Below are positions 1 through 64,000 of a stretch of DNA of 64,000 bases, piece by piece; positions within the stretch are counted from its first letter, which is position 1; each line of letters starts with the position of its first letter. Both the position numbers and the translations under genes were made by a program. The notes beneath the pieces were generated by a model. It saw only the letters and a program-made list of their open reading frames with translations. It searched no databases and was not told the DNA's origin. This stretch comes from Thiomicrorhabdus sediminis (GTDB taxonomy: Bacteria; Pseudomonadota; Gammaproteobacteria; Thiomicrospirales; Thiomicrospiraceae): contig NZ_CP040602.1 in assembly GCF_005885815.1 (NCBI RefSeq), positions 1,069,630-1,133,629 on the forward strand. The letters run 5' to 3'.

Positions 1-389
1 CGTTGTATCTGTCCTATGGTTTTATGATTATCGGCATGCTGTTATTCGGTTTCTATGGCTTAGGTATGGTTACCTTGTCATTAGCGATTCACGCGCTGGC
101 GGCAGGAGGCATCGGTTTGCTATGCTCATCCATTATGGCCAGAATCTCTTTAGGCCATACCAACCGTAATGTGTTTGAACCGCCGCGCGCTTTGTTGCTC
201 GTATTTGTGTTGTTGGTTGTTGCTGCCCTTTTTAGAGTGTTGTTGCCATTGCTAGATGCTGCGAATTATTCACTCTGGATTCAGGTTAGCCAGTGGGGTT
301 GGATACTGGGCTTCTTGTTACTGTCGGTAATTTATTGGCCGATTCTAACTCGAGTTAATCCGCTTAAAGACCACGGCATTCGTTTATGA
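1..389 (+). CDS. NnrS family membrane protein, C-terminal fragment
   Basis: The window opens inside this gene; the frame is open from base 1 and ends in TGA at 387-389, leaving about 128 residues. The fragment is strongly hydrophobic, with four likely membrane helices. A conserved segment reads HALAAGGIGLL...MARISLGHTNR, which matches the part of NnrS proteins where a His sits at a helix start and a SLGHT loop follows. NnrS is a polytopic haem- and copper-containing inner-membrane protein linked to nitric oxide stress and denitrification; that role is family knowledge. The start and N-terminal helices lie outside the window. The next gene is convergent (minus strand) and begins its 3' end about 30 bases later. 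Confidence 0.8.
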   Translation, partial: LYLSYGFMIIGMLLFGFYGLGMVTLSLAIHALAAGGIGLLCSSIMARISLGHTNRNVFEPPRALLLVFVLLVVAALFRVLLPLLDAANYSLWIQVSQWGWILGFLLLSVIYWPILTRVNPLKDHGIRL

Positions 390-421
390 TTTTGCCGCGC
401 TAGGGATCGAGAGTGTCTCGA

Positions 422-1042
422 TTAAGAGCTACAGCAACTGGTTTTCATTTGTGATTTAGTATTTTTCGCTTCTGCCAGAATTCTAAAGCCACCGCGAATT
501 ACCAGCGCGGCGATAATGCCGCCGATAATCAAATCCGGATAACGGCTGGCAAACAGGGCCACCAATGCACCGGAAACCATGACGCCCAGGTTGGCGATGA
601 CATCGTTGGTGGAGAATATCCATGAAGCACGCATATGCACCTCGCCATTGCGATGTTTGGCAATCAATGCCATACAAGTAAGGTTGGCAAGTAGGGCGAT
701 AAAGGCGACAATCATAATCAGGTCGCTTTGCGGCTCGCTACCAAACCACCAGCGGCGCAATACTTCTAATATCACTCCAAGGCCCAATAATATTTGCAGA
801 TAACCGCTGAGTTGTGCTGCATTGGCTTTCATGGTCAGGCTTTTGCCGACAGCATAGAGCGACAGGCCATAGACCATGGCATCGGCAAGCATATCCAAGG
901 AGTCGGCGATCAAACCGGTAGATTGGGCATACCAGCCCAAACCCAGTTCAACGACAAACATGACGGCGTTGATAGCCAATAACCACAGTAAAGTGTGGCG
1001 TTCCAAACTATCCGATTGTTCACTGCCGCAATTGCAAGACAT
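422..1042 (-). CDS. Small cation diffusion facilitator-type metal transporter
   Basis: About 206 residues with six predicted membrane helices, matching the short CDF branch that lacks the usual C-terminal cytoplasmic metal-sensing domain. Helix 2 carries a DxxxD site (DSLDMLAD). In helix 5 the usual HxxxD is replaced by FSTND, so the canonical His ligand is missing. Both ends are Cys-rich (MSCNCGSE at the start, CCSS at the end), which may bind metal. I chose the third Met (1042) because a GAGG ribosome site lies seven bases before it; the upstream ATG at 1048 touches that site. It lies 40 bases downstream of the exporter adaptor gene and could be the last gene of that operon. Metal specificity cannot be read from the sequence. 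Confidence 0.75.
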   Translation of the reverse strand: MSCNCGSEQSDSLERHTLLWLLAINAVMFVVELGLGWYAQSTGLIADSLDMLADAMVYGLSLYAVGKSLTMKANAAQLSGYLQILLGLGVILEVLRRWWFGSEPQSDLIMIVAFIALLANLTCMALIAKHRNGEVHMRASWIFSTNDVIANLGVMVSGALVALFASRYPDLIIGGIIAALVIRGGFRILAEAKNTKSQMKTSCCSS

Positions 1043-1082
1043 AATCATTCCTCAGAGTTTTGTCCTCTTTAATCGATGCGTA

Positions 1083-2291
1083 TTAATTCGTTAATCTGAT
1101 CTGGATAGCCGTACCGTCTTCGATGGCTTCACTTGGGTGGTTGATAATGGTTTGATTTTCATTTAAGCCCTCAAGTATTTGCACACTTAAGCCATTACGT
1201 TGACCAATGCTGACAACTTGGCGTTTTGCCGTATTGTTATCGATGGCAAATACCGCCCAACCGTCTTGGTAACGGAACAGGGCGCTTGATGGCACCTGTA
1301 AAACTTCATCATCCTGCCAAAGAATGAATTTAGCCTCGACACTGTAGCCATCACCCAAACTTTGCCATTGTTCGGCAGGCGAGATGAAATCGGAAATCAC
1401 CAACACGCGCTGCTCTTCAACACCCAAAGCGGAGACTTTGGTGAAGCCGATCGGTTCTACCTGACGAACTACCGCTTCAAGTGTATTCTCTCCTCCCCAG
1501 CGTTCCAGTAATACTTTCATGCCCGGATGAATTTTCACCGCATCGGCGGATAAAACATCGACGACGATTTCCAATGCTTGCGGATTGCCGACTTCAAGCA
1601 AGGCTTCACCTGTGGCAACCGGACCTTCGCATTCACGTGAGACCTTCAAAATCTTGCCGTTAATCGGTGATTTGATTGCCAGCTTTTCATTGCTATCGGT
1701 GGTTTTGTTGCTGCCTGAATATTGCAATGAGGTCAACGCCGATTGCAATTCGTAATTAGCAACCTCTACCTGAAAATCTGCCGAGCGCTGTTGTGCCTGA
1801 GCGGTTTGCGATTGGGTCTTGGCGCGATCAAAGCTGTCTTGAGAGACCAGACCTTTTTGTAATAAAGACTGATAACGTTGAAATTCGGCAAACGCCAATT
1901 CGGCATTGGCTTTGGCGGCTTGGGCTTGCTGTTTGCTGGATTTTAAGGCCGCTTTTGCCGCCGCCACCTGAGCCTCGGCCTGAGCGCGACTGCGTGAATC
2001 CAATACCGGTGATTCCAATGGGGTGATATTGAGCAATGTCTGCTCACTTTGTACCGTATCACCTACATTTAAGTGCATGCGACAGGTCATGCCGGCAACC
2101 GGTGCGCGAATGATATAACGGTCAATAACACGGGTTTGTCCGTCTTCCTCGATATTGACTTGTAAAGGCGCGGTTTTCACATGAACACTTTCCACCAGCA
2201 CCGGTTTAGGCCAGAAGCCCCAAACCAACAAGCCGATAATCAGTAGACTGGTCCAAAAAATGCCAGGATGATTTTTTAAGGTGGTAAACAT
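1083..2291 (-). CDS. HlyD/MacA-type periplasmic adaptor of an ABC exporter
   Basis: 402 residues. One N-terminal membrane anchor (about 10-28, WTSLLIIGLLVWGFW) precedes a barrel-sandwich/lipoyl half (VEEDGQTRV...RAPVAGMTC style), an Ala/Gln-rich helical hairpin (about 85-200), the second lipoyl half (KSPINGKILKV) and beta-barrel domains. This is the layout of membrane-fusion proteins that link an inner-membrane transporter to an outer-membrane channel. The two upstream genes encode the ATPase and FtsX-type permease, so it is most likely the adaptor of a tripartite MacAB- or DevBCA-like exporter. The substrate is unknown. No TolC-type channel gene is adjacent. It starts 32 bases after the permease gene, with an AAGG site. 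Confidence 0.88.
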   Translation of the reverse strand: MFTTLKNHPGIFWTSLLIIGLLVWGFWPKPVLVESVHVKTAPLQVNIEEDGQTRVIDRYIIRAPVAGMTCRMHLNVGDTVQSEQTLLNITPLESPVLDSRSRAQAEAQVAAAKAALKSSKQQAQAAKANAELAFAEFQRYQSLLQKGLVSQDSFDRAKTQSQTAQAQQRSADFQVEVANYELQSALTSLQYSGSNKTTDSNEKLAIKSPINGKILKVSRECEGPVATGEALLEVGNPQALEIVVDVLSADAVKIHPGMKVLLERWGGENTLEAVVRQVEPIGFTKVSALGVEEQRVLVISDFISPAEQWQSLGDGYSVEAKFILWQDDEVLQVPSSALFRYQDGWAVFAIDNNTAKRQVVSIGQRNGLSVQILEGLNENQTIINHPSEAIEDGTAIQIRLTN

Positions 2292-2323
2292 CGCTTTGCC
2301 TTTGTTTAACGATAACCCTAGGG

Positions 2324-4687
2324 TTATTCTTTTGCCTTTAATACCGCTACCATATCAAGATGCGCCAGATTGCGCCATATCATGACAGCAGAAACCATTG
2401 AAGAAACTATCACTACCGATGCGGCGAATGCGTAGACCTCTTTTTCGAGAATAAGAGGGATGCGATAAAGATCGCTATCAAAACTGACCGCGAGATAACC
2501 ACATAGACCATAGCCGACCACAAAGCCGAGTGGAATGGCGATGAGCGTCAATAAGGCCTGCTCGCCGAGCAAGATATAGGCAACCTCACTACGATGCAGC
2601 CCTAAAACCCGCAAACTTGCCAATTCGCGGTTACGTTCCGATAGGGCTATGCGCAGACTGTTATAGATGACCCCAAAGGCGATACTGGCACCGAGCAGGG
2701 TGCTGATAAACGAAAAGAACAGAATAGTGTCTTCCATGGTCTCGTAGAAACCTTCTATGGCCGATTGTTGCACCACGACCCCGGCTATACGCGGCATCTC
2801 CTTGAGCTTGGCGTAAGCCGATTTATGGTGCAGTTTATCTACCTTGAGATAAGCGCCGGAGATGACATTGCCTTCTTTTAAGAGACGGTTAAGGGTAGAG
2901 CGGCGCAGATAGACATTGATTCCCAGATACTGTTTGGCGGTGCCGACAACCGGTATCTGCAAAATCTGACGGCGACCTTCAAGCACCTCAATGGTGAGCA
3001 TGTCACCGGGCTTTATCTGTAGAAGCTTGGCGAGATAGTTGGTGATAATGACACCTTCTTCGGGCAGGGTGATGCTATTGAGCTCATTATCGAGCAGACG
3101 GGTAAGCTTGGCATTATCGGGCATACCGTTGACATTGGTGCGGTATTCTCGATGCTCAAAGCGGATATTGGCATTAACACTACGGAACCCTTCGGCATAA
3201 TCGATGCCTTGCAAGGCTTGTAGTGAATGCAGCGAATTCTGGCTGGCCGGCTCGGAATAAAGCACCATAAAGTCTTCGCGCTGACTGAGTTTATATTGCA
3301 CATCGATCATTTCGTTGATGGCGCTCTCCTGAAAATGGCTGACCATCATAATGCCGCACGCCATACTGATGCCGATAGTGGTCAATAAGGCTTTCACAGG
3401 GCGGCGTTCGAGATGACGCAACACCATACGAGTCGGTTGTGATAAGCGTTTTTGCAAGCCTAAACGTTCGATGATCGTCGGTTTATAGTCTGCCGGCTGT
3501 TCCGGACGCATCGCTTGCGCAGGTGGCATTTGCGAGGCATTTTTAACCGCATAGAGGGTGCCGATAATGCCGAGTGCAAAACTGATGAAGGCCGCCCAGG
3601 CAATAATGTCGGCATTGAGTTGGTAATGCATAAACGGTAGGCTGTAGATATCTTGATACAGCTGGCTTAAGCCTTTGCCCATCCAGATGCCGACCATCAC
3701 CCCCAGTACAACCCCCATAGCGACAATCATCATCACCAGTTTGCTGTAATGCAGACCGACTTCGAAATTGGAATAACCGAAAGCTTTCAAGGTGGCGATC
3801 TGTTCACGTTCAAGTGCAATCAGGCGACTGATCACGACATTCAATAAAAACGCGGCAACGGCAAAAAAGATGATTGGAAACATGGTCGCCATATTTTTCA
3901 GCTGCTTCAGCTCTTCGCTGAGGAAACGGTTGGAGAGTTGGTCTCTGCGCGCATAGGCGCCGATACCGCCGTAATCGGCAAGCAGATTATCGAGACGGTC
4001 AATGACATCTTGGGGATTGGTGCCACGAGTCAGCGTCAGCGAGACATTGTTAAAAGCGCCTTGCATATCGTAGGCGCTTGCCAGCGGTTTGCGATTCATC
4101 CACATGACGCCATAGCTTTTATAGTCGGGAAACATCGCACCGGGAGCAATCTGGTAGATATATTCCGGTGACAGGGCGGTACCTACCAAGTTGAGTGACT
4201 TTTGCCGTCCATTGATGGTGGCACGAATTTTATCGCCTTGTTTGAGTTTATGGGCGGCGGCGAATTCTTCGCTGACGATTATTTCGTTGTCACGACCCTG
4301 TTCGGTAAGGCGTCCATCACGCAGATAAATGCGATTAAGTTTGCCGCGACTTTGTGCCGGAATGGAAATCAAATGGCCGCTGACCGGTTCATCATAGCCA
4401 TCGATCTGTAGATTGACATAGGTGACCACACGGGTTTCCACCTTGTCCACACCGGGGATTTCGGCAATGCGTTTTTCCAGCGATTGTGGCGCACGTTTGA
4501 GCGAGGCGAAGACTTCGGCGAAGTTGTGTTGCTGATAATAATTGGCGCGCGTTTCATAGAGCGAGTCATAGGTGCTCAGCGACATAATGAAAATCGATAC
4601 GCCACTGATTATAACCATAACAATGGCGATCGCTTGCATGCGCATATTCCAAAGTTGTCGCCATAATTTAATGTCTATCGCCTGCAT
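2324..4687 (-). CDS. ABC transporter permease with two FtsX/MacB domains
   Basis: 787 residues. The protein has one N-terminal membrane helix (about 18-38), a large periplasmic MacB_PCD-like region, an FtsX helix block (about 268-385), a second extracytoplasmic region, and a second FtsX helix block (about 655-780). The duplicated FtsX layout with conserved patterns (ISRLIALEREQIATLKAFG and IALSERNRELASLRVLG) is typical of full-length permeases working with a LolD/MacB-type ATPase. Family members move lipids, lipoproteins, peptides or drugs by a mechanotransmission mechanism rather than classic import. It starts four bases after the ATPase stop, implying translational coupling, and is followed by the adaptor gene. 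Confidence 0.88.
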   Translation of the reverse strand: MQAIDIKLWRQLWNMRMQAIAIVMVIISGVSIFIMSLSTYDSLYETRANYYQQHNFAEVFASLKRAPQSLEKRIAEIPGVDKVETRVVTYVNLQIDGYDEPVSGHLISIPAQSRGKLNRIYLRDGRLTEQGRDNEIIVSEEFAAAHKLKQGDKIRATINGRQKSLNLVGTALSPEYIYQIAPGAMFPDYKSYGVMWMNRKPLASAYDMQGAFNNVSLTLTRGTNPQDVIDRLDNLLADYGGIGAYARRDQLSNRFLSEELKQLKNMATMFPIIFFAVAAFLLNVVISRLIALEREQIATLKAFGYSNFEVGLHYSKLVMMIVAMGVVLGVMVGIWMGKGLSQLYQDIYSLPFMHYQLNADIIAWAAFISFALGIIGTLYAVKNASQMPPAQAMRPEQPADYKPTIIERLGLQKRLSQPTRMVLRHLERRPVKALLTTIGISMACGIMMVSHFQESAINEMIDVQYKLSQREDFMVLYSEPASQNSLHSLQALQGIDYAEGFRSVNANIRFEHREYRTNVNGMPDNAKLTRLLDNELNSITLPEEGVIITNYLAKLLQIKPGDMLTIEVLEGRRQILQIPVVGTAKQYLGINVYLRRSTLNRLLKEGNVISGAYLKVDKLHHKSAYAKLKEMPRIAGVVVQQSAIEGFYETMEDTILFFSFISTLLGASIAFGVIYNSLRIALSERNRELASLRVLGLHRSEVAYILLGEQALLTLIAIPLGFVVGYGLCGYLAVSFDSDLYRIPLILEKEVYAFAASVVIVSSMVSAVMIWRNLAHLDMVAVLKAKE

Positions 4688-4691
4688 GCGC

Positions 4692-5432
4692 TCACCAACT
4701 CAACTCTTTGGCCGCCAAACGATGGTCATTGCTTTGAATATGGGTGATTTGCCCGTCGGACAACTGAATCACTCGGTTTGCCATTTGGGCAATGCCGGCA
4801 TTATGGGTAATGATGGCGGTGGTGGTACCAAGCTCGTGATTGACGTGTTCAAGAGCTTCCAAGACCTTGATGCCGGTTTGTGAGTCCAAGGCACCGGTGG
4901 GTTCATCACAAAGCAAAACATCGGGGTTTTTAGCAATGGCGCGGGCAATCGCCACGCGTTGTTGCTCACCACCGGAGAGTTGTGCCGGGAAGTGATCGAG
5001 TCGCTCGCTTAGGCCCACCAATGACAGCGCTTGTTCCGGTGTCATCGGTTGTTTGGCGATTTCGGTGACGATGGCGACGTTCTCGCGCGCGGTCAGGCTG
5101 GGAATCAGATTATAGAACTGAAACACAAAACCGACATTGAAACGGCGGTATTCGGTAAGTTCGTACTCGCTCGCTTGTGTCAGTTCAATGCTTTGCGCCG
5201 GGGTGGTTTGATTGTTGTAATAGCACACTTCACCCGATGTCGGTGTATCCAAACCACCGAGAATATTCAATAGTGTCGATTTGCCGCTACCGGATGCGCC
5301 TAATAATACCGCCAGTTCACCTTGGTATAGGGATAAATCAATACCACGCAGCGCGTGTACCTGCACTTCACCCATCTGATAGATTTTGGTGACGGCCTGC
5401 ATTTGAAAGACTGTTGCCGCTGTATCTGTCAT
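4692..5432 (-). CDS. ABC transporter ATP-binding protein, LolD/MacB type
   Basis: 246 residues. Walker A is GASGSGKST, the Q-loop lies in [18 protein letters not shown], the ABC signature is [14 protein letters not shown], and Walker B is [12 protein letters not shown] with the H-loop in IITHNAGIA. The [10 protein letters not shown] and PTGALD patterns place it in the LolD/MacB/FtsE branch. It is the first gene of a leftward operon (ATPase, permease, adaptor, possibly the CDF transporter). A GGAG ribosome site and a TATACT -10 element (5462-5467) precede it. The N-terminal extension (about ten residues) is slightly longer than in LolD. The transported molecule is unknown. Confidence 0.9.
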
Positions 5433-5461
5433 ACCACTCCAACCTAGCTTTGTCTGCTTTC

Positions 5462-5467
5462 AGTATA
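5462..5467 (-). promoter_or_regulatory. Candidate -10 element for the ABC exporter operon
   Basis: Reading the minus strand, TATACT lies about 30 bases before the ATPase start codon, which would give a leader of roughly 22 bases. The -35 region 17 bases further upstream is a poor match to TTGACA, so activator help or a weak promoter is possible. Confidence 0.35.
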
Positions 5468-5592
5468 GCGAAACAGGCTAAAAAAACCATAGTTTATGTG
5501 GTGTTGGTCAGGGCTTAGAGCGACAAATCAAAAAGGCTTCATAAATTAAGTGTTGAATAAAACCTTTAAAAGATGATATTTATTAGAAAGTA

Positions 5593-5627
5593 TTCAGCAA
5601 TCGCCGCACTTTGCGATGATTGCTGAA
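5593..5627. repeat. 10-bp perfect inverted repeat downstream of the EF-hand gene
   Basis: TTCAGCAATC and GATTGCTGAA form a perfect 10-bp stem around a 15-base loop that can pair further (ATCGC with GCGAT). It sits between the end of the EF-hand gene and the ABC operon promoter. There is no clear T-tract on either strand, so it is at best a weak terminator or an RNA-stabilising hairpin. Confidence 0.5.
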
Positions 5628-5669
5628 AGCTGTTCAGGTTGGAGGCAGGCGAAATAGACAAAAGAGTGC

Positions 5670-6938
5670 CTATACCACCAGATCGATTTGTTGAATGGAG
5701 CCGACTTTACCATCTTCCTGCAGATAGATGCCAGTGTCGGTGACTCGGCCATGTTGTTGGTTGTTTTCATCCTTTAAAGCAAACGGGGTGGCGGCGTGCT
5801 CCAAGGAGATGGCACCAATATTCAGTTCCAGCAACCCGGAGAGTTGCTTGTAACCCTGTGTGGTTTGATGCCAAATCTGCAGTTGTGAGAAAACCGCATC
5901 GTTTTCATCAATCCAGCCGTTATTATCATCATCATAAGCGGACAGTTCTTCAAACCCCTGACCGCTTAAGGCACCAAACAGCTCGGCACCGTTATTGATT
6001 TGACCATCTTGGTTTTTATCCAAAGCCAAAAAACCGGACTCCTTAGCGACAAAAGAGACGGCTTCACTGTTGCCGTCCGCATCGATATCAAATGCGAATT
6101 TGTCAACGGTAAGTTGCGCCGGTTGACCGCCGAAGTTGACCACTAAAGGGTCTTTAAAAACCACGCCTTGTTCGATAGTGAGGGATTGTTTATCGATAAA
6201 TTGGCGCTGCATCAGCATGTCCATATTAAAATCGATTTGACGTCCATCGGCGGTGGTAACATGGCCTTTTGCTTGAAAACGACTGGTTTCCAGTTCTTGA
6301 TAGGTCTGTTGAAATTGCAGGCGCTGCCCCGAGGTCGTTGCGAGCTGTCGTTGTCCATTGATGTCGAAATTCTGATCCAGCTTTTGCGCTGCTTGCTTAA
6401 ATTGCGCATAAAACTCGCGACTGCCTATCCATGAGTGTTTGTGATTTGATTGCGCACTGTCACTGCGTTCATAGCCATATACCGAAATTTTAAAAGGTTT
6501 ACCGGTAAAACGTTCCATCATCGCCTCAACCACCTCAAGCATTTTTACCAGATGTGCTGGAAGACGAGGTTTGTCGGTGTCCGTTTTTTCGCTTGTATGG
6601 TTTGTGCTCTGCAGTGTCAGATGAGTGCTGGACTGAGTCTGATCACGTTGAATGCGCAGCCCGGCACTGTTTAGGTTATCAAAGCGGTTTTCTTTGCCGG
6701 CAAACCATTCTGGCTGCTTCTCTTTGAGCCAACGCCACTCGGGGATGCTGTCGCTGAGCTTTTGCGTGCCTTGGCTTTTTGACAAGGCACTTTGTTGCGC
6801 CGCGTTTTGCTGTTGTTGTAATTCGTTTCTCTCAACAAGTTGGCCGTTAATAAAACGCTCGCGGCTGACATGCTGATAGAGTTGTTGTGATGCTGAGTGC
6901 TGGGCACTCATATTGAGGTTCTGGTCGAGAATTTTCAT
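5670..6938 (-). CDS. Protein with paired EF-hand-like calcium loops, unknown function
   Basis: 422 residues, no signal peptide or membrane helix. The N-terminal third is Gln- and Ser-rich and low in complexity. The C-terminal part has two DxDxDG-like loops about 40 residues apart: LDKNQDGQINNGAELF and YDDDNNGWIDENDAVF, preceded by a DIDADGNSEAVSF strand. This combination recurs in proteobacterial hypothetical proteins with dockerin-like calcium motifs. Calcium binding is likely from the loop residues; the biological role is unknown. It appears monocistronic: 205 bases separate it from the upstream gene and a hairpin follows. Export by a non-Sec route cannot be excluded. Confidence 0.7.
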   Translation of the reverse strand: MKILDQNLNMSAQHSASQQLYQHVSRERFINGQLVERNELQQQQNAAQQSALSKSQGTQKLSDSIPEWRWLKEKQPEWFAGKENRFDNLNSAGLRIQRDQTQSSTHLTLQSTNHTSEKTDTDKPRLPAHLVKMLEVVEAMMERFTGKPFKISVYGYERSDSAQSNHKHSWIGSREFYAQFKQAAQKLDQNFDINGQRQLATTSGQRLQFQQTYQELETSRFQAKGHVTTADGRQIDFNMDMLMQRQFIDKQSLTIEQGVVFKDPLVVNFGGQPAQLTVDKFAFDIDADGNSEAVSFVAKESGFLALDKNQDGQINNGAELFGALSGQGFEELSAYDDDNNGWIDENDAVFSQLQIWHQTTQGYKQLSGLLELNIGAISLEHAATPFALKDENNQQHGRVTDTGIYLQEDGKVGSIQQIDLVV

Positions 6939-7142
6939 AAGAAACCATCCGTTTTTAATAAGATTAAAAAAGAATAATTTCCCTAGTGGTCGATGCTTGT
7001 TTTATTGTTTTTATCTGTTTTTATTTTTTGCGATACTGAATTTGGCGAGAGAGTTGATTCGCTAAATTCATTTACATATAGGGTTAACGACCGATTTGAC
7101 AAAAAATGAATATTGATAATTATTTAGAGGGCGAATTTGTTT

Positions 7143-7418
7143 TTATTTCGAACTGGCATCGTCTTTTAATTGTTGCAGCTTGACCATGATTTGGCTTTTG
7201 TATTTGTGCCATAGTTTTTTGCCCAGTACCCAGATCGCTATATAAAAAAGCACCTCGGCGACAACGATCAAAGTCGCGATAATCCAGGCGCTGTCGGTCA
7301 AGCTGTAGTCGAGAAATGGAATCGCTAAGGCGATCAGCCAAAGTAGGGTGGATAAAGCCATTAGGCCAAAAGCGATAATTTTATGGCGTTTATCCGTCTG
7401 TTCTGTAGAGTCGGTCAT
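7143..7418 (-). CDS. Small two-helix membrane protein, transporter-suffix-domain type
   Basis: 91 residues with two hydrophobic helices (about 13-32 and 43-66) joined by a short loop and followed by a charged tail (LGKKLWHKYKSQI). The spacing and the residues near the second helix (AEVLFYIAIWVLGKKL) resemble the short proteins annotated as transporter suffix domain-containing, which occur alone or fused to the ends of transporters. Function is unknown. The start ATG at 7418 is the only good one. A long AT-rich gap lies downstream. Confidence 0.65.
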   Translation of the reverse strand: MTDSTEQTDKRHKIIAFGLMALSTLLWLIALAIPFLDYSLTDSAWIIATLIVVAEVLFYIAIWVLGKKLWHKYKSQIMVKLQQLKDDASSK

Positions 7419-7850
7419 GGAGTGTTTGCCTTAAGTCTGAAAATGAAAGTGTTTAACTGGATTGAGCGCTATTCTAAGGAATTTATCGGCCGTTTGCAGA
7501 AACTAAATCGTGCATACTCAATGCTATCTACATAATGTTTTCGGTGTTGGGCTTGCCAGTGCTTGGAAAGGGTCTTAAACTGGAAGCGTACAATTTTAAG
7601 GAAAGTTGTTAGTAATCTTAGCAATTGACCTGATTTGCTACGAGCTTTAAAGATAACTGATATGTAATCTGGCGCTGTGATCCATGCCTTTATTATGTTT
7701 GTGCAATAGGCGCAAATCAAAAGGGGTTGCCTATTCGGGGACAGCTTAAAATATTTTGCCATGACTGGTGATTGGCCGGGTGAAGATCGGACTCCAATAT
7801 GAATCACTTAATCAAGTTGATTAGCATGAATGATTAAAAAAGGATACGAC
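7419..7850. other. 432-base gap with a doubtful reading frame
   Basis: The gap upstream of the cytochrome gene contains a 112-codon minus-strand frame (7469-7807, GTG start) that is Lys/Arg-rich and resembles no family I recognise. It has no ribosome site. I treat it as unproven. No terminator or tRNA was seen. The start of the cytochrome gene at 7851 is preceded by an AAAAAGGA ribosome site. Confidence 0.4.
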
Positions 7851-8426
7851 ATGAAAACGCGTTTTAATGTAACAGCAGGTTCTACACTGGCAATGCTTCT
7901 GCTTAGCGGAAGTTTAGTTTTAAGCGGTTGCTCTGGCGACAATGACGATGCACAAAAAGCGGCAGAAACCTCACAAAGTTCACAAAACACCATGGCCGTC
8001 AAACAGCCTGAACCTGAGGCAACCCCTAAAGCGACATTAGAGCCTGAAGTGGTTATCGAAAAGGTTGAAGAGCAAGTCAAACAAGCTGAAGAAGCGGTAG
8101 CGGAAACGGTCGAAAAAGCCGAAGCCATGACCAAAGAAGTGGTTGAAGATGCGCAAGCGGCTGTTGAAGCTTCAACCGAAACGGCTTCTGCTGGTGTCAA
8201 TGGACAGCAAGCCTATTCAACTTGTATCGGTTGTCATGGTGCTAATGGCGAAGGTGGTGTTGGGCCGCAACTGAATAATCAGGCTCCGGCAGATATTGTC
8301 GCGAAACTGGAAAAGTATAAAGCCGGTGAGCAAATGGGGCCTATGACAGGAATGATGGCACCAATGGCTCAAGGTTTGAGTTCGGAGCAGATGGAAGCGA
8401 TTGCCGCTTTTATCGGTGCGAAATAA
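7851..8426 (+). CDS. Lipoprotein c-type cytochrome with acidic linker
   Basis: 191 residues from the ATG at 7851, chosen over an in-frame ATG 21 bases upstream because an AAGGA site lies just before it. A lipoprotein signal ends in the lipobox LSGC (Cys27). Residues from about 45 to 120 form a Glu/Ala/Val/Lys-rich stretch, probably helical or coiled-coil, acting as a spacer. The C-terminal domain (about 75 residues) holds one haem site CIGCH with the class I cytochrome pattern GANGEGGVGPQL and a Met-rich segment (MGPMTGMMAPM) that supplies the axial Met, ending in LSSEQMEAIAAFI. It is likely a membrane-tethered periplasmic electron carrier; its partners are not shown by neighbours. Confidence 0.88.
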   Translation: MKTRFNVTAGSTLAMLLLSGSLVLSGCSGDNDDAQKAAETSQSSQNTMAVKQPEPEATPKATLEPEVVIEKVEEQVKQAEEAVAETVEKAEAMTKEVVEDAQAAVEASTETASAGVNGQQAYSTCIGCHGANGEGGVGPQLNNQAPADIVAKLEKYKAGEQMGPMTGMMAPMAQGLSSEQMEAIAAFIGAK

Positions 8427-8496
8427 AACGATTATAATAATTACACAAAGCCCAAAGTGGTTTTATAAAATGCAGTCGGTTTGACTGTGTGCAGTG

Positions 8497-8522
8497 AAAA
8501 GGCCGTTTTATGCGGCCTTTTT
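8497..8522. terminator. Bidirectional terminator
   Basis: AAAAGGCCG pairs with CGGCCTTTT around a seven-base loop, with T-tracts on both strands. It lies between the rightward cytochrome gene and the leftward glycosyltransferase gene and can serve both. Confidence 0.85.
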
Positions 8523-8588
8523 CATATACGACTTTTATAGACAAGCTAAATGGAATATTTTGCATCCAATAGATCACCGTTAATGTGG

Positions 8589-9899
8589 TCAGGTTTTTAA
8601 GGCGTTTTTCGCTTCAATCCATTGCGCCATGTACTGCGTGCTTTTGTGATGGTGATGATTGAGCATGGCACCAATGAAATTGGCTTGTCGGTGTTGTTGC
8701 AGGTTGCTTTGGATACTTGTCAGCTGCTGCCAGAATTGTTCACTGGGTGTTTTATCTAAAAAACGTTGGCTGAAGAGTTGATAGCCATTACTTTGCGACT
8801 TGTGCCATAGTGTTTTGTCGCCATAAAGCGCAATGGCTTTTTGGGCAAAATCCTCCGCCTGGTTGGCAATGGCGCCCGGCCAAGAGATGTCATGAGATTG
8901 CATCGCTTCGCTGCCGATCAAGGTGGTCACAGAAGGCGTTCCGCAACGCATGGCATCAGCCAGTTTGCCTTTTATGCCGGCGCCAAAGCGCAGCGGTGCC
9001 ACACAGACACGAGCTTGGCGCATCACTTTTTCGGCATCTTTGACCCAGCCTTTAATCAAGAACCCTTGTTGGTCATTATGTAATGCACTTGCTTTGGGCG
9101 GTAAATAGGCGCCATAGATATGCAGTTGCGCTTGCGGCAGCTGTTGACGAATCAATGGCCAGATTTCCTGCTTGAGCCAGAGTACCGCATCCCAGTTAGG
9201 CGCATGGCGAAAATTACCGATACTGATAAAGTGATCGCGCTGTTCAAAACCGTCATTGACACGGCTAGTCGAACTGCCTTTGGCAAATTGAAAAGGCAGG
9301 TAATTGAGAAACGGTTCAGCTACGCCAAAACGTTGTAGCAATAACTGCAGTTCAAATTCTGAAATCATCAGCGTTAAATCACTGCGATAAATCGCGGCGA
9401 TTTCTCGCTTTGCCAAGTCACTTGTGGCAAATAGAGGCATCAGTTGGTCAGGGGTGTCTAATCCCAGTGTCGATAAATCGATATTGAGATTCGGGGCGGT
9501 CTGCGCTGATAACCGCTTTTTTAGCAGTTTATGGCGAATGTCGCGCAAACTGTGCAGGTCTTCCGTATTGAGAATTCGTATTGCTTTCGGACAATGTTCG
9601 GCAACACGCCAGCCAAATTGCTCTTCCATCATAAAACGATCGAAAATGACTACGTCGGGTTTTAGGTCTTTGATGAAATCATCAAAGGCACTGTCGTTGA
9701 CGGTTATTTGCTGTTCCGTTATGTCAAGGGCGCCTAAATCATGGCGGTGCTCGCCTAGGTTGGCCGGGCTGGCGAAAATAATCTGCCACTGGTTTTGCTG
9801 AAACAGTTCTATTAGCTGCATCATACGTTTGCCGGCGGCGGAAGAGTTCGGTTCAGGCCAAACATAACCGATAATCAGTAGCTTATTATTGTGACTCAA
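8589..9899 (-). CDS. GT-B fold glycosyltransferase (family 4-like)
   Basis: About 436 residues. The N-terminal Rossmann half starts with LLIIGYVWPEPNSSAAGKRM and the C-terminal half carries the GT4-like donor site GWVKDAEKVMRQARVCVAPLRFGAGIKGK-type signature followed by DAMRCGTPSVTT. No membrane helix or signal is seen, so it is cytosolic. The target is probably a cell-surface polysaccharide, but no other polysaccharide genes are adjacent. There is no ATG near the N-terminus: I prefer the TTG at 9899 with a GAG site six bases upstream; an upstream TTG at 9938 would add 13 residues. Confidence 0.78.
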   Translation of the reverse strand: MSHNNKLLIIGYVWPEPNSSAAGKRMMQLIELFQQNQWQIIFASPANLGEHRHDLGALDITEQQITVNDSAFDDFIKDLKPDVVIFDRFMMEEQFGWRVAEHCPKAIRILNTEDLHSLRDIRHKLLKKRLSAQTAPNLNIDLSTLGLDTPDQLMPLFATSDLAKREIAAIYRSDLTLMISEFELQLLLQRFGVAEPFLNYLPFQFAKGSSTSRVNDGFEQRDHFISIGNFRHAPNWDAVLWLKQEIWPLIRQQLPQAQLHIYGAYLPPKASALHNDQQGFLIKGWVKDAEKVMRQARVCVAPLRFGAGIKGKLADAMRCGTPSVTTLIGSEAMQSHDISWPGAIANQAEDFAQKAIALYGDKTLWHKSQSNGYQLFSQRFLDKTPSEQFWQQLTSIQSNLQQHRQANFIGAMLNHHHHKSTQYMAQWIEAKNALKT

Positions 9900-10072
9900 A
9901 GTATTCTCGAATGTTTTGATAAAAATTAACGATGTCAAAGTACATTAAAAGGTATGTATGACAATGCTCCCTCCAATGGCTTATTGTAACGGTGTTTTAA
10001 AACTTGATGGCTTGTTAATTTGCTCTTATGGGGTAAGATAAAACCATTGTTTTGTAGCGCTAGGAGCAAATA

Positions 10073-10453
10073 ATGGCTGTTAAACAGAAACCATTTGATA
10101 AAAAAATAAAGTCTTTCAAAAGCTTGTCGGCAGTAATGCTGTTGGGCCTATGTTTGGTACCGACCGCACAGGCGGATTGGTGGGATAAAACCAAGGAAGT
10201 GGCAGCTGACGCTTGGAGTGCGACCAAAGAGGGCGCTTCCGATGCCTGGGATGCTACTAAGGATGCCGCCTCTGATGGATCACAAAGCGTTAAACAGGAA
10301 TGGAATAGAGAAGATAACCCTGATGAAGCGCAATTGTCTGATGTGAAAAAATTGGCCGATAAAGAGACTTATGTCAAAGCCTGGGAAGATATCAAACAAA
10401 GCGCGAAAAACCCCGAACAACCGTCATCGGATGAACACGGTATTCCAGATTAA
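10073..10453 (+). CDS. Small exported protein with 11-residue LEA-like repeats
   Basis: 126 residues. A signal peptide (Lys-rich start, hydrophobic core 17-30, cleavage near AQA-D at 34/35) is followed by three consecutive 11-residue units starting at Trp37, Trp48 and Trp59 with the pattern W-x-x-T-K-x-x-A-x-D-x. The remainder is acidic and polar. The 11-mer periodicity with Ala, Lys, Thr and Asp resembles group 3 LEA proteins and related amphipathic helices of desiccation or membrane-protective proteins; a shared function is only inferred. It is followed immediately by a lipoprotein gene. The start ATG at 10073 has an AGGAGC site. Confidence 0.75.
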   Translation: MAVKQKPFDKKIKSFKSLSAVMLLGLCLVPTAQADWWDKTKEVAADAWSATKEGASDAWDATKDAASDGSQSVKQEWNREDNPDEAQLSDVKKLADKETYVKAWEDIKQSAKNPEQPSSDEHGIPD

Positions 10454-10509
10454 TGAATGAATCGGTTCTATTGCGTTATAGAGTTGCCGCCGATAATTGG
10501 AGCGAATTT

Positions 10510-10842
10510 ATGAAATCTCAAAAGGCTTTAGCAAACCCTTTTTTACAAACAGCGCTGGTCCTTACGGCCTTAATTTCGGTATCGTTATTAAGTGGTTGTG
10601 AGAAGGTTGCCAATAGTGCGAAAAACATCCAATCCGACTGGGTTGGCCTAGATCGAAGCGTTGAGCTTTATAGCTGTATGACCGGACAATTGATCAAGGT
10701 CTATCGTGGTGATGTGCGTTTGAATATCGAGGATGTTAACGGTACGTCATTTTTGGTCGATGGCAAGAAAGTGCATACCAATCTTTGTTATGTGATTGCC
10801 GAAATCGGCACCAAAGAAGAGAAAATTCTCAAAAGCAAATAA
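10510..10842 (+). CDS. Small lipoprotein, unknown function
   Basis: 110 residues starting at ATG 10510, where GGAG lies eight bases upstream; a longer frame opens at 10453 but its first 19 residues do not look like a signal. The signal peptide (LVLTALISVSLLSGC) has a clear lipobox, predicting a lipidated Cys. The mature part holds a beta-rich segment (SVELYSCMTGQLIKVYRGDVRLNIEDVNGTSFLVDGKKVHT in outline) with two Cys residues that could form a disulphide. It lies directly after the LEA-like gene and probably shares its transcript. No family recognised. Confidence 0.7.
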   Translation: MKSQKALANPFLQTALVLTALISVSLLSGCEKVANSAKNIQSDWVGLDRSVELYSCMTGQLIKVYRGDVRLNIEDVNGTSFLVDGKKVHTNLCYVIAEIGTKEEKILKSK

Positions 10843-10990
10843 TACCCTTTGAATTCGCATTTTGAATTAGCATCGGGTGCCAATTCTGCTATGATTAAGG
10901 CCGCTAGTGAATATAGTTAGCTTAATATGGCTGGCTTAGCCTGTATTGAACAGTGCGATTAACAATATCAAACCAATAAAGAGTGTCTAA

Positions 10991-11422
10991 ATGCTAACCA
11001 ACACTTTAAAAACTGGAATTCTTATCAGTCTTTTTTCAGGTGCAGCACTGAGTTTAAGTGCTTGTTCAACCGTTACCAGCGGTATTGATTCAGTCGGGCA
11101 TGGTGTCGTTTCCGTGGGGGAATCGATGCAACGAAAAATTGCCGATGTCGAGGTTAAGCAGTTAAAGCAGGATCAGTTTTTCCTAGCGCAAAGTTTTGAT
11201 GAACCGGTTAATAGTCTGGACAGTTGGGCACTGCGTATCGAGTCACGTGAAGTCTGTCCGCAGGGCTATATCTACCTTTCAAGAAATGCGCGTAAAATGG
11301 GCAAATTTGCCTACTCCGCCGAGCAATGTTATGGCGAGATGAACTGTAGCTATAAGTTGGAATGGCAAATTCAATGCGCCGATGTGCCGGAAGAGCCATT
11401 CAGTCTTTTCGGTAAAAGCTAA
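10991..11422 (+). CDS. Small Cys-containing lipoprotein, unknown function
   Basis: 143 residues. The signal peptide ends in the lipobox LSAC (Cys25). The mature protein has a short amphipathic stretch and then a conserved-looking C-terminal half with four Cys (EVCPQGYIYLSRNA, EQCYGEMNCSYKLEWQIQC), suggesting two disulphides in the periplasm. It follows two other small exported proteins in the same direction, separated from the last by 148 bases. Function unknown; I find no enzyme motif. Confidence 0.7.
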   Translation: MLTNTLKTGILISLFSGAALSLSACSTVTSGIDSVGHGVVSVGESMQRKIADVEVKQLKQDQFFLAQSFDEPVNSLDSWALRIESREVCPQGYIYLSRNARKMGKFAYSAEQCYGEMNCSYKLEWQIQCADVPEEPFSLFGKS

Positions 11423-11544
11423 TTCACCTTGACGATGTCGATAAGCGCTATAGATCAATGTGACAGCCTTGTCGACAATGTTTGTGTTTCGATTGGTTGT
11501 AAAGAGATCCGCTTATTAATATTCTAACTCGCCACTATCTTTGG

Positions 11545-12759
11545 ATGGTTTTGCTCAGTGGTCTAGCCATTTGGCAAAGTTTCGCCATGCTCAAATGGCC
11601 ACAAACCTGGCTGTCTTTAATTGAATTCGCTCCCTATGCAATGATTTTCGTTGCCGCTTTTATCAGTATCTGGCTTAACCGAATGCAGCCGTTATTGATA
11701 CTGCTGTCCTTATTGGCCTTGCACACGCTATTTACTCTATTCAACCTGAGTGAGCCGACATCAATCGGGCAAACTCTGATGTTGGCCCTGTTGAGTTTTC
11801 TGTTACCGCTTAATCTCCTGCTTTGGTTATTATTGCCGGAAAGAGGAGTGCAGCATCTGGGTTATAACTTTTTTATCGCCGGGTTAGTTGGCGCACAAGC
11901 GCTTACTGTCTATTGGTTGATGACGGAACTGCCACTGGCTTGGGTGGAATGGCTGACACTACCGGTGATGGCCGGACAGCAAATCTATCATTTGAGCTTT
12001 GCCGCTTCTTTGATGTTTCTATTGGCCGGTTTTGTGATTTCACTACAGTTATATCTGCAAAACAGTTTGCGGGTCTTTACTCATGTTTGTCTGTTTGCCG
12101 TGCTGTTGAGCGCTTTTGCCATCAATCAATCAATGCAGCCCGGGTTGTTGGCTTGGGTGTTGACACTGGTCGCATTTATGGTGCTGTTGGCTTTGATATT
12201 CGATGCTCATCATATTGCTTATACCGATGAACTGACCGGTTTGCGCGGGCGCCGTGCCTTAATGGAATCCTTTATGGGGCTTGGTAAACGCTATAGTCTG
12301 GCAATGGTTGATATCGATCACTTCAAACAGTTTAACGATACCTATGGGCATGATATTGGTGACAAGGTGTTGAAAATGGTCGCCCAGACGTTGGATACGG
12401 TGCAAGGCGGTAAAGCCTATCGTTACGGGGGGGAGGAATTCACCTTGCTGTTTCCGCGCAAAACGCCGGAGCAGGTCTTGCCTGAGCTGGATCGACTGCG
12501 TTTGGCGGTGGCTCATCAAGTGGTGACAATCGATAATAAAGATAAAAAATCGAAAAAAGCGCCGAAAACGGTCAATGTCCACATCAGTATGGGCGTGGCC
12601 GAACCGGATGGGCAGCATCAGACCCCGCAACAGGTGATGAAGTTCGCCGATGAAGGACTTTATAGAGCCAAGCGTACAGGTCGAAATCGAGTGGTGGTTT
12701 CCAAAGCGAAAGCGGCGGCTAAAACCAGCAAGGCGAAAACGGCAAAGAGCAAAGCATAA
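11545..12759 (+). CDS. Membrane-bound diguanylate cyclase (GGEEF)
   Basis: 404 residues from the first ATG. Six to seven membrane helices fill about residues 1-220, followed by a GGDEF domain with MVDIDHFKQFNDTYGHDIGDKVL and the active-site loop RYGGEEF. An RxxD inhibitory site is absent five residues before the loop (the region reads VQGGKAYRYGG), so product inhibition is probably lost. The C-terminal tail is Lys/Ala-rich and low in complexity. The enzyme should make c-di-GMP from GTP. The start is uncertain: no ribosome site precedes the ATG, and the frame stays open to 11503, so a non-ATG start (for example ATT at 11515 with AGAGA upstream) is possible. The FKBP gene follows after 24 bases. 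Confidence 0.85.
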   Translation: MVLLSGLAIWQSFAMLKWPQTWLSLIEFAPYAMIFVAAFISIWLNRMQPLLILLSLLALHTLFTLFNLSEPTSIGQTLMLALLSFLLPLNLLLWLLLPERGVQHLGYNFFIAGLVGAQALTVYWLMTELPLAWVEWLTLPVMAGQQIYHLSFAASLMFLLAGFVISLQLYLQNSLRVFTHVCLFAVLLSAFAINQSMQPGLLAWVLTLVAFMVLLALIFDAHHIAYTDELTGLRGRRALMESFMGLGKRYSLAMVDIDHFKQFNDTYGHDIGDKVLKMVAQTLDTVQGGKAYRYGGEEFTLLFPRKTPEQVLPELDRLRLAVAHQVVTIDNKDKKSKKAPKTVNVHISMGVAEPDGQHQTPQQVMKFADEGLYRAKRTGRNRVVVSKAKAAAKTSKAKTAKSKA

Positions 12760-12783
12760 ATCAAATTGGAAAAGGGCTGAACA

Positions 12784-13227
12784 ATGACTCAATTACCTGT
12801 AGTTGGTGAAAATAGCGATATCGCCATCAGTTTTAAATTGGAACTTGCAGACGGGACTTTGGTGGAGGAATCGGAACCAGGTCAACCGTTTCGCTTTACT
12901 ATCGGTGACGGTACTTTTGTCTCTAACCTAGAACAGCTTCTGGTCGGTCTGGAGTTGGGTACTCAAGCTAAATTGAGCTTATCGCCGGAACGTGCTTTCG
13001 GTATGCCTGATCCGGACAATGTGCAAACCATGAGTCGTGGTGATTTTCCGGCGGATATGGCTTTGGAAGTCGGTCATGTTATCGGTTTCAATACCCCAAC
13101 CGGTGAAGAGATTCCCGGAACCGTGCATGAAGTTCAGGATGACAAGGTGTTGATTGATTTCAATCATCCATTGGCCGGTGCAACGGTAATCTTTACCGTG
13201 ACCATCGAGGCGATTTATAACGATTGA
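12784..13227 (+). CDS. fkpB: FKBP-type peptidyl-prolyl isomerase, SlpA/FkpB type
   Basis: 147 residues with the SlpA-type layout: an FKBP domain split by an insert-in-flap domain. The start (SDIAISFKLELADGTLVEES), the core EQLLVGLELGTQAKLSLSPERAFG and the flap region (GEEIPGTVHEVQDDKVLIDFNHPLAGATV) match FkpB closely, including DFNHPLAG. It should catalyse proline cis-trans isomerisation and act as a cytosolic chaperone. In E. coli fkpB neighbours ispH and lspA; here it instead follows a diguanylate cyclase by 24 bases with a GGGCTGAAC leader and may be co-transcribed with it. Confidence 0.9.
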   Translation: MTQLPVVGENSDIAISFKLELADGTLVEESEPGQPFRFTIGDGTFVSNLEQLLVGLELGTQAKLSLSPERAFGMPDPDNVQTMSRGDFPADMALEVGHVIGFNTPTGEEIPGTVHEVQDDKVLIDFNHPLAGATVIFTVTIEAIYND

Positions 13228-13281
13228 TTGTTAAGAGCGATTGATTGTCAGAGCGAAAGGTCCTGCTCAGAATATGGCTGC

Positions 13282-13560
13282 TCAGGATTGATGCTCATGA
13301 TGGTAAGCCTTCATATGGCCTTCACTGCAAAAGGTATCCTTGCCGTCATAATAGGCTTCGGATTGCGGTAGGTGCACACCGCATTGCGCGCAGCGTACCA
13401 TTTCACCATTGGCAGAGGACTGGCTTGAGTTGTTCTGATTTTCATTCCCAGCCTGATTTTCACGGTTTTGTTGTTCACGAATGGCAATGATCCGGTTGAG
13501 CGTAAAACGCACAATCAAAAACACCAAAACGACCAATAATAGAAATACGACTGCTCTCAC
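13282..13560 (-). CDS. PP0621-type small membrane protein with Cys/His zinc motif
   Basis: 92 residues. One N-terminal membrane helix (about 3-20) is followed by a polar Asn/Gln linker and a short C-terminal domain with VRCAQCGVHLPQSEA and FCSEGHMKAYH, a CxxC...CxxxH arrangement likely to bind zinc. This matches the family annotated as PP0621. Function is unknown; the zinc-ribbon-like tail probably lies in the cytoplasm or binds a partner. It is transcribed opposite to fkpB and converges on it. Confidence 0.8.
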   Translation of the reverse strand: MRAVVFLLLVVLVFLIVRFTLNRIIAIREQQNRENQAGNENQNNSSQSSANGEMVRCAQCGVHLPQSEAYYDGKDTFCSEGHMKAYHHEHQS

Positions 13561-13848
13561 TGTAGCGACCTTAAATTAAGCTGAAAAATTATTAAAAGCG
13601 ACAATGGCTTTCGCTTTATTTCCAATTTTAACGTAATTTGCAGCTTTCTGGTTGCATACTTGATGCAATCAGCCCCTAAAAATCATACAATAAACGCAAT
13701 TTTCACAAAGCCGGTCAATACCCATCGACAAGGCCAAAAATCAGACTTTTACTGATCCAGCGTAAAGCCGAAACAGGAATCCAGTCAAGCCCGAGCCTAA
13801 GTGCTTTATTGGAACTGTTTTATGATGCCGGAGACAAGAGATAACACA

Positions 13849-15012
13849 ATGAATTTACATGAATACCAATCCAAGGCGTTATTTAGCGACTACGGTATTG
13901 CCGTACCTAAAGGCGAACTTATTACTGATTTAAATCAACTGCAGCAGGCGTTGACCAATGTTGGTGGCGATGCTTGGGTAGTCAAGGCGCAGATTCATGC
14001 CGGAGCCCGTGGTAAGGCAGGTGGCGTTAAGTTGGTCAAATCCGCAGACGAAGCCAAGCAAGTGGCCTCAGAGTTATTGGGGAGCTCGCTGGCGACGATC
14101 CAGACCGCGGGTAAAAAACTGCCGATTAACAGCCTTTTGATTGAGCAGACATTGGATATTCAGGCCGAACTCTATTTAAGCCTATTGGTCGACCGTGTTA
14201 GCCGTACTCATACCTTTGTGATTTCCGCAGCCGGTGGTATGGACATTGAAGAGGTAGCGGAAAAAACGCCGGAAAAAATCATTAGTGTTCATATCGATCC
14301 TACCGTCGGGGTTATGCCTTATCAGTGTCGTGAAGTCGGTTTTGCGTTGGGGCTGAAAGCCAGTGCCTTCAAACAGTTGGGACAGATGATGCAGGCTTTC
14401 TATAAGCTCGCTTTGGATAAGGATGTGTCGCAGCTGGAGATCAACCCATTGGTGTTAACCGGCGATAATGAATTGTTTGCGCTGGATGCCAAGGTCAATA
14501 TCGATTCCAATGCCTTATACCGTCAACCGGCGTTGGTGGAAATGCGCGATTTCTCGCAAGAAGACGAGCGTGAAGCGAAAGCCTCGGAGCACCAATTGAA
14601 CTATATCGCTCTCGATGGTGATATCGGTTGTATGGTAAATGGTGCCGGTCTGGCGATGGCGACCATGGATTTGATCAAGCTCAACGGCGGTAATCCAGCC
14701 AATTTCTTGGATGTGGGCGGTGGCGCGACACCAGCGCGTGTTGCCGAAGCCTTTAAATTGATTTTGTCTTCTGAAGATGTCAAATCGATTCTGGTCAATA
14801 TCTTTGGTGGTATTGTGCGTTGTGATTTGATTGCCGAAGGGATTATCCAAGCGGTACAGGAAGTCGGTTTGAGTATTCCGGTAGTCGTGCGTCTGGAAGG
14901 TACCAATGTCGAGCTTGGTAAGCAGAAGTTGGCGCAGAGTGGTTTAGACATTATTACCGCCGACGGTTTGGCCGATGCGGCGAAAAAAGTTGTTGAAGTG
15001 GCAGGAGCATAG
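13849..15012 (+). CDS. sucC: Succinyl-CoA synthetase (ADP-forming) beta subunit
   Basis: 387 residues starting at MNLHEYQSK (ATG 13849), the family start; the frame extends upstream to 13801 but that part is not conserved. It has an N-terminal ATP-grasp domain ([19 protein letters not shown]) and a C-terminal CoA-ligase domain ([31 protein letters not shown]). With SucD it interconverts succinyl-CoA and succinate while forming ATP, in the citric acid cycle. It is not next to sucAB or sdh, and sucD begins two bases after its stop. The upstream region has a TTGCAT / ATGCAA palindrome. Confidence 0.97.
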
Positions 15013-15014
15013 GC

Positions 15015-15896
15015 ATGAGTATTTTAATTAACAGCGATACTAAAGTAATCTGCCAAGGCTTTACCGGTAAGCAGGGAACCTTTCACTCGGAACAGGCGAT
15101 TGCCTATGGCACCAAAATGGTTGGTGGGGTGACGCCTGGTAAGGGCGGTCAGACCCATTTGGGACTGCCGGTATTTAATACTGTCGCGGAAGCGGTTGCC
15201 CAGACCGGTGCCGATGCTTCGATGATTTATGTACCACCGGCATTTGCCGCCGACTCGATTATCGAAGCGATCGATGCCGGAATCAAAGTGATTACCTGTA
15301 TCACCGAAGGCATTCCGGTTGCCGATATGCTTAAAGTGCGCGCCGTTTTGGATAAATCCGATGCCTATTTGATCGGACCTAATTGCCCGGGGTTGATTAC
15401 TCCGGCCAATGACGGCAATGGCTGTAAGATCGGAATCATGCCGGGGCATATCCATCTGCCGGGCAAAATCGGTATTGTATCGCGTTCAGGTACCTTGACC
15501 TATGAAGCGGTGCACCAGACCACACAAAACGGTCTGGGACAGTCGACCTGTGTCGGTATTGGTGGTGACCCGATTCAAGGCATGAACTTTATCGATTGTT
15601 TGACACTGTTCCAGGAAGACCCGCAGACCGAAGGGATTATTATGGTCGGTGAAATCGGTGGTCAGGCCGAGGAAGACGCGGCCGAATTTATTAAAGCCTA
15701 TGTCACCAAACCGGTGGTCGCTTATATTGCCGGTGTGACCGCTCCTGCCGGTAAGCGAATGGGTCATGCCGGTGCCATTGTCAGCGGTGGTAAAGGCACG
15801 GCCGAGGCCAAGTTCGCCGCGCTGGAAGCCGCAGGCGTGAAAATCGTTTCTTCTCCGGCCGATCTCGGTGCGGCAATGCAGTCGATGATGGCATAA
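15015..15896 (+). CDS. sucD: Succinyl-CoA synthetase (ADP-forming) alpha subunit
   Basis: 293 residues, typical length. The N-terminal CoA-binding Rossmann domain begins with [19 protein letters not shown], the central part has [11 protein letters not shown], and the phosphorylated His lies in [16 protein letters not shown]. It forms the alpha2beta2 enzyme with SucC. It starts two bases after sucC and the pair is clearly one operon. Two hairpins follow before nadE. Confidence 0.97.
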
Positions 15897-15911
15897 GTCT
15901 TGGTGCGTGCA

Positions 15912-15938
15912 CAAGCATCAAGCTTGAGGTCTTTTCTT
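15912..15938 (+). terminator. Weak terminator after sucCD
   Basis: CAAGC and GCTTG form a five-base-pair stem with a five-base loop, followed by a T-rich run (TCTTTTCTTTT). A second, longer hairpin without a T-tract lies at 15939-15976 (TTAACGG with CCGTTAA plus TCAGT with ACTGA), just before nadE, and could be an operator or leader structure. Confidence 0.4.
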
Positions 15939-16003
15939 TTAACGGTTTCAGTGCAACGCATGGACTGAGCCGTTAACTCAGTAATACAGTGAATAGGTGA
16001 GTC

Positions 16004-17632
16004 ATGACTGAAGCAGTCACAGTGGTAATGGGACAAATCGATCCGGTTGTCGGTGATATCGATGGCAATGTACATCGTATTATCAAAGCAGCCGAGCAGG
16101 CCAAGGATCAGTTTCATGCCGATATTATCGTCTTTCCGGAAATGACGCTGCTGGGGTACCCGCCAGAAGACCTATTGTTGCGCAATGGTTTATACCCGCA
16201 AATAGAGCAAGCGCTCGGCAAGTTGTGCGATGAGCTGAATGATATTGTTTGTGTTGTCGGCTACCCGATGATGGATGACCTGGGTGAGCGATTCAATATG
16301 GCGGCCTGGATCCATAAAGGCACCATCAAAGCCAGCTATATCAAACAGAATCTGCCGAATTACAGCGTATTCGATGAACAGCGTTACTTCACCGAAGGTC
16401 ACCAGCCTTGTGTTATCGAATATAAAGGAATTCGTTTCGGTTTATTGATTTGTGAAGATATCTGGAAAATCTCACCTTGTACACAGGCAAAAGAGGCTGG
16501 TGCCGAGGTGATTCTCAATCTGAACGCCTCACCGTTTTCGGAAGAAAAACATCAAGACCGCATCGCCACCTTGCAGCGTCGTGTCGATGAGATTAAACGC
16601 CCGATTATCTATGTCAACCAAGTTGGTGGGCAGGACGATTTGGTGTTTGATGGCGGCTCTTTTGCGATTTCATCTACGGGTGAAGTCATGGTGCAAAGTC
16701 CGCAATTCGAAAAGGCCTTAACGGCGGTTAAACTTGAAAAACAGGTTGACTCGGTTGAGGTGATGCAAGGAGAGCAAGCGCAAATTTTTCATGGCGAAGC
16801 GCGCATTTATGAAGCCTTGAAACTGGGTGTCTATGACTATGTCAGCAAGAATGGCTTTCCGGGGGTGTTGTTAGGTCTATCCGGTGGTATCGATTCGGCA
16901 CTGACTTTAGCCATTGCCGTGGATGCGTTGGGAGCGGACAAGGTCGAGGCGGTAATGATGCCGTTTCGTTATACCGCGGATATCTCCAAAGAAGATGCCG
17001 CCAAACAGGCCGAAACCATGCAGGTGTCCTATCATACCGTGCCGATCGAACCGATGTATGAAGCTTTCGAGCAATCTTTGGCTCCGCTGTTTGCCGGTAA
17101 GTCCGAAGACCTCACCGAGGAGAACCTGCAAGCGCGTATCCGTGGAACCCTATTGATGGCTTTGTCGAATAAAAACGGCAAAATGGTGCTTGCCACCAGC
17201 AATAAAAGTGAGGTTTCGGTCGGTTACTCAACGCTGTATGGCGACATGGTCGGTGGTTTCTCGCCACTAAAAGATGTACCGAAAACCTTGGTGTATCGTT
17301 TGGCTAAATACCGCAACAGTCTTTCACCTGTGATTCCGGAACGCGTTATCACACGTCCACCTTCGGCCGAATTACGACCGGATCAGGTCGATCAGGACAG
17401 CCTACCGGATTATGATGTATTGGATGAGATTATTCGTCTATTCGTTAAGCAGGACAAAACCCCGCAACAGATTATCGAGCTGGGCTTTGACCCGGAAGAG
17501 GTCAATAAGGTGATTCGTCTGATCAATGTTAGCGAATACAAGCGTCGTCAGTCGGCACCGGGCATCAAGATCACGCAAAGGGCTTATGGCCGTGACCGCC
17601 GTTATCCGATCACTTCCCGATATAGCGAATAA
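16004..17632 (+). CDS. nadE: Glutamine-dependent NAD+ synthetase
   Basis: 542 residues. The N-terminal nitrilase-like glutaminase domain (1 to about 250) shows the catalytic triad contexts FPEMTLLGYPPED (Glu46), YIKQNLPNY (Lys) and LLICEDIW (Cys). The C-terminal ATP-dependent domain has the PP-loop LGLSGGIDSALT and the conserved ATSNKSEVSVGYSTLYGDM. It amidates deamido-NAD to NAD using glutamine-derived ammonia and is cytosolic. It carries its own ammonia source, unlike the short E. coli NadE. It follows sucCD in the same direction, but hairpins separate them; a strong terminator follows. Confidence 0.96.
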   Translation: MTEAVTVVMGQIDPVVGDIDGNVHRIIKAAEQAKDQFHADIIVFPEMTLLGYPPEDLLLRNGLYPQIEQALGKLCDELNDIVCVVGYPMMDDLGERFNMAAWIHKGTIKASYIKQNLPNYSVFDEQRYFTEGHQPCVIEYKGIRFGLLICEDIWKISPCTQAKEAGAEVILNLNASPFSEEKHQDRIATLQRRVDEIKRPIIYVNQVGGQDDLVFDGGSFAISSTGEVMVQSPQFEKALTAVKLEKQVDSVEVMQGEQAQIFHGEARIYEALKLGVYDYVSKNGFPGVLLGLSGGIDSALTLAIAVDALGADKVEAVMMPFRYTADISKEDAAKQAETMQVSYHTVPIEPMYEAFEQSLAPLFAGKSEDLTEENLQARIRGTLLMALSNKNGKMVLATSNKSEVSVGYSTLYGDMVGGFSPLKDVPKTLVYRLAKYRNSLSPVIPERVITRPPSAELRPDQVDQDSLPDYDVLDEIIRLFVKQDKTPQQIIELGFDPEEVNKVIRLINVSEYKRRQSAPGIKITQRAYGRDRRYPITSRYSE

Positions 17633-17672
17633 AGCGGTCGAATTGGATGGTGAACTCTTGCAATAGCAGACA

Positions 17673-17703
17673 TTAAAAAACCCGCATTAAGCGGGTTTTT
17701 TAA
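17673..17703. terminator. Bidirectional terminator between nadE and bamD
   Basis: TTAAAAAACCCGC pairs with GCGGGTTTTTTAA around the loop ATTAA, a 13-bp perfect stem with T-tracts both ways, serving the convergent nadE and bamD genes. Confidence 0.93.
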
Positions 17704-17765
17704 TGAGTTATGAAAGGTTTGCAATCTAGGTGAGATCGAGTCTTAGAGTCGATCTTAAGTCAATC

Positions 17766-18635
17766 TTAAAATAGATCGCTAACCCAGCTTGTCATGCTCG
17801 ACCACCAGGATTCATCCTGTTTTTTCGACTGTTTGTCAGCATTGCCAGCGCTCGCTGGTGGCTCGGTTTTAAAGTCGGCATCTATGACATAGATGTCATC
17901 ACTCTGGTTGATTTCATATACCTTCTGCACATCGGCAAGGTTATCGGTCATCCCCAGTTTTGCATAAGCTAGCTGCATCATCTGCAAGGTTTTCATGGTG
18001 ACCGCCGCTTGCGGATAGTTTTCCAGAATGTATTTACCGCGATTAGCCGCTGCCAGATAGGCTTGCTTGTCCATATAGAACTGCGCCACCTTATATTCAT
18101 GGCGCGCCATCTGGTTACGCAAGATAATCAGGCGTTTGCTCGAGACGGTGGCGTATTGGCTGTCGGGAAAACGGTTTAGCACATCGGTGTAGTACTGATA
18201 AGCACGTTTTGCGGATTTGACATCACGCGTTGCCGGATCGGTAATGAAATTATCCAACCAACTGCGCACCACCGAATCGGCCGCCAAAGCTTTCAGATAA
18301 TAAGCGTAGGCAAGCTGCTTGTGTTTCGGAAAGATGCGGATAAACTCTTCCAGTTCCAAAATCGCTGATTCAGGCTCGTCATAGCGATAATAGGCGTAGG
18401 CCAGCTCCAAATGGGTCTGTTCGGCATAAGGGCCGTAAGGGTAGAAAGACTTCAGTTTTTCATAGTTGAGAATGGCGATTTCCCAATCCTGATTCTGAAA
18501 AGCTTCGGTAGCGTCAACATAGAACTCTTCTACGGTCTTTTCTTCATCGGGTTTCTCGATCAGGGAGCTTAGAGAGGAACAGCCTTGCAGGCCAAGAGCA
18601 GCAATAAATATTAGCGGTAATAGCGTTTTTTTCAT
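17766..18635 (-). CDS. bamD: Outer membrane assembly lipoprotein BamD (ComL)
   Basis: 289 residues. The signal peptide ends with the lipobox LQGC, followed by a series of TPR helices (AILNYEKLKSFYPYGPYAEQTHLELAYAYYRYDEPESAI in outline), which is the BamD hallmark. BamD is the essential lipoprotein partner of BamA for inserting outer-membrane beta-barrels. The C-terminal tail after about 250 is longer and polar. It is divergent from rluD, as in E. coli and many gammaproteobacteria, which supports the call. A 7-bp palindrome (TCAGGTA / TACCTGA, 18669-18685) lies in its upstream region. Confidence 0.95.
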   Translation of the reverse strand: MKKTLLPLIFIAALGLQGCSSLSSLIEKPDEEKTVEEFYVDATEAFQNQDWEIAILNYEKLKSFYPYGPYAEQTHLELAYAYYRYDEPESAILELEEFIRIFPKHKQLAYAYYLKALAADSVVRSWLDNFITDPATRDVKSAKRAYQYYTDVLNRFPDSQYATVSSKRLIILRNQMARHEYKVAQFYMDKQAYLAAANRGKYILENYPQAAVTMKTLQMMQLAYAKLGMTDNLADVQKVYEINQSDDIYVIDADFKTEPPASAGNADKQSKKQDESWWSSMTSWVSDLF

Positions 18636-18668
18636 GTTTGTTCGGTACTCTTCGGTACAATAAGCGTT

Positions 18669-18685
18669 TCAGGTAAAATACCTGA
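18669..18685. promoter_or_regulatory. Palindrome in the bamD-rluD divergent region
   Basis: TCAGGTA-AAA-TACCTGA is a perfect 7-bp inverted repeat about 35 bases upstream of the bamD start. It could be an operator or a short leader hairpin; no regulator can be named. Confidence 0.3.
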
Positions 18686-18845
18686 TTATTTAGCATGGAA
18701 TTGGCATGATTGTATCATAAAGCGTGTTCTACACGAGTCCTGCTACGAAAAATTCCCAAAAAACTTTTTTGCTCATGCTTAAGCCTTGATTTATCAGGCT
18801 TTGCCTCCATATTAATTGAGTATTCATTTTTAAAAAGGTGTCATT

Positions 18846-19889
18846 TTGACTCAGCAACTTTTAAGCGCACAAATTCCACATGATGCAATGGGACAACGAC
18901 TTGATGTTGCCTTAGCGCCGCTATTTTCCGATTATTCGCGTAACCGTATCCAGCAGTGGATCAAAGACGGTAATGTCACGCTTGACGGTGTTATCTGTAA
19001 GAAACCTCGTCATGCGGTCTTGGGGGGCGAAAAAGTCGAGCTGCTTGCTGAACTGGAAAATGCCACCGAAGTCGAGGCGCAGGCTATCAGTATCGATGTG
19101 CTGCATGAAGACGATGCGGTGCTGGTGATCAACAAGCCGCCCGGTTTGGTCGTGCATCCGGGAGCGGGTAATCCGGACGGAACCCTAATGAATGCTTTGT
19201 TGTATCATTATCCGCAATTGCGTGAAGTTCCGCGTGCCGGTATTGTCCATCGCCTGGATAAGGATACCTCCGGTTTGATGGTGGTGGCGAAAACGGTTCC
19301 GGCGCAGACACATCTGGTCGAGCAGCTGCAGCGTCATGCGGTGGAACGTATCTATGATGCGGTTTTGGTCGGCATTATGAAGCAAGGCGGTAGTGTCGAT
19401 AAACCGATCGGGCGTAACCCGAATGACCGCAAGAAAATGGCGGTACGTGCGATGGGTGGTAAACCGGCGGTTTCCCACTATCGTGTGTTGGAGCATTTTA
19501 GAGAACATACCCGTGTTCGCGTCAAGCTTGAAACCGGACGTACTCATCAGATTCGCGTGCATATGTCGCATCTTGGTTATCCTCTGGTAGGTGATCCGGT
19601 TTATGGCTCGCGTTTCCGAATTCCACGCAAGATGTTGCCGGAATTTGTCGAGGTGTTGCGTGGTTTCGATCGTCAGGCGCTGCACGCCGGTGCTTTGAGT
19701 TTTACCCATCCAACCACCGGTAAAACCATGAAATGGAAAGCGCCGATGCCGGAAGATATGCTTGAGCTGATCGATGTATTGCGTGAAGACGTCGAGGAGT
19801 TCCATGCACAGCAGTGGGGTTATGATGAATTTGATTATGACTACGGTGTTGAAGTAGAGTGGGTGACAGATGAGGATATTCCCGATTAA
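18846..19889 (+). CDS. rluD: 23S rRNA pseudouridine synthase D
   Basis: 347 residues. An N-terminal S4 domain (RLDVALAPLFSDYSRNRIQQWIKDGNVTLDG) precedes the RluA-type catalytic domain with the signature GIVHRLDKDTSGLMVVAKT, where the Asp is catalytic, and the later ETGRTHQIRVHM. RluD modifies helix 69 of 23S rRNA (1911, 1915, 1917) and matters for ribosome assembly. The start appears to be TTG at 18846, preceded by AAGGTG; no ATG lies near. The acidic C-terminus (EFDYDYGVEVEW) is longer than in E. coli. pgeF follows after 36 bases, the conserved gene order. Confidence 0.95.
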   Translation: MTQQLLSAQIPHDAMGQRLDVALAPLFSDYSRNRIQQWIKDGNVTLDGVICKKPRHAVLGGEKVELLAELENATEVEAQAISIDVLHEDDAVLVINKPPGLVVHPGAGNPDGTLMNALLYHYPQLREVPRAGIVHRLDKDTSGLMVVAKTVPAQTHLVEQLQRHAVERIYDAVLVGIMKQGGSVDKPIGRNPNDRKKMAVRAMGGKPAVSHYRVLEHFREHTRVRVKLETGRTHQIRVHMSHLGYPLVGDPVYGSRFRIPRKMLPEFVEVLRGFDRQALHAGALSFTHPTTGKTMKWKAPMPEDMLELIDVLREDVEEFHAQQWGYDEFDYDYGVEVEWVTDEDIPD

Positions 19890-19925
19890 TTTCGATTAAG
19901 CGCAAGTTTAAAGAGTACCCACTGT

Positions 19926-20705
19926 ATGCATGAATTTGAAAAATCCATTATCCGAGCGCAATGGTCGGCACCGCAAAATATCAAAGCTCTCTGTACCACA
20001 CGCCTTGCTGCAGGGCATAGTGACAAACCTTACGATCATTTCAATCTAGCCACTCATGTAGGTGATGAACCCGGCTCGGTGCAGGCCAACCGTGAAATCC
20101 TCTCTGAGCAATTGGCTTTACCTGCAGAACCGGTCTGGTTGGATCAACAACACACCCCTAACGCCATTCAATTAAACCGGTTGCTGGAGTTTTCCTGCCC
20201 GCCGATTGCCGATGCCAGCTGGACCACGGAAAGCGGGGTGGTTTGTTGTGTGATGACCGCGGACTGTTTGCCGATTCTGGTCACGGATGTGGACGGCAGT
20301 TGTGTCGCCGCCATTCATGCCGGCTGGAAAGGGCTGGCGAATGGGATTGTCAGCAAAACATTGATGCAATTACCGGTTGCACCAAGCAAGTTGTTGGTGT
20401 GGATTGGTCCGGCTATTTCGCAACAGTTTTTTGAAGTCGGCGAAGAGGTGTATGCCGCCTTTGTGGAAAAATCAGCCGACAATGGCCAATGTTTTTTTAA
20501 GCTTGATGGCGACAATAACCAAGATGAAATCAAATATATGGCCGATCTGCCCAGGCTTGCCGAGCAGGAATTGTTGAGTTTGGGGGTTGGCGCTGAAGCA
20601 ATCAGTCAAAGTGGGCTATGCAGCTTTGGCGACAAGCGTTTTTATTCTTATCGCCAGCACGGGCGCACCGGGCGTATGGCAAGTTTGATCTGGCTGGAAA
20701 ACTAG
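19926..20705 (+). CDS. pgeF: Peptidoglycan editing factor PgeF (YfiH, laccase-domain family)
   Basis: 259 residues of the multicopper polyphenol oxidase/YfiH family. The metal-ligand motifs are present: the His region (LATHVGDEP), Cys in CVMTADCLPILVT and His in AAIHAGWKGLANGI. Family members have been assigned purine nucleoside phosphorylase/adenosine deaminase activity and a role in keeping L-Ser out of peptidoglycan precursors. It lies 36 bases after rluD, as in E. coli rluD-yfiH. The following gene is convergent; the clpB gene usual in E. coli is not here. Confidence 0.93.
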   Translation: MHEFEKSIIRAQWSAPQNIKALCTTRLAAGHSDKPYDHFNLATHVGDEPGSVQANREILSEQLALPAEPVWLDQQHTPNAIQLNRLLEFSCPPIADASWTTESGVVCCVMTADCLPILVTDVDGSCVAAIHAGWKGLANGIVSKTLMQLPVAPSKLLVWIGPAISQQFFEVGEEVYAAFVEKSADNGQCFFKLDGDNNQDEIKYMADLPRLAEQELLSLGVGAEAISQSGLCSFGDKRFYSYRQHGRTGRMASLIWLEN

Positions 20706-20766
20706 TTTAAAGCACCATAAAACCGTCACACCAAAGCAATAACGTCTTAATCAAACCTCAGCGCAA

Positions 20767-22788
20767 TCAAAGCGCGTATTTAGCGTGGGATTTCTTGGTG
20801 TATTTACCGGTCTTAATGAACTTCTCGGCACGCTTGATGTCTTCCGGCAAGCCACTGATTACCAAGTGATCGTTCAAGCGCAAAGTGGTCTCTGAAGATG
20901 GGTTCTCACCACGGACATGTCCGCGCTTGATCGCATCGACATTGACATCGAAACGCTTCAATTTCAAAGTCTTCAGTTTTTTCGCCACCGCATAGGTCGA
21001 TTCATCAAGATGGATACTGTGAATAATCCCTTTCATGACCTGATGCTGTTCCAGCGGATTATCCCCTTCACCCGGATAGAAGTTAGCCAGAGTCTGATAG
21101 CGGTTTTTACGGATGTTACGGGTCTGTTTCAACACTTGGCTGGGCGGATGTCCAATCATCAGCAGCAGGTGTGAAGCCAGCATAATGCTCGATTCAAAGG
21201 TATCCGGCACCACTTCATTGGCACCGGCTTCGGTCAGTTCATTGACATGTTGGTCATCAAGGGTTCGCACCAGCACCGGAATGTCCGGGTCCATGGAGCG
21301 AATGGTCTTGAGGATTTTCATCGAGGCGTGAAAATCACTAAAGGTGATAATGACGATTTTACTTTTACGTAAAGCGGCGGCTTCAAGAATGGTTTGTTTG
21401 GAAGCGTCGCCATAATAGACTCGTTCACCGGCGGCACGCGCTTCATGGACACGTTTGATATCCATATCCAAAGCGAGAAAAGCGCGGTTTGATGAATGCA
21501 GAAAACGACCTACTGTTTGACCGACACGACCGAAACCACAGAGAATGACATGGTCACTGATGTGTTTGTTATCTTCGGAGATGGTGGTGGCAATCTCATT
21601 GTGGTCGGCCTTATAGGAGTCCTTATGCAGCATTCTGGCGATATGGCCGTTGAACTTAACCATAAATGGCGCTATGGCCATGCTGATGACCGCAGCGGTG
21701 AGCAAAATATTGCCTTCTTCTTCGGGTAACAGCTTGTAGGTAAATGCCAGCGTCATCAATACCAGACCGAATTCACCAACCTGAGAAAGCGACAGCGAAA
21801 TACGTGCTGAAACGCCGGGTTCTTTATCGAAAACACGGGAGATGCTGTAAAGGATGACCCCTTTGACGAAAATGATCGCCACGGTCAGGCCGATAATCAT
21901 CAGGAAGTTATTAAACAGAATCTCCAGTGAGATAATCATGCCGACGGTGACAAAGAACAGGCCAAGTAAAATATCCTGGAAAGGGCGGATATCGGATTCG
22001 ATCTGATGGCGGTATTCGGTTTCACTTAACATCATACCGGCCAAAAATGCGCCCAGAGTCATCGATAAGCCCATCTCTTCGGTAAAGGCGGCGGCACTGA
22101 TGGCAACGGTTAAAACGGTCAGGGTAAAAAGCTCTTGAGACTTGGCCGATGCCACTTCATGAAATAGCGGGCGCAGCATGTATTTACCGATCACGTGCAT
22201 AATAATGACCACCAAAACGCCTTTGAAGAAAGCGATACCCAAAGCCCAGGTCAAAGCGTTTTCTTCACCACCGGACATGGCGAGTGTCGGAATCAGAATC
22301 AATAACGGAATCGCCATAATATCCTGGAAAATCAGGATACCGACAGTCGAGCGGCCGTGGCGCGAGTGTATCTCGGACTGTTCGGTAAGCTGCTTGATAA
22401 CAATCGCGGTGGAAGAAAGCGCGAAGGCACCGGCAATGACGATACTGGTATTGGCATCCAATCCGGCGAAGTGGCCAATAAGGTAGATAACCACTGCGGT
22501 GGTTAAAACCTGTGCGGTACCCAGGCCGAACACCTGTTTACGCATCGCGACCATTTGTGAAAAAGAGAATTCAAGCCCGATACCGAAGAGCAAAAACACG
22601 ATACCGAATTCGGCAAGCAGTTCAATGTTTTCCTCTTTATCGATCCAACCGAAAGCGTGGGGCCCGACGATAATCCCGACAATGATATAGCCAAGAATAG
22701 GCGGGAAGTGGAGTCGGCGTGATATGGAAACTGTAATAACGGCGGCAATCAGCAGTAAAACAATATTTATCAGCAGGTGGTCTTGCAC
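20767..22788 (-). CDS. CPA2-family cation/proton antiporter with RCK domain (KefB/YbaL-like)
   Basis: 673 residues. About 12-13 membrane helices occupy residues 1-385 with the Na+/H+ exchanger pattern (FGIVFLLFGIGLEFS, GAFALSSTAIVIKQL). A Rossmann RCK/TrkA-N domain follows (HVILCGFGRVGQTVGRFL, binding NAD or nucleotide) and then a TrkA-C-like domain (about 590-660). This is the KefB/KefC/YbaL layout: ligand-gated potassium efflux or potassium/proton exchange. No KefF/KefG partner is adjacent. The start is a GTG at 22788 with an AGAGAG site. A 10-bp hairpin lies just upstream at 22821-22854. Confidence 0.88.
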   Translation of the reverse strand: MQDHLLINIVLLLIAAVITVSISRRLHFPPILGYIIVGIIVGPHAFGWIDKEENIELLAEFGIVFLLFGIGLEFSFSQMVAMRKQVFGLGTAQVLTTAVVIYLIGHFAGLDANTSIVIAGAFALSSTAIVIKQLTEQSEIHSRHGRSTVGILIFQDIMAIPLLILIPTLAMSGGEENALTWALGIAFFKGVLVVIIMHVIGKYMLRPLFHEVASAKSQELFTLTVLTVAISAAAFTEEMGLSMTLGAFLAGMMLSETEYRHQIESDIRPFQDILLGLFFVTVGMIISLEILFNNFLMIIGLTVAIIFVKGVILYSISRVFDKEPGVSARISLSLSQVGEFGLVLMTLAFTYKLLPEEEGNILLTAAVISMAIAPFMVKFNGHIARMLHKDSYKADHNEIATTISEDNKHISDHVILCGFGRVGQTVGRFLHSSNRAFLALDMDIKRVHEARAAGERVYYGDASKQTILEAAALRKSKIVIITFSDFHASMKILKTIRSMDPDIPVLVRTLDDQHVNELTEAGANEVVPDTFESSIMLASHLLLMIGHPPSQVLKQTRNIRKNRYQTLANFYPGEGDNPLEQHQVMKGIIHSIHLDESTYAVAKKLKTLKLKRFDVNVDAIKRGHVRGENPSSETTLRLNDHLVISGLPEDIKRAEKFIKTGKYTKKSHAKYAL

Positions 22789-22820
22789 ACTATTCTCTCT
22801 ATGGTCGAATAAGTTGACGA

Positions 22821-22854
22821 TAATGACCGGTGCTTTTAAGGCGGCCGGTCATTA
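22821..22854. repeat. 10-bp inverted repeat between nadC and the antiporter gene
   Basis: TAATGACCGG and CCGGTCATTA form a perfect stem around a 14-base loop. It lies downstream of nadC and 33 bases upstream of the antiporter start, both on the minus strand. No good T-tract follows, so it could be a weak terminator, an operator or a leader hairpin. Confidence 0.5.
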
Positions 22855-22919
22855 TTTGTCATTATTGAATGGAATAATTTCTTTCTATAGCACTAGTTTA
22901 TAGAAACGCTGCGCAAAAA

Positions 22920-23768
22920 TCAGGCTTTTGACATTTTAAATCGCATTGATAGGTCGATTGCCTGCAAGTGCTTGGTAATCGCCCCGGTAGAGATATAGTC
23001 AACCTGGGTTTCGGCCAAAGTCGCCAAATGCATCAGCTCGACATTACCGGAGACTTCCAATTTGGCGCGACCATCGACCAGCTTGACTGCTTCATGCATC
23101 ATTTCCAGCTCGAAATTGTCGAGCATAATGATGTCGGCACCACCTTCCAGCGCCTGCTGCACCTCTTCGAGGTTTTCGGTTTCGACTTCAACGGTCTTGC
23201 CCGGATGTTTGAATTTCGCCAAACCGATCGCTTCGGCAATGCCGCCGGCCGCGATAATATGGTTTTCCTTGATCAGAATCGCATCAAACAGGCCGATACG
23301 GTGGTTTTTTCCACCGCCGCAAACGACCGCATATTTTTGCGCCAAACGTAACCCCGGCAGTGTTTTACGTGTATCGAGCAGTTTGGTGTGTTGGCTATTC
23401 AAATGTTCGACATATTCGGCGGTAGTTGTTGCGGTGCCGGATAATGTCTGTAAAAAATTCAGTGCACTGCGTTCGGCAGTAAGGATGTTACGTGCCGAGC
23501 CGGTGATGGTGCAGATGTGTTGATTGGCATGCACCGCTTCGCCTTCTTCGCAAAGCCATTCGATATGCGCTTCTTCATCGATTTGGCGAAAGACTTCATC
23601 AAACCAGGGGCGACCACAGATAATGGCTTTCTCTTTGCAGATAATGTGTGCGGTGGCCTGAATGCCATCAGGAATTAAATCGGCGGTAAGATCGCCGGTT
23701 TTAATATCTTCTTTGAGTGCGGCGGCAACGGTGGCTTCAATGTTTTCGAAATAGTTAATATCGTTCAT
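22920..23768 (-). CDS. nadC: Nicotinate-nucleotide pyrophosphorylase (carboxylating)
   Basis: 282 residues, standard length. Motifs include KEDIKTGDLTADLIP, the LDTRKTLPGLRLAQKYAVVCGGG phosphoribosyl-binding segment with GGGKNHRIGLFDAILIKENH, and VEVETENLEE followed by IIMLDNFELEMM. The enzyme turns quinolinate and PRPP into nicotinate mononucleotide with loss of carbon dioxide, the entry to NAD from de novo synthesis. It is divergent from ampD, the conserved gammaproteobacterial arrangement. Confidence 0.96.
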   Translation of the reverse strand: MNDINYFENIEATVAAALKEDIKTGDLTADLIPDGIQATAHIICKEKAIICGRPWFDEVFRQIDEEAHIEWLCEEGEAVHANQHICTITGSARNILTAERSALNFLQTLSGTATTTAEYVEHLNSQHTKLLDTRKTLPGLRLAQKYAVVCGGGKNHRIGLFDAILIKENHIIAAGGIAEAIGLAKFKHPGKTVEVETENLEEVQQALEGGADIIMLDNFELEMMHEAVKLVDGRAKLEVSGNVELMHLATLAETQVDYISTGAITKHLQAIDLSMRFKMSKA

Positions 23769-23819
23769 AATCGACTTATATCAGTTATATTGGTCTGTGA
23801 TATGGGCGCGGTGTTTACA

Positions 23820-23849
23820 TTGCGCCGATTTATTAATGGGGGGTATTAT
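23820..23849 (+). promoter_or_regulatory. Candidate sigma70 promoter for ampD
   Basis: TTGCGC and TATTAT are separated by 18 bases, placing a transcription start near 23856 and a leader of about 48 bases before ampD. Both boxes deviate from consensus. Confidence 0.4.
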
Positions 23850-23903
23850 AACCACAGACAACCCGTTTGAGTAATCAACCAGACTTAGGAGCTAATTACC
23901 AGA

Positions 23904-24542
23904 ATGAATAGCCAAGCCACGCTTTATGATGAAGAAGAACCGCAAATCGAGATTTCGCTAGATCCTAAAAACGGTTTATTGGCTCCCGGCTATGGTGTTC
24001 AGGTTCAATTAAGCCCGAATTGTGATGACAGGCCTAGCGACAATGTCCCGGAGCTGGTTGTGGTCCACGGTATCAGTTTGCCGCCGAATCAGTTTGGCGG
24101 TGCGGGTGTCGAGCAGTTGTTCCATAACCTATTGGATGGTGATGAGCACCCGTATTATGAAGCGATTAAGGATTTGCGTGTTTCTGCTCACGCTTTTATT
24201 CGTCGTGACGGCTCGGTGATTCAGTTTGTTCCTTTTTATCAGCGCGCCTGGCATGCCGGAGTTTCTCAGTTTCAAGGCCGTCAGCGCTGTAATGATTTTT
24301 CCATCGGTATCGAGCTGGAGGGCACCGATCACACTCCTTATACCGCATCACAATATGACTCTCTGGCGAAGTTGATTAGGGCTTTATGGCAAGCTTATCC
24401 CAGTTTGCATGAGCATTTTGTGGTCGGCCACAGTCATATCGCTCCGGGACGCAAGACCGATCCGGGTGAGTATTTTATGTGGAACTCTTTGGCTCGCTTA
24501 GTCGCGGAACCAAAGATTGCAAGACCTGAACTACTGGTATAA
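23904..24542 (+). CDS. ampD: 1,6-anhydro-N-acetylmuramyl-L-alanine amidase AmpD
   Basis: 212 residues of the amidase_2 family. Zinc ligands are visible in VVHGISLPPNQFGG (His), FRRAWHAGVSQFQGR-type (the sequence has YQRAWHAGVS) and VGHSHIAPGRKTDPG (His and Asp), as in AmpD. It cleaves the stem peptide from anhydro-muropeptides in the cytosol during peptidoglycan recycling and sets inducer levels for AmpR where beta-lactamases exist. No signal peptide. It has a short N-terminal extension. An AGGAG site precedes the ATG. It is divergent from nadC. Confidence 0.94.
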   Translation: MNSQATLYDEEEPQIEISLDPKNGLLAPGYGVQVQLSPNCDDRPSDNVPELVVVHGISLPPNQFGGAGVEQLFHNLLDGDEHPYYEAIKDLRVSAHAFIRRDGSVIQFVPFYQRAWHAGVSQFQGRQRCNDFSIGIELEGTDHTPYTASQYDSLAKLIRALWQAYPSLHEHFVVGHSHIAPGRKTDPGEYFMWNSLARLVAEPKIARPELLV

Positions 24543-24556
24543 ATCCCAAGCCGGTT

Positions 24557-26572
24557 TTATACCCCGGTTAACATCAAGGCGATGACATCATTGTCATAGC
24601 CGTCTCCGTTTTTGTACTCGCGATAACCTTCACTGACTTTAAAGCCGATGATGTAAGGTTTGTCATCCCAGTTGTAAGAAATGGTATCGCTGACGCCATT
24701 TTCGGCAGCCAATATTCCAGGTGGTAGCTTGAGTTGTTGACCGATTTTGATATCGTCGTTGCTGCTGGCGATAACCATGCCGGCGCGATCTACCAAAATA
24801 CTGAAAGTGGTTTCATTGAGTGCCTCATTGATGTATTTCGGTTCGGTGTCATCAAGCATCGCGCGGAATTCCGGTTCCGAGTCAAACACCAGAGCAATAC
24901 CGCCAACATTGGTGTCCATGTTATCCCAGCTTTTCACCGCGGCATGATAGATATAGGTATAACGGTCTTCATAAAGTGAGGATTTATGAAAATCCGAAAC
25001 CACATAATGCTGGGTGTCTTTTAAGCCTAAACAGCGCGTGGTGTCATTGCCTCGTGGGATATTGGTTCCGACAAGGTGGCCTTCGGCCTGATTGGAAACC
25101 GCAAGAATCACACCGTTTTTGTCATACAGAATGATATTGGTATAAACGGTATAGAGGCTATTGATATAAGACAGGATATCGGTCAATTTTTGTACTTCGG
25201 TCGATTCCAAGCTGCCGCTGGAGAGTTTTTTGGTCAGCAGTTGCCTAAAGGTGCTGTTGAGCGCCCACCAGCGGCAATCGTTGGCTCTTTCATAAAGGTT
25301 TCTGTCCATGATTTCCACGGCAAGCGCGGCACTGAAAGCGGCTTTTTTCTGGATGGTATCAACCAGAACCTGATGGATATGGTGGATAAAGCGGGTAAAG
25401 ATATTCTGGATATCGAAACTGATATTCTGGAAGCTGTCGAGAATCGGTAAAAACGCCTTGACATCTCGTTTCAACGACATGATCTTACCATTGAGGATGA
25501 CGATTAACAGCAAGGTACTGACCTTGACGATAGACTCCTCCAAATCTCTAAGGTAAAGGTGGGAATCCGGTTGGATCTTAACCCCTAGATCCTGGTTGTT
25601 ATCGCCGTAATCAAACGCTTTTTGGTTGTTGATTTTGACATAACCGAACCACGGCAGACCATAGAAGCCTTGGTAACCGTTGGTTTTGGTACCGTAATGC
25701 AGTTGTTGGCCAATGCGCATCGGGCGATCAAACTGTTCAATGTGATTCGACATTCTACTGCCAACGCGGTTGACATCCGGATGATTGGAGGAAAGGATGG
25801 TGCCTTGGTCATCAAGAATCATCAGTTCATATAGGTTGCTGCTGTCCAAGGTTTTATAGACACCGTTCATCTCTTCTTCGAAATTAAAGCTCAGGCATAA
25901 AACGCCAACCACTTCATCTTTACCTTGAACATTAGGTTTGATGATTTTTTTCGCATACATCAGGCTGTTTTTCTGTTGATTGAACAGATCGGTAGGACGG
26001 TACTGCTCTACATAATCATCATTGGTGGTCAACGCGGTTTGAATAATCGGGTCATGGCTATGGCTAACAGGGTTGTTTAAATCGAGCTTGGCTTTGATGT
26101 CGCCATTCGGTTTAATCAAAAGCACATCGTTGTATACGGTGTATTTTTTGACGTACTCGACAATGCGATTATGGATAAATCGCTGTTCATCCTCGGAATT
26201 TTCTTCCTTGGCCATAAAATCGACCAAGTCGTCATCGGTGGCCAAAAAGCCAACATCGGCGGTACGCTCAAATAGGTTGCGGATAACGATATCGATGGTG
26301 GTCTGCGCCTTTAAGCTGATTTCACTGTTGGCTTGGTTTAGGTAGCGGCCAATCAGTTCATCAATCATGACTTCACGCAACCCTTGAAACTCTTTTTGGG
26401 TTTCGACAATCGAGACCAGCAGTTGCGGGTCGATGTTTTCATTATTGATTTTACCCACCATGCCTACCGTACTCCACCATAGGTCTTGATGATCCAGTTC
26501 ATCAAGATAGGCTTTAACTTCGGGAAGGTAATCGATGAATTCTTTGTAATCGTTTTGCGCTGTGTGGCTCAT
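24557..26572 (-). CDS. Soluble protein with duplicated Cache sensor modules, no output domain
   Basis: 671 residues, no signal peptide; at most one weak hydrophobic segment (near 370, VSTLLLIVIL). Two halves resemble each other: LFERTADVGFLATD with LYERANDCRWWALN, YTVYNDVLLIKPNGDI with YTVYTNIILYDKNGVI, and a final LMILDDQGTILSSN with FSILVDRAGMVIASSN. Each half looks like a helical lead-in followed by a double Cache (PAS-like) sensor. No MCP, kinase, GGDEF or DNA-binding domain is present. I infer a cytosolic ligand or redox sensor that passes signals through a partner. The gene is alone, with ampD converging and a 300-base gap upstream. Confidence 0.75.
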   Translation of the reverse strand: MSHTAQNDYKEFIDYLPEVKAYLDELDHQDLWWSTVGMVGKINNENIDPQLLVSIVETQKEFQGLREVMIDELIGRYLNQANSEISLKAQTTIDIVIRNLFERTADVGFLATDDDLVDFMAKEENSEDEQRFIHNRIVEYVKKYTVYNDVLLIKPNGDIKAKLDLNNPVSHSHDPIIQTALTTNDDYVEQYRPTDLFNQQKNSLMYAKKIIKPNVQGKDEVVGVLCLSFNFEEEMNGVYKTLDSSNLYELMILDDQGTILSSNHPDVNRVGSRMSNHIEQFDRPMRIGQQLHYGTKTNGYQGFYGLPWFGYVKINNQKAFDYGDNNQDLGVKIQPDSHLYLRDLEESIVKVSTLLLIVILNGKIMSLKRDVKAFLPILDSFQNISFDIQNIFTRFIHHIHQVLVDTIQKKAAFSAALAVEIMDRNLYERANDCRWWALNSTFRQLLTKKLSSGSLESTEVQKLTDILSYINSLYTVYTNIILYDKNGVILAVSNQAEGHLVGTNIPRGNDTTRCLGLKDTQHYVVSDFHKSSLYEDRYTYIYHAAVKSWDNMDTNVGGIALVFDSEPEFRAMLDDTEPKYINEALNETTFSILVDRAGMVIASSNDDIKIGQQLKLPPGILAAENGVSDTISYNWDDKPYIIGFKVSEGYREYKNGDGYDNDVIALMLTGV

Positions 26573-26871
26573 ATGTGATAACTATTATTTTTTACGTCGT
26601 TGTAATTTTCTAAATAAGTTTCGTTGTTTTCAATGAAACGCGGAATGTCCGAAAATTCTTAGCGAGTAACGTGCCAAAAAGTAACTGGTCACGCTAGGAC
26701 TTAAAAATCATTTGAATTCAGTGGCTTGTGGTTGACTGTTGGTTTTTATCTTATTGGTAAAGATAAGGTGCGCCCTAATATAGTGCGTTAGCATGTGTTT
26801 TATGAAGCAAATATTTTAGCCTGGATTAAATCGGGTAAAAACAGGAAAAAACCTGTGTGATCACCGTCTAA
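26573..26871. other. 300-base intergenic region upstream of the Cache gene
   Basis: AT-rich and without a convincing reading frame. It must hold the minus-strand promoter of the multi-Cache gene, but no clear -35/-10 pair was found. A short self-complementary stretch (ACAGGAAAAAACCTGT near 26841) could form a hairpin after the small Cys-protein gene, reading leftward. Confidence 0.4.
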
Positions 26872-27087
26872 TCAGGCAATCCAGCCGTCCTTTTTAGGAT
26901 TTTTGCGCGGCGTAGGGTGTTTCGGCTTGAACATTAAGCACTCTTCACCGGAGCTTTCAAATACCACTTCACTTGGCAAACGGCGGGTTTTGAAGCCAAA
27001 GGCTTTGCATCCACGTGGCGCGTTGGCATCCCAGGTGACATAAAAATTCTTGCATTGAAAGCAATCAATCGGTTTCTTGTCTTTCAT
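26872..27087 (-). CDS. Small conserved Cys-rich protein (often labelled uracil-DNA glycosylase-like)
   Basis: 71 residues from ATG 27087. Four conserved Cys sit in CFQCKNFYVTWD, RGCKAFGFKT and GEECLMF, a likely metal-binding or Fe-S-like arrangement; the Lys/Pro-rich tail ends in GWIA. Homologous short proteins in proteobacteria are sometimes annotated uracil-DNA glycosylase, but the sequence lacks any glycosylase motif and is far too short, so I do not accept that function. An in-frame TTG precedes the ATG by one codon. Confidence 0.75.
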   Translation of the reverse strand: MKDKKPIDCFQCKNFYVTWDANAPRGCKAFGFKTRRLPSEVVFESSGEECLMFKPKHPTPRKNPKKDGWIA

Positions 27088-27130
27088 CAATTTATCTTTT
27101 ATTCGCGGTTTTTGAGTTTATGGGCTTTAT

Positions 27131-27138
27131 GCTATGAT
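27131..27138 (+). promoter_or_regulatory. Candidate extended -10 upstream of flavodoxin
   Basis: TGC-TATGAT (TG at 27130-27131, TATGAT at 27133-27138) fits an extended -10 element. It would give a leader of about 190 bases before fldA. A TTTGAG box lies 16 bases upstream. Confidence 0.3.
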
Positions 27139-27337
27139 TATCGACAGTTACTAATATTGTGCCACAGACTCGATTTTTAGGCGAAAAAGCTGCGCTTTGA
27201 AGTGCCAATTTAGTAAATCTTATTTTGATTGGTGGTTTGTTGGCAATACTGAAAAAACCATCAAGGATATTTGAATGGGTTTTATTGAATGGCGCTGCGA
27301 GAATCGAGTGATAAAAAGAAAAACTAAAGGGTGAGAG

Positions 27338-27856
27338 ATGAGCAAGGTAGGTCTGTTTTACGGTACGGATACCGGAAATACTGAACGTGTCGCCGATTTG
27401 ATCAAGGATAAGATGGGAGCGGATATTGTCGAAGTGCATGATATCGCTACCGCCAAAGCAGATGAGTTTGCCCAGTATCAGAATATTATTCTGGGTCAAC
27501 CGACTTGGTATTACGGTGAGTTACAAAGCAGTTGGGATGACTTCTGGGAGGATTTTAAAGGTATCGATTTCAGCGGTAAGACCGTCGCCTGTTTTGGTTT
27601 GGGTGATCAGGCCGATTATTCCGAGTATTTTTTGGATGCGATGGGCTTTATGCACGATATCGCGGTAGAAAACGGGGCGACTCCTGCCGGTTATACGTCG
27701 ACGGCTGGTTATGAATTTGATGAATCGAAAGCGGTTACCGAAGACGGCGAGTTTTTTGTCGGTCTTGGTATTGATGAGGATCAGCAGCCTGAAATGACCG
27801 ACTCGCGAATTGACGAGTGGGTGGCACAGGTTAAAGAAGAGATGGGAATCGCCTAG
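27338..27856 (+). CDS. fldA: Flavodoxin
   Basis: 172 residues, long-chain flavodoxin. The FMN phosphate loop is YGTDTGNTERVAD, with aromatic FMN stackers in PTWYYGELQSSWDDFW and FGLGDQADYSEYFLDA. The acidic surface is typical of a low-potential one-electron carrier, for example to pyruvate or NADP reductases, biosynthetic radical-SAM enzymes or nitrogenase-like systems. A GGGTGAGAG site precedes the ATG. No fur gene is adjacent. A terminator follows and the next gene is convergent. Confidence 0.95.
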   Translation: MSKVGLFYGTDTGNTERVADLIKDKMGADIVEVHDIATAKADEFAQYQNIILGQPTWYYGELQSSWDDFWEDFKGIDFSGKTVACFGLGDQADYSEYFLDAMGFMHDIAVENGATPAGYTSTAGYEFDESKAVTEDGEFFVGLGIDEDQQPEMTDSRIDEWVAQVKEEMGIA

Positions 27857-27886
27857 CGTATTTTTGGTCTTTTAAATCTGAACAGT

Positions 27887-27914
27887 AAAAAAACCGCTTT
27901 TAAGCGGTTTTTTT
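27887..27914. terminator. Bidirectional terminator after fldA
   Basis: AAAAACCGC and GCGGTTTTT form a stem around TTTTAA, with A and T runs on both sides, between convergent fldA and the HAD hydrolase gene. Confidence 0.9.
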
Positions 27915-27931
27915 ATGTCTGCCGTCAATGT

Positions 27932-28588
27932 CTATTGGCGCATATCCATTAAAGGCCAGTCGCGTTGCTTGGCAATTTCCAGCAGTTTGTCGTCGCCATT
28001 GACAATCACTGGGTGGCTGACCAGTTCGAGCAGGGGCAGATCGTTATGCGAATCGGAGTAGAAATAACTGCCCTCCAATGTCTCATCGTTTTCTGCCAGC
28101 CAGCTGTTCAAGCGGGTCACCTTGCCATGTTGGAAAGTCGGTGTGCCGGCAACCTCTCCGGTATAACGGCCGTCTTTAATTTCGCCTTCGGTGCCGAGCA
28201 ATTCGGTAATGCCGTAGCGCTCGCCGATAGGGCGTGTAATGAAGGTGTTGGTGGCGGTGATGATCATGACGCGGTCACCATTGTTTTTGTGATGGTCAAC
28301 CATGGCTTGGGCTTTGGGCAGAATGATCGGCTCAATATATTCCTGCATGAATTGCTTGTGCCATTCATGCAGCGTTTCCATGCTCTGTTGGCTCAAAGGT
28401 TTTAAAGCAAAGCGCTGGTAAGCGAAGATATCTAGGTTGCCGCTTTTGTAGTCTTCATAGAATTTGGCGTTTTGTTCACGGAAATGGTCGGCATCGACAT
28501 AGCCTTTATCGACTAAAAATTCACCCCACAGGTAATCGCTGTCGTTGGCGATCAGGGTGTTGTCCAAATCAAAAATTGCCAGGGCCAT
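27932..28588 (-). CDS. HAD-IB family hydrolase (SerB-like phosphatase)
   Basis: 218 residues. Motif I is FDLDNTLIANDSD, motif II IITATN (Thr), and motif IV YFYSDSHNDLPLLELV; the helical cap lies between residues 15 and 80. This is the subfamily IB type related to phosphoserine phosphatase and CicA, common in gammaproteobacteria next to rppH. It should dephosphorylate a small metabolite; true SerB activity is not shown because the SerB substrate loop differs. It is divergent from rppH across 345 bases. Confidence 0.88.
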   Translation of the reverse strand: MALAIFDLDNTLIANDSDYLWGEFLVDKGYVDADHFREQNAKFYEDYKSGNLDIFAYQRFALKPLSQQSMETLHEWHKQFMQEYIEPIILPKAQAMVDHHKNNGDRVMIITATNTFITRPIGERYGITELLGTEGEIKDGRYTGEVAGTPTFQHGKVTRLNSWLAENDETLEGSYFYSDSHNDLPLLELVSHPVIVNGDDKLLEIAKQRDWPLMDMRQ

Positions 28589-28933
28589 AATTGTCTTCTC
28601 TTTATATTGCTTTGCTGTATTACTTTTTATATAGATGTTTATTTATCTATGTTTTTATCAACGTTTTTATTTAAGGTTTTGCCGCAAATGCTAAGGGATT
28701 TAAGCGCTTGATACAAGTTGCTTGACGGAAAACGATTGGATCAATGTTTTTCATAGGTTTTGTTACGTATTGATGTTGAATCCGGATAAAAAGCAATGAA
28801 AGCGCAGAGGCTTTTGGTTTAGCTTTTAGGGGGATTGATAATTAATTGCCGTCATGGCGCTATTTTACATTGAAAAAAACTGATTTTTTCGGCACTATTA
28901 CCGCATATATAAAGATTTTATTTTAAGGTTCAC
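28589..28933. other. 345-base divergent region between the HAD gene and rppH
   Basis: AT-rich with no convincing gene. It should contain promoters for both flanking genes. A self-complementary GAAAAAA-CTGA-TTTTTTC lies at about 28873-28890. TTGAAA followed 17 bases later by CACTAT is a poor promoter candidate for rppH. Confidence 0.4.
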
Positions 28934-29425
28934 ATGATTGATGAAAACGGATATCGGCCTAATGTCGGTATTATTATTGTTAATAAAGAGGGTAAGCTGT
29001 TTTGGGGAAAACGAATACAACAAGATGCTTGGCAATTTCCACAAGGAGGTATTCGTGAAAATGAAACTCCGCAGCAAGCCGTCTTTAGGGAGCTAAAGGA
29101 AGAGGTGGGTCTGGAACCGTCCGATGTGCGAGTTTTAGGCAGAACCGATGACTGGATTAGCTACGATTTACCCAAACACCTGATTCGCCATTACAGTCAA
29201 CCTGTCTGTGTCGGTCAAAAGCAGATCTGGTTTATGTTGGGATTTGAAGGTGATGTCAAAAATATCAACCTGACCCAGCACGAATCACCTGAATTTGAGG
29301 ATTGGGATTGGGTCGACTATTGGCGCCCGGTTCAAGAGGTGGTCAGTTTTAAACAGGCGGTCTATCATCAGGCGTTGACTGAACTGCTGCCTACCTTGGA
29401 AACTTTTTGGCTAAACAGAAAGTAA
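28934..29425 (+). CDS. rppH: RNA pyrophosphohydrolase
   Basis: 163 residues. It begins MIDENGYRPNVGIIIVN, the RppH signature, and has the Nudix box at 38-60 (GGIRENETPQQAVFRELKEEVGL in outline), with catalytic Glu residues in REL and EE. The enzyme removes pyrophosphate from 5'-triphosphate mRNA ends and starts RNase E-dependent decay. The usual gammaproteobacterial neighbour ptsP is absent downstream; a terminator follows instead. An AAGG site lies ten bases before the ATG. Confidence 0.95.
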   Translation: MIDENGYRPNVGIIIVNKEGKLFWGKRIQQDAWQFPQGGIRENETPQQAVFRELKEEVGLEPSDVRVLGRTDDWISYDLPKHLIRHYSQPVCVGQKQIWFMLGFEGDVKNINLTQHESPEFEDWDWVDYWRPVQEVVSFKQAVYHQALTELLPTLETFWLNRK

Positions 29426-29434
29426 ATTATAAAG

Positions 29435-29466
29435 ACCCGTTAAGTTTGTCGCTGACGGGTTTTTTT
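29435..29466 (+). terminator. Terminator after rppH
   Basis: ACCCGT and ACGGGT form a stem around a 14-base loop, followed by seven T residues. Confidence 0.8.
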
Positions 29467-29660
29467 ATGCGCGAAACGAAATAGCTGAATTTGCCATTTA
29501 ATTGCTTTGATGGCGGAGCAGGTGACAGTTTTTAGCAAAAAATGTGATTTATCGATAAAAAAACCGATTTATATTGTTTAATTATCATGCGTTTAGTGAA
29601 TTATATGGCGGTCAGAGGGCGTTTTAGTGATGTTTGAAGCCTGTATTTTTACTTTAAAAA

Positions 29661-29669
29661 TGTTATGAT
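29661..29669 (+). promoter_or_regulatory. Candidate extended -10 promoter for aceE
   Basis: TG-T-TATGAT forms an extended -10 element; no good -35 is visible. It would start transcription near 29676 and give a leader of about 205 bases. Confidence 0.35.
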
Positions 29670-29699
29670 TCACAGAATTTATTTGCGTATTTTGCCAGT

Positions 29700-29881
29700 T
29701 AAAACAATCAATCGACAACCTCTCGTTCGGGGCGTTGAAGAAGCAAAATACGATCTTGGGAAACTAAGTAGCTGGAACCCAAGATAATGTTGGCAGTTCA
29801 AGTGATGAACGATTTGAACTGATCCTTTCAGGCCCACCCAGCACCTGAGGAAACCTTCCAACCCATGAGGAAAATTTTAGT
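29700..29881 (+). promoter_or_regulatory. Hairpin-rich 5' leader of aceE
   Basis: The leader contains several consecutive inverted repeats: CAAC/GTTG near 29716-29737; ATCTTGGG (29753-29760) with CCCAAGAT (29778-29785), 17-base loop; CAGTTCAA (29794-29801) with TTGAACTG (29814-29821), 12-base loop; TCAGG (29828-29832) with CCTGA (29844-29848). Two GAGG motifs occur (29847-29850 and 29867-29870), the second being the likely ribosome site of aceE. No T-tract follows any stem. It resembles a regulatory leader, but it does not match a riboswitch class I know. Confidence 0.55.
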
Positions 29882-32545
29882 ATGAGCGAGAATTTTGTCG
29901 ATCAAGATCCACAAGAAACCCAAGAGTGGATCGATGCTCTAGAAGCCGTTGTATCATTTGAAGGCACGGATAAGGCACAGCACATTATTGCCAGCCTTAT
30001 CGAAAAAGCCCGTGTTCACGGCATAGATATCCCGTATTCAGCCAACACCCCTTATATCAATACCATCGCTGAAGAAAATCAGGCTAATTATCCAGGTGAT
30101 CTGACTTTAGAGAAAAAGCTTCGCGCGATTTTGCGTTGGAATGCGATGGCAATCGTATCTGGTGCCAATAAAAACACCAGTGTGGGTGGGCATATCGCCT
30201 CATACGCATCGAGTTGTACTCTATATGAAGTAGGGATGAACCACTTCTTTAAGGGGCCTAAGCATCCACAGGGTGCCGATATGGTCTTTTTCCAGGGGCA
30301 CACTTCACCGGGTATGTACTCGCGCTCTTTCTTGGAAGGTCGTCTAAACGAAGAACAATTGCGTAATTATCGTCAAGAAGTAGACGGTAACGGTCTATCG
30401 TCTTACCCGCACCCTTGGTTGATGTCCGATTACTGGCAGTTCCCGACGGTATCGATGGGTCTTGGACCGCTAATGGCGATCTACCAAGCGCGTTTTATGA
30501 AATATATGCAAGCGCGTGGTTTGGCCGAAACAACCGGACGTAAGGTCTGGGCATTCCTGGGTGACGGTGAGATGGATGAGCCGGAATCACGTGGTGCGAT
30601 TCAGCTGGCTAAACGTGAGAAGCTGGACAACCTGGTATTCGTTATCAACTGTAACCTACAGCGCCTAGATGGACCGGTACGTGGTAACGACAGCATTATC
30701 CAAGAGCTGGAAGGTGTCTTCCGTGGTGCCGGCTGGAACGTACTGAAAGTGCTTTGGGGGTCTGGTTGGGATCGTCTATTGCAAAAAGACAAAACCGGTA
30801 AGCTGGTTGAGCGTATGGGCGAAGTGCCTGACGGTGAATACCAGGCTTATAAAGCCAAAGACGGTGCCTTTGTGCGTCAGCACTTCTTCGGTAAATACCC
30901 GGAAACCGCCGAGTTGGTTGCCGATATGACCGATGACGAGATTTTCCGTCTGACCCGTGGCGGTCACTCACCACGTAAGATCTACAACGCCTATAAGCGG
31001 GCTACCGAAACCGTTGGTCAACCATCGGTAATCCTTGCCAAGACCGTCAAGGGTTACGGTATGGGTGCTTACGGTGAAGCGGCGAACACCGCTCACCAGC
31101 AGAAGAAATTGGATAACGAAGGTTATAAGTATTTCCGTGACCGTTTCGCGATTCCAATCTCCGATGAAGAGATTGATAAAGGCCCGGTTCCTTTCTATCA
31201 GCCATCGGAAGATTCAGATGTGATGCAGTATATGCGTGCGCGTCGTGAAGAGTTGGGTGGAGCCTTGCCGTCACGTCAGGACAATGCCGAAGCTTTACCT
31301 GTGCCATCATTGGATACTTTCAAAATGCTGACGGAAGGTACTGGTGAGCGTGAAATGTCGACTACGATGGCATTTGTGCGTCTGATCTCAATCCTATTGC
31401 GCGATAAGACTTTGGGGCCACGTGTTGTGCCGATCATTCCTGATGAAGCACGTACTTTCGGTATGGAAGGTCTGTTCCGTCAGGTCGGTATCTACGATCC
31501 GGCCGGTCAGCTATATCAGCCGATGGATTCGGACCAGTTGATGTGGTACAAGGAATCGGCCAACGGTCAGGTATTTGAAGAAGGTATCAACGAAGCTGGT
31601 GCTATGGCGAACTGGGTGGCTGCGGCGACCGCTTATGCCAACTACGGCGTGAGCATGATCCCATTCTATATCTACTACTCAATGTTCGGTTTCCAGCGTA
31701 TCGGTGACTTGGCATGGGCAGCCGGTGACTCGCGTGCACGCGGTTTCCTGATCGGGGGTACCGCAGGGCGTACCACGCTTGAAGGTGAAGGTCTGCAGCA
31801 CCAGGACGGTCATAACCTGATTCAGTTTGACCATGTACCGAACTGTATGACATACGACCCAACATTCGCGTTTGAGATGGCGGTGATTATCCGTGACGGT
31901 ATCAAGCGCATGTTTGCTGAGAAAGAAGACGTGTTCTATTACATCACCGCGATGAACGAGAACTACTCGCATCCTGCTATGCCGGAAGGTGCCGAAGACG
32001 GTATCCTGAAAGGGCTTTATAAGTTCAAGGATTCTTCTGCCAAGCATAAGAACAAGGTGCAGTTGATGGGGTCAGGGACAATCTTCCGTGAAGTTATCGC
32101 CGCGGCGGAAATGCTTGAATCCGAATGGGATGTGGCAGCCGATATCTGGGGTGTACCAAGTTTCAACTTGCTACGTCGTGACGGTATGGAAGTCACTCGC
32201 TGGAATACGTTGCATCCTAAAGAGACTGCGAAAAAACCATATGTTACCGAAACATTGGAAGGTTCAGAAGGACCGTTTATTGTCGCAACCGACTATATCC
32301 GTGACTACCCTGAGCGTATCCGTCAATATGTTCCAGGCGAATACTATGTGTTAGGTACCGACGGTTTCGGTCGTTCCGATACTCGTGAGCAACTACGTAA
32401 GTTCTTCGAGGTTAACCGTTATTACGTGGTGGTTTCTGCGCTTAAATCGCTTGCCGACGCCGGCACAATCAAGGCCGATGTAGTGGCTAAAGCCATTGAA
32501 AAATATGGTATCGATAGCGATAAGCCTTTCCCGACTCACGCTTAA
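29882..32545 (+). CDS. aceE: Pyruvate dehydrogenase E1 component (homodimeric)
   Basis: 887 residues, the full length of the homodimeric AceE type. The start (DPQETQEWIDALEAVV) and the segments GGHIASYASSCTLYEVGMNHFF, the thiamine diphosphate motif GDGEMDEPESRGAI, and the C-terminal TDGFGRSDTREQLRKFFEV are all conserved. E1 decarboxylates pyruvate and transfers the acetyl group to the lipoyl domains of E2. It lies behind a structured leader and is followed by a strong terminator before aceF. No pdhR gene is adjacent. Codon use is that of a highly expressed gene. Confidence 0.98.
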   Translation: MSENFVDQDPQETQEWIDALEAVVSFEGTDKAQHIIASLIEKARVHGIDIPYSANTPYINTIAEENQANYPGDLTLEKKLRAILRWNAMAIVSGANKNTSVGGHIASYASSCTLYEVGMNHFFKGPKHPQGADMVFFQGHTSPGMYSRSFLEGRLNEEQLRNYRQEVDGNGLSSYPHPWLMSDYWQFPTVSMGLGPLMAIYQARFMKYMQARGLAETTGRKVWAFLGDGEMDEPESRGAIQLAKREKLDNLVFVINCNLQRLDGPVRGNDSIIQELEGVFRGAGWNVLKVLWGSGWDRLLQKDKTGKLVERMGEVPDGEYQAYKAKDGAFVRQHFFGKYPETAELVADMTDDEIFRLTRGGHSPRKIYNAYKRATETVGQPSVILAKTVKGYGMGAYGEAANTAHQQKKLDNEGYKYFRDRFAIPISDEEIDKGPVPFYQPSEDSDVMQYMRARREELGGALPSRQDNAEALPVPSLDTFKMLTEGTGEREMSTTMAFVRLISILLRDKTLGPRVVPIIPDEARTFGMEGLFRQVGIYDPAGQLYQPMDSDQLMWYKESANGQVFEEGINEAGAMANWVAAATAYANYGVSMIPFYIYYSMFGFQRIGDLAWAAGDSRARGFLIGGTAGRTTLEGEGLQHQDGHNLIQFDHVPNCMTYDPTFAFEMAVIIRDGIKRMFAEKEDVFYYITAMNENYSHPAMPEGAEDGILKGLYKFKDSSAKHKNKVQLMGSGTIFREVIAAAEMLESEWDVAADIWGVPSFNLLRRDGMEVTRWNTLHPKETAKKPYVTETLEGSEGPFIVATDYIRDYPERIRQYVPGEYYVLGTDGFGRSDTREQLRKFFEVNRYYVVVSALKSLADAGTIKADVVAKAIEKYGIDSDKPFPTHA

Positions 32546-32552
32546 TCATGTC

Positions 32553-32581
32553 AGCCGTAGCAAGCCCGCTACGGCTTTTTT
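32553..32581 (+). terminator. Strong terminator between aceE and aceF
   Basis: AGCCGTAGC pairs perfectly with GCTACGGCT around AAGCCC, followed by five T residues. It begins eight bases after the aceE stop and lies inside what is usually one operon. Confidence 0.88.
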
Positions 32582-32582
32582 A

Positions 32583-32620
32583 TTGACAATACGGTTAGTG
32601 AGCTAATGCCATAACCGTAT
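32583..32620 (+). promoter_or_regulatory. TTGACA box with 8-bp palindrome upstream of aceF
   Basis: A perfect TTGACA (32583-32588) is followed directly by ATACGGTT (32589-32596) and, 16 bases later, AACCGTAT (32613-32620), an exact inverted repeat. No matching -10 was found 16-18 bases after TTGACA. The palindrome may be an operator or a leader hairpin controlling aceF-lpdA. Confidence 0.4.
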
Positions 32621-32682
32621 GGTTCGACAGGTTTTTTTGAGTGTTTATAAGTAGCTTAAACACGAATAAAGGAATTTTAAAC

Positions 32683-34017
32683 ATGGCGACACAACAAATT
32701 ACGATCCCAGATATCGGTGATTTTGACGCAGTAGAAGTAATTGAAATCCTGGTTGCAGCAGGCGACGAGGTAGCGGTAGACGATTCACTGGTAACGCTTG
32801 AATCCGACAAGGCCACGATGGAGATCCCATCACCTGTGGCAGGAAAAATCACAAACGTAGCGATTTCGATTGGTGACAGCGTTTCCGAAGGCACCTATAT
32901 TATGGATGTCGAAGTTTCCGGCGATGCAGCAGCTCCGGCAGAAGAAAAGCCGGCAGCGCCACAAGAACCGGCTCCGGCACCACAGGCACCAGCTCCAGCA
33001 CAAGCACCGGATTCGGCACAAGAGCCAGCGCCACAGCCGTCTGCGGCTTCACCTGCGGCCATTGCAGCAGCGTCAAAACCGGTCAATGCACAAGAGATGG
33101 GCGCGTCTTCACACGCTTCGCCATCGGTACGTGCATTTGCACGTAAGCTAGGTGTTGACCTGACAACCGTTGCCGGTACTGGGCCAAAAGGTCGTATCCA
33201 GCAGACTGACGTGGAAGCGGCGATAAAAGCGGTTATGTCCGGTCAAAAAGCGGCTCCGGGCGGCGCAGTTTCTGGTGGAATGGGAATTCCTCCGGTGCCA
33301 GAAGTTGATTTCAGCAAGTTTGGTGAAACCACAACCGAAGAGTTAGGCCGAATCAAGAAAATTTCCGGTAAGTTCCTACACGCCAGTTGGTTGAACGTAC
33401 CGCACGTCACGCAGTTCGATGAGTGTGACATCACCGAGATGGATCAGTTCCGTAAGGATCAGAAAGCTGCCGCCGAGAAGCAGGGCATTAAGCTGACGCC
33501 ACTGGTGTTTGTGATGAAAGCGGTGGTCAAGGCACTGCAGGACTTCCCAAGTTTCAATGCATCGCTATCGCCTGATGGCCAATCAATCATTAAAAAGCAT
33601 TACTACAATATCGGTATCGCGGTCGATACGCCAAACGGTTTGGTGGTGCCAGTGGTGAAGGATGTCGATAAAAAAGGCATCTATGAACTATCGCAAGACT
33701 TGATGGAAATCTCTGCCAAAGCGCGTGACGGTAAGCTAGGGCCTGCCGATATGGCCGGTGGCACTTTCACCATCTCCAGCCTTGGCGGTATCGGTGGAAC
33801 TCAGTTCACGCCAATCGTCAATGCGCCGGAAGTGGCGATTATGGGGCTTTCTAAAGCGAAGATGCAGCCGGTTTGGAACGGTAGCGAATTTGCACCACGT
33901 CTGGTGATGCCGTTCAGCGTGTCTTACGACCATCGTGCGATTGACGGTGCCGAAGGTGTGCGCTTTACCACAACGGTAGGTAACTACCTGTCTGATCTAC
34001 GCCAACTGATTCTTTAA
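32683..34017 (+). CDS. aceF: Pyruvate dehydrogenase E2, dihydrolipoamide acetyltransferase
   Basis: 444 residues from ATG 32683 (MATQQITIPDIGDF); the frame extends upstream but the GGA site and lipoyl start favour this Met. One lipoyl domain (about 1-77) has Lys43 in ESDKATMEIP. A long Ala/Pro/Gln linker follows (about 85-135), then the peripheral subunit-binding domain (SPSVRAFARKLGVDLTTVAGTGPKGRI in outline) and the acyltransferase domain ending in YDHRAIDGAEGVRF with the catalytic His. It forms the core of the complex. lpdA starts nine bases later. Confidence 0.97.
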   Translation: MATQQITIPDIGDFDAVEVIEILVAAGDEVAVDDSLVTLESDKATMEIPSPVAGKITNVAISIGDSVSEGTYIMDVEVSGDAAAPAEEKPAAPQEPAPAPQAPAPAQAPDSAQEPAPQPSAASPAAIAAASKPVNAQEMGASSHASPSVRAFARKLGVDLTTVAGTGPKGRIQQTDVEAAIKAVMSGQKAAPGGAVSGGMGIPPVPEVDFSKFGETTTEELGRIKKISGKFLHASWLNVPHVTQFDECDITEMDQFRKDQKAAAEKQGIKLTPLVFVMKAVVKALQDFPSFNASLSPDGQSIIKKHYYNIGIAVDTPNGLVVPVVKDVDKKGIYELSQDLMEISAKARDGKLGPADMAGGTFTISSLGGIGGTQFTPIVNAPEVAIMGLSKAKMQPVWNGSEFAPRLVMPFSVSYDHRAIDGAEGVRFTTTVGNYLSDLRQLIL

Positions 34018-34026
34018 GGAAAGACC

Positions 34027-35808
34027 ATGACCAAGATTGTAGATATTGTTATTCCTGATATCGGTGACTTTGCCGAAGTTGATGTGATTGAAGTGCTGGT
34101 TAGTGCCGGTGATGAAGTGGCGCAGGACGATTCTCTGGTCACCTTGGAATCGGATAAGGCGACGATGGAAATTCCGGCGCCGTTTGCCGGGAAAATTGTT
34201 TCTCTGACCGCGGCGGTAGGTGATAAGGCCTCTGAAGGTTCGATTATCGGAACCATGGAAATCGCCAATACCGAAACCGTGGCGGCGAATGTTGAAGACA
34301 GCGTGGCGCACGAAGCTCCTAAGCCTGAAGCAACTCCAGCTCAGCAGGCCGAAGCTCCACAAGCGGTCTCAGCGGCGGATTTACCGCCTGCCGATATGAC
34401 ATGCGAAGTGTTGGTGCTAGGTTCGGGCCCTGGTGGTTATACTGCCGCCTTCCGTGCCGCCGATCTAGGTAAAAAAGTGGTGATGATCGAGCGTTATGAA
34501 AACATCGGTGGTGTTTGTCTAAACGTTGGTTGTATTCCGTCTAAAGCGCTATTGCATATGTCGGTCGTACTGAACGAAACCCGCGAAATGGGTGCGCACG
34601 GTATCACTTTCGCCGAGCCTGAAATCGACACCAATAAAATGCGAGCTTACAAAGACTCGGTTATCGGTAAGCTAACCGGTGGTTTGGCGGGTCTTGCCAA
34701 GGCGCGTAAGGTTGAAGTCGTTCAAGGTTACGGTAAGTTCAGCTCGGCCAATACCGTCACGGTTGATATGGCTGATGGTTCAACCAAGACCATCGCCTTT
34801 GAAAAAGCGATTATCGCTGCCGGTTCACGCGTGGTGAAACTGCCGTTTATCCCGCATGACGATCCGCGTGTTATGGATTCAACCGATGCATTGGAACTTG
34901 AAGAAGTACCAAAACGTATGCTGGTTATCGGTGGTGGGATTATCGGTCTGGAAATGGCGCAGGTTTATGACTCACTGGGTGCGAGCATCACCGTGGTCGA
35001 ACTGGGCGATACCATTATTCCGGGTGCCGATAAGGACATTTCCAAGCCGCTATTGAAGAAAATCAAAAAGCAGTACGAAAACGTGTTCCTAAAATCAAAA
35101 GTCACCAATGTCGAAGCCAAAGACGAAGGTCTGGTGGTGACATTCGAAGGTAAGGATTGCCCGGAAACCGATACGTTTGATCGTATCTTGGTTGCGGTAG
35201 GGCGTACACCAAACGGTAAACTGATCGATGCCGAGAAAGCCGGTGTTGCGGTCAACGATTGGGGCTTTATCGAAGTCGATGAACGCCAGAAAACCAATGT
35301 TGATCACATCTATGCGATCGGTGATATCGTTGGTCAGCCAATGCTGGCGCACAAAGCGGTTCACGAAGGCAAGGTCGCTGCCGAAGTGATCTCTGGCATG
35401 AACAGTGCCTTTACGCCAATGGGGATTCCATCAGTTGCTTATACCGATCCGGAAGTGGCTTGGGCTGGTAAGACTGAAACTGAACTTAAGGCCGAAGGCG
35501 TTGAGTATGAAAAAGGTGCTTTCCCATGGGCGGCATCGGGTCGTAGCTTGAGTCTGGGGCGTGACGAAGGTCTGACCAAAGCGTTGTTCTGCGCCAAGAC
35601 ACATCGTTTGTTGGGTTGTGGTATTGTCGGGCCTAACGCCGGTGAACTGGTTGCCGAAGCGATGCTAGCGATTGAGATGGGGGCTGATATGCAAGATATC
35701 GGGCTGACCATCCATCCACATCCGACATTGAGTGAGACGATCTGCTTTGCGGCGGAGATGGCGGAGGGGACAATCACCGACCTAATGCCACCAAAAAAAC
35801 GTAAATAG
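34027..35808 (+). CDS. lpdA: Dihydrolipoamide dehydrogenase (E3) with N-terminal lipoyl domain
   Basis: 593 residues, about 120 longer than ordinary E3. The extra N-terminus is a lipoyl domain (about 1-80, Lys44 in ESDKATMEIP) plus a Pro/Ala/Gln linker. E3 proper begins near 122 (CEVLVLGSGPGGYTAAFRAADLG, FAD site) and has the redox disulphide GGVCLNVGCIPSKALLH, an NAD-binding GGGIIGLEMAQVY and the C-terminal His-Glu pair HPHPTLSE. It reoxidises dihydrolipoyl groups with NAD. Lipoyl-fused E3 is known from Neisseria and related lineages. It ends the aceF-lpdA unit. Confidence 0.97.
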   Translation: MTKIVDIVIPDIGDFAEVDVIEVLVSAGDEVAQDDSLVTLESDKATMEIPAPFAGKIVSLTAAVGDKASEGSIIGTMEIANTETVAANVEDSVAHEAPKPEATPAQQAEAPQAVSAADLPPADMTCEVLVLGSGPGGYTAAFRAADLGKKVVMIERYENIGGVCLNVGCIPSKALLHMSVVLNETREMGAHGITFAEPEIDTNKMRAYKDSVIGKLTGGLAGLAKARKVEVVQGYGKFSSANTVTVDMADGSTKTIAFEKAIIAAGSRVVKLPFIPHDDPRVMDSTDALELEEVPKRMLVIGGGIIGLEMAQVYDSLGASITVVELGDTIIPGADKDISKPLLKKIKKQYENVFLKSKVTNVEAKDEGLVVTFEGKDCPETDTFDRILVAVGRTPNGKLIDAEKAGVAVNDWGFIEVDERQKTNVDHIYAIGDIVGQPMLAHKAVHEGKVAAEVISGMNSAFTPMGIPSVAYTDPEVAWAGKTETELKAEGVEYEKGAFPWAASGRSLSLGRDEGLTKALFCAKTHRLLGCGIVGPNAGELVAEAMLAIEMGADMQDIGLTIHPHPTLSETICFAAEMAEGTITDLMPPKKRK

Positions 35809-35812
35809 GGTC

Positions 35813-35896
35813 TAAAACGCCCAACTTCTTTGTTGGTGAAATGGTCACTTACTATTCGTAAGCTCACATTTCACCGCCGCGAATTTGAGCGTTTTA
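35813..35896. repeat. Nested palindromic element after lpdA
   Basis: An outer stem TAAAACGC (35813-35820) / GCGTTTTA (35889-35896) encloses a hairpin CCAAC-TTCTTT-GTTGG (35821-35836) and, overlapping its end, GGTGAAATG (35835-35843) / CATTTCACC (35867-35875), inside which CTTAC-TATTC-GTAAG (35848-35862) forms another stem. It starts four bases after the lpdA stop. It could be an mRNA 3' structure, a small repeat element or an integration scar; it lacks integron attC core sites at its ends. Confidence 0.65.
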
Positions 35897-35918
35897 TCTC
35901 CCTATTGGTATGAATAAG

Positions 35919-35943
35919 AAACCCGCATAAAGCGGGTTTTTTT
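35919..35943. terminator. Bidirectional terminator at the lpdA/ATPase boundary
   Basis: AAACCCGC and GCGGGTTT around ATAAA, with a run of seven T residues on the plus strand and AAGAAA-derived T residues on the other. It separates convergent lpdA and the AT-rich ATPase gene, whose stop overlaps the T run. Confidence 0.9.
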
Positions 35944-38014
35944 ATTGGTTTAAGTAGGCTAAACCATTACTTGTTAATTTAAAACGTGGCTGATTGCCAT
36001 CTAATCTTTCTATATATTTATAGTTATTGATTTTGCTTTTTCTTCCTATGCTGTGATTTATGGATTGGTAAGCTCTATCTAGCTCGTCTCCAAGCTCCGA
36101 AGCAGTTAAAGAATTTTTATATTTCAATACATTTAATATTTCGTACTCTTTCATTGGTATTTGAATTTTACTTTCAATTGATCGTTTAAGATCGATATCA
36201 ATAATTGATCTCAGCTCAACATTGCCTTGGCAAGTTGTACATGGAATTTTATGGTCAATGAAAATCTCTTTTTTTGAAAGATCATAGGTTTGACCACATG
36301 CAGAACACACTAGCTCTTTAGAGCTTTTCATCCAGTTTACAACGACAGGGTTGAAATCAAATACTCTTTCAATTCTAAATTTTCGATCACTTTTTTCATC
36401 AAAAATTAAATTGTTATCAATGCATAATCCATAGTTTAGAGAGAAAACACTAACGGTTTCGGTGTCTTTATTTTTCTGTTGGGAAAATTTTGTAATGAAA
36501 AAGTTAAACTCTAAGGTTTTTAAGATTTCTTCTAAATCTTCATGTACATATAAGTAATTAGATGGAGCTGTATTTGTAGTGTATTGTTCAAAGATTTTTG
36601 CATTCGAAGTACCAATGTGTTTCTTATTTTCTACTGCTTTTTGGATGAACTGTTTTAAGAGATCAAGTAGGTGAAATTTTTCAAAGGATTCATCATAGCT
36701 CTTATATTCAATATATTCGCTTTTAGTTAGAACAAACTCAATGTCATTCTTGTAATGCTGTCTTGCTGATTCTTGAAGTATTTTCTTTGTGATTTTTTTC
36801 TCTAAACTATTCGTCTTTTGTAGAGCAATTTCTAAAACTTTTCCAATGATTCTTGGTACATTGGAGCTTATTTGAAAAATAAGTTTGTAGTAATCATCTA
36901 TTGAACTACCTTGTTTAAGATCAAAAAAAACGCCTAAATCGGTATCATTAAAATAGTAATTAAATCTTCTTTCTAAAAGCCTTTTTGTATATTTGATTGC
37001 TGACTCTTCGACTTTATCTGCACTTCCAATAGAATATAGATCGTAGTAATCGAGGCAATAAGTCGTTACTTTTTGTCTATCGATTGAAGGTAAATAATCT
37101 CTTCCAGGATAAAGAGATATTTTAAATTTGAAAAATTCATCGGATAGGTTATTTAGGGGCCCAACAATAAAATCTGTGAACACTTCCATTGATTCTTTAT
37201 CTATTTCAGACATATCATCAAGACAAATAAAAACATGGTTAATCGGTATTCTTCGTAATAACTCTTTTAAATTATTCATGAAACCAATAATGTCAAAAAA
37301 ACGTCCTAGAGCCCTAGTGAAGTCTTCTGTTTTATATTCTTCTGCGGATGTAATGTGTGACAGTTTACCTCCTATAGAAGGTTGATCTGATAAGTTTATA
37401 TTTAGCTCTGATTCAGCGGTCTTATTGCTTTTTGATGAAGAGTGTTGGGAAGACTTAGTTTGAGCGGTGATGTCTTTAAATAGTGGTTGCTTTATATTTT
37501 GGAAAAGTTCGTTAAGTTCAGTTTCAAATTGTGTTTTCGTTATGCCTTTATTAGAAAAGAAATTTAAAAAACGGTTTTGAAAAACACTTGCTTTGATCTC
37601 TTTTTTTAGCTCATCTATTATTTTTTCGATAAAGAAGACATACAAACTTAATTTATCGAGGTTTTCTTTTGAAAGTTTAAGTTCTGTATTATTTATGTTT
37701 GTGTATGAAGATTTTTTTGTTTGTTCGAATAAAGCCTTCACGTCTATGTAGAGTGAAAGCTTGTCATTAGTCTTTCTAATTTCGTGTTGAAATCTATTAA
37801 TAATTGTAGACTTACCTGTTCCTTTTCTACCTAGCAGTAAAGTAGTATTATTTTTTAACATTGATTTTAAGATTAATTCATTCTCTAATGGATCAACGTA
37901 AAGATTCTCAATGAGACTATCACCATTCTCGTTTTTTATTTCAGCTCTGCGATATTTGCTTAATGAATCAGATAAGGATAGGAATGTATCCGCAATATTT
38001 GTTGAACAGGTCAT
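35942..38014 (-). CDS. AT-rich AAA+/STAND-like P-loop ATPase with zinc ribbon and winged helix
   Basis: 690 residues. Walker A is GRKGTGKST (62-70) and Walker B VFICLDD (261-267), followed by a sensor-like KFKISLYPGRD and, near 390, SSNVPRIIGKVLEIAL, resembling the NPR-type sensor 2 of ORC/Cdc6- and STAND-like ATPases. A zinc ribbon follows (Cys 570, 573, 592, 595) and then a C-terminal winged-helix-like domain (about 620-690, LTASELGDELDRAYQSINHSIGR). No nuclease or toxin motif is visible. Coding is strikingly AT-rich compared with its neighbours (Lys, Asn, Ile, Ser), a sign of horizontal transfer. It stands alone. Single-gene anti-phage or regulatory ATPases look like this, but the function is unknown. 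Confidence 0.75.
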   Translation of the reverse strand: MTCSTNIADTFLSLSDSLSKYRRAEIKNENGDSLIENLYVDPLENELILKSMLKNNTTLLLGRKGTGKSTIINRFQHEIRKTNDKLSLYIDVKALFEQTKKSSYTNINNTELKLSKENLDKLSLYVFFIEKIIDELKKEIKASVFQNRFLNFFSNKGITKTQFETELNELFQNIKQPLFKDITAQTKSSQHSSSKSNKTAESELNINLSDQPSIGGKLSHITSAEEYKTEDFTRALGRFFDIIGFMNNLKELLRRIPINHVFICLDDMSEIDKESMEVFTDFIVGPLNNLSDEFFKFKISLYPGRDYLPSIDRQKVTTYCLDYYDLYSIGSADKVEESAIKYTKRLLERRFNYYFNDTDLGVFFDLKQGSSIDDYYKLIFQISSNVPRIIGKVLEIALQKTNSLEKKITKKILQESARQHYKNDIEFVLTKSEYIEYKSYDESFEKFHLLDLLKQFIQKAVENKKHIGTSNAKIFEQYTTNTAPSNYLYVHEDLEEILKTLEFNFFITKFSQQKNKDTETVSVFSLNYGLCIDNNLIFDEKSDRKFRIERVFDFNPVVVNWMKSSKELVCSACGQTYDLSKKEIFIDHKIPCTTCQGNVELRSIIDIDLKRSIESKIQIPMKEYEILNVLKYKNSLTASELGDELDRAYQSINHSIGRKSKINNYKYIERLDGNQPRFKLTSNGLAYLNQ

Positions 38015-38044
38015 TTTGTATCCATAAATTTAGTAATAAGTTTA

Positions 38045-38050
38045 ATTATA
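38045..38050 (-). promoter_or_regulatory. Candidate -10 element for the ATPase gene
   Basis: TATAAT on the minus strand lies 31 bases upstream of the ATPase start, inside a very AT-rich run; the -35 is poor (CTAAAA at 17-base spacing). Confidence 0.4.
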
Positions 38051-38133
38051 TAAAAGTTTTTACTTATTTTTAGTTTAAGTGAATAATTGAGGGCAGTGTA
38101 AAAAAGGTCAGCTTGTGAAAAAGAATCAATGGG

Positions 38134-38151
38134 GTCAGACTCGATTGATTT
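38134..38151 (+). repeat. 18-bp repeat, copy 1
   Basis: GTCAGACTCGATTGATTT occurs here and, exactly, at 39083-39100. In both places an AAACCCGC- or CCCGC-type terminator hairpin follows about 8-18 bases later. Similar GGGTCAGACTCGATTGATT strings occur in other gammaproteobacteria near mobile or RAYT-like remnants, which is recollection and not checked. Confidence 0.8.
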
Positions 38152-38158
38152 TCTATTC

Positions 38159-38185
38159 AAACCCGCTAAATGCGGGTTTTGTTTT
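38159..38185 (+). terminator. Orphan terminator after repeat copy 1
   Basis: AAACCCGC-TAAAT-GCGGGTTT followed by TGTTTT. On the plus strand there is no gene upstream that needs it, because the ATPase gene is on the other strand; it appears to travel with the 18-bp repeat. Confidence 0.75.
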
Positions 38186-38360
38186 AAAAAAGCCCACCAA
38201 TGTTCTTGGTTGGCATTGTTATAAACATCGTGTAACATTATTGGCGCAAGCGGAAACCGTCGCTTTGCGGTAGGCTATTCTGATCCTACGTCTTCTTTAT
38301 CATCCGGGGCGGGCCGGCTCTTTATTCTATTTGAGAGCTTGAGTTGCTCTGTGGAGTTTT

Positions 38361-38801
38361 GTGTTGATTACCTTAACCCGAATTAAGCGTCGTCTGCTTT
38401 ACGTTATTGTTTTTGAAATTACCGCGATTATCCTTTCAACCTTTGTGTTGATGCTGTTGAGTAACAGTGATGTTGACGAATCCTTACCTGTTGCGATTCT
38501 AATGTCGACAGCGGCGGTGGTTTGGAATTATCTTTTTAATACCGCGTTTGAATTTTGGGAGACGCGTCAGCAAATTAACAAGCGAACCTTGGCGGTGCGA
38601 AGCCTTCATGCGCTTGGTTTTGAAGGCGGATTGATTTTGATTTGTGTTCCGTTGTATATGGTTTGGTATGGTGTTGACCTATGGACGGCTTTTGCCATGG
38701 AAGCGGCATTGTTGTTGTTTTTCTTGGTTTACACGTTTGTTTTTACGTTTTTGTTTGACCAGGTATTTATTCTGCAACACCAAATGCCAGCCAAGGCCTG
38801 A
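38361..38801 (+). CDS. PACE family efflux transporter
   Basis: 146 residues with four membrane helices forming two tandem bacterial-transmembrane-pair domains: RRLLYVIVFEITAIILSTF with WNYLFNTAFEFWE, and RSLHALGFEGGLILICVP with YTFVFTFLFDQVF. The Glu in the first helix and the NxxxxxxE-like and DQV elements match AceI-type proton-coupled exporters of biocides (chlorhexidine) or polyamines. The start is GTG 38361 or the next codon TTG 38364, after a GGAG site. Substrate not known. Confidence 0.88.
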   Translation: MLITLTRIKRRLLYVIVFEITAIILSTFVLMLLSNSDVDESLPVAILMSTAAVVWNYLFNTAFEFWETRQQINKRTLAVRSLHALGFEGGLILICVPLYMVWYGVDLWTAFAMEAALLLFFLVYTFVFTFLFDQVFILQHQMPAKA

Positions 38802-38843
38802 GCCGTGAGGCGCTTTATTTTTCCAAGGAATGTAGTTTAATTT

Positions 38844-39053
38844 ATGAATCCAGAAAACTTAAAAAAGCTTGTTGAAGTCACTATGCCTTATGGCAAATAC
38901 AAGGGGCGTTTGCTTGCAGATTTGCCCGGTAATTACCTTAATTGGTTTGCAGCTAAGGGGTTTCCAGAGGGTAATTTAGGGCAGTTATTGGCTTTGATGC
39001 ATGAGTTGGATCACAATGGTTTAAAAAGCCTGCTTGATCCGTTACGAAAATAA
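38844..39053 (+). CDS. DUF3820 family small protein
   Basis: 69 residues matching DUF3820: TMPYGKYKGRLLADLPGNYLNWFAAKGFP followed by GQLLALMHELDHNGL. The family is small, cytosolic and sometimes called putative quorum-sensing-regulated virulence factor; its biochemical role is not established. It follows the PACE gene by 42 bases with an AAGGAA leader and may be on the same transcript. The second copy of the 18-bp repeat lies downstream. Confidence 0.85.
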   Translation: MNPENLKKLVEVTMPYGKYKGRLLADLPGNYLNWFAAKGFPEGNLGQLLALMHELDHNGLKSLLDPLRK

Positions 39054-39082
39054 CAGGGAAAATAACTGGGGAAATAATCGGT

Positions 39083-39100
39083 GTCAGACTCGATTGATTT
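39083..39100 (+). repeat. 18-bp repeat, copy 2
   Basis: Exact second copy of GTCAGACTCGATTGATTT, 949 bases from copy 1 and in the same orientation, 30 bases after the DUF3820 stop and upstream of a terminator hairpin. Confidence 0.8.
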
Positions 39101-39118
39101 GATGCTTTGCTATTTGAG

Positions 39119-39138
39119 CCCGCTTTATGCGGGTTTTT
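39119..39138 (+). terminator. Terminator after repeat copy 2
   Basis: CCCGC-TTTAT-GCGGG followed by five T residues. It ends the DUF3820 transcript and overlaps the 3' end of the broken Nudix gene on the other strand. Confidence 0.85.
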
Positions 39139-39397
39139 ATTTTGTTGCTAAGGTACTTTTAAGTTTTTGTAGGGTGTTTTTTTGCTCTGATTTCACCAAT
39201 TCAATGGCTTGAACCAAGCTGACTATCTGGCGGTCGCGGTCGTGCATTTCCGGTCATTCGCCGTAGACTTTATTGACTTCCAAGATATAGACCTTAACGC
39301 GCATTTTGCCACCCCATTTTTTATGGTTGTATTCATCGAATAGGGTACGGCTGATAATGCCTTTTACTCCGGCTTCTTCGTGGGCTTCTTAGGCGGT
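39137..39397 (-). pseudogene. Truncated Nudix hydrolase pseudogene
   Basis: Reading the minus strand right after the DUF2058 stop gives EAHEEAGVKGIISRTLFDEY, then NHKKWGGKMRVKVYILEV, then a TGA where WPE would be expected (YGE-stop-PEMHDRDRQI), ending in a Lys-rich helix and a TAA at 39137-39139. EAHEEAGV is the second half of a Nudix box (usual REUxEExGU), and the hydrophobic strand and the expected WPE/R segment agree with MutT-like Nudix hydrolases. The N-terminal half and start are missing, a TAA sits just before EAHEEAG, and there is the internal TGA, so it cannot be translated. It abuts the DUF2058 gene. Confidence 0.7.
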
Positions 39398-39958
39398 TTA
39401 CCAAACCAGATCATCTGGAATTTCGAATTTGGCGTAGTAGGCTTTGTCTTCTTCGGATAGGTGGCTGTCGTGATTGTTGTTGTTTCTGATAATCACGGTG
39501 GCATCGCGCTGTTCGATTTTTTCCAACACTTCATTTGGCACAACCGTATAACCGTTATTAAAACGCACAATATGCAGCTGTTCATTGGCGAGGCCTTTTT
39601 GGGTTTTGCTGTTGATGTTTAATGTTTTCACCGCGCTGTCATCGGCAAAGTTGTAAGCGATATCACCTTGGTAATTTTTCAACTGATTGGCTTCGATAAT
39701 CTGTTTCAGTTCGGCCTTTTTGGCGTTTTCGGCTTGCTGTTGCTGGCGTTGTTGATTGAGTTCGCGGTCGCGTTGCGCTTTTTCTTCGGCGGCTTTGGCG
39801 GCAAGTTGGGCGGCTTCGCTTTGCTGGATTTGACCTTTTTTGGCTTTATTGGCCTTACTTTTTTTGTTTTGCTGCTGTTTTTCGCGTTGCACTTGTTTGG
39901 CTTTTTTATCGGTTACCAAACCGGATTTTTTTAATTGATCAAACAAAGAACCTGCCAT
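39398..39958 (-). CDS. DUF2058 family protein (YaiL-like)
   Basis: 186 residues from ATG 39958 (MAGSLFDQLKKSGLVTDKKAK), the family start; the frame runs on upstream to 40033 but that part is not conserved. The middle is a highly charged Lys/Gln/Glu coiled coil (about 20-85), and the C-terminal domain carries YQGDIAYNFADDSAVKTLNI and YTVVPNEVLEKIEQRD. YaiL-type proteins are cytosolic and of unknown function, possibly nucleic-acid or ribosome associated. Its stop is followed at once by the Nudix remnant. Confidence 0.88.
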   Translation of the reverse strand: MAGSLFDQLKKSGLVTDKKAKQVQREKQQQNKKSKANKAKKGQIQQSEAAQLAAKAAEEKAQRDRELNQQRQQQQAENAKKAELKQIIEANQLKNYQGDIAYNFADDSAVKTLNINSKTQKGLANEQLHIVRFNNGYTVVPNEVLEKIEQRDATVIIRNNNNHDSHLSEEDKAYYAKFEIPDDLVW

Positions 39959-40113
39959 TGTTGTTGCCCTGTAGTTTATTGATGGGTGGATTTTATCGGC
40001 AGGTATTTTACGCGTAAAAAAGGGATGTTTCATTTATAAAAGTGATACGCTAAAACTCGCGTTGAAAAAAGCGGTTTTTTTATTTATTTTCCATTGAAAA
40101 AAAAGAGAGTTGA

Positions 40114-40530
40114 ATGGCTTCCGATAAGCAAAACAAAGTTTCTACTGATAATAAGGATTTAAAGGCATTTAAAGCTCTGTTAGGAGCCGGTGGATCTGAC
40201 GAAGAAATGAGTGGTGAAGAGGTTGAAAGTTTATGGGGTGAGCTCAGAGAAAAGAAAGAGCAACGGCTACGCAAAGAGAAAAGACAAGAATTCTGGATAA
40301 CCAGTTTTTTTTGGGTCATCCTCGCATTGGCTCTCTACGGTTTATATTTGTTGGGTGCATTCTACAGTGGTTTGTTATTAATCGTTGGAAGTGTTCTGGG
40401 CTTTGTTTGGATTTATTATGATGGCAAACAATCCGCTGGTGGTAATTGGGCTACTTGGATATTGATACCGTTTGTGGCTATTCTTTTTTTAATAGGTATG
40501 GGGCTTTTGGTTTCTAGTTATATACGCTAG
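40114..40530 (+). CDS. Hypothetical membrane protein with acidic N-terminus
   Basis: 138 residues. A soluble N-terminus (1-65) contains GGSDEEMSGEEVESLWGEL and a basic segment (REKKEQRLRKEKRQEF), then three hydrophobic helices (about 66-85, 88-105 and 113-135). No signal peptide. No recognised family. It is divergent from the DUF2058 gene and followed 45 bases later by a methyltransferase gene on the same strand. Confidence 0.65.
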   Translation: MASDKQNKVSTDNKDLKAFKALLGAGGSDEEMSGEEVESLWGELREKKEQRLRKEKRQEFWITSFFWVILALALYGLYLLGAFYSGLLLIVGSVLGFVWIYYDGKQSAGGNWATWILIPFVAILFLIGMGLLVSSYIR

Positions 40531-40575
40531 TCGTAAATAGGTGGTAAAACATCCGGTGGGTAGAGGGAGAATAGT

Positions 40576-41292
40576 ATGGCAGTAAAACCGATTGATAAGA
40601 CCTCTCAATCCGCATCCATCAGACAATGGAGCAGGTTGGCGCTGGTGTATCTGCTTATTCCGTTGATTTTATTTATATGCGCTGGCGATATCGATTGGTG
40701 GCAGGCATGGATTTATACTTTATTGATTGTTGTGGTTGGTATGGGCGGCCGCATATTGGCGAATCGTCGGCATCCCGGATTGACCGCTGAACGGCAAGAT
40801 CTTGAAATTATCCAAAGTGCCAAATCTTGGGATAAAGTGCTAGCCCCTTTAATGGCGCTGAGTATCAGTTACCCGATGATGATTGTGGCGGGGCTGGATC
40901 ATCGATTTCATTGGTCAGCGGAATTTTCGCTTGAGCTGAATGCGGTTGGATTTACGCTGATTGCATTCGGTTATGTTTTTTCCGCATGGTCATTGTTGGT
41001 TAATCGTTTTTTCTACAGTGTAGTGAGCGTTCGAACGGAACGAGGTCATAAGCTGTGTGATTCGGGTCCGTATCGGTTGGTGCGTCATCCGGGGTATGCC
41101 GGAAATATTGTGGCTGTATTCGGTATTGTAATGGCTCTGGATTCGCTGTGGGCATTGATACCTGCAATAGTCGCTTTGTTCATCACGGTGATTAGAACAG
41201 GGCTAGAGGACCGAACTTTACAGCAAGAACTGCCAGGTTATCGGGAGTATAGCCAGCGAGTGCGTTATCGGTTGATGCCAGGGATTTATTGA
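40576..41292 (+). CDS. Isoprenylcysteine methyltransferase-family membrane protein
   Basis: 238 residues with about six membrane helices and the ICMT/PEMT signature GPYRLVRHPGYAGNIVAVFG followed by a helix and ...EDRTLQQELPGYREYSQRVRYRLMPG. The RHPxY element binds S-adenosylmethionine. Bacterial members are annotated as methyltransferase family proteins with unknown substrates, perhaps phospholipids or isoprenoid-like molecules. A GGGAGA site precedes the ATG. A terminator follows. Confidence 0.85.
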   Translation: MAVKPIDKTSQSASIRQWSRLALVYLLIPLILFICAGDIDWWQAWIYTLLIVVVGMGGRILANRRHPGLTAERQDLEIIQSAKSWDKVLAPLMALSISYPMMIVAGLDHRFHWSAEFSLELNAVGFTLIAFGYVFSAWSLLVNRFFYSVVSVRTERGHKLCDSGPYRLVRHPGYAGNIVAVFGIVMALDSLWALIPAIVALFITVIRTGLEDRTLQQELPGYREYSQRVRYRLMPGIY

Positions 41293-41378
41293 TAGTTTGA
41301 ATCAAAAAGACATATCTTGAACTGATTTTAATCGGCGTTTTTGCAAACAAGATGCGTTTGGCGTATTAATTTTTTTGT

Positions 41379-41402
41379 AAAACCCGCTTAAAGCGGGTTT
41401 TT
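41379..41402. terminator. Bidirectional terminator after the methyltransferase gene
   Basis: AAAACCCGC-TTAAA-GCGGGTTTT, between the convergent methyltransferase and host-attachment-family genes. Confidence 0.9.
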
Positions 41403-41418
41403 ATTTTTTAAATCCAGC

Positions 41419-41856
41419 TTATAGTGCAAAGGCTTGCATAACCGTATCGACGTTTTGTTTGGTGAGGTCTTTGGTTAGAAAGGCTTTGATTTTTTCTGTG
41501 GTGCTGGTTTTGAGTTTCTTTTCCACCTGAGCGTGAATCGGGCTCGAAAGCGAGAGGTAGAGTTTTTCTTTGTTCTGTTCGGCGAATTGGTTGATGAATT
41601 CCGCGAGGCCGTCTACCACTCGGTTGGTGCGTTCCAGATCGCTTTTGGTTTCGTAGGAGCTGCTGCCTCCGGCGGTGGAGTTGTTGTAGTCGCCTGATTT
41701 GTCGCTGTAGATTTCACTGAGCTTGCCGTGTCCTTCAATGCTTTCAATAGATTGGTAGGCCTGTAGAGAGACGGTTTTTTGTTCTGTTTGTTGGATGGTG
41801 AATACTTTGATTTTGCCAAGGTCAGCAAGTAGGACATAACCGATGATTTTGCTCAT
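41419..41856 (-). CDS. Host attachment protein family (bacterial archaeo-eRF1-like)
   Basis: 145 residues from ATG 41856, which has a perfect AGGAGG site; the longer frame starts upstream of that site and is rejected. The pattern GYVLLADLGKIKVFTIQ, a flexible Gly/Ser stretch and LAEFINQFAEQNKEKLYLSLSSPIHAQVEKKLKTST resembles proteins annotated as required for attachment to host cells, now grouped with bacterial RNase H-fold/eRF1-like proteins. Ending in LTKDLTKQNVDTV fits. The host-attachment function was defined in Agrobacterium; here a role linked to ribosomes or stress is equally likely. Confidence 0.75.
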   Translation of the reverse strand: MSKIIGYVLLADLGKIKVFTIQQTEQKTVSLQAYQSIESIEGHGKLSEIYSDKSGDYNNSTAGGSSSYETKSDLERTNRVVDGLAEFINQFAEQNKEKLYLSLSSPIHAQVEKKLKTSTTEKIKAFLTKDLTKQNVDTVMQAFAL

Positions 41857-42253
41857 AATCGTTCCTCCTTTTTGAGTTTGCCTAAATAACATAACAAAAA
41901 GACAGACATAAATATATGTTTTTTATAGTGATTGCCATGCAATCTTGTTTTGTCTCAATTTTGTTAAAGCAATGCCGAGCTGCGTTGTTTGGCTTTTGTT
42001 TTGAGAAAACGCTGGGTAACTACGCGTTTGATTTGTATGATTAAATTCGTTGTTATTGAAAATAATCCTAGACAAAGTAAAGCGTTCGTTGTATTGTTTG
42101 TGTAGCTAGAAATTAGGCCTAATATTTACAATCTACATTTCGCTGTTTTACTCGTAATACCTCGTCCTGCAGTTTTAAGTTCCAAGTCTCCATTTTTAAG
42201 CGTTACCGCCTTTGAATAGGCAATCATATTTTTTAAATTACAGGATTATTATT
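41857..42253. other. Upstream region and likely long leader of the cold-shock gene
   Basis: 397 bases without a gene. The part from about 42060 to 42253 is probably the long 5' leader typical of cspA-type mRNAs. It contains TTAGGCCTAA (42114-42123, perfect palindrome) and GCCT-TTGAAT-AGGC (42210-42223), small stems. No exact cold-box sequence was recognised. Confidence 0.45.
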
Positions 42254-42463
42254 ATGTCTAATACAGTTACAGGAACCGTTAAGTGGTTCAACGAAACAAA
42301 AGGTTTTGGTTTTATTGCACAAGAGTCTGGTCCAGACGTCTTCGCTCACTTCAGCGCTATCCAGGGCGACGGTTTCAAAACTCTAGCAGAAGGTCAGCAG
42401 GTAGAATTTAGCGTGACTCAAGGGCCAAAAGGGCCACAAGCTGAGAACATTGTAGCGGTTTAA
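42254..42463 (+). CDS. CspA-family cold-shock protein
   Basis: 69 residues from ATG 42254; the upstream frame is not conserved. Both RNA-binding motifs are present: KGFGFIAQ (RNP1) and VFAHFSAI (RNP2), within the classic [15 protein letters not shown] fold. CSPs bind single-stranded RNA and DNA and act as RNA chaperones. No export signal. It has an AGGA site, a long upstream leader and its own terminator, so it is monocistronic. Confidence 0.95.
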
Positions 42464-42510
42464 TCGATACAATCAGTCAGTTGATCATCGGTAAGAATCC
42501 GATTGATCTA

Positions 42511-42537
42511 AAAAACCCGCTTCAGGCGGGTTTTTTT
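42511..42537 (+). terminator. Terminator after the cold-shock gene
   Basis: AAACCCGC-TTCAG-GCGGGTTT followed by further T residues. Confidence 0.92.
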
Positions 42538-42681
42538 GTACCTGTAATAAAGCATTTGGGCTTTATCGGCTGTTAAATATGGATTTAATCAGTTTATGTT
42601 CTGATTAATATTTCCATAGCTTTGTAGTCGCTTATTTGCAGTAGAATGGAGCCACTTTATATTTGCGGTAACGGGCTTTAG

Positions 42682-43404
42682 ATGGCATCACAATTCGAAT
42701 TGTTGGTTTTAGGTAGTGGGGCGGGAGCTTCAGCGGTTTATGATAATTTAACCAGCAGTAGTTTTATGCTTTGCCATAAGGGTGAGCCTTTTTGCCTGGT
42801 CGACTTGGGGTTGGGTGTGGGCCAAGCCGTTCTGCAATATTTCGGCTGTTTTCCCAAGCAAGTCATTATTAGCCATAATCATTCAGATCATGCCGGCGAC
42901 CTTCCTGTGGTATTGCGTGTAGAGCTGGCGCAGGAAAACAAAATGCGGGTCATCTGTCACGCAAATGTCGCACAAAGATTGAAAAGCTCTCGTATCGCCG
43001 AGCATCTAGAGCAGTTGAGCGCAGATGAATTGGCAAGCTGGCAAGCTCTGGACGATAATCAAAGCGTGGCGATCGGTCATGGTTTGTCTATTGAGTTTTT
43101 TCCCGGTGTCCATTCGGAAACCAGTTACGGTTTTGTCCTGACCGATGATGTCGGCACAAAGCGGTTGTCCTATAGCGCAGACTCAACCCTATGCCTTTCT
43201 TTATATGAAACCTTGTCACAGGCCGAAGTTTTCATTATGGATGCACGTGCGCAAGAAAACCGTTGGCATGCCAGTTTTGCAGAAGTGAAGCCGTGGTTGA
43301 CCGATAAGCGTTATATTTTAGGTCATGGTTTAACCCCTGAAGAAGCGCAGAGGCAATATCCCGATTTGCCTTTATTGCTTGCGGGGCAACGCATTCAGTT
43401 TTGA
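42682..43404 (+). CDS. MBL-fold metallo-hydrolase (RNase Z-like)
   Basis: 240 residues. The metal-binding motif HNHSDHAGD (HxHxDH) follows a strand FPKQVIIS, a later His comes in FFPGVHSETSYGF, an Asp in LSYSADST and a final His in LGHGLTPEE. This is the beta-lactamase-fold layout of RNase Z-like and phosphodiesterase-type hydrolases. The RNase Z tRNA-binding arm is absent, so tRNA processing is not implied. Substrate unknown. It opens with a possible three-gene run (this, the next membrane protein and the CPxCG protein). Confidence 0.85.
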   Translation: MASQFELLVLGSGAGASAVYDNLTSSSFMLCHKGEPFCLVDLGLGVGQAVLQYFGCFPKQVIISHNHSDHAGDLPVVLRVELAQENKMRVICHANVAQRLKSSRIAEHLEQLSADELASWQALDDNQSVAIGHGLSIEFFPGVHSETSYGFVLTDDVGTKRLSYSADSTLCLSLYETLSQAEVFIMDARAQENRWHASFAEVKPWLTDKRYILGHGLTPEEAQRQYPDLPLLLAGQRIQF

Positions 43405-43463
43405 ATACCGTTAAGTTAGTCATTTTAGAACACGAAATATCAAGGTAAAGAGTTGTAAAAATT

Positions 43464-44144
43464 ATGAATATCGCGGCACTGGTTAAGCAAGTGATTAGAT
43501 GGGTGTATGGGTTGTCACCTTATTTTTGGGTGGACAGATACTACAAACATCAGGAGTTCGCCTTTGCGGCAGAATCAACCGATTGGCAGGTTATTCGTGA
43601 TAAAAGACTTTTTTTATCCGAGTTTTATATCGTCGGCTGGTTGGTATTGTCGATGTTATTGGTGCTGGTTTTTTCGATAGCGGATGTTACCCGCGCGCTA
43701 TCGGCAACCTTTATTGCCGGTTTCAGTTTGGCGGATGTTTTGGTGATGCTTTTTCTATTGCGCATTTTAGGGGTGCTTAATAAAGAGCTAGGCGTGATTC
43801 TATTCGGTATTTGTAAGATTACCGAAGGCTCAATGGTCTCGGCTACCGGCAGGGTGATTGTCTTGGCTTTGACCAATTTTTTAACGGTGATGTTTTTATA
43901 TGCAGCAATTTATCAGCTTAAAGGGGCTTTTGTTAAGTTACCGGATTTCTTCAGTGGCATGTCTTCATTAGCCGGGTTGATTCAATCAATCCATTTGCAG
44001 TTTACGATGAATACCGCCTTTGATCCAGCCGATGCCTTTACCTGGCTGGTGGGTACTTCCCAGGCCATTTTTTGTTTTGTATTTGGTACGATTGTCATCT
44101 CTCTTTTTGTCTCCTTATTGAATGTGAAGCCGTTAAAGGCGTGA
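43464..44144 (+). CDS. Membrane protein resembling a two-helix ion channel with degenerate filter
   Basis: 226 residues. Four to five membrane helices, with a final pair flanking a short re-entrant-like segment: LQFTMNTAFDPADAFTW then LVGTSQAIFCFVFGTIVISLFVSLL. In potassium channels of the ion_trans_2 type a TxGYGD filter and a following Gly-rich helix occupy this place; here NTAFDP replaces the filter. The similarity is only by layout, so the call is tentative. It lies between the MBL and CPxCG genes in the same direction. Confidence 0.45.
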   Translation: MNIAALVKQVIRWVYGLSPYFWVDRYYKHQEFAFAAESTDWQVIRDKRLFLSEFYIVGWLVLSMLLVLVFSIADVTRALSATFIAGFSLADVLVMLFLLRILGVLNKELGVILFGICKITEGSMVSATGRVIVLALTNFLTVMFLYAAIYQLKGAFVKLPDFFSGMSSLAGLIQSIHLQFTMNTAFDPADAFTWLVGTSQAIFCFVFGTIVISLFVSLLNVKPLKA

Positions 44145-44194
44145 TCCATTAGCCGACGATTGATGATAGGAAAATACTTAGCGGGTGATTTGTC

Positions 44195-44386
44195 ATGCAA
44201 GCCATTACGACCTTAACAGTGCGGTGTCCTTATTGCGGTGAAATCATCGAGGCGGTGATTGATTGTTCGGTGGCCCAGCAAGAGTATATCGAGGATTGTG
44301 AAGTCTGTTGTCGACCGATCGTTTTCAAGGTATCGATCAATGAATCCGGTGAGCCTGATGTGGCGGTATTTTCGGAAAACGATTAG
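44195..44386 (+). CDS. CPxCG-type small Cys-rich protein
   Basis: 63 residues with two zinc-binding pairs: VRCPYCGEIIEAVIDCS and EDCEVCCRPIVFKV. The CPxCG family of small, often co-transcribed proteins has no established function. It ends just before a bidirectional terminator. Confidence 0.85.
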   Translation: MQAITTLTVRCPYCGEIIEAVIDCSVAQQEYIEDCEVCCRPIVFKVSINESGEPDVAVFSEND

Positions 44387-44406
44387 CTTTAAAATATTAG
44401 AGCAAT

Positions 44407-44433
44407 AAAAAAACCCGCACTAGCGGGTTTTTT
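44407..44433. terminator. Bidirectional terminator before the BCCT gene
   Basis: AAAAACCCGC-ACTA-GCGGGTTTTT between the CPxCG gene and the convergent BCCT gene. Confidence 0.92.
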
Positions 44434-44457
44434 ATTGATTGGGTCAGTTCTTCATGC

Positions 44458-46026
44458 TTAAAGGTTATTTTTGACCTCATGGCGCAAGCCGATATAAAGG
44501 CTGACACACATTGCCAGTAGCACTATGGTGAAGGGCAGTCCAGTGGTAATGGCTCCAGCTTGCAGGGCGCTTAATGCCTCCTTACCGCCAATAAACAATA
44601 AGGCCCCGGCAATGATACCTTCCAAAACCGCCCAAAACACGCGTTGTGTATAAGGCGTTTTGGTTTGTCCTCCGGCAGTAATGCTGTCGATCACCAATGA
44701 ACCGGAATCGGATGAGGTGATAAAAAACACCAGCACCAGAACAATGGCGACAAATGAGGTGATTTGCGCTAACGGCAATTCATGCAACATTTGGAACATC
44801 GCCAATTCAACCTTATCCAAGCCATCTGCCAAAGGTCCGACACCGGCTTGAACCTGCTCCAAGACCGAGCCGCCGAAAACCGACATCCAGATAATCGATA
44901 CCACGGTTGGGACTAACATTACTGCGATCAGAAACTCACGAATAGTGCGGCCTTTGGAGATACGGGCGATAAAAATCCCGACAAATGGTGACCATGAAAT
45001 CCACCATGCCCAGTAGAACACGGTCCAGCCGGTGTAGAATTTATCGTCTTCGCGACCAATCCAGTTACTTAGTGACAGAATCTCTGTGGCATAACTGGTC
45101 GTGGTGCTGTAAATCGTGCCCAGGATGGCCAGTGTTGGCCCGACAATCAGTACAAACAGAAGCAGCAGTGCCGCCATCGACATATTGATATTGCTCAAAA
45201 CTCGAACGCCGCCATTGACTCCGCGCATTACAGAAAAGATAGCGATAGCGGTGACCCCGATAATAATGGCGATTTGTACATTGGTGGTGGCGGGAATATC
45301 AAACAGATATTCGATACCGCCGGCGGCTTGTTGAGCACCAAAGCCTAGCGAGGTCGCCAGACCGAAAATGGTCGCGAGTACAGCAAGAATATCGATAAAG
45401 TCGCCGATCGGTCCCCAGACACGCTCCCCTAAAAGAGGGTAGAAGGTCGAGCGCACGGTAAAGGGTAAATCGTGGTTATAGGCAAAAAAGCCGAGCGCCA
45501 AACCGACTATGCCATACATTGCCCAAGGGTGGAGCCCCCAGTGAAACATGGTCGCCCCCATTGCCATATCGGCCGCTTGCGGGGTATTGGGATCGACATT
45601 TAATGGCGTTCCCCACCAATCGGTGTAATAGGCCAAGGGTTCGGCAACACTCCAAAACATCAAGCCGATTCCCATGCCGGCGGCAAACAGCATGGAAAAC
45701 CATGATAGGCGTGAGTATTGTGGTTTTGCTTGCTTGCCACCCAAGCGAATTCTTCCCATTGGGCTAAGAATAATAAACAGGCTGAATAATACAAAAATAT
45801 TGCCGCCGATCATAAAGAGCCAGTCGAAGTTTTCAATGGACCAGGTTTTGGCGGCGTTGAGTGTGTTATTGGCGGCTTCGGGAACCATCAAGGTGGCGAC
45901 AACAAAGGTAAGAATCAGTGCTGAAGAAGCGAGGAAAACAGGGTTGTGAATATCAAGGCCAAGTACTTGGACATTGTCTTGGCCGACCTCATAGTCGGTG
46001 TCAATTAATGGCTGTTCATCTTGCAT
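44458..46026 (-). CDS. BCCT-family betaine/choline/carnitine transporter
   Basis: 522 residues. I use the ATG at 46026, which has GGAG at the right spacing; an upstream ATG at 46059 has no site. There are 12 predicted helices and the family signature WTVFYWAWWISWSPFVGIFIARISKGRTIREF in outline, with MFHWGLHPWAMYGIVGLALGFFAY. It couples uptake of a trimethylammonium compound such as glycine betaine to sodium or protons for osmoprotection, fitting a marine host. The short C-terminus lacks the long regulatory tail of osmosensing BetP. Substrate inferred from family only. Confidence 0.92.
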   Translation of the reverse strand: MQDEQPLIDTDYEVGQDNVQVLGLDIHNPVFLASSALILTFVVATLMVPEAANNTLNAAKTWSIENFDWLFMIGGNIFVLFSLFIILSPMGRIRLGGKQAKPQYSRLSWFSMLFAAGMGIGLMFWSVAEPLAYYTDWWGTPLNVDPNTPQAADMAMGATMFHWGLHPWAMYGIVGLALGFFAYNHDLPFTVRSTFYPLLGERVWGPIGDFIDILAVLATIFGLATSLGFGAQQAAGGIEYLFDIPATTNVQIAIIIGVTAIAIFSVMRGVNGGVRVLSNINMSMAALLLLFVLIVGPTLAILGTIYSTTTSYATEILSLSNWIGREDDKFYTGWTVFYWAWWISWSPFVGIFIARISKGRTIREFLIAVMLVPTVVSIIWMSVFGGSVLEQVQAGVGPLADGLDKVELAMFQMLHELPLAQITSFVAIVLVLVFFITSSDSGSLVIDSITAGGQTKTPYTQRVFWAVLEGIIAGALLFIGGKEALSALQAGAITTGLPFTIVLLAMCVSLYIGLRHEVKNNL

Positions 46027-46252
46027 GGGTACTCCATATTGTTGAAAACTTGCTTTCATTCTAACAAGTGGAGCTGAAAACTTCAGGAATCCAGGGATTA
46101 CTCTGTTTATAGCGTAATAAGTTATTTATTATTTGGTTCGCGTTACAATTCAACAGATTCAATAACATAAGCTAACCAGTGTCATAAGCGATTGAGAGTA
46201 AAAGGGGGTTGGCGATATGCGGTTGACTGGCCATGTTGCGGCAGGGGTTAAC

Positions 46253-46258
46253 TATAAT
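46253..46258 (+). promoter_or_regulatory. Consensus -10 upstream of the 7TMR-DISM cyclase
   Basis: TATAAT lies 98 bases before the GTG start of the downstream gene. A TTGACT box exists 24 bases upstream, too far for a standard spacer; no good -35 at 16-18 bases. The surrounding 330-base gap (46027-46355) has nothing else I can identify. Confidence 0.35.
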
Positions 46259-46355
46259 ATAAATAGTAATTGATGCTGATTTTTGCTTAAATTGAACAGG
46301 GTTGTTAGGGTTGGATTGATGGTTTTTGTGGTTTAAGTCGTAATAAAGGATTTAG

Positions 46356-47978
46356 GTGTCTACGTTTTTTTCGTTTGCCCGTTTTAAGACATTGTTGTCG
46401 TTGAGCCTGCTGCTGTGGTTGGCATGGTCGACCCATGCCTATGCACAAGTCTCTACAGAGGCGCCAACAATCGACTGGCAGCTTTACAGTATCGATGACA
46501 ATCAACGCTTTAATGAAGATTACCCTGAAGGCGTTCAATACTTGCCCAAGGCCGATAATATCTCTTTGGTGGGTGGGCACTATCTGTATGCCGGTGACTT
46601 CAGTGTCGATAAAGCCGGATACTATGTCATCGACTTTAAAAACACCTCTGCCATCGATTGGTTTGTACTCTATCTTTATGACTCGCAAAACACCTTGATC
46701 GCGAAAGCCGAAGGCGGCATAGGTAACGATGCCGACAATCCTTTTTTTATGCGACATGGGCGCAAGTTCGATTTGCCGGCAGGGCAGTATCAGTTGATAG
46801 CGGAAGTCAATTCTCCATACTATATCGCCCAACCTGAACCATATATCAATCGTCTCGATGCTTATCAAAAGCAGATTCGCCTGGGCGATGCGATTGTCTT
46901 GATCGGCATCGGTATTTTTCTGGCAATGGGCATTTATTATGGCGCTTTGTCTTTTGTCAGCTCACGCAAGACCGAAATTTTTTATGCGTTGTTTATCTTT
47001 TCCAATCTGTTATTTAATTCTGGCGCGCATTTGCTTTTGTCCCAGGTTTTCGGCTGGCACAATTTCTACCTGGTGTCGTTTCCCATCCTGATATCCAACC
47101 TCATTTATATTCTGTTTGTGATGCGCCTGCTGGAAATCCATCAAGCGAAAAACAAGCGCCTTTATCATTTAGGCAATGGCGCACTGGCCTTATTGGCGCT
47201 GTTTGCACTTTACGGCATGCTTAACCCGAACTGGATTAACGAGATGGCGCGTTTCGGTGTTTGGGTGTTTTTATTGTATGGCTTGATTGCCGGGATAGGC
47301 CGTTCCATGCAGGGCAGTGTCGTGGCACGTTTATATCTGGTGGCTTTGAGCGCATTTATTGGTCTGGCGAGCATGGCCACCATTCCGACCACTTTGAGTT
47401 CGAATAGCATTAATGTCGAACACTATGGTTTAGCCGCCATTGCGGTGGAAATCGTCTTGTTGGCGCTGGTGTTGACCTATCAGGTCGGCGAGTTATATCG
47501 CGAGCGCATGAATATATTATTACGTTTGGATCGTAGTAAAAAGATGGCGCATACCGATGCGGCCACACAAATCCCCAACCGTTATGCATTGGAAATCGCT
47601 TTGGCGTCATTTGATCAGCACTCGTCGTTGATCTATATCGATATGGATAATCTCAAATATTACAATGACCGTTACGGCCACGCCAAGGGCGATGAAATGC
47701 TTGCCATGTTTGCCAAGCTGATGCTTAAAGGCTTGGGCAATAACGGCTGTATTTATCGTGTCGGTGGTGATGAATTCGCCGTGACTTGTCCGGATGGTAA
47801 TGTAACCCGGGTGGAATTGTTGATCACGAGGGTGATCGAACAGATGCAGGAGGGCGGTTTTAAGGATGCTGGCGCCAGTTATGGGGTCGCCTATATGCAT
47901 GAGGTCGCCAATACCTCGGATCTAAAGCATCTTGCAGATTTGCGGATGTATGAACGCAAACAGCAGCGCCAGAACTGA
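46356..47978 (+). CDS. Diguanylate cyclase with 7TMR-DISM sensor
   Basis: 540 residues. A signal-like hydrophobic N-terminus (to about residue 33, THAYAQ) precedes a periplasmic 7TMR-DISMED2 domain (about 40-165, with ...GDFSVDKAGYYVIDF), seven membrane helices (about 175-380) and a GGDEF domain (IDMDNLKYYNDRYGHAKGDEML, active loop RVGGDEF). The inhibitory RxxD site is absent (GNNGCIYRVGG). It should produce c-di-GMP in response to an extracellular carbohydrate-like or other ligand. The start is GTG 46356 with an AAAGGA site. The rhodanese gene follows 182 bases later. Confidence 0.9.
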   Translation: MSTFFSFARFKTLLSLSLLLWLAWSTHAYAQVSTEAPTIDWQLYSIDDNQRFNEDYPEGVQYLPKADNISLVGGHYLYAGDFSVDKAGYYVIDFKNTSAIDWFVLYLYDSQNTLIAKAEGGIGNDADNPFFMRHGRKFDLPAGQYQLIAEVNSPYYIAQPEPYINRLDAYQKQIRLGDAIVLIGIGIFLAMGIYYGALSFVSSRKTEIFYALFIFSNLLFNSGAHLLLSQVFGWHNFYLVSFPILISNLIYILFVMRLLEIHQAKNKRLYHLGNGALALLALFALYGMLNPNWINEMARFGVWVFLLYGLIAGIGRSMQGSVVARLYLVALSAFIGLASMATIPTTLSSNSINVEHYGLAAIAVEIVLLALVLTYQVGELYRERMNILLRLDRSKKMAHTDAATQIPNRYALEIALASFDQHSSLIYIDMDNLKYYNDRYGHAKGDEMLAMFAKLMLKGLGNNGCIYRVGGDEFAVTCPDGNVTRVELLITRVIEQMQEGGFKDAGASYGVAYMHEVANTSDLKHLADLRMYERKQQRQN

Positions 47979-48160
47979 AATATCGACTCCTATCGAAAAA
48001 TTAAATTTTAGCGATTTCTTTTCCCTGTTTATCGTTATAAGATGGTAGCTAACGCTTGCAAAGCGTTTATCAATCAAATACTTGTTAATCACTTGTTAAT
48101 GGGTTTCGAAGGACCACTTTTGCTTTTTAACAAATTTGTTGTATGCAAAGGAGTTAATGT

Positions 48161-48820
48161 ATGTGCAGTAAATCCAACAAACTTTACCTAGTCATCCTTT
48201 CTCTGTTGTTCTCTATTCCTGCTTTTGCTTCAGAAGAACTCGAGGTTAAAATCACCGATAAACTTGCCCAGCTTGAGGTGATCCATAATGGTAAGCCTGT
48301 GGTGATTCAGCGTAATCAAGATCAGGGCAATATGATTGACGAGGACTTCGCCTTGACTTCACGCGCCTGTCCGCCATTTTGCTTACAGCCGATGAATTTG
48401 CTACCGGGGGTCAAGACCATCGGTGAGTTGGAGCTGCTCGAATTGCTCGAGAAAAAAGCCAAAGGTGATAAATCGATTCTTGTTATCGATTCACGCACTC
48501 CAGACTGGGTCGCCAAAGGTACCATACCGAGTGCGATTAATATTCCTTGGACAAAACTGTTTCCTCAGGCGGAGTCCTATGAGCCGTTTGAAGTCGAGGG
48601 GATTTTATCACTGCAGTTCGGTGCGACACTGGCGGATAACATCTGGGATTTTTCCAATGCCAAAACACTGGTCATGTTCTGTAACGGTCCATGGTGCGGC
48701 CAATCGCCAACCAATATCAAAGCGTTGGTGAATTTGGGTTATCCGGCACATAAAATCTTCTGGTATCGAGGCGGTATGCAGGCATGGCAGGCCGCCGGCT
48801 TGACCACTGTGGCTCCGTAA
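48161..48820 (+). CDS. Periplasmic rhodanese-domain protein
   Basis: 219 residues with a Sec signal peptide (to about ASA/FASE at 23-25). The mature N-terminus holds a CPPFC motif (RACPPFCLQPM), unusual for rhodaneses and suggestive of a redox Cys pair. The rhodanese domain (about 100-219) has the active loop CNGPWCGQS with catalytic Cys174 and the ending WYRGGMQAWQAAGL. A second Cys in the loop (WC) could allow persulphide transfer. It sits 36 bases before a thioredoxin-fusion gene, so both are likely one unit handling periplasmic sulfur or thiols. Confidence 0.85.
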   Translation: MCSKSNKLYLVILSLLFSIPAFASEELEVKITDKLAQLEVIHNGKPVVIQRNQDQGNMIDEDFALTSRACPPFCLQPMNLLPGVKTIGELELLELLEKKAKGDKSILVIDSRTPDWVAKGTIPSAINIPWTKLFPQAESYEPFEVEGILSLQFGATLADNIWDFSNAKTLVMFCNGPWCGQSPTNIKALVNLGYPAHKIFWYRGGMQAWQAAGLTTVAP

Positions 48821-48856
48821 AATAATAAAATAACTGTTGTAGAAGGACATGAACAG

Positions 48857-50119
48857 GTGAAAAGCTGGATTGGCTTATGTTGGGCTTTCTTGTTTTCGCT
48901 GCAGGCAAATGCGGCGGAAAGTCTTGTTTTGCCAATTGAAAGCGGCGAAGAAGTCGCGGTAAATATCTATCCACCGACCTTTTCCGATTCTGAAAAACCT
49001 TTACTGATTTGGTTCACCGAGGGGTATGCGCATCGCAAAACCTTTAAAGAGCAACTTACCCGTTTTAATGATGTCGGTTATGAAATCTGGCAGGTCGATC
49101 TGTTGGAGTCCTATTTTCTTGAACGTACTCCGGTCAATATCCGAGGCTTGAGTGGTGCCGGGGTCGCTGCGGTTTTGGTATATGCCAATCAAACGGATCG
49201 CCCCTTTGTGGTCATCAGTTCGGGGCGCATGAATCTTGCGATGTTCCGCGGGGTGCGTCTATGGCAGCTGGAACATCAGCCGGATAGAGGTATCGGCAAA
49301 CTTCAACAGGTGCTGAGTTTCTTTCCCAATATCTATGATGTGGCGAAAAAAGCCGGTGATACTCCAGAGTTGTTTCCTATCGTATCGGCCAGCAGTTTAC
49401 CGATCACCATTATCCAGCCGACAGAAGGTGCCTTTAAATGGAAATTAGCGGAAACCATTACGGCATTGGAAAAACATCACAGTCAAGTCGCTCTGGTGGC
49501 GGTTGCCAATGCACGAGATTGGTATTTCGTCAAAAACGACGGTACCGAGCTGGAACGAAAGGCAGCCAATGATATAGCCGATTTACTCGCCATCTGGCTC
49601 AAGGCCGGAAAAGTTAGCGAGGATAGGGTCTTTGTACCGGTTGAGAAATTGGCCAGCAAGCAGGCCACTGTCCGAGCCAAAGGCTTGGTTGAAGTGAGAG
49701 CAAGGCCATCGCTGGATTTCGCATTGAAAGATATCAATGGCAAGGCGGTGCAGTTCAAAGACAAGCAGGGCAAGGTGATCTTGCTCAATTTCTGGGCGAG
49801 TTGGTGCGGCCCCTGTGTCAAAGAGATTCCATCAATGAACCGTTTGGCGCAATCATTTTCGGAAGATAAGTTTGAAATCGTTTCGCTCAATTTCAGAGAA
49901 ACACCGCAAACCATTAAAGACTTTATGCAACAGGTGCAGGTCGATTTTCCGGTATTGATGGATTTGGATGGCAAGGTATCGGATGCTTATCAAATCTTTG
50001 CTTTCCCGAGTTCCTTTTTGCTCGATGCCAAAGGTAATATCCGCTATTCGGTGAATACCGCAATAGAGTGGGATGAAGCCGAGGTGAAGGCGGTCATTGA
50101 AGCGTTGATTGAAGATTAA
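48857..50119 (+). CDS. Exported fusion of an alpha/beta hydrolase-like domain and a TlpA-like thioredoxin
   Basis: 420 residues. A signal peptide (to about NAA at 20) is followed by a hydrolase-like region (about 30-270: LLIWFTEGYAHRKTF, VDLLESYF, FVVISSGRMNLAMFRG) in which the usual GxSxG nucleophile is not clear; SSGRMN takes its place. The C-terminal domain (about 285-420) is TlpA/ResA-like, with WCGPC at 316-320 and a cis-Pro in FAFPSSF. It may reduce disulphides in the periplasm. The GTG start at 48857 is preceded by a GGA and AGG stretch. It is directly downstream of the rhodanese gene. Confidence 0.8.
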   Translation: MKSWIGLCWAFLFSLQANAAESLVLPIESGEEVAVNIYPPTFSDSEKPLLIWFTEGYAHRKTFKEQLTRFNDVGYEIWQVDLLESYFLERTPVNIRGLSGAGVAAVLVYANQTDRPFVVISSGRMNLAMFRGVRLWQLEHQPDRGIGKLQQVLSFFPNIYDVAKKAGDTPELFPIVSASSLPITIIQPTEGAFKWKLAETITALEKHHSQVALVAVANARDWYFVKNDGTELERKAANDIADLLAIWLKAGKVSEDRVFVPVEKLASKQATVRAKGLVEVRARPSLDFALKDINGKAVQFKDKQGKVILLNFWASWCGPCVKEIPSMNRLAQSFSEDKFEIVSLNFRETPQTIKDFMQQVQVDFPVLMDLDGKVSDAYQIFAFPSSFLLDAKGNIRYSVNTAIEWDEAEVKAVIEALIED

Positions 50120-50192
50120 GGCAGGTTTGATTGAGCTTTTAAGAACAAATCAGCGCAACCATTAGCAGAATGAATAGCTTTTAAAAGCCTAT

Positions 50193-50213
50193 AAAAGCCG
50201 AGTTAGGCTTTTT
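50193..50213 (+). terminator. Terminator after the thioredoxin-fusion gene
   Basis: AAAAGCC-GAGTTA-GGCTTTT, ending in a T run. Confidence 0.8.
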
Positions 50214-50333
50214 GTTGTGACCTTATCGCAGGCGTTTTAAGTCTAAGGACTTAGTTGGTAATAGAAAAACTTTATTTTTTATGCTTGCTTGTCTGGCATA
50301 TACTTAATCAATGAGTAATTTCGGGTGTACTTT

Positions 50334-52511
50334 ATGTCAAACAATAATAAATTCAACAGTATTCGTTTTAAAAGTTCCATTCCTACCGTCGCGCTGGCAA
50401 TCACAATGGTGATTGTTTTGATTGTCGCTTATTCGATGCTCAAGATGCAGGAGCAGGCCATCAAACTTCAGGCCGAGAAGTTTTTGCAAGCGGTTTCCTT
50501 AACCCTGAATGCGGATAGGGACCTGTATCAAGCCAAGGTAGCCGAACTTAATCTATTGTCCGGCTATGGTTCGGCTGAAAAAAACGAAGCTTCACGTATT
50601 GAAAACGCCCAACAGGTTTTTGACCGTTACGCCAAATACGCCGAAAACATGAAAGATTATCCCGATGTGTTGGCGCAAAGCACAAGTTTCAGGGCGGATT
50701 TCGATGCCTGGAAAAGTCAGTCCGATAAAGTGGTGGCGGCAATGGCTAACGCCACGCAGAATGACATTATGGCGCTGAGAAAAGATGGTGATAAGAAATT
50801 CTCCGCACTGCGTGATAATTTGGATAAAGCCGGAGAGGCGGCGCTGGCAAAATCCGAACAAGTCCAGCAACAACTGAATGCGCAAATTTTATTATTTAAG
50901 CAAGTTGCCGTTGTCGTCTTGGGATTGATTCTGATTATTGCGCTAGCGATCGGTTATATCATTCCTCGTAATATTTCCAGACAGTTGCAAAAAACCATTA
51001 ACACGGCAAATGCGATTGCTAACGGTGACTTATCAAATAAAATTGAAGTCAATTCTAACGATGAAACCGGTCAATTACTGCATTCTATGCAGCGTATGCA
51101 AGACAATATCCAGTCGCTATTGCAGGACAGCAACAAGATGTCAGCCAAGCATAATGACGGCGATATTGACGTGCGCATCGATGAAGCTAACTTCCAAGGT
51201 GATTTTGCCAAGATGGCCCATGCCATTAACAGTATGGTGGCCGAACATGTCAATATGAACCGAAAGGCGATGGCGGTTTTCAAAGCATTCGGCAGCGGTG
51301 ATTTCGGTGCTGATATGGAAAAACTGCCCGGCAAAAAAGCCTTTATCAATGACAGTATTGAAACCGTGCGTGACAATTTACAAGCGATTACCGCCGATAC
51401 CAGTATGCTGGTTGCAGCGGTTGCTAATGGTGAATTGGATAAAACGGCCGATGCGAGCAAGTTTCAAGGTGACTGGAAAGTGATGATTGAAGGCATCAAT
51501 CAGATTCTGTCCGGTATCGTGCAGCCATTGAATGAGGCCATCAGCGTATTAAAAGAAGTTGAGCAGGGTAATCTTACCCGGACGGTAGAGGGAGATTATC
51601 AGGGTGATTTACGCGACTTTAAACAGGCGGTAAACAATACCGTGATTAAGCTGTCATCGGTAATCAGTGAGACCATGGAGGTTTCGCAAACCGTTTCTCA
51701 GGGGGCTTATGAAGTGGCGCAAGGTTCGATGGATTTAAGCAAACGTGTTCAGGAGCAGGCTTCAGCATTGGAACAGACCTCGGCAACGATGGAACAGATG
51801 TCGGCCAGTGTAAGAAATAATGCCGAGCATGCCAAAGAAGCTTCTCAAGTGGTGCGTGCCGTGCAAGAGAAATCGAATACCGGTTCAACGGTTATGGATC
51901 AGACGATTATTGCGATGAACGCGATTCAGGAATCGAGCCATAAGATTTCAGATATTGTCACCTTGATTGACGGCATTGCTTTTCAGACCAACTTGTTAGC
52001 GCTCAATGCGGCGGTGGAAGCGGCTCGTGCCGGGGAGCATGGTCGCGGTTTTGCGGTGGTCGCCGGTGAGGTGCGTTCTTTATCTCAAAAATCCGCCGAT
52101 GCGGCCAAAGAGATTAACAACCTGATTAGCGAAAGTGTTACCCGTATCGATCAGGGAACCAAGTTGGCTTCTGAGTCGAGCGAAGTGTTGAGTGGTATTA
52201 AGGATGCGATTGATGAAGTGGTCGAGGTGGTGGAACAGATTGCCCAAGCCTCTTCACAGCAGATGAATGGTATCGGCCAAGTTCATAAGGCGATTAGCCA
52301 AATGGATGGCGTGACCCAGCAAAATGCCGCTCAGGTTGAACAGACCGCTGCGGCGGCCGACAGCATGAGCCAGCAAGCGGAAACTCTGGACAGAAATATG
52401 GCGTTTTTCCAAATCAATCGCACTTCAGTCGGATCGATGAAACCGGCTGCTTTAATGATTGGAACCAATGCCGTCAGCGATCATAGTGATGAGGATGAAA
52501 AAGAGTATTAA
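50334..52511 (+). CDS. Methyl-accepting chemotaxis protein with extended HAMP array
   Basis: 725 residues from ATG 50334 (a GTG three codons earlier is also possible). Helix 1 (about 15-33) and helix 2 (about 190-210) bracket a helical periplasmic ligand domain of roughly 155 residues. Downstream are a HAMP domain (about 212-262) and at least two further HAMP-like units (around 275-420, LPGKKAFINDSIETVRDNL and ISVLKEVEQGNLTRTVEGDYQGD). The signalling domain has the conserved hairpin FQTNLLALNAAVEAARAGEHGRGFAVVAGEVRSL. There is no CheR-binding pentapeptide; it ends in DEDEKEY. Ligand unknown. A terminator follows. Confidence 0.93.
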   Translation: MSNNNKFNSIRFKSSIPTVALAITMVIVLIVAYSMLKMQEQAIKLQAEKFLQAVSLTLNADRDLYQAKVAELNLLSGYGSAEKNEASRIENAQQVFDRYAKYAENMKDYPDVLAQSTSFRADFDAWKSQSDKVVAAMANATQNDIMALRKDGDKKFSALRDNLDKAGEAALAKSEQVQQQLNAQILLFKQVAVVVLGLILIIALAIGYIIPRNISRQLQKTINTANAIANGDLSNKIEVNSNDETGQLLHSMQRMQDNIQSLLQDSNKMSAKHNDGDIDVRIDEANFQGDFAKMAHAINSMVAEHVNMNRKAMAVFKAFGSGDFGADMEKLPGKKAFINDSIETVRDNLQAITADTSMLVAAVANGELDKTADASKFQGDWKVMIEGINQILSGIVQPLNEAISVLKEVEQGNLTRTVEGDYQGDLRDFKQAVNNTVIKLSSVISETMEVSQTVSQGAYEVAQGSMDLSKRVQEQASALEQTSATMEQMSASVRNNAEHAKEASQVVRAVQEKSNTGSTVMDQTIIAMNAIQESSHKISDIVTLIDGIAFQTNLLALNAAVEAARAGEHGRGFAVVAGEVRSLSQKSADAAKEINNLISESVTRIDQGTKLASESSEVLSGIKDAIDEVVEVVEQIAQASSQQMNGIGQVHKAISQMDGVTQQNAAQVEQTAAAADSMSQQAETLDRNMAFFQINRTSVGSMKPAALMIGTNAVSDHSDEDEKEY

Positions 52512-52570
52512 ATTTTATCGGATTGGTTTTTACGGTAAAACGATTTTTACATTAACCCATTAATTAAATA

Positions 52571-52595
52571 AAACCCGCTTTAAGCGGGTTTTTTT
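52571..52595. terminator. Bidirectional terminator after the chemoreceptor gene
   Basis: AAACCCGCTT and AAGCGGGTTT with a T run, between convergent chemoreceptor and helicase genes. Confidence 0.92.
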
Positions 52596-52627
52596 GTTTG
52601 AGCTCTGCCGAGACGGCTGTTATGGGA

Positions 52628-54040
52628 TTATTTACCCTGATCGATATTTGGCTTTTTTCGATTGACAGGCTGGCGTTGGTTTGACGAATTGTTCGGTTTA
52701 GTAGCGTTTTTATTTGTCGGTTTGTTGCTACGCGGCTTGCCGGGTTTGACATCAGAGGTTTGAAGGTTACGACTGTTGTTTGCCGGTCTTTTCTTTTTGG
52801 GTGACGTTTTCTGCTCATTGGTCGCAGCAGAATCTTGCCACGGTTTTTTCTTTTTTGGCTTTTTCGGTTTTTTCTTTTTTATACCCAGTTTGGATTCGCC
52901 CAATGGGTTTTTCGGTTCAAACCCGGCAACGATTTCTCTAGGCAATATCTGGTTAATCAGGTTTTCAATACCGACCAGCTCTTTATGCTCTTCGGCGCAG
53001 ACAAGCGAGATGGCTTCACCTTTTTCACCGGCGCGACCGGTTCTACCGATACGGTGCACATAATCTTCCGATACATGGGGTAAATCAAAGTTGACCACAT
53101 GAGGTAACAGGTCGATATCGATGCCGCGCGCGGCGATATCGGTCGCCACCAATACCTGCAGTTGATTGTCTTTGAATTCGTTCAAGGCTCTGATACGGGC
53201 ATTCTGGCTTTTGTTGCCGTGAATCGCCGCGGCTTTGATTTTGTGTTTGCCCAGTTGTGTAGCGAGACGGTTAGCGCCGTGCTTGGTGCGCGCAAAGACC
53301 AAAACCTGATACCAGGCATGGTCTTGAATCAGCTTGATCAATAAGGCTGTTTTCTGTGCCTTATCGACAGGATAGATTTTCTGCTTAACGGTTTCCGCAG
53401 TTGAGTTTTCCGGGGTCACGGAAATCTCTACCGGTTGATGCACCAGTGCTTTTGCCAAGGCGCGGATATCATCGGAAAAGGTCGCTGAAAAAAGCAGGTT
53501 CTGGCGTTTTTTCGGTAATAGCGCGATTATTTTTTTGATGTCGCGTATAAAGCCCATATCAAGCATTCGGTCAGCTTCATCAAGCACCAGAATTTCCAAT
53601 TCATCGAAACCGATGGCGTTTTGCTGGTAAAGGTCCAATAAGCGCCCCGGTGTTGCCACAAGGATATCAACACCTTTATGCAAGCGCTGCATTTGCGGAT
53701 TGATTTTAACGCCTCCATAGACCACGGTTGAGCTAAGAAGCAGTTCTTTGCCGTAGGTTTCGACACTTTCGCTGACTTGCAATGCCAGTTCTCGGGTCGG
53801 CGTCAAAATCAAGGCTCTTGCCTGGTTGGATTTGGCTTTACGACCTTGGCTTAACTTTTCCAATAACGGCAGGGTGAACGCGGCGGTTTTTCCGGTTCCG
53901 GTCTGTGCCGCCGCCATGACATCCTTACCTTGCAGGACCGCAGGAATCGCCTGCTGCTGAATGGGTGTCGGGGTTGTGTAACCTGCGTTGTCAATCGCTT
54001 TGGTAATATGGGCGTTTAAGCCAAGGTCGTTAAATTTCAT
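52628..54040 (-). CDS. rhlE: DEAD-box RNA helicase, RhlE-like
   Basis: 470 residues from ATG 54040 ([21 protein letters not shown]), the Q-motif start; 46 codons upstream are not conserved. Motifs in order: AQTGTGKTA (I), PTRELALQ (Ia), [11 protein letters not shown] (II), SATF (III) and [15 protein letters not shown] (VI). The C-terminal tail (from about 375) is a very basic Lys/Pro/Asn/Gln-rich extension, as in RhlE proteins, binding RNA. RhlE acts in ribosome maturation and mRNA turnover. The symbol is assigned by similarity; RhlB and SrmB are less likely because of the tail. Confidence 0.88.
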
Positions 54041-54343
54041 TGAATCTCGATTATAAATATGGAAGAGCATACTGCCAGGGTGATTTCGGCATAGTGATAA
54101 ATCAGCCGGTTGGTCTGTGAGTGTATTGGCAATAAAGTTGTGCTGATTATACGTTGATTTAAACCTAAAAGCGCGCATTATCTGTTAAAGCCGTGATGGC
54201 TTGGCCGAACTGCTGATGGTGAGCTATTTATGGGGTTTATGAATCGCTTGTAGCCAAGCCCAAATCGGAGTGGCTTGGCTATCAGTTAACCGGTGAGGCA
54301 TTACAAGAATTTGCCAATCAATAGCGGTTTAGCCGTTGAAGGC
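54041..54343. other. 303-base gap with a hairpin and a possible gene fragment
   Basis: It holds a perfect 10-bp inverted repeat TAGCCAAGCC (54251-54260) / GGCTTGGCTA (54272-54281). A short plus-strand open stretch ending at TAG 54322-54324 reads YESLVAKPKSEWLGYQ... and then LTGEALQEFANQ, which looks protein-like but has no start and is preceded by TGA; it may be the tail of a decayed gene. No family recognised. Confidence 0.35.
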
Positions 54344-55411
54344 TCAGTTAATGATAATGGTATTTTTACCTTGTGCCTTGGCTTGATAGAGCGCCTTGTC
54401 AACGCGGTTGATAATGGCGTGAATTGATGGTTGGTTACACATTGAGGTAATACCGAAGCTGGCGGTCACCGGCATGCCGATACCGAAATCGGTATTTTCC
54501 AAAGCGGTTCTCACTTTTTCGACCAGATTGGCGGCTTCTTCCGGGTTGCAACTGTCGCAGATAATAATGAATTCCTCGCCACCCCAGCGGCCGATAAAAT
54601 CGACCTTTCGTAAGGTATTCTTGAGGGTTTGCGCGACCTTAATTAAAACCTGATCACCGGTATGATGACCAAAGGTGTCATTAATCATTTTAAAATTATC
54701 AACATCAAGCAGTACCAATGACAGATGACGTTGGTAACGTTTGGCCTTTTCGATATGCAAGGCAAGCTGTTCATCGATATGACGACGGTTATGCAGTTGG
54801 GTCAAGGGGTCGGTAATCGACATCTTATGCAGTATCTCGTTTTGCGCTTGCCAGGCTTTTTCATACTGCTCGGTAATCGACTGCATATAGCTGATGAAGA
54901 TAGTTCCGACCGCAAGAGAAAGCATATGGTAGAAAAGGAATTCTTTGCGATAGGGCAGGCTTTGCGGGTCAAGAAAAATCAAACCGGCGGTTTCGGTGAG
55001 AAACATCAAGCCAATCCAGAACATGCCAGGCTTCATACCCAGCAGAAAAACCGAGAAAAGAGGCAGTAAAAAATACCAGACAAAGCCCGAATTGGCGATG
55101 CCTCCTTCGAACAATGCCGGAAACAGAATGATATAGATGACAAACAAAGAGGTATGAGCGACCAATTTAAAATGTTGTATACCGCGGCGTAATAGCCAAA
55201 TGGCGATGCTGCCGACTATCACCACGATGGCACTGCTGATCGGATAGATCGTCTGACCATCGTCCAGGTTCGGTTTGATTAACAATGCATTGATAATCAC
55301 ACTCAAATAGAGAATGAAATTGATGATGCGAATGCGTCTGTAGTTCGGGTCATTGGTATCCAGTGCCAGGCCGGATGTCATGATATTGGTGTAAAGGCTG
55401 GAAATCGTCAT
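54344..55411 (-). CDS. Membrane-bound diguanylate cyclase (GGEEF)
   Basis: 355 residues. Six membrane helices (about 28-180) precede a GGDEF domain: LLDVDNFKMINDTFGHHTGDQVL, active loop RWGGEEF, and a preceding RKVD that is a proper RxxD inhibitory site, unlike the other two cyclases of the window. It should form c-di-GMP under product inhibition. The N-terminal helices carry no ligand-binding domain of known type. It is monocistronic, with a 290-base gap upstream containing no evident gene. Confidence 0.9.
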   Translation of the reverse strand: MTISSLYTNIMTSGLALDTNDPNYRRIRIINFILYLSVIINALLIKPNLDDGQTIYPISSAIVVIVGSIAIWLLRRGIQHFKLVAHTSLFVIYIILFPALFEGGIANSGFVWYFLLPLFSVFLLGMKPGMFWIGLMFLTETAGLIFLDPQSLPYRKEFLFYHMLSLAVGTIFISYMQSITEQYEKAWQAQNEILHKMSITDPLTQLHNRRHIDEQLALHIEKAKRYQRHLSLVLLDVDNFKMINDTFGHHTGDQVLIKVAQTLKNTLRKVDFIGRWGGEEFIIICDSCNPEEAANLVEKVRTALENTDFGIGMPVTASFGITSMCNQPSIHAIINRVDKALYQAKAQGKNTIIIN

Positions 55412-55701
55412 TAAATGCCTATCGCAAAATCCGGTTTGCAGAAACTGGATCTAATCAAATCCGATCCAGAATAAAGGTAACCGGGTAAAAATCGGGTTAA
55501 TGGATTTATGATATCTAAAAAAACCACTCGGCGTTAGCGCAAATTGATGATTTTTACGCCTTTGTTTGTTCTGTGATAAACAATTGTTGAGGTTTTTTTA
55601 GATGGTCGATGTCGGCTTTGTGTAGAATGACGCGCAAAATCAGCTGTTAATCATGCACTAACCTCATAGCGCTAAAGTAATAAAATAGTGGTCAGACTGC
55701 T

Positions 55702-56157
55702 ATGGAAATAAGACAGGGTAATCTCGATGACCAAGCGGTCATCAAGTTAATTGACGAACATATTGCGGAAATGTATGCGGTCACCGATCCGCAAAGTGTC
55801 CACTCACTGGATGCGAATCAACTCAAAGCGCCTGGCGTCACTTTCTTTAGCGGTTGGCTTGATAATGAGTTAATGGGGTTTGCGGCGATCAAGCAGTTGG
55901 ACGCGACCCATGCCGAGTTGAAATCGATGCGAACTGTGTCCAAGGCGCGTAAGCTAGGCATAGGTTCGCAAATGTTGGAGCACTTGTTGGCTTTTGCCAA
56001 ACAGCAGGGATTTAACCGTATCAGTATTGAAACCGGAGTGGAGGAGCATTTTCTGGCTGCCCGCAAGCTTTATGAAAAGTACGGTTTCGAGTATTGTGCG
56101 CCTTTTGCGAACTATGCAGCGGACCCTAATTGTAAATTTATGACACTTGCTATTTAA
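55702..56157 (+). CDS. GNAT family N-acetyltransferase
   Basis: 151 residues. The GNAT acetyl-CoA pyrophosphate loop is seen in KARKLGIGSQMLEHLLAFAKQQGF with R/Q-x-x-G-x-G/A (KLGIGS), and the end has EKYGFEYCAPFANY. It resembles PhnO/YafP-type small-molecule or protein acetyltransferases; the acceptor is not known. The next gene follows 31 bases later with its own ribosome site. Confidence 0.88.
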   Translation: MEIRQGNLDDQAVIKLIDEHIAEMYAVTDPQSVHSLDANQLKAPGVTFFSGWLDNELMGFAAIKQLDATHAELKSMRTVSKARKLGIGSQMLEHLLAFAKQQGFNRISIETGVEEHFLAARKLYEKYGFEYCAPFANYAADPNCKFMTLAI

Positions 56158-56188
56158 GCGATTGATTCGCTAATTTTTGGAGACTATT

Positions 56189-56512
56189 GTGATTCAGACC
56201 TTTGACGACCTACATCAATTGATTCAATCTCAAATTGAAAAATATAAAGCCGAAGATGCCGAGGCTTCGATTAAGTTTGAAATCGCCGACAACGGTTCTT
56301 GCACCATGTACAACAATAGCAACGGCAGCAAATTCAAGTTTATGCTTGCCAAGTTCGGTGATGAATATAAAGTCGGGTTTGCTATGTTTGATGGTCAGCA
56401 GCCCAGTCCGATTTGGATTGATGATGTATTGAGCGGCAATTTCGATGAAAATTTTGCCTACACTTTGATTAAAGATCACTTGATGGCGCCACCAGAGCCG
56501 AGCTATTGGTAA
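56189..56512 (+). CDS. Conserved hypothetical small protein
   Basis: 107 residues from GTG 56189 (GGAG six bases before it); the track-like longer frame begins at TTG 56177 inside that site. It is acidic, with a helical start ([22 protein letters not shown]) and a beta-rich segment ([25 protein letters not shown]...KVGFAMFDG) ending in [15 protein letters not shown]. No recognised family. Its stop overlaps nothing, and the YaiI-type gene starts five bases later, implying one operon with the GNAT gene. Confidence 0.65.
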
Positions 56513-56517
56513 TCGAT

Positions 56518-56976
56518 ATGGCGCAAACCATCTGGGTCGATGCTGACGCCTGTCCGGTCGTGATTAAAGAGATTCTCTTTAAGGCGGCGCAACGCACCAA
56601 GGTACCGTTGATTTTGGTTGCCAATCATTTTATGCGCGTGCCGGCTTTGGCAAATATTCAGTTTCGCCAAGTCGAGTCGGGGTTCGATATTGCCGATAAC
56701 TGGATCGTCCAGCATTGTCAGCCCGATGATCTGGTGATTACCGCCGATATTCCTCTCGCTTCTGAGGTGATCGATAAGAAGGCCTTGGCTTTGAATCCTA
56801 GAGGTGAGCTGTACACCACCAGCAATATCAAACAACGTTTGAATATGCGCGATTTTATGGAAACCATGCGTTCCAGTGGCATTCAAACCGGTGGGCCGGA
56901 TGCGTTTTCGCAAAAAGACCGCCAAGCCTTTGCTAATCAGCTAGATCGTTGGTTGGTGAAAGCCGTGGTGAAATAA
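56518..56976 (+). CDS. YaiI/YqxD family protein (UPF0178)
   Basis: 152 residues. Conserved elements are [16 protein letters not shown] with the DADACPV motif, [20 protein letters not shown] and [54 protein letters not shown], all split here by ordinary residues. The family has a PIN/NYN-like Rossmann fold with clustered Asp residues suggestive of a nuclease, but function is unproven. It starts five bases after the preceding gene. Confidence 0.92.
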
Positions 56977-56978
56977 AT

Positions 56979-56997
56979 AACCCGGCATTAGCGGGTT
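56979..56997 (+). terminator. Weak hairpin after the YaiI-type gene
   Basis: AACCCG and CGGGTT around GCATTAG; it resembles the common stem of the window but lacks a T-tract, so termination would be inefficient. Confidence 0.3.
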
Positions 56998-57158
56998 GGA
57001 AACGGCATCCTTGGGCGTTTCAGGCGAGCGGTTTTTAGTTCCGCTTTATCCAGAATGACAGATTGAGTCTTATCAAACTTCGTGATAGAAAATTTATCTA
57101 GGTGCGCCATCGATTTTGGTATGATTCGCATGTTTGACGGTTTTTAGGAGAAATAGCC

Positions 57159-57494
57159 ATGAATGAAGCTGAAGTAGAAAAGGTCGAGATTCCTTTAAGT
57201 AAAGAGCAGCTTGATAGCCGTATCGCACAGTTGATGGACTGTTTCGATGTGAATTTGAATCGTTTACAGCAAAAAGATTTTAATGTCGAGATGTGTGAAG
57301 AAGAAGGACGTCTGCTTGATCTGTTGGCTGACTATCTCGAAGAAGCCTTGGAGTGCGGTGCGACGATGGAAACGTTGCAGAGCCGTGCACAGCTATTGGC
57401 AAAAGCCGCTTTTGACTGCGGCTACAACAAAGAAGACGTTCAAGAGCTGCTGACCTTGCGGCCAAATCCATTTATCTCGGTGCAGCGTAACTAA
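57159..57494 (+). CDS. Hypothetical helical protein
   Basis: 111 residues, soluble, acidic and mostly helical, with several Cys (MDCF, EMCEEE, ALECG, FDCGY). No signal or membrane segment. The sequence EEEGRLLDLLADYLEEALECGATMETLQSRAQLLAKAA suggests a helical bundle. No family recognised. It has a perfect AGGAGA site and is followed by a bidirectional terminator. Confidence 0.65.
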   Translation: MNEAEVEKVEIPLSKEQLDSRIAQLMDCFDVNLNRLQQKDFNVEMCEEEGRLLDLLADYLEEALECGATMETLQSRAQLLAKAAFDCGYNKEDVQELLTLRPNPFISVQRN

Positions 57495-57535
57495 AGATGC
57501 TTTAGAGCTGGTAAAGCCGGTTTTGGAGAATCGCC

Positions 57536-57571
57536 AAACATCCTATCCAGATAAATGGATAGGGTGTTTTT
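57536..57571. terminator. Bidirectional terminator between convergent genes
   Basis: AAACA and CCTATCCA pair with TGGATAGG and TGTTT (one mismatch) around GATAAA, with a long T run. Confidence 0.85.
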
Positions 57572-58204
57572 TTATGTCCGGTTTTTAACCTGTTGATTAG
57601 GTTTGCTGTCTTTTTGCCAGACAAGGATACGGTTGTTTTGCGGCATCGTGATATCCTCTAGCATTGATAAACCCGAATTTTCGGCGAGTTGCTGACACCA
57701 TTCAAAATCCTTAATGCCGCTGAGCGGGTTTCGTTGTTTGAGCCAGTGATCGAAATTAGCGTTGCTGTCACTGGTATAGCGGCCATGGTAATTAAACGGT
57801 CCGTAAATCATCAGCAATGCCTTGTCTGTTAATACCTGAGATACCCTGGCAAAAAAATCGGCTACATTGGCTTCACTCATAATATGAAAACTGTTCGCAC
57901 TGAAAAGGGCGTCATAGTGCGTTTTTGGCCATTGGTTTTGTGAGACATCAAGCGCAATCGGGTCAAGCACGTTGCTAAGGCCACTGTCTTCAATCCATTG
58001 TCTGATGCCAGGGTGACAAGCCGGTAATTCCGAGGTTTGCCAAATAAGCTGCGGCAATTGTTGGGCAAAAAACACCGCATGTTGTCCGGTACCGCTGGCG
58101 ATCTCCAACACCTGTTGTCGTGTCAGCAGATAAGGGCGGATGGCTTCTAAAATGACCTGTTTGTTTTCTTCACTGGAGCTGGCGAACGGTTTGTTGCGGT
58201 GCAT
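57572..58204 (-). CDS. DUF938 SAM-dependent methyltransferase
   Basis: 210 residues. The SAM-binding motif I is VLEIASGTGQHAVFFA, followed by the family hallmarks LPQLIWQTSELPACHPGIRQWI, LDVSQNQWP and YGPFNYHGRYTSDSNANFDHWLK. DUF938 proteins are class I methyltransferases of unknown substrate, often called UPF0585/YPL-like. The gene is the second of a two-gene minus-strand unit, starting two bases after the preceding gene's stop. Confidence 0.9.
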   Translation of the reverse strand: MHRNKPFASSSEENKQVILEAIRPYLLTRQQVLEIASGTGQHAVFFAQQLPQLIWQTSELPACHPGIRQWIEDSGLSNVLDPIALDVSQNQWPKTHYDALFSANSFHIMSEANVADFFARVSQVLTDKALLMIYGPFNYHGRYTSDSNANFDHWLKQRNPLSGIKDFEWCQQLAENSGLSMLEDITMPQNNRILVWQKDSKPNQQVKNRT

Positions 58205-58206
58205 GG

Positions 58207-58632
58207 TTAGGCCTTTTGTTCTTGTTTATCGATAATTGGCGGCAGCGGTTTTTTATCGGCCTCGATAAATTGCTGTTTGGCTTGTGCCGAAAAAAGCCGT
58301 TCTTCACTATAAAACTGTTTAAGCAGTCCGAGTAAATCGGTCACTAATTCACTATCTTCATCAGTCACTGCAGGCGTTTCATTATTTTCTATTTGTGCCG
58401 CCAATAAATACAGGGTCGCGGTACTGATGGTGGCATGGAATTTATCGCTGGCACCTAAGCTGGCGGCATAGGCCTGAATGCCATGCAGTGTTTTTTCGAC
58501 AGCGCTTGAAAACGGGTATTGCTGTAAATAAAGGCGAGCAATTCTGACGTGTCCTTGATGATCGAAATAGGCTGGGTTCAAGGTTTGATTTTCAAATTGC
58601 TTGATAAATTGATCATCGCTTAATGGCTTCAT
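58207..58632 (-). CDS. Conserved hypothetical protein with HxxHV-type motif
   Basis: 141 residues from ATG 58632 (MKPLSDDQFIKQFENQTL). The pattern TLNPAYFDHQGHVRIARLYLQQYP, then ASDKFHATISTATLYLLAAQ, recurs in a family of short bacterial proteins in which the two His residues of the DHxGH motif could bind metal. Function unknown. No signal or membrane segment. It is immediately upstream of the DUF938 gene and likely co-transcribed; the longer frame up to 58695 is not conserved. Confidence 0.65.
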   Translation of the reverse strand: MKPLSDDQFIKQFENQTLNPAYFDHQGHVRIARLYLQQYPFSSAVEKTLHGIQAYAASLGASDKFHATISTATLYLLAAQIENNETPAVTDEDSELVTDLLGLLKQFYSEERLFSAQAKQQFIEADKKPLPPIIDKQEQKA

Positions 58633-59119
58633 GGCAGGTTCAATTGTGCTGTTGGATTTACTGGGAAAAATAATTGCGCTAAATAACTGTGCCAAACTGT
58701 ACCAAGGCGGTTATTTGATACTGATTTTTATTTAAAATAGCGCCTTCTGTTTTTCGCGGCCAATACAAAAATTGTTTTTGGCAAGTGTCTTAATATTCTA
58801 CGAAATTTATCACTAAGTTAATAAAGGATTGATTGAAACGATGGCGTTTGCGTTTTTTTGCTGGTTTTGCCTTGCATCTTTAGTTGGCTTTATTTTTAGA
58901 GCAGCCTGCCGCCTTTATTAAGTGCATCTTGCAGCAACGTTGCTTCAACCGCGCCATGGTATTTTTATTGGTGTTGTCGATTATTGCGGTTGTCAGCGAA
59001 TATTTCTAAGTCAAAATATCTGGTTTGCACAACTCTGTGTTGCCGATAATGAGGTAAATATTATCGCAACCGGCTGTCATAATATGTCTATAGAGGTTTA
59101 ATCTATTTGGAGGTGGCTG
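58633..59119. other. 487-base gap with a possible frameshifted small membrane protein
   Basis: From ATG 58841 a frame reads MAFAFFCWFCLASLVGF and then FRAACRLY before stopping at TAA; shifting by one base continues into FIKCILQQRCFNRAMVFLLVLSIIAVVSEYF-like sequence (to 59009, written here in parts of the same protein-like stretch). Together this would be a two-helix membrane peptide of about 55 residues. It may be a damaged gene or two tiny frames. The rest of the gap has nothing else I can identify; no terminator. Confidence 0.3.
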
Positions 59120-59923
59120 ATGTCAAATAAACAGATCTGTTTTATCTCGCATGGCGGTGGACCTTTGCCTTTATTGCAGCCTAAAAACAATCAACAGATG
59201 ATTGATACCTTGCTGCAAATACGCAAACTCTTAACAAGACCTAAAGCGATACTGGTTATCAGTGCCCACTGGGAAGCAAGTAGGCCGACCATTACCGCAG
59301 GCAAAAACCCGCAGTTAATTTATGATTATTCCGGTTTTCCTGATGCGGCTTATCATATTGAGTATCCTTGCCGAGGGGAACCACAGCTGGCTCAAGCGCT
59401 CTATAAGGCTTTAAACCGTGCCGGTTTAAACCCGGTTTTGGATGAGGCTCGCGGTTTTGACCATGGCTTATATGTGCCCTTGAAAATACTCTATCCAGAT
59501 GCCGATATTCCCTGTGTTCAGCTTTCTTTGCTGGATAGCCTCAATGCACAAAAGCATATCGCTTTGGGTGAGGTGTTGGCTGGGCTCGACTTTGAAAATC
59601 TGTTGATTATCGGTTCAGGCTTCAGTTTTCATAATATGCGTGCGTTTTTTAGTGATGAAGGCGACAAGGAACGCCAATACAATATCGATTTTGAAAATTG
59701 GCTAGTGCAAACCCTTAGTGACATGGCAATTACTGAAGATGAGCGTCGTTTGCGATTGACGGACTGGTTGAAGGTATCGCCGGCTGCACGCTATAACCAT
59801 CCGCGAGAAGAACATCTATTGCCGTTGCATGTCTGCTATGGCGCGGCACAATCTGCTTGTGACAAGTTTTATCGTTTGCAGATTTTGACCAAACAAACCA
59901 GTATGTATGTCTGGTATCAATAG
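59120..59923 (+). CDS. ygiD: DODA-type extradiol ring-opening dioxygenase (YgiD-like)
   Basis: 267 residues of the class III LigB-like superfamily. Metal-ligand contexts are FISHGGGPLPLL, SAHWEASRPTI, GFDHGLYVPLKILYP and a final LPLHVCYGAA; FSFHNMRAFF is also conserved. E. coli YgiD is a 4,5-DOPA extradiol dioxygenase; the physiological substrate in bacteria is not settled. An AGGTGG site precedes the ATG. It stands alone in the window. Confidence 0.88.
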   Translation: MSNKQICFISHGGGPLPLLQPKNNQQMIDTLLQIRKLLTRPKAILVISAHWEASRPTITAGKNPQLIYDYSGFPDAAYHIEYPCRGEPQLAQALYKALNRAGLNPVLDEARGFDHGLYVPLKILYPDADIPCVQLSLLDSLNAQKHIALGEVLAGLDFENLLIIGSGFSFHNMRAFFSDEGDKERQYNIDFENWLVQTLSDMAITEDERRLRLTDWLKVSPAARYNHPREEHLLPLHVCYGAAQSACDKFYRLQILTKQTSMYVWYQ

Positions 59924-60054
59924 GTTCGAATTTGCCGGTTACTAATAACCGCTTTCGTTATAATGTAAAAATCAATTTTATTGAATCTATCCAATATAAC
60001 GACTGATGAAACTCCTCAGTCGTTATAACAAGTCAAAAATTACTGGATTTTATT

Positions 60055-60756
60055 ATGCAATCGCCAACAAACAATCAAGCCACTGCCATAGCAGAAATGC
60101 TTGCCATGCAAAATGCCTTAAACGAGATGACCAACGGTAAAGACTGGCGTGCCGGGGTGACATCGCTTGGCAAACCGATTGATTGGCAACGCTGTATCTA
60201 TATGGAAACCGCTGAATTGATCGACAGTTACCCGTGGAAGCACTGGAAAAGTGTCGATGCACAAACCGATATGGAAAATGTACGTGTCGAATTGGTCGAT
60301 ATCTGGCACTTTTTATTGAGCTTGGCAATGGAAAAATTATCGGATGAGCAGGCTTTGCAAGTTTTGCATGACGCTTTAGAAAAAGTGCACAAATCAGCTT
60401 TGCCAGAGAATCTGTCCAATCCAGAGCAGGTTGATGTTCACGAGCAGTTGATGCGTTTGGCCTTGTTGCGGGATGCGCGGTCAATCTCTTATATCGGTGA
60501 TCTGGGCTGTGCATTTTTTGCATCTTGCCAAGCGGTTTCATTGCAGTTTTCCGAGATGTATCGTATCTATATGGCAAAAAATGTACTCAATAAATTCCGT
60601 CAGGATCACGGCTATAAAGAGGGCGTTTATATCAAGTTATGGAACGGCAAAGAAGACAATGTCGTCATGTTCGAACTGATGGAAACCCTGCAGGAGTTTT
60701 CCGGTGATAATCTCTATAAAGAGTTGAAACAGGCATATAATCAAATGGTTGGTTAG
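60055..60756 (+). CDS. Dimeric-type dUTP diphosphatase (all-alpha NTP pyrophosphatase)
   Basis: 233 residues. The all-alpha MazG/dUTPase motifs are present: WRCIYMETAELIDSYPWKHWK-like segment (here QRCIYMETAELIDS, the ExxE part) and ENVRVELVDIWHFLLSLAM (ExxD part), plus YKEGVYIKLWNGKEDNVVMFEL near the C-terminus. It should hydrolyse dUTP to dUMP, keeping uracil out of DNA and feeding thymidylate synthesis. It differs from the trimeric Dut of E. coli; the dimeric form is common in campylobacters and some gammaproteobacteria. Monocistronic. Confidence 0.9.
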   Translation: MQSPTNNQATAIAEMLAMQNALNEMTNGKDWRAGVTSLGKPIDWQRCIYMETAELIDSYPWKHWKSVDAQTDMENVRVELVDIWHFLLSLAMEKLSDEQALQVLHDALEKVHKSALPENLSNPEQVDVHEQLMRLALLRDARSISYIGDLGCAFFASCQAVSLQFSEMYRIYMAKNVLNKFRQDHGYKEGVYIKLWNGKEDNVVMFELMETLQEFSGDNLYKELKQAYNQMVG

Positions 60757-60892
60757 TTTAGTTGGCAATTATTCTAATCGCGACAAGCTTACATTAATGC
60801 GAGAGAAAAGCTAAAAGCTTGAGCGTGATCGCAGGATGTTTGTGAGACATTTGCCCGGTATTCGCTGGATATTTGCAACCTAGGAGTGTGCA

Positions 60893-62068
60893 ATGCGTTG
60901 TCTTGATTGGTTGGAAAATCATCCGCGTTCGCTACGAAGCAGTGCTAAGTTTTTCTTTATCTGCGTCTTCAGTTTTTACTTTTCGCATAGTTTTGCGCAA
61001 AGTCAGCTCAATAATCAAAAGCGCACTAGTGATCCTGCTGGACTGACACAAATCAAATCAGGTCTAGGGATCATCTGGGCAATGGATTTTATCAACGCTG
61101 ATTATCTTGTCTTTACCGAACGAAATGGCGCAGCCGGGGTTCTCAATATCAATAATGGGCAAGTTGATTGGTTGGATAATTTGCCACAAGTTTATGGCTA
61201 TGGTCAGGGGGGCTTATTGGATGTTAAAACCGCTCCTGATTTTGCTCAGTCTCGTTGGTTGTATTTCACCTATGCCAAACCCTTTGCCGACAATGCCAGA
61301 ACCACCTTGGCAAGAGCGCGGCTTGAGTTTGTGGATGAACGTTTTCGACTCGCCGATTGGCAGGATCTGCTGATCAGTGATTCCTTAACCGACAGTGATA
61401 TTCATTTTGGCAGCCGAATTGCCTTTGATGGTGACGGTCATGTGTTTTTTTCCATCGGTGACAGAGGGCAAAGAGCCAATGCGCAGAATTTGCAAAATCA
61501 TGCCGGTAAGGTGTTAAGGCTGACGATGGATGGTCGTGTTCCTACCGATAACCCTTTTGCCGGCCTGAATAATGTCAAACCGGAAATATGGAGTTATGGG
61601 CATCGTAATCCGCAAGGGCTGTTTTTCGATAGCCGGCGCGTGCGTTTATGGGAAATGGAGCATGGGCCAAGAGGTGGAGATGAAATCAATTTGATTGTCA
61701 AAGGCGGCAACTATGGTTGGCCCGTTGTTTCGCAGGGGCGTGAGTACTTTAGTGGTGCGCCGGTTGGCGAGCCTCATAAGGCCGGCATGATAGAGCCGGT
61801 TAAGGTTTATATTCCGTCGATAGCGCCGAGTGATTTATTGGTTTATCAGGGCGAGCGGTTTGTCCAATGGCGGGGTAGCCTTTTTAGCGGGGCTTTAAAA
61901 TTACAACATCTCAATCAGGTTGTGCTAGATGAGCAGCTCAGACCTCTGCTTGAAAAAAGACATTTTGAATCACTCAAACAGCGTATTCGCGCAATTGCCG
62001 AAGATGATTCGGGCAGACTCTATATCGCCACAGATAACGGCAATATTTATCAGTGGTCGAATGACTGA
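60893..62068 (+). CDS. PQQ-dependent sugar dehydrogenase family protein (YliI/Asd-like)
   Basis: 391 residues with a signal-like hydrophobic segment (about 20-38, FFFICVFSFYFSHSFAQ). The six-bladed propeller pattern of soluble aldose dehydrogenases is seen: LGIIWAMDFINADYLVFTERNG, GSRIAFDGDGHVFFSIGDRGQRANAQNLQNHAGKVLRL-type strand, YGHRNPQGLFFDS and WEMEHGPRGGDEIN. The enzyme would oxidise aldoses in the periplasm if PQQ is available; no pqq genes are in the window. It is followed by a terminator at 62221. Confidence 0.9.
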   Translation: MRCLDWLENHPRSLRSSAKFFFICVFSFYFSHSFAQSQLNNQKRTSDPAGLTQIKSGLGIIWAMDFINADYLVFTERNGAAGVLNINNGQVDWLDNLPQVYGYGQGGLLDVKTAPDFAQSRWLYFTYAKPFADNARTTLARARLEFVDERFRLADWQDLLISDSLTDSDIHFGSRIAFDGDGHVFFSIGDRGQRANAQNLQNHAGKVLRLTMDGRVPTDNPFAGLNNVKPEIWSYGHRNPQGLFFDSRRVRLWEMEHGPRGGDEINLIVKGGNYGWPVVSQGREYFSGAPVGEPHKAGMIEPVKVYIPSIAPSDLLVYQGERFVQWRGSLFSGALKLQHLNQVVLDEQLRPLLEKRHFESLKQRIRAIAEDDSGRLYIATDNGNIYQWSND

Positions 62069-62179
62069 TTAGGCACTGCGATGCGTTTATTTGAAAGCTC
62101 GACTGATAATGTTGATTTAGGAGGAAAACACTTTTAAAACAATCTGTTAGAAAATACTGTAAATAATTTAAAAAGCTAT

Positions 62180-62208
62180 TGCCAGTGATAATATTAGGCT
62201 CTATAATC
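62180..62208 (+). promoter_or_regulatory. Near-consensus sigma70 promoter
   Basis: TTGCCA and TATAAT are separated by exactly 17 bases, the best promoter of the window. Transcription would start near 62215, only a few bases before the terminator hairpin at 62221, and the LysE gene starts at 62347. Confidence 0.7.
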
Positions 62209-62220
62209 GCCGAGCAACAA

Positions 62221-62246
62221 AGCCCGCAAACATTGCGGGCTTTTTT
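62221..62246 (+). terminator. Terminator between the sugar dehydrogenase and lysE-type genes
   Basis: AGCCCGCAA and TTGCGGGCT form a nine-base-pair stem around ACA, followed by six T residues. It can end transcription from the sugar dehydrogenase gene. Confidence 0.92.
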
Positions 62247-62346
62247 AGTTAATTATGGTCGTTATCGCGTTCAAAAGACAGGGATAAAGACTCGTTCGAA
62301 ACTATTTCAGCTGTATTGGTTTGATTTAATTTAGGATAGATAAGCA

Positions 62347-62970
62347 ATGACAACAGCAACAATCTTGGCAGTATTTACCACTATGTTGATTTTGGCCCTG
62401 ATCCCGGGACCGGCAACCTTGGTGACCGTATCACGCACCGTAACAGGGGGTGTCAAACATGGAACCGCTACCGTATTTGGCACCGTAGTAGGCGACCTGT
62501 TTTATCTGACTTTGGCTTTGTGGGGACTGACCACCTTGTCGCAAGTGCTGGGCAACCTATTTGTGATAATTCAGTATATCGGTGCCGTTTATCTGTTCTA
62601 TTTAGGTCTGACACTGGTCTACTATAAACAGCGTTTAAGCAAGCATCCGCAAGGTATTGAGCCGGCACCAAAAAGTATCTTTTCAAGTATCGCTACCGGC
62701 ACCATGATTACCTTGGGTAACCCAAAAGCGATCGTGTTTTATGTCAGCTTCTTTCCGGCTTTGATCGATTTAAACTCGGTGACTTTGAGTGACATGGCGA
62801 TCTTGTATGTCATCAACCTGTTTTCGATCGGCGGAGTCTTAATGGTATATGTTTTAGTGGCACAAAAAACCAAGAATGCCCTGAAGGAATCTCCTGCCAA
62901 GGATATTATCCGTAGCGGTTCCGGCGTACTGTTAATCGTCACCAGCGGTTATATCGGCGCTAACAGTTAA
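62347..62970 (+). CDS. LysE/RhtB family amino-acid exporter
   Basis: 207 residues, six membrane helices. The start LILALIPGPATLVTVSRTVTGGVKHGTATVFGTVVGD has the GP-x-x and GxxxGxxxxxG patterns of the family, and GNPKAIVFYVSFFPALID follows. It exports an amino acid or a homoserine-lactone-like solute by proton exchange; the substrate cannot be told. It has an AGGATAGATAAGCA leader. A hairpin follows at 63000. Confidence 0.92.
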   Translation: MTTATILAVFTTMLILALIPGPATLVTVSRTVTGGVKHGTATVFGTVVGDLFYLTLALWGLTTLSQVLGNLFVIIQYIGAVYLFYLGLTLVYYKQRLSKHPQGIEPAPKSIFSSIATGTMITLGNPKAIVFYVSFFPALIDLNSVTLSDMAILYVINLFSIGGVLMVYVLVAQKTKNALKESPAKDIIRSGSGVLLIVTSGYIGANS

Positions 62971-63276
62971 ACCCATTTCTTATTACTGTCAATTTCAAGG
63001 GCCTGTTTTACAGGCCTTTTTGGTTTTTGACAGATGCCTGATGCCATTTTGGCTGCTAAAAAATTATCGCCTTTGTTGAATCTAATCAAGCCTTGAGGAA
63101 AAAGTAGGGTAAAAATCTTTATGTCAGCTATTTTTAATAAGTCTTTATGCTTAGCTGTCTGAAAAAGGACAACATCTGCGTTATTTTCTGGTTTAAGATT
63201 AATTGCATATAGCCTTTTCGTCATAGGTCAATAAGCAAAGCCAATTTGCTTAAGTCGTCTCAAGTGGAGCCAAGCG
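62971..63276. other. 306-base gap before the MASE3 gene
   Basis: Apart from the terminator, this gap contains a minus-strand 85-codon frame (62967-63224) that overlaps the LysE stop and the terminator and looks spurious. A promoter for the next gene is not obvious. Confidence 0.45.
63000..63021 (+). terminator. Terminator after the LysE-type gene
   Basis: GGCCTGT-TTT-ACAGGCC followed by five T residues. Confidence 0.92.
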
Positions 63277-64000
63277 TTGCAAAGTGACTTTTTAAAATAC
63301 GAAGCCAGTAGCAGTCAATTCAGACATCCGTTGTTTTATATAACCGTTTTAATGACCGTTGGATTTTTCAGTTCCCAGTTTTGGCCTGAGACACCCATAT
63401 TCGATAACGTTGAAGCGTTTCTACCCTACCACTCCATGCTTGAGATGTTCTCGGTCACGGTCTCCTTAATGGTGTTTGCCATTGTCTGGAACAGTTTCAA
63501 TAATGACAGGTCGATCAATCTGATATTTATCGCGGTGACCTTTCTTGCTGTTGGCGTAATCGATTTTTTCCACTCTTTCTCTTATTTTGGCATGCCGGAT
63601 TTTTTTGGTGAGAATTCGACACAGAAAGCGTTGATATTCTGGATTTCTGCACGCTTGATTGCCGCCATCATGTTTCTCATGGTTGCTTTGATGCCGTGGT
63701 TCAATAACAGTTATGAAAACAATAAATACCTAGTATTGATTGGCGGGGTATTTGTCACAGGTGGGGTTTTACTGTCAGGAATTCATTATCCTCAATGGTA
63801 TCCCGTGTTTTTTGTGGACGGTTATGGACTCACAGACTTCAAAATCATTATTGAATACTTCATTGTGGTGCTTCACTTTGCCACGGTGGCGCTGTTATTG
63901 ACCAAAAAAGATGCCGTTGGCGTCAATTTTATCTGGTTTGCCTGTGCGGTTTGGTTAATGGCTTTGGCAGAGCTGTTTTTCACGCTTTATAGTAGCGTCA
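63277..64000 (+). CDS. MASE3-domain sensor protein, 5' part (runs off the window)
   Basis: An uninterrupted frame starts at TTG 63277, with GGAG seven bases upstream, and continues past base 64000, giving at least 241 residues. It has six to seven membrane helices with LEMFSVTVSLMVFAIVWNSF, LIFIAVTFLAVGVIDFFHSFSYFGMP, FWISARLIAAIMFLM and the later IHYPQWYPVFFVDGYGLTDFKI, all typical of the MASE3 membrane sensor domain. MASE3 proteins usually continue into PAS and GGDEF/EAL or histidine-kinase domains; which one follows lies outside the window. In-frame TAA at 63232 bounds the start. Confidence 0.8.
   Translation, partial: MQSDFLKYEASSSQFRHPLFYITVLMTVGFFSSQFWPETPIFDNVEAFLPYHSMLEMFSVTVSLMVFAIVWNSFNNDRSINLIFIAVTFLAVGVIDFFHSFSYFGMPDFFGENSTQKALIFWISARLIAAIMFLMVALMPWFNNSYENNKYLVLIGGVFVTGGVLLSGIHYPQWYPVFFVDGYGLTDFKIIIEYFIVVLHFATVALLLTKKDAVGVNFIWFACAVWLMALAELFFTLYSSV

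Follow-up and report, generated by a model that had tools for sequence, protein, structure and literature searches.

The window, the whole 64,000-nucleotide stretch of Thiomicrorhabdus sediminis DNA analyzed here, encodes an exported protein in which a predicted alpha/beta-hydrolase-fold domain, judged by its family alignment to have lost the catalytic triad, is joined to a TlpA-type thioredoxin. The family of this fusion protein is found almost only in soxB-bearing genomes, and we therefore consider it a candidate for a missing part of the Sox pathway. The module is widespread, nearly coincides with soxB in Gammaproteobacteria, and has a first half for which neither Pfam nor NCBIfam offers a dedicated model. 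It is a concrete, testable candidate for Sox thiol upkeep in gammaproteobacterial sulfur oxidizers, and its N-terminal domain is a case of the alpha/beta-hydrolase fold re-used without catalytic residues.

A sequence-only reading of this DNA had paired the fusion with the rhodanese encoded just upstream. The sulfur context that it proposed is supported, and the fusion family itself is a more interesting item than the pair. We tentatively favor a reading, in our estimate a little short of evenly balanced, in which the rhodanese and the fusion are two separate periplasmic thiol proteins that serve Sox-type thiosulfate/sulfide oxidation, each at its own step, with no dedicated relay between them.

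A predicted hydrolase fold without its triad, tied to a thioredoxin

The two genes lie 36 bp apart in a complete genome of 2.37 Mb, and have the following features:

48161..48820, +, exported rhodanese of the CPPFC/CNGxWC family, SoxL-like, 219 aa
48161..48229, +, rhodanese Sec signal peptide, residues 1-23, AFA/S, read by eye
48368..48382, +, CPPFC motif of the N-terminal extension, residues 70-74
48680..48697, +, active-site loop CNGPWC, residues 174-179, with a second invariant Cys
48857..50119, +, exported fusion of a hydrolase-like domain and a TlpA-type thioredoxin, 420 aa, GTG start
48857..48913, +, fusion Sec signal peptide, residues 1-19, ANA/A, read by eye
48914..49690, +, alpha/beta-hydrolase-fold domain lacking the catalytic triad, residues 20-278
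49217..49228, +, SSGR at the former nucleophile elbow, residues 121-124, neither Ser nor Cys conserved, R124 in 44/58 rows
49415..49417, +, Q187, former acid position at the end of strand 7, Q in 56/58 rows
49514..49519, +, R220-D221, where the former His would follow strand 8, D in 57/58 and R220 in 46/58 rows
49706..50116, +, TlpA/ResA-type thioredoxin domain, residues 284-420
49805..49816, +, redox-active CGPC (C317, C320)
50193..50212, +, possible terminator hairpin 3' of the fusion, weak (z -1.5)

These ORFs, domains and motifs bear out the earlier description of a rhodanese, with CPPFC and a second cysteine in its loop, beside an exported hydrolase-TlpA fusion carrying WCGPC. The frame downstream of the fusion encodes what we take, from its sequence, to be a methyl-accepting chemotaxis protein.

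The fusion begins with a signal peptide that by eye ends ...LQANA/A. Its C-terminal half matches the AhpC-TSA/TlpA domain at E 5e-26, and WCGPC falls at residues 316-320. With 91.5 bits against PF00578 (cut-off 26), a CxxC motif and the signal peptide, the fusion belongs among exported AhpC-TSA/Redoxin-domain proteins. By sequence, the nearest solved structures are ResA and other TlpA-like reductases (C-terminal half versus ResA 1st9, E 2e-26). The ResA/TlpA thiol:disulfide oxidoreductases share the domain family and WCxxC with the fusion but lack its N-terminal domain, and the fusion falls below the curated cut-offs for ResA (NF002854, 117.9 of 170 bits), TlpA (NF047696, 77.6 of 230) and DsbE (TIGR00385, 59.4 of 123).

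Searched by sequence against Pfam, NCBIfam and PDB, the N-terminal part of the fusion gave matches at chance level only, and this held when all 28 members were compared with Pfam and a profile was compared with PDB; a scan of the genome contigs with the N-domain alone returned no match. The predicted model (pLDDT 87.9) nevertheless shows this part as a canonical eight-stranded alpha/beta-hydrolase with the canonical strand order. A Foldseek search with this model returned 1228 matches at E 0.001 or better (best E 2.5e-11), and the best structural alignment of the hydrolase-like domain covers 210 residues at Z 17.1 and rmsd 3.5.

We placed the triad positions by strand order, with the elbow at residues 121-124, the acid at ~187 and the histidine at ~220. 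Across 58 aligned relatives, position 123 is G in 30, D in 15, N in 7, E in 5 and S in 1, and the alignment contains neither a GxSxG nucleophile nor a conserved His after strand 8; the earlier remark that the hydrolase-like part lacks a clear GxSxG thus describes a real, family-wide property. Judged from these rows, the catalytic triad is lost. Dienelactone hydrolase, esterases and other alpha/beta-hydrolases have the same fold, with eight strands in canonical order, whereas the fusion domain has neither their triad nor a sequence match to them.

Other strongly conserved positions are W78, D81, G132, P157, G167 and P182. Residues D81, R124, Q187, R220 and D221 may form a new set of conserved polar residues in place of the active site, their meeting in space being deduced from topology and not from atomic coordinates. 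Such a set could belong to an enzyme that still works with an unusual site, for example on thioesters, S-sulfocysteine or polythionates, the thioredoxin then reducing the product. D81, Q187 and R220-D221, at or close to the former active site, and the canonical strand order are in keeping with this idea, and the constant tie to the thioredoxin described below would fit a two-step reaction; the elbow, however, has no conserved Ser, Cys or Asp, no conserved His follows strand 8, and we regard continued catalysis as highly doubtful. The hydrolase-fold domain would most likely serve as a docking or ligand-binding adaptor.

The thioredoxin lies in frame behind the hydrolase-like domain in all 29 aligned order-level frames (L060 was left out). 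Of 30 class-level loci, 29 have WCxxC in frame; the window gene and a few genomes are common to both sets. At class level, 89 of 99 domain matches fall in open frames at least 400 aa long, those frames that were not opened being presumed fused from length alone. The other 10 frames are shorter. Behind eight of these, tblastn found a whole TlpA gene with CxxC directly following on the same strand, and the remaining two (L305, L307) have a TlpA remnant at a broken frame end. Since the tie is constant, whether by fusion or as neighboring genes, the hydrolase-like domain and the thioredoxin seem to be one working unit. In one genome (G109, L113:1303-2724), the domain and the TlpA thioredoxin are two neighboring genes, the second with its own signal-peptide-like start.

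Link of the fusion and rhodanese families to Sox

We searched one set of 369 gammaproteobacterial genomes for all families, counting soxB at E below 1e-100 (150 genomes, 148 over the model cut-off), dsrA at E below 1e-80 (116 genomes, 111 over cut-off) and RuBisCO in 176 genomes, after dropping weak ones from the 187 over cut-off. The fusion family is present in 77 of the 369 genomes, and 71 of these 77 carry soxB (31.3 expected, odds ratio 32). These counts treat genomes as independent, a weakness that the family-level count, in which 38 of the 40 GTDB families with the fusion contain soxB, softens but does not remove. The rhodanese family is found in 93 of the 369 genomes, with soxB in 76 (38 expected). 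Conservation in sulfur oxidizers, which the sequence-only reading had named as a check on the pair, holds for each family singly (71/77 and 76/93).

In a joint regression for the fusion, soxB predicts it strongly (LR 29, p 6e-8), RuBisCO less so (LR 9.5, p 0.002), and dsrA (LR 1.3, p 0.26) and the rhodanese (LR 1.5, p 0.22) not significantly. We rejected reverse Dsr, rather than Sox, as the driver of the fusion on this dsrA result. Six genomes have the fusion and no soxB: G108, G118, G267, G297, G318 and G395. The genome of G108 is 100% complete and is a true exception. Completeness is 84% for G118, 55% for G297 and 75% for G395, and weaker matches to soxB in G118 and G395 may come from partial genes; G318 (98% complete) and G267 (87%) lack soxB and have dsrA matches. 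At 20 class-level fusion loci, the shared neighbors covered by a family scan were hemF, HD-domain, bile-acid-symporter-type and rubredoxin-reductase-like genes, which are not sulfur genes.

TlpA/ResA-type thiol reductases have many other targets, for example cytochrome c and copper sites. The fusion might be a general periplasmic disulfide reductase of respiring autotrophs, acting in cytochrome c or cupredoxin maturation, with the soxB link a matter of lifestyle. Its nearest structures by sequence, ResA and TlpA-like reductases, are compatible with such a role, and RuBisCO also predicts the fusion. The soxB effect nevertheless stays strong with RuBisCO in the model, the fusion is found in just 1 of 47 genomes with RuBisCO but without soxB and dsrA, and it scores below the curated ResA, TlpA and DsbE cut-offs; we judge a general role unlikely and return to the reading of two separate Sox-serving proteins.

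The host genome contains soxB and RuBisCO by the same search and no dsrA over cut-off, so the host is probably an autotroph with a Sox pathway. Its soxB (at 1565551) lies ~450 kb from the rhodanese (at 1117790), and we found no sox genes near either window gene when the adjoining frames were read by eye and the genome was searched for soxB. The genome has a single DsbD_TM gene.

Upkeep of the cysteines on periplasmic Sox carriers is known mainly from the alphaproteobacterial proteins SoxS, SoxV and SoxW; SoxS is described as reducing false mixed disulfides on SoxYZ, with SoxYZ as the proposed target (PMC10451225). SoxS and SoxW are, like the fusion, periplasmic CxxC reductases linked to Sox. 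The fusion, unlike them, has a hydrolase-fold domain, lies outside a sox cluster and is gammaproteobacterial, and we liken it to them by description and not by sequence. Our search of the literature covered open-licence papers in PMC, which leaves absence unproven, and within it no paper dealt with a hydrolase-TlpA fusion tied to Sox.

We infer every arrow of the scheme that follows, including the periplasmic place of both proteins, their targets, the direction of electron and sulfur flow, and the role of the hydrolase-like part. The fusion would act as a thiol:disulfide reductase whose CGPC draws its reducing power from the cytoplasm by way of the single DsbD-type transporter. This CGPC could reduce wrong disulfides or leftover persulfides on Sox thiols, for example those of SoxY or the rhodanese, and the fusion would then do the job done elsewhere by SoxS/SoxW, by analogy with the alphaproteobacterial SoxS model (PMC10451225). 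A further proposal, possible though we lean against it, is that the module (dead hydrolase domain plus TlpA, fused or as neighboring genes) is the gammaproteobacterial Sox maintenance reductase, its fold having become a pocket for docking or for a sulfane ligand, which would bring the CxxC to SoxYZ or a SoxL-like rhodanese and so replace SoxS/SoxW.

Co-occurrence and gene order of the two families

The rhodanese and the fusion coincide in 42 of the 369 genomes, against 19.4 expected. Among the 150 soxB genomes both are present in 40, with 36 expected (p 0.20), among genomes with both soxB and RuBisCO in 37 (34.4 expected), and at family level in 25 (21 expected). Because there is no excess co-occurrence among soxB genomes, both families follow the Sox way of life and not each other. 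Of the periplasmic sulfur-handling pair that had been proposed, the periplasmic look and the tie to sulfur oxidizers are supported and the mutual pairing is not. Neither outcome named in advance as counting against that pair, homologs that never co-occur or a cytosolic location of one protein, appeared.

In the 62 genomes of the order, a rhodanese homolog (E 1e-15 or better) is present in 29 and a close one (over 300 bits) in 22; a close fusion is present in 13, and both in seven. The close rhodanese is thus without a close fusion in 15 of 22 genomes, and the close fusion without a close rhodanese in 6 of 13. Among the seven genomes that have both, G000, G026 and G031 carry the genes side by side, and the distance is ~2 kb in G041, ~5.7 kb in G028 and ~200 kb in G024; in G022 the close orthologs lie on different contigs, and the rhodanese adjoins a diverged paralog of the fusion. 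For genomes of 2.5 Mb this clustering looks like more than chance, but it is loose.

The 36-bp gap in the window suggests co-transcription there. The corresponding gaps are ~220 bp in G026 and 291 bp in G031, and by eye the intergenic regions of both contain an inverted repeat, CGTTT...AAACGGG, with T behind it (weak when folded, G031 only); pattern scans for a terminator between the genes in G031 and G026 reported none. With these wider gaps and the possible terminator, there is no clear conservation of a common transcript. The idea that the two genes form an operon throughout the genus was not borne out.

The sequence-only reading had the pair pass sulfane sulfur from the rhodanese to the thioredoxin. 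Such a direct handover, after which the thioredoxin would free sulfide or pass the sulfur on, can draw on the short gap in the window, the adjacency in G026 and G031, the 2-6 kb spacing in G041 and G028, the diverged fusion paralog beside the rhodanese of G022, and the Sox link of both families. It is opposed by the lack of excess co-occurrence, both in soxB genomes and by family, by the close partners missing in 15 of 22 and 6 of 13 genomes of the order, and by the inverted repeat and T between the genes in G031 and G026. In the regression the rhodanese adds nothing to soxB (LR 1.5), which leaves the handover unsupported, and we consider it quite unlikely. Two separate proteins within Sox remain our preferred reading, under which the rhodanese has a step of its own.

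The rhodanese subfamily and SoxL

The window rhodanese has one domain, PF00581 (E 4.5e-13, over cut-off), behind a signal peptide that by eye ends ...FSIPAFA/S. The CPPFC cysteines and the loop cysteines (C174, C179) are invariant in 30 of 30 chosen family members, rows that were picked as CPPFC carriers, so that the invariance of CPPFC there is by selection. A second alignment (A2), whose 29 order-level rows were not picked by motif and take in diverged paralogs without CPPFC, likewise has both loop cysteines in every row (L030, which has a frame break, is not among them). A wider set has CNGxxC in 147 of 147 rows, CPPFC in 140 and CLPFC in 1, a census that is not independent, as 80 underlying loci were fetched with patterns containing the motifs. 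Since it is kept across the rows of the family, CPPFC, together with the second loop cysteine of CNGPWC, is a hallmark of a wide gammaproteobacterial subfamily and not an extra in the window protein. In the predicted model, residues 53-71 have pLDDT under 50 and CPPFC is not placed. The best matches and same-clade named loci of the window rhodanese are from Thiomicrorhabdus, Thiomicrospira and Halothiobacillaceae.

PQQ_CXXCW proteins (TIGR03865) are, judging from the family name, also rhodanese-like with a second loop Cys. This model matches 29 of 30 rhodanese family members weakly, and the window rhodanese scores 25 bits against its cut-off of 128. Adjacent tandem rhodanese paralogs occur at L033 (G023), L035 (G047) and G383:C1:1379012-1380214; the tandem copies examined, those of G023 and G047, lack CPPFC and keep CNGxxC. 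A shorter rhodanese group (L036, L037) lacks CPPFC, with only one Cys close to the corresponding position, and has the loop CNGPxCPQ.

SoxL of Allochromatium vinosum, encoded in a soxXAKL cluster, is a periplasmic rhodanese proposed to take sulfane sulfur from SoxY (PMC3368242, PMC5573963). The window rhodanese resembles it as a probably periplasmic protein of a Sox-tied family with a single rhodanese domain, export being judged from a signal peptide read by eye; the likeness is drawn from setting and description. In G063 and G422, a family member lies within the run soxC-D-X-Y-Z-A-SAXB-rhodanese-soxB. For G063, curated NCBIfam models identify C, X, Y, Z, A and B above their cut-offs, SAXB reaches 70.5 of 95 bits and so stays below its own, and for SoxD, a cytochrome, there is no SoxD model. 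Sox genes also lie close to members in G273 and G277 and at loci L257, L259 and L268, and by coordinates a member shares a short contig with soxB in G223 and G158. Sox genes were seen at 7 of 100 rhodanese loci (L149-L168 and L189-L268).

Family members inside sox operons share SoxL's kind of place, after soxA and a SAXB-like gene; the window rhodanese, unlike SoxL, is not encoded with soxXAK or soxB. It is 52-55% identical over its full length to the sox-linked proteins of G063, G422 and G273. In a tree of the 147 rows, the sox-linked rows are scattered, requiring six changes, and the supported 27-row clade with the window rhodanese contains none of them. We therefore call the window rhodanese SoxL-like and do not claim identity with SoxL itself. 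SoxL membership by synteny was rejected for the window clade, which has no sox-linked row among its 27.

As a SoxL-like sulfurtransferase, the rhodanese would carry a persulfide on C174 that C179 could resolve. The CPPFC pair, given four conserved cysteines, may form a second dithiol/disulfide that accepts an oxidizing equivalent or sulfur.

The sox run of G063 is followed by a 468-aa gene (L162:10818-12221) that matches methanethiol oxidase MtoX over cut-off, and by clustering the same MtoX-like gene follows the run in G422 (L165). At the window locus, a family scan identified the protein encoded upstream of the rhodanese as 7TMR-DISM/GGDEF. GGDEF genes (46356-47978, +, in the window; L071, L072 and L077) adjoin the rhodanese or lie close to it in G000, G026, G031 and G049, four genomes of the genus, the neighborhood in G031 being known by clustering only. 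They possibly represent a sulfur-linked c-di-GMP signal. Some of these GGDEF genes are also adjoined by a gene for a family-3 solute-binding protein.
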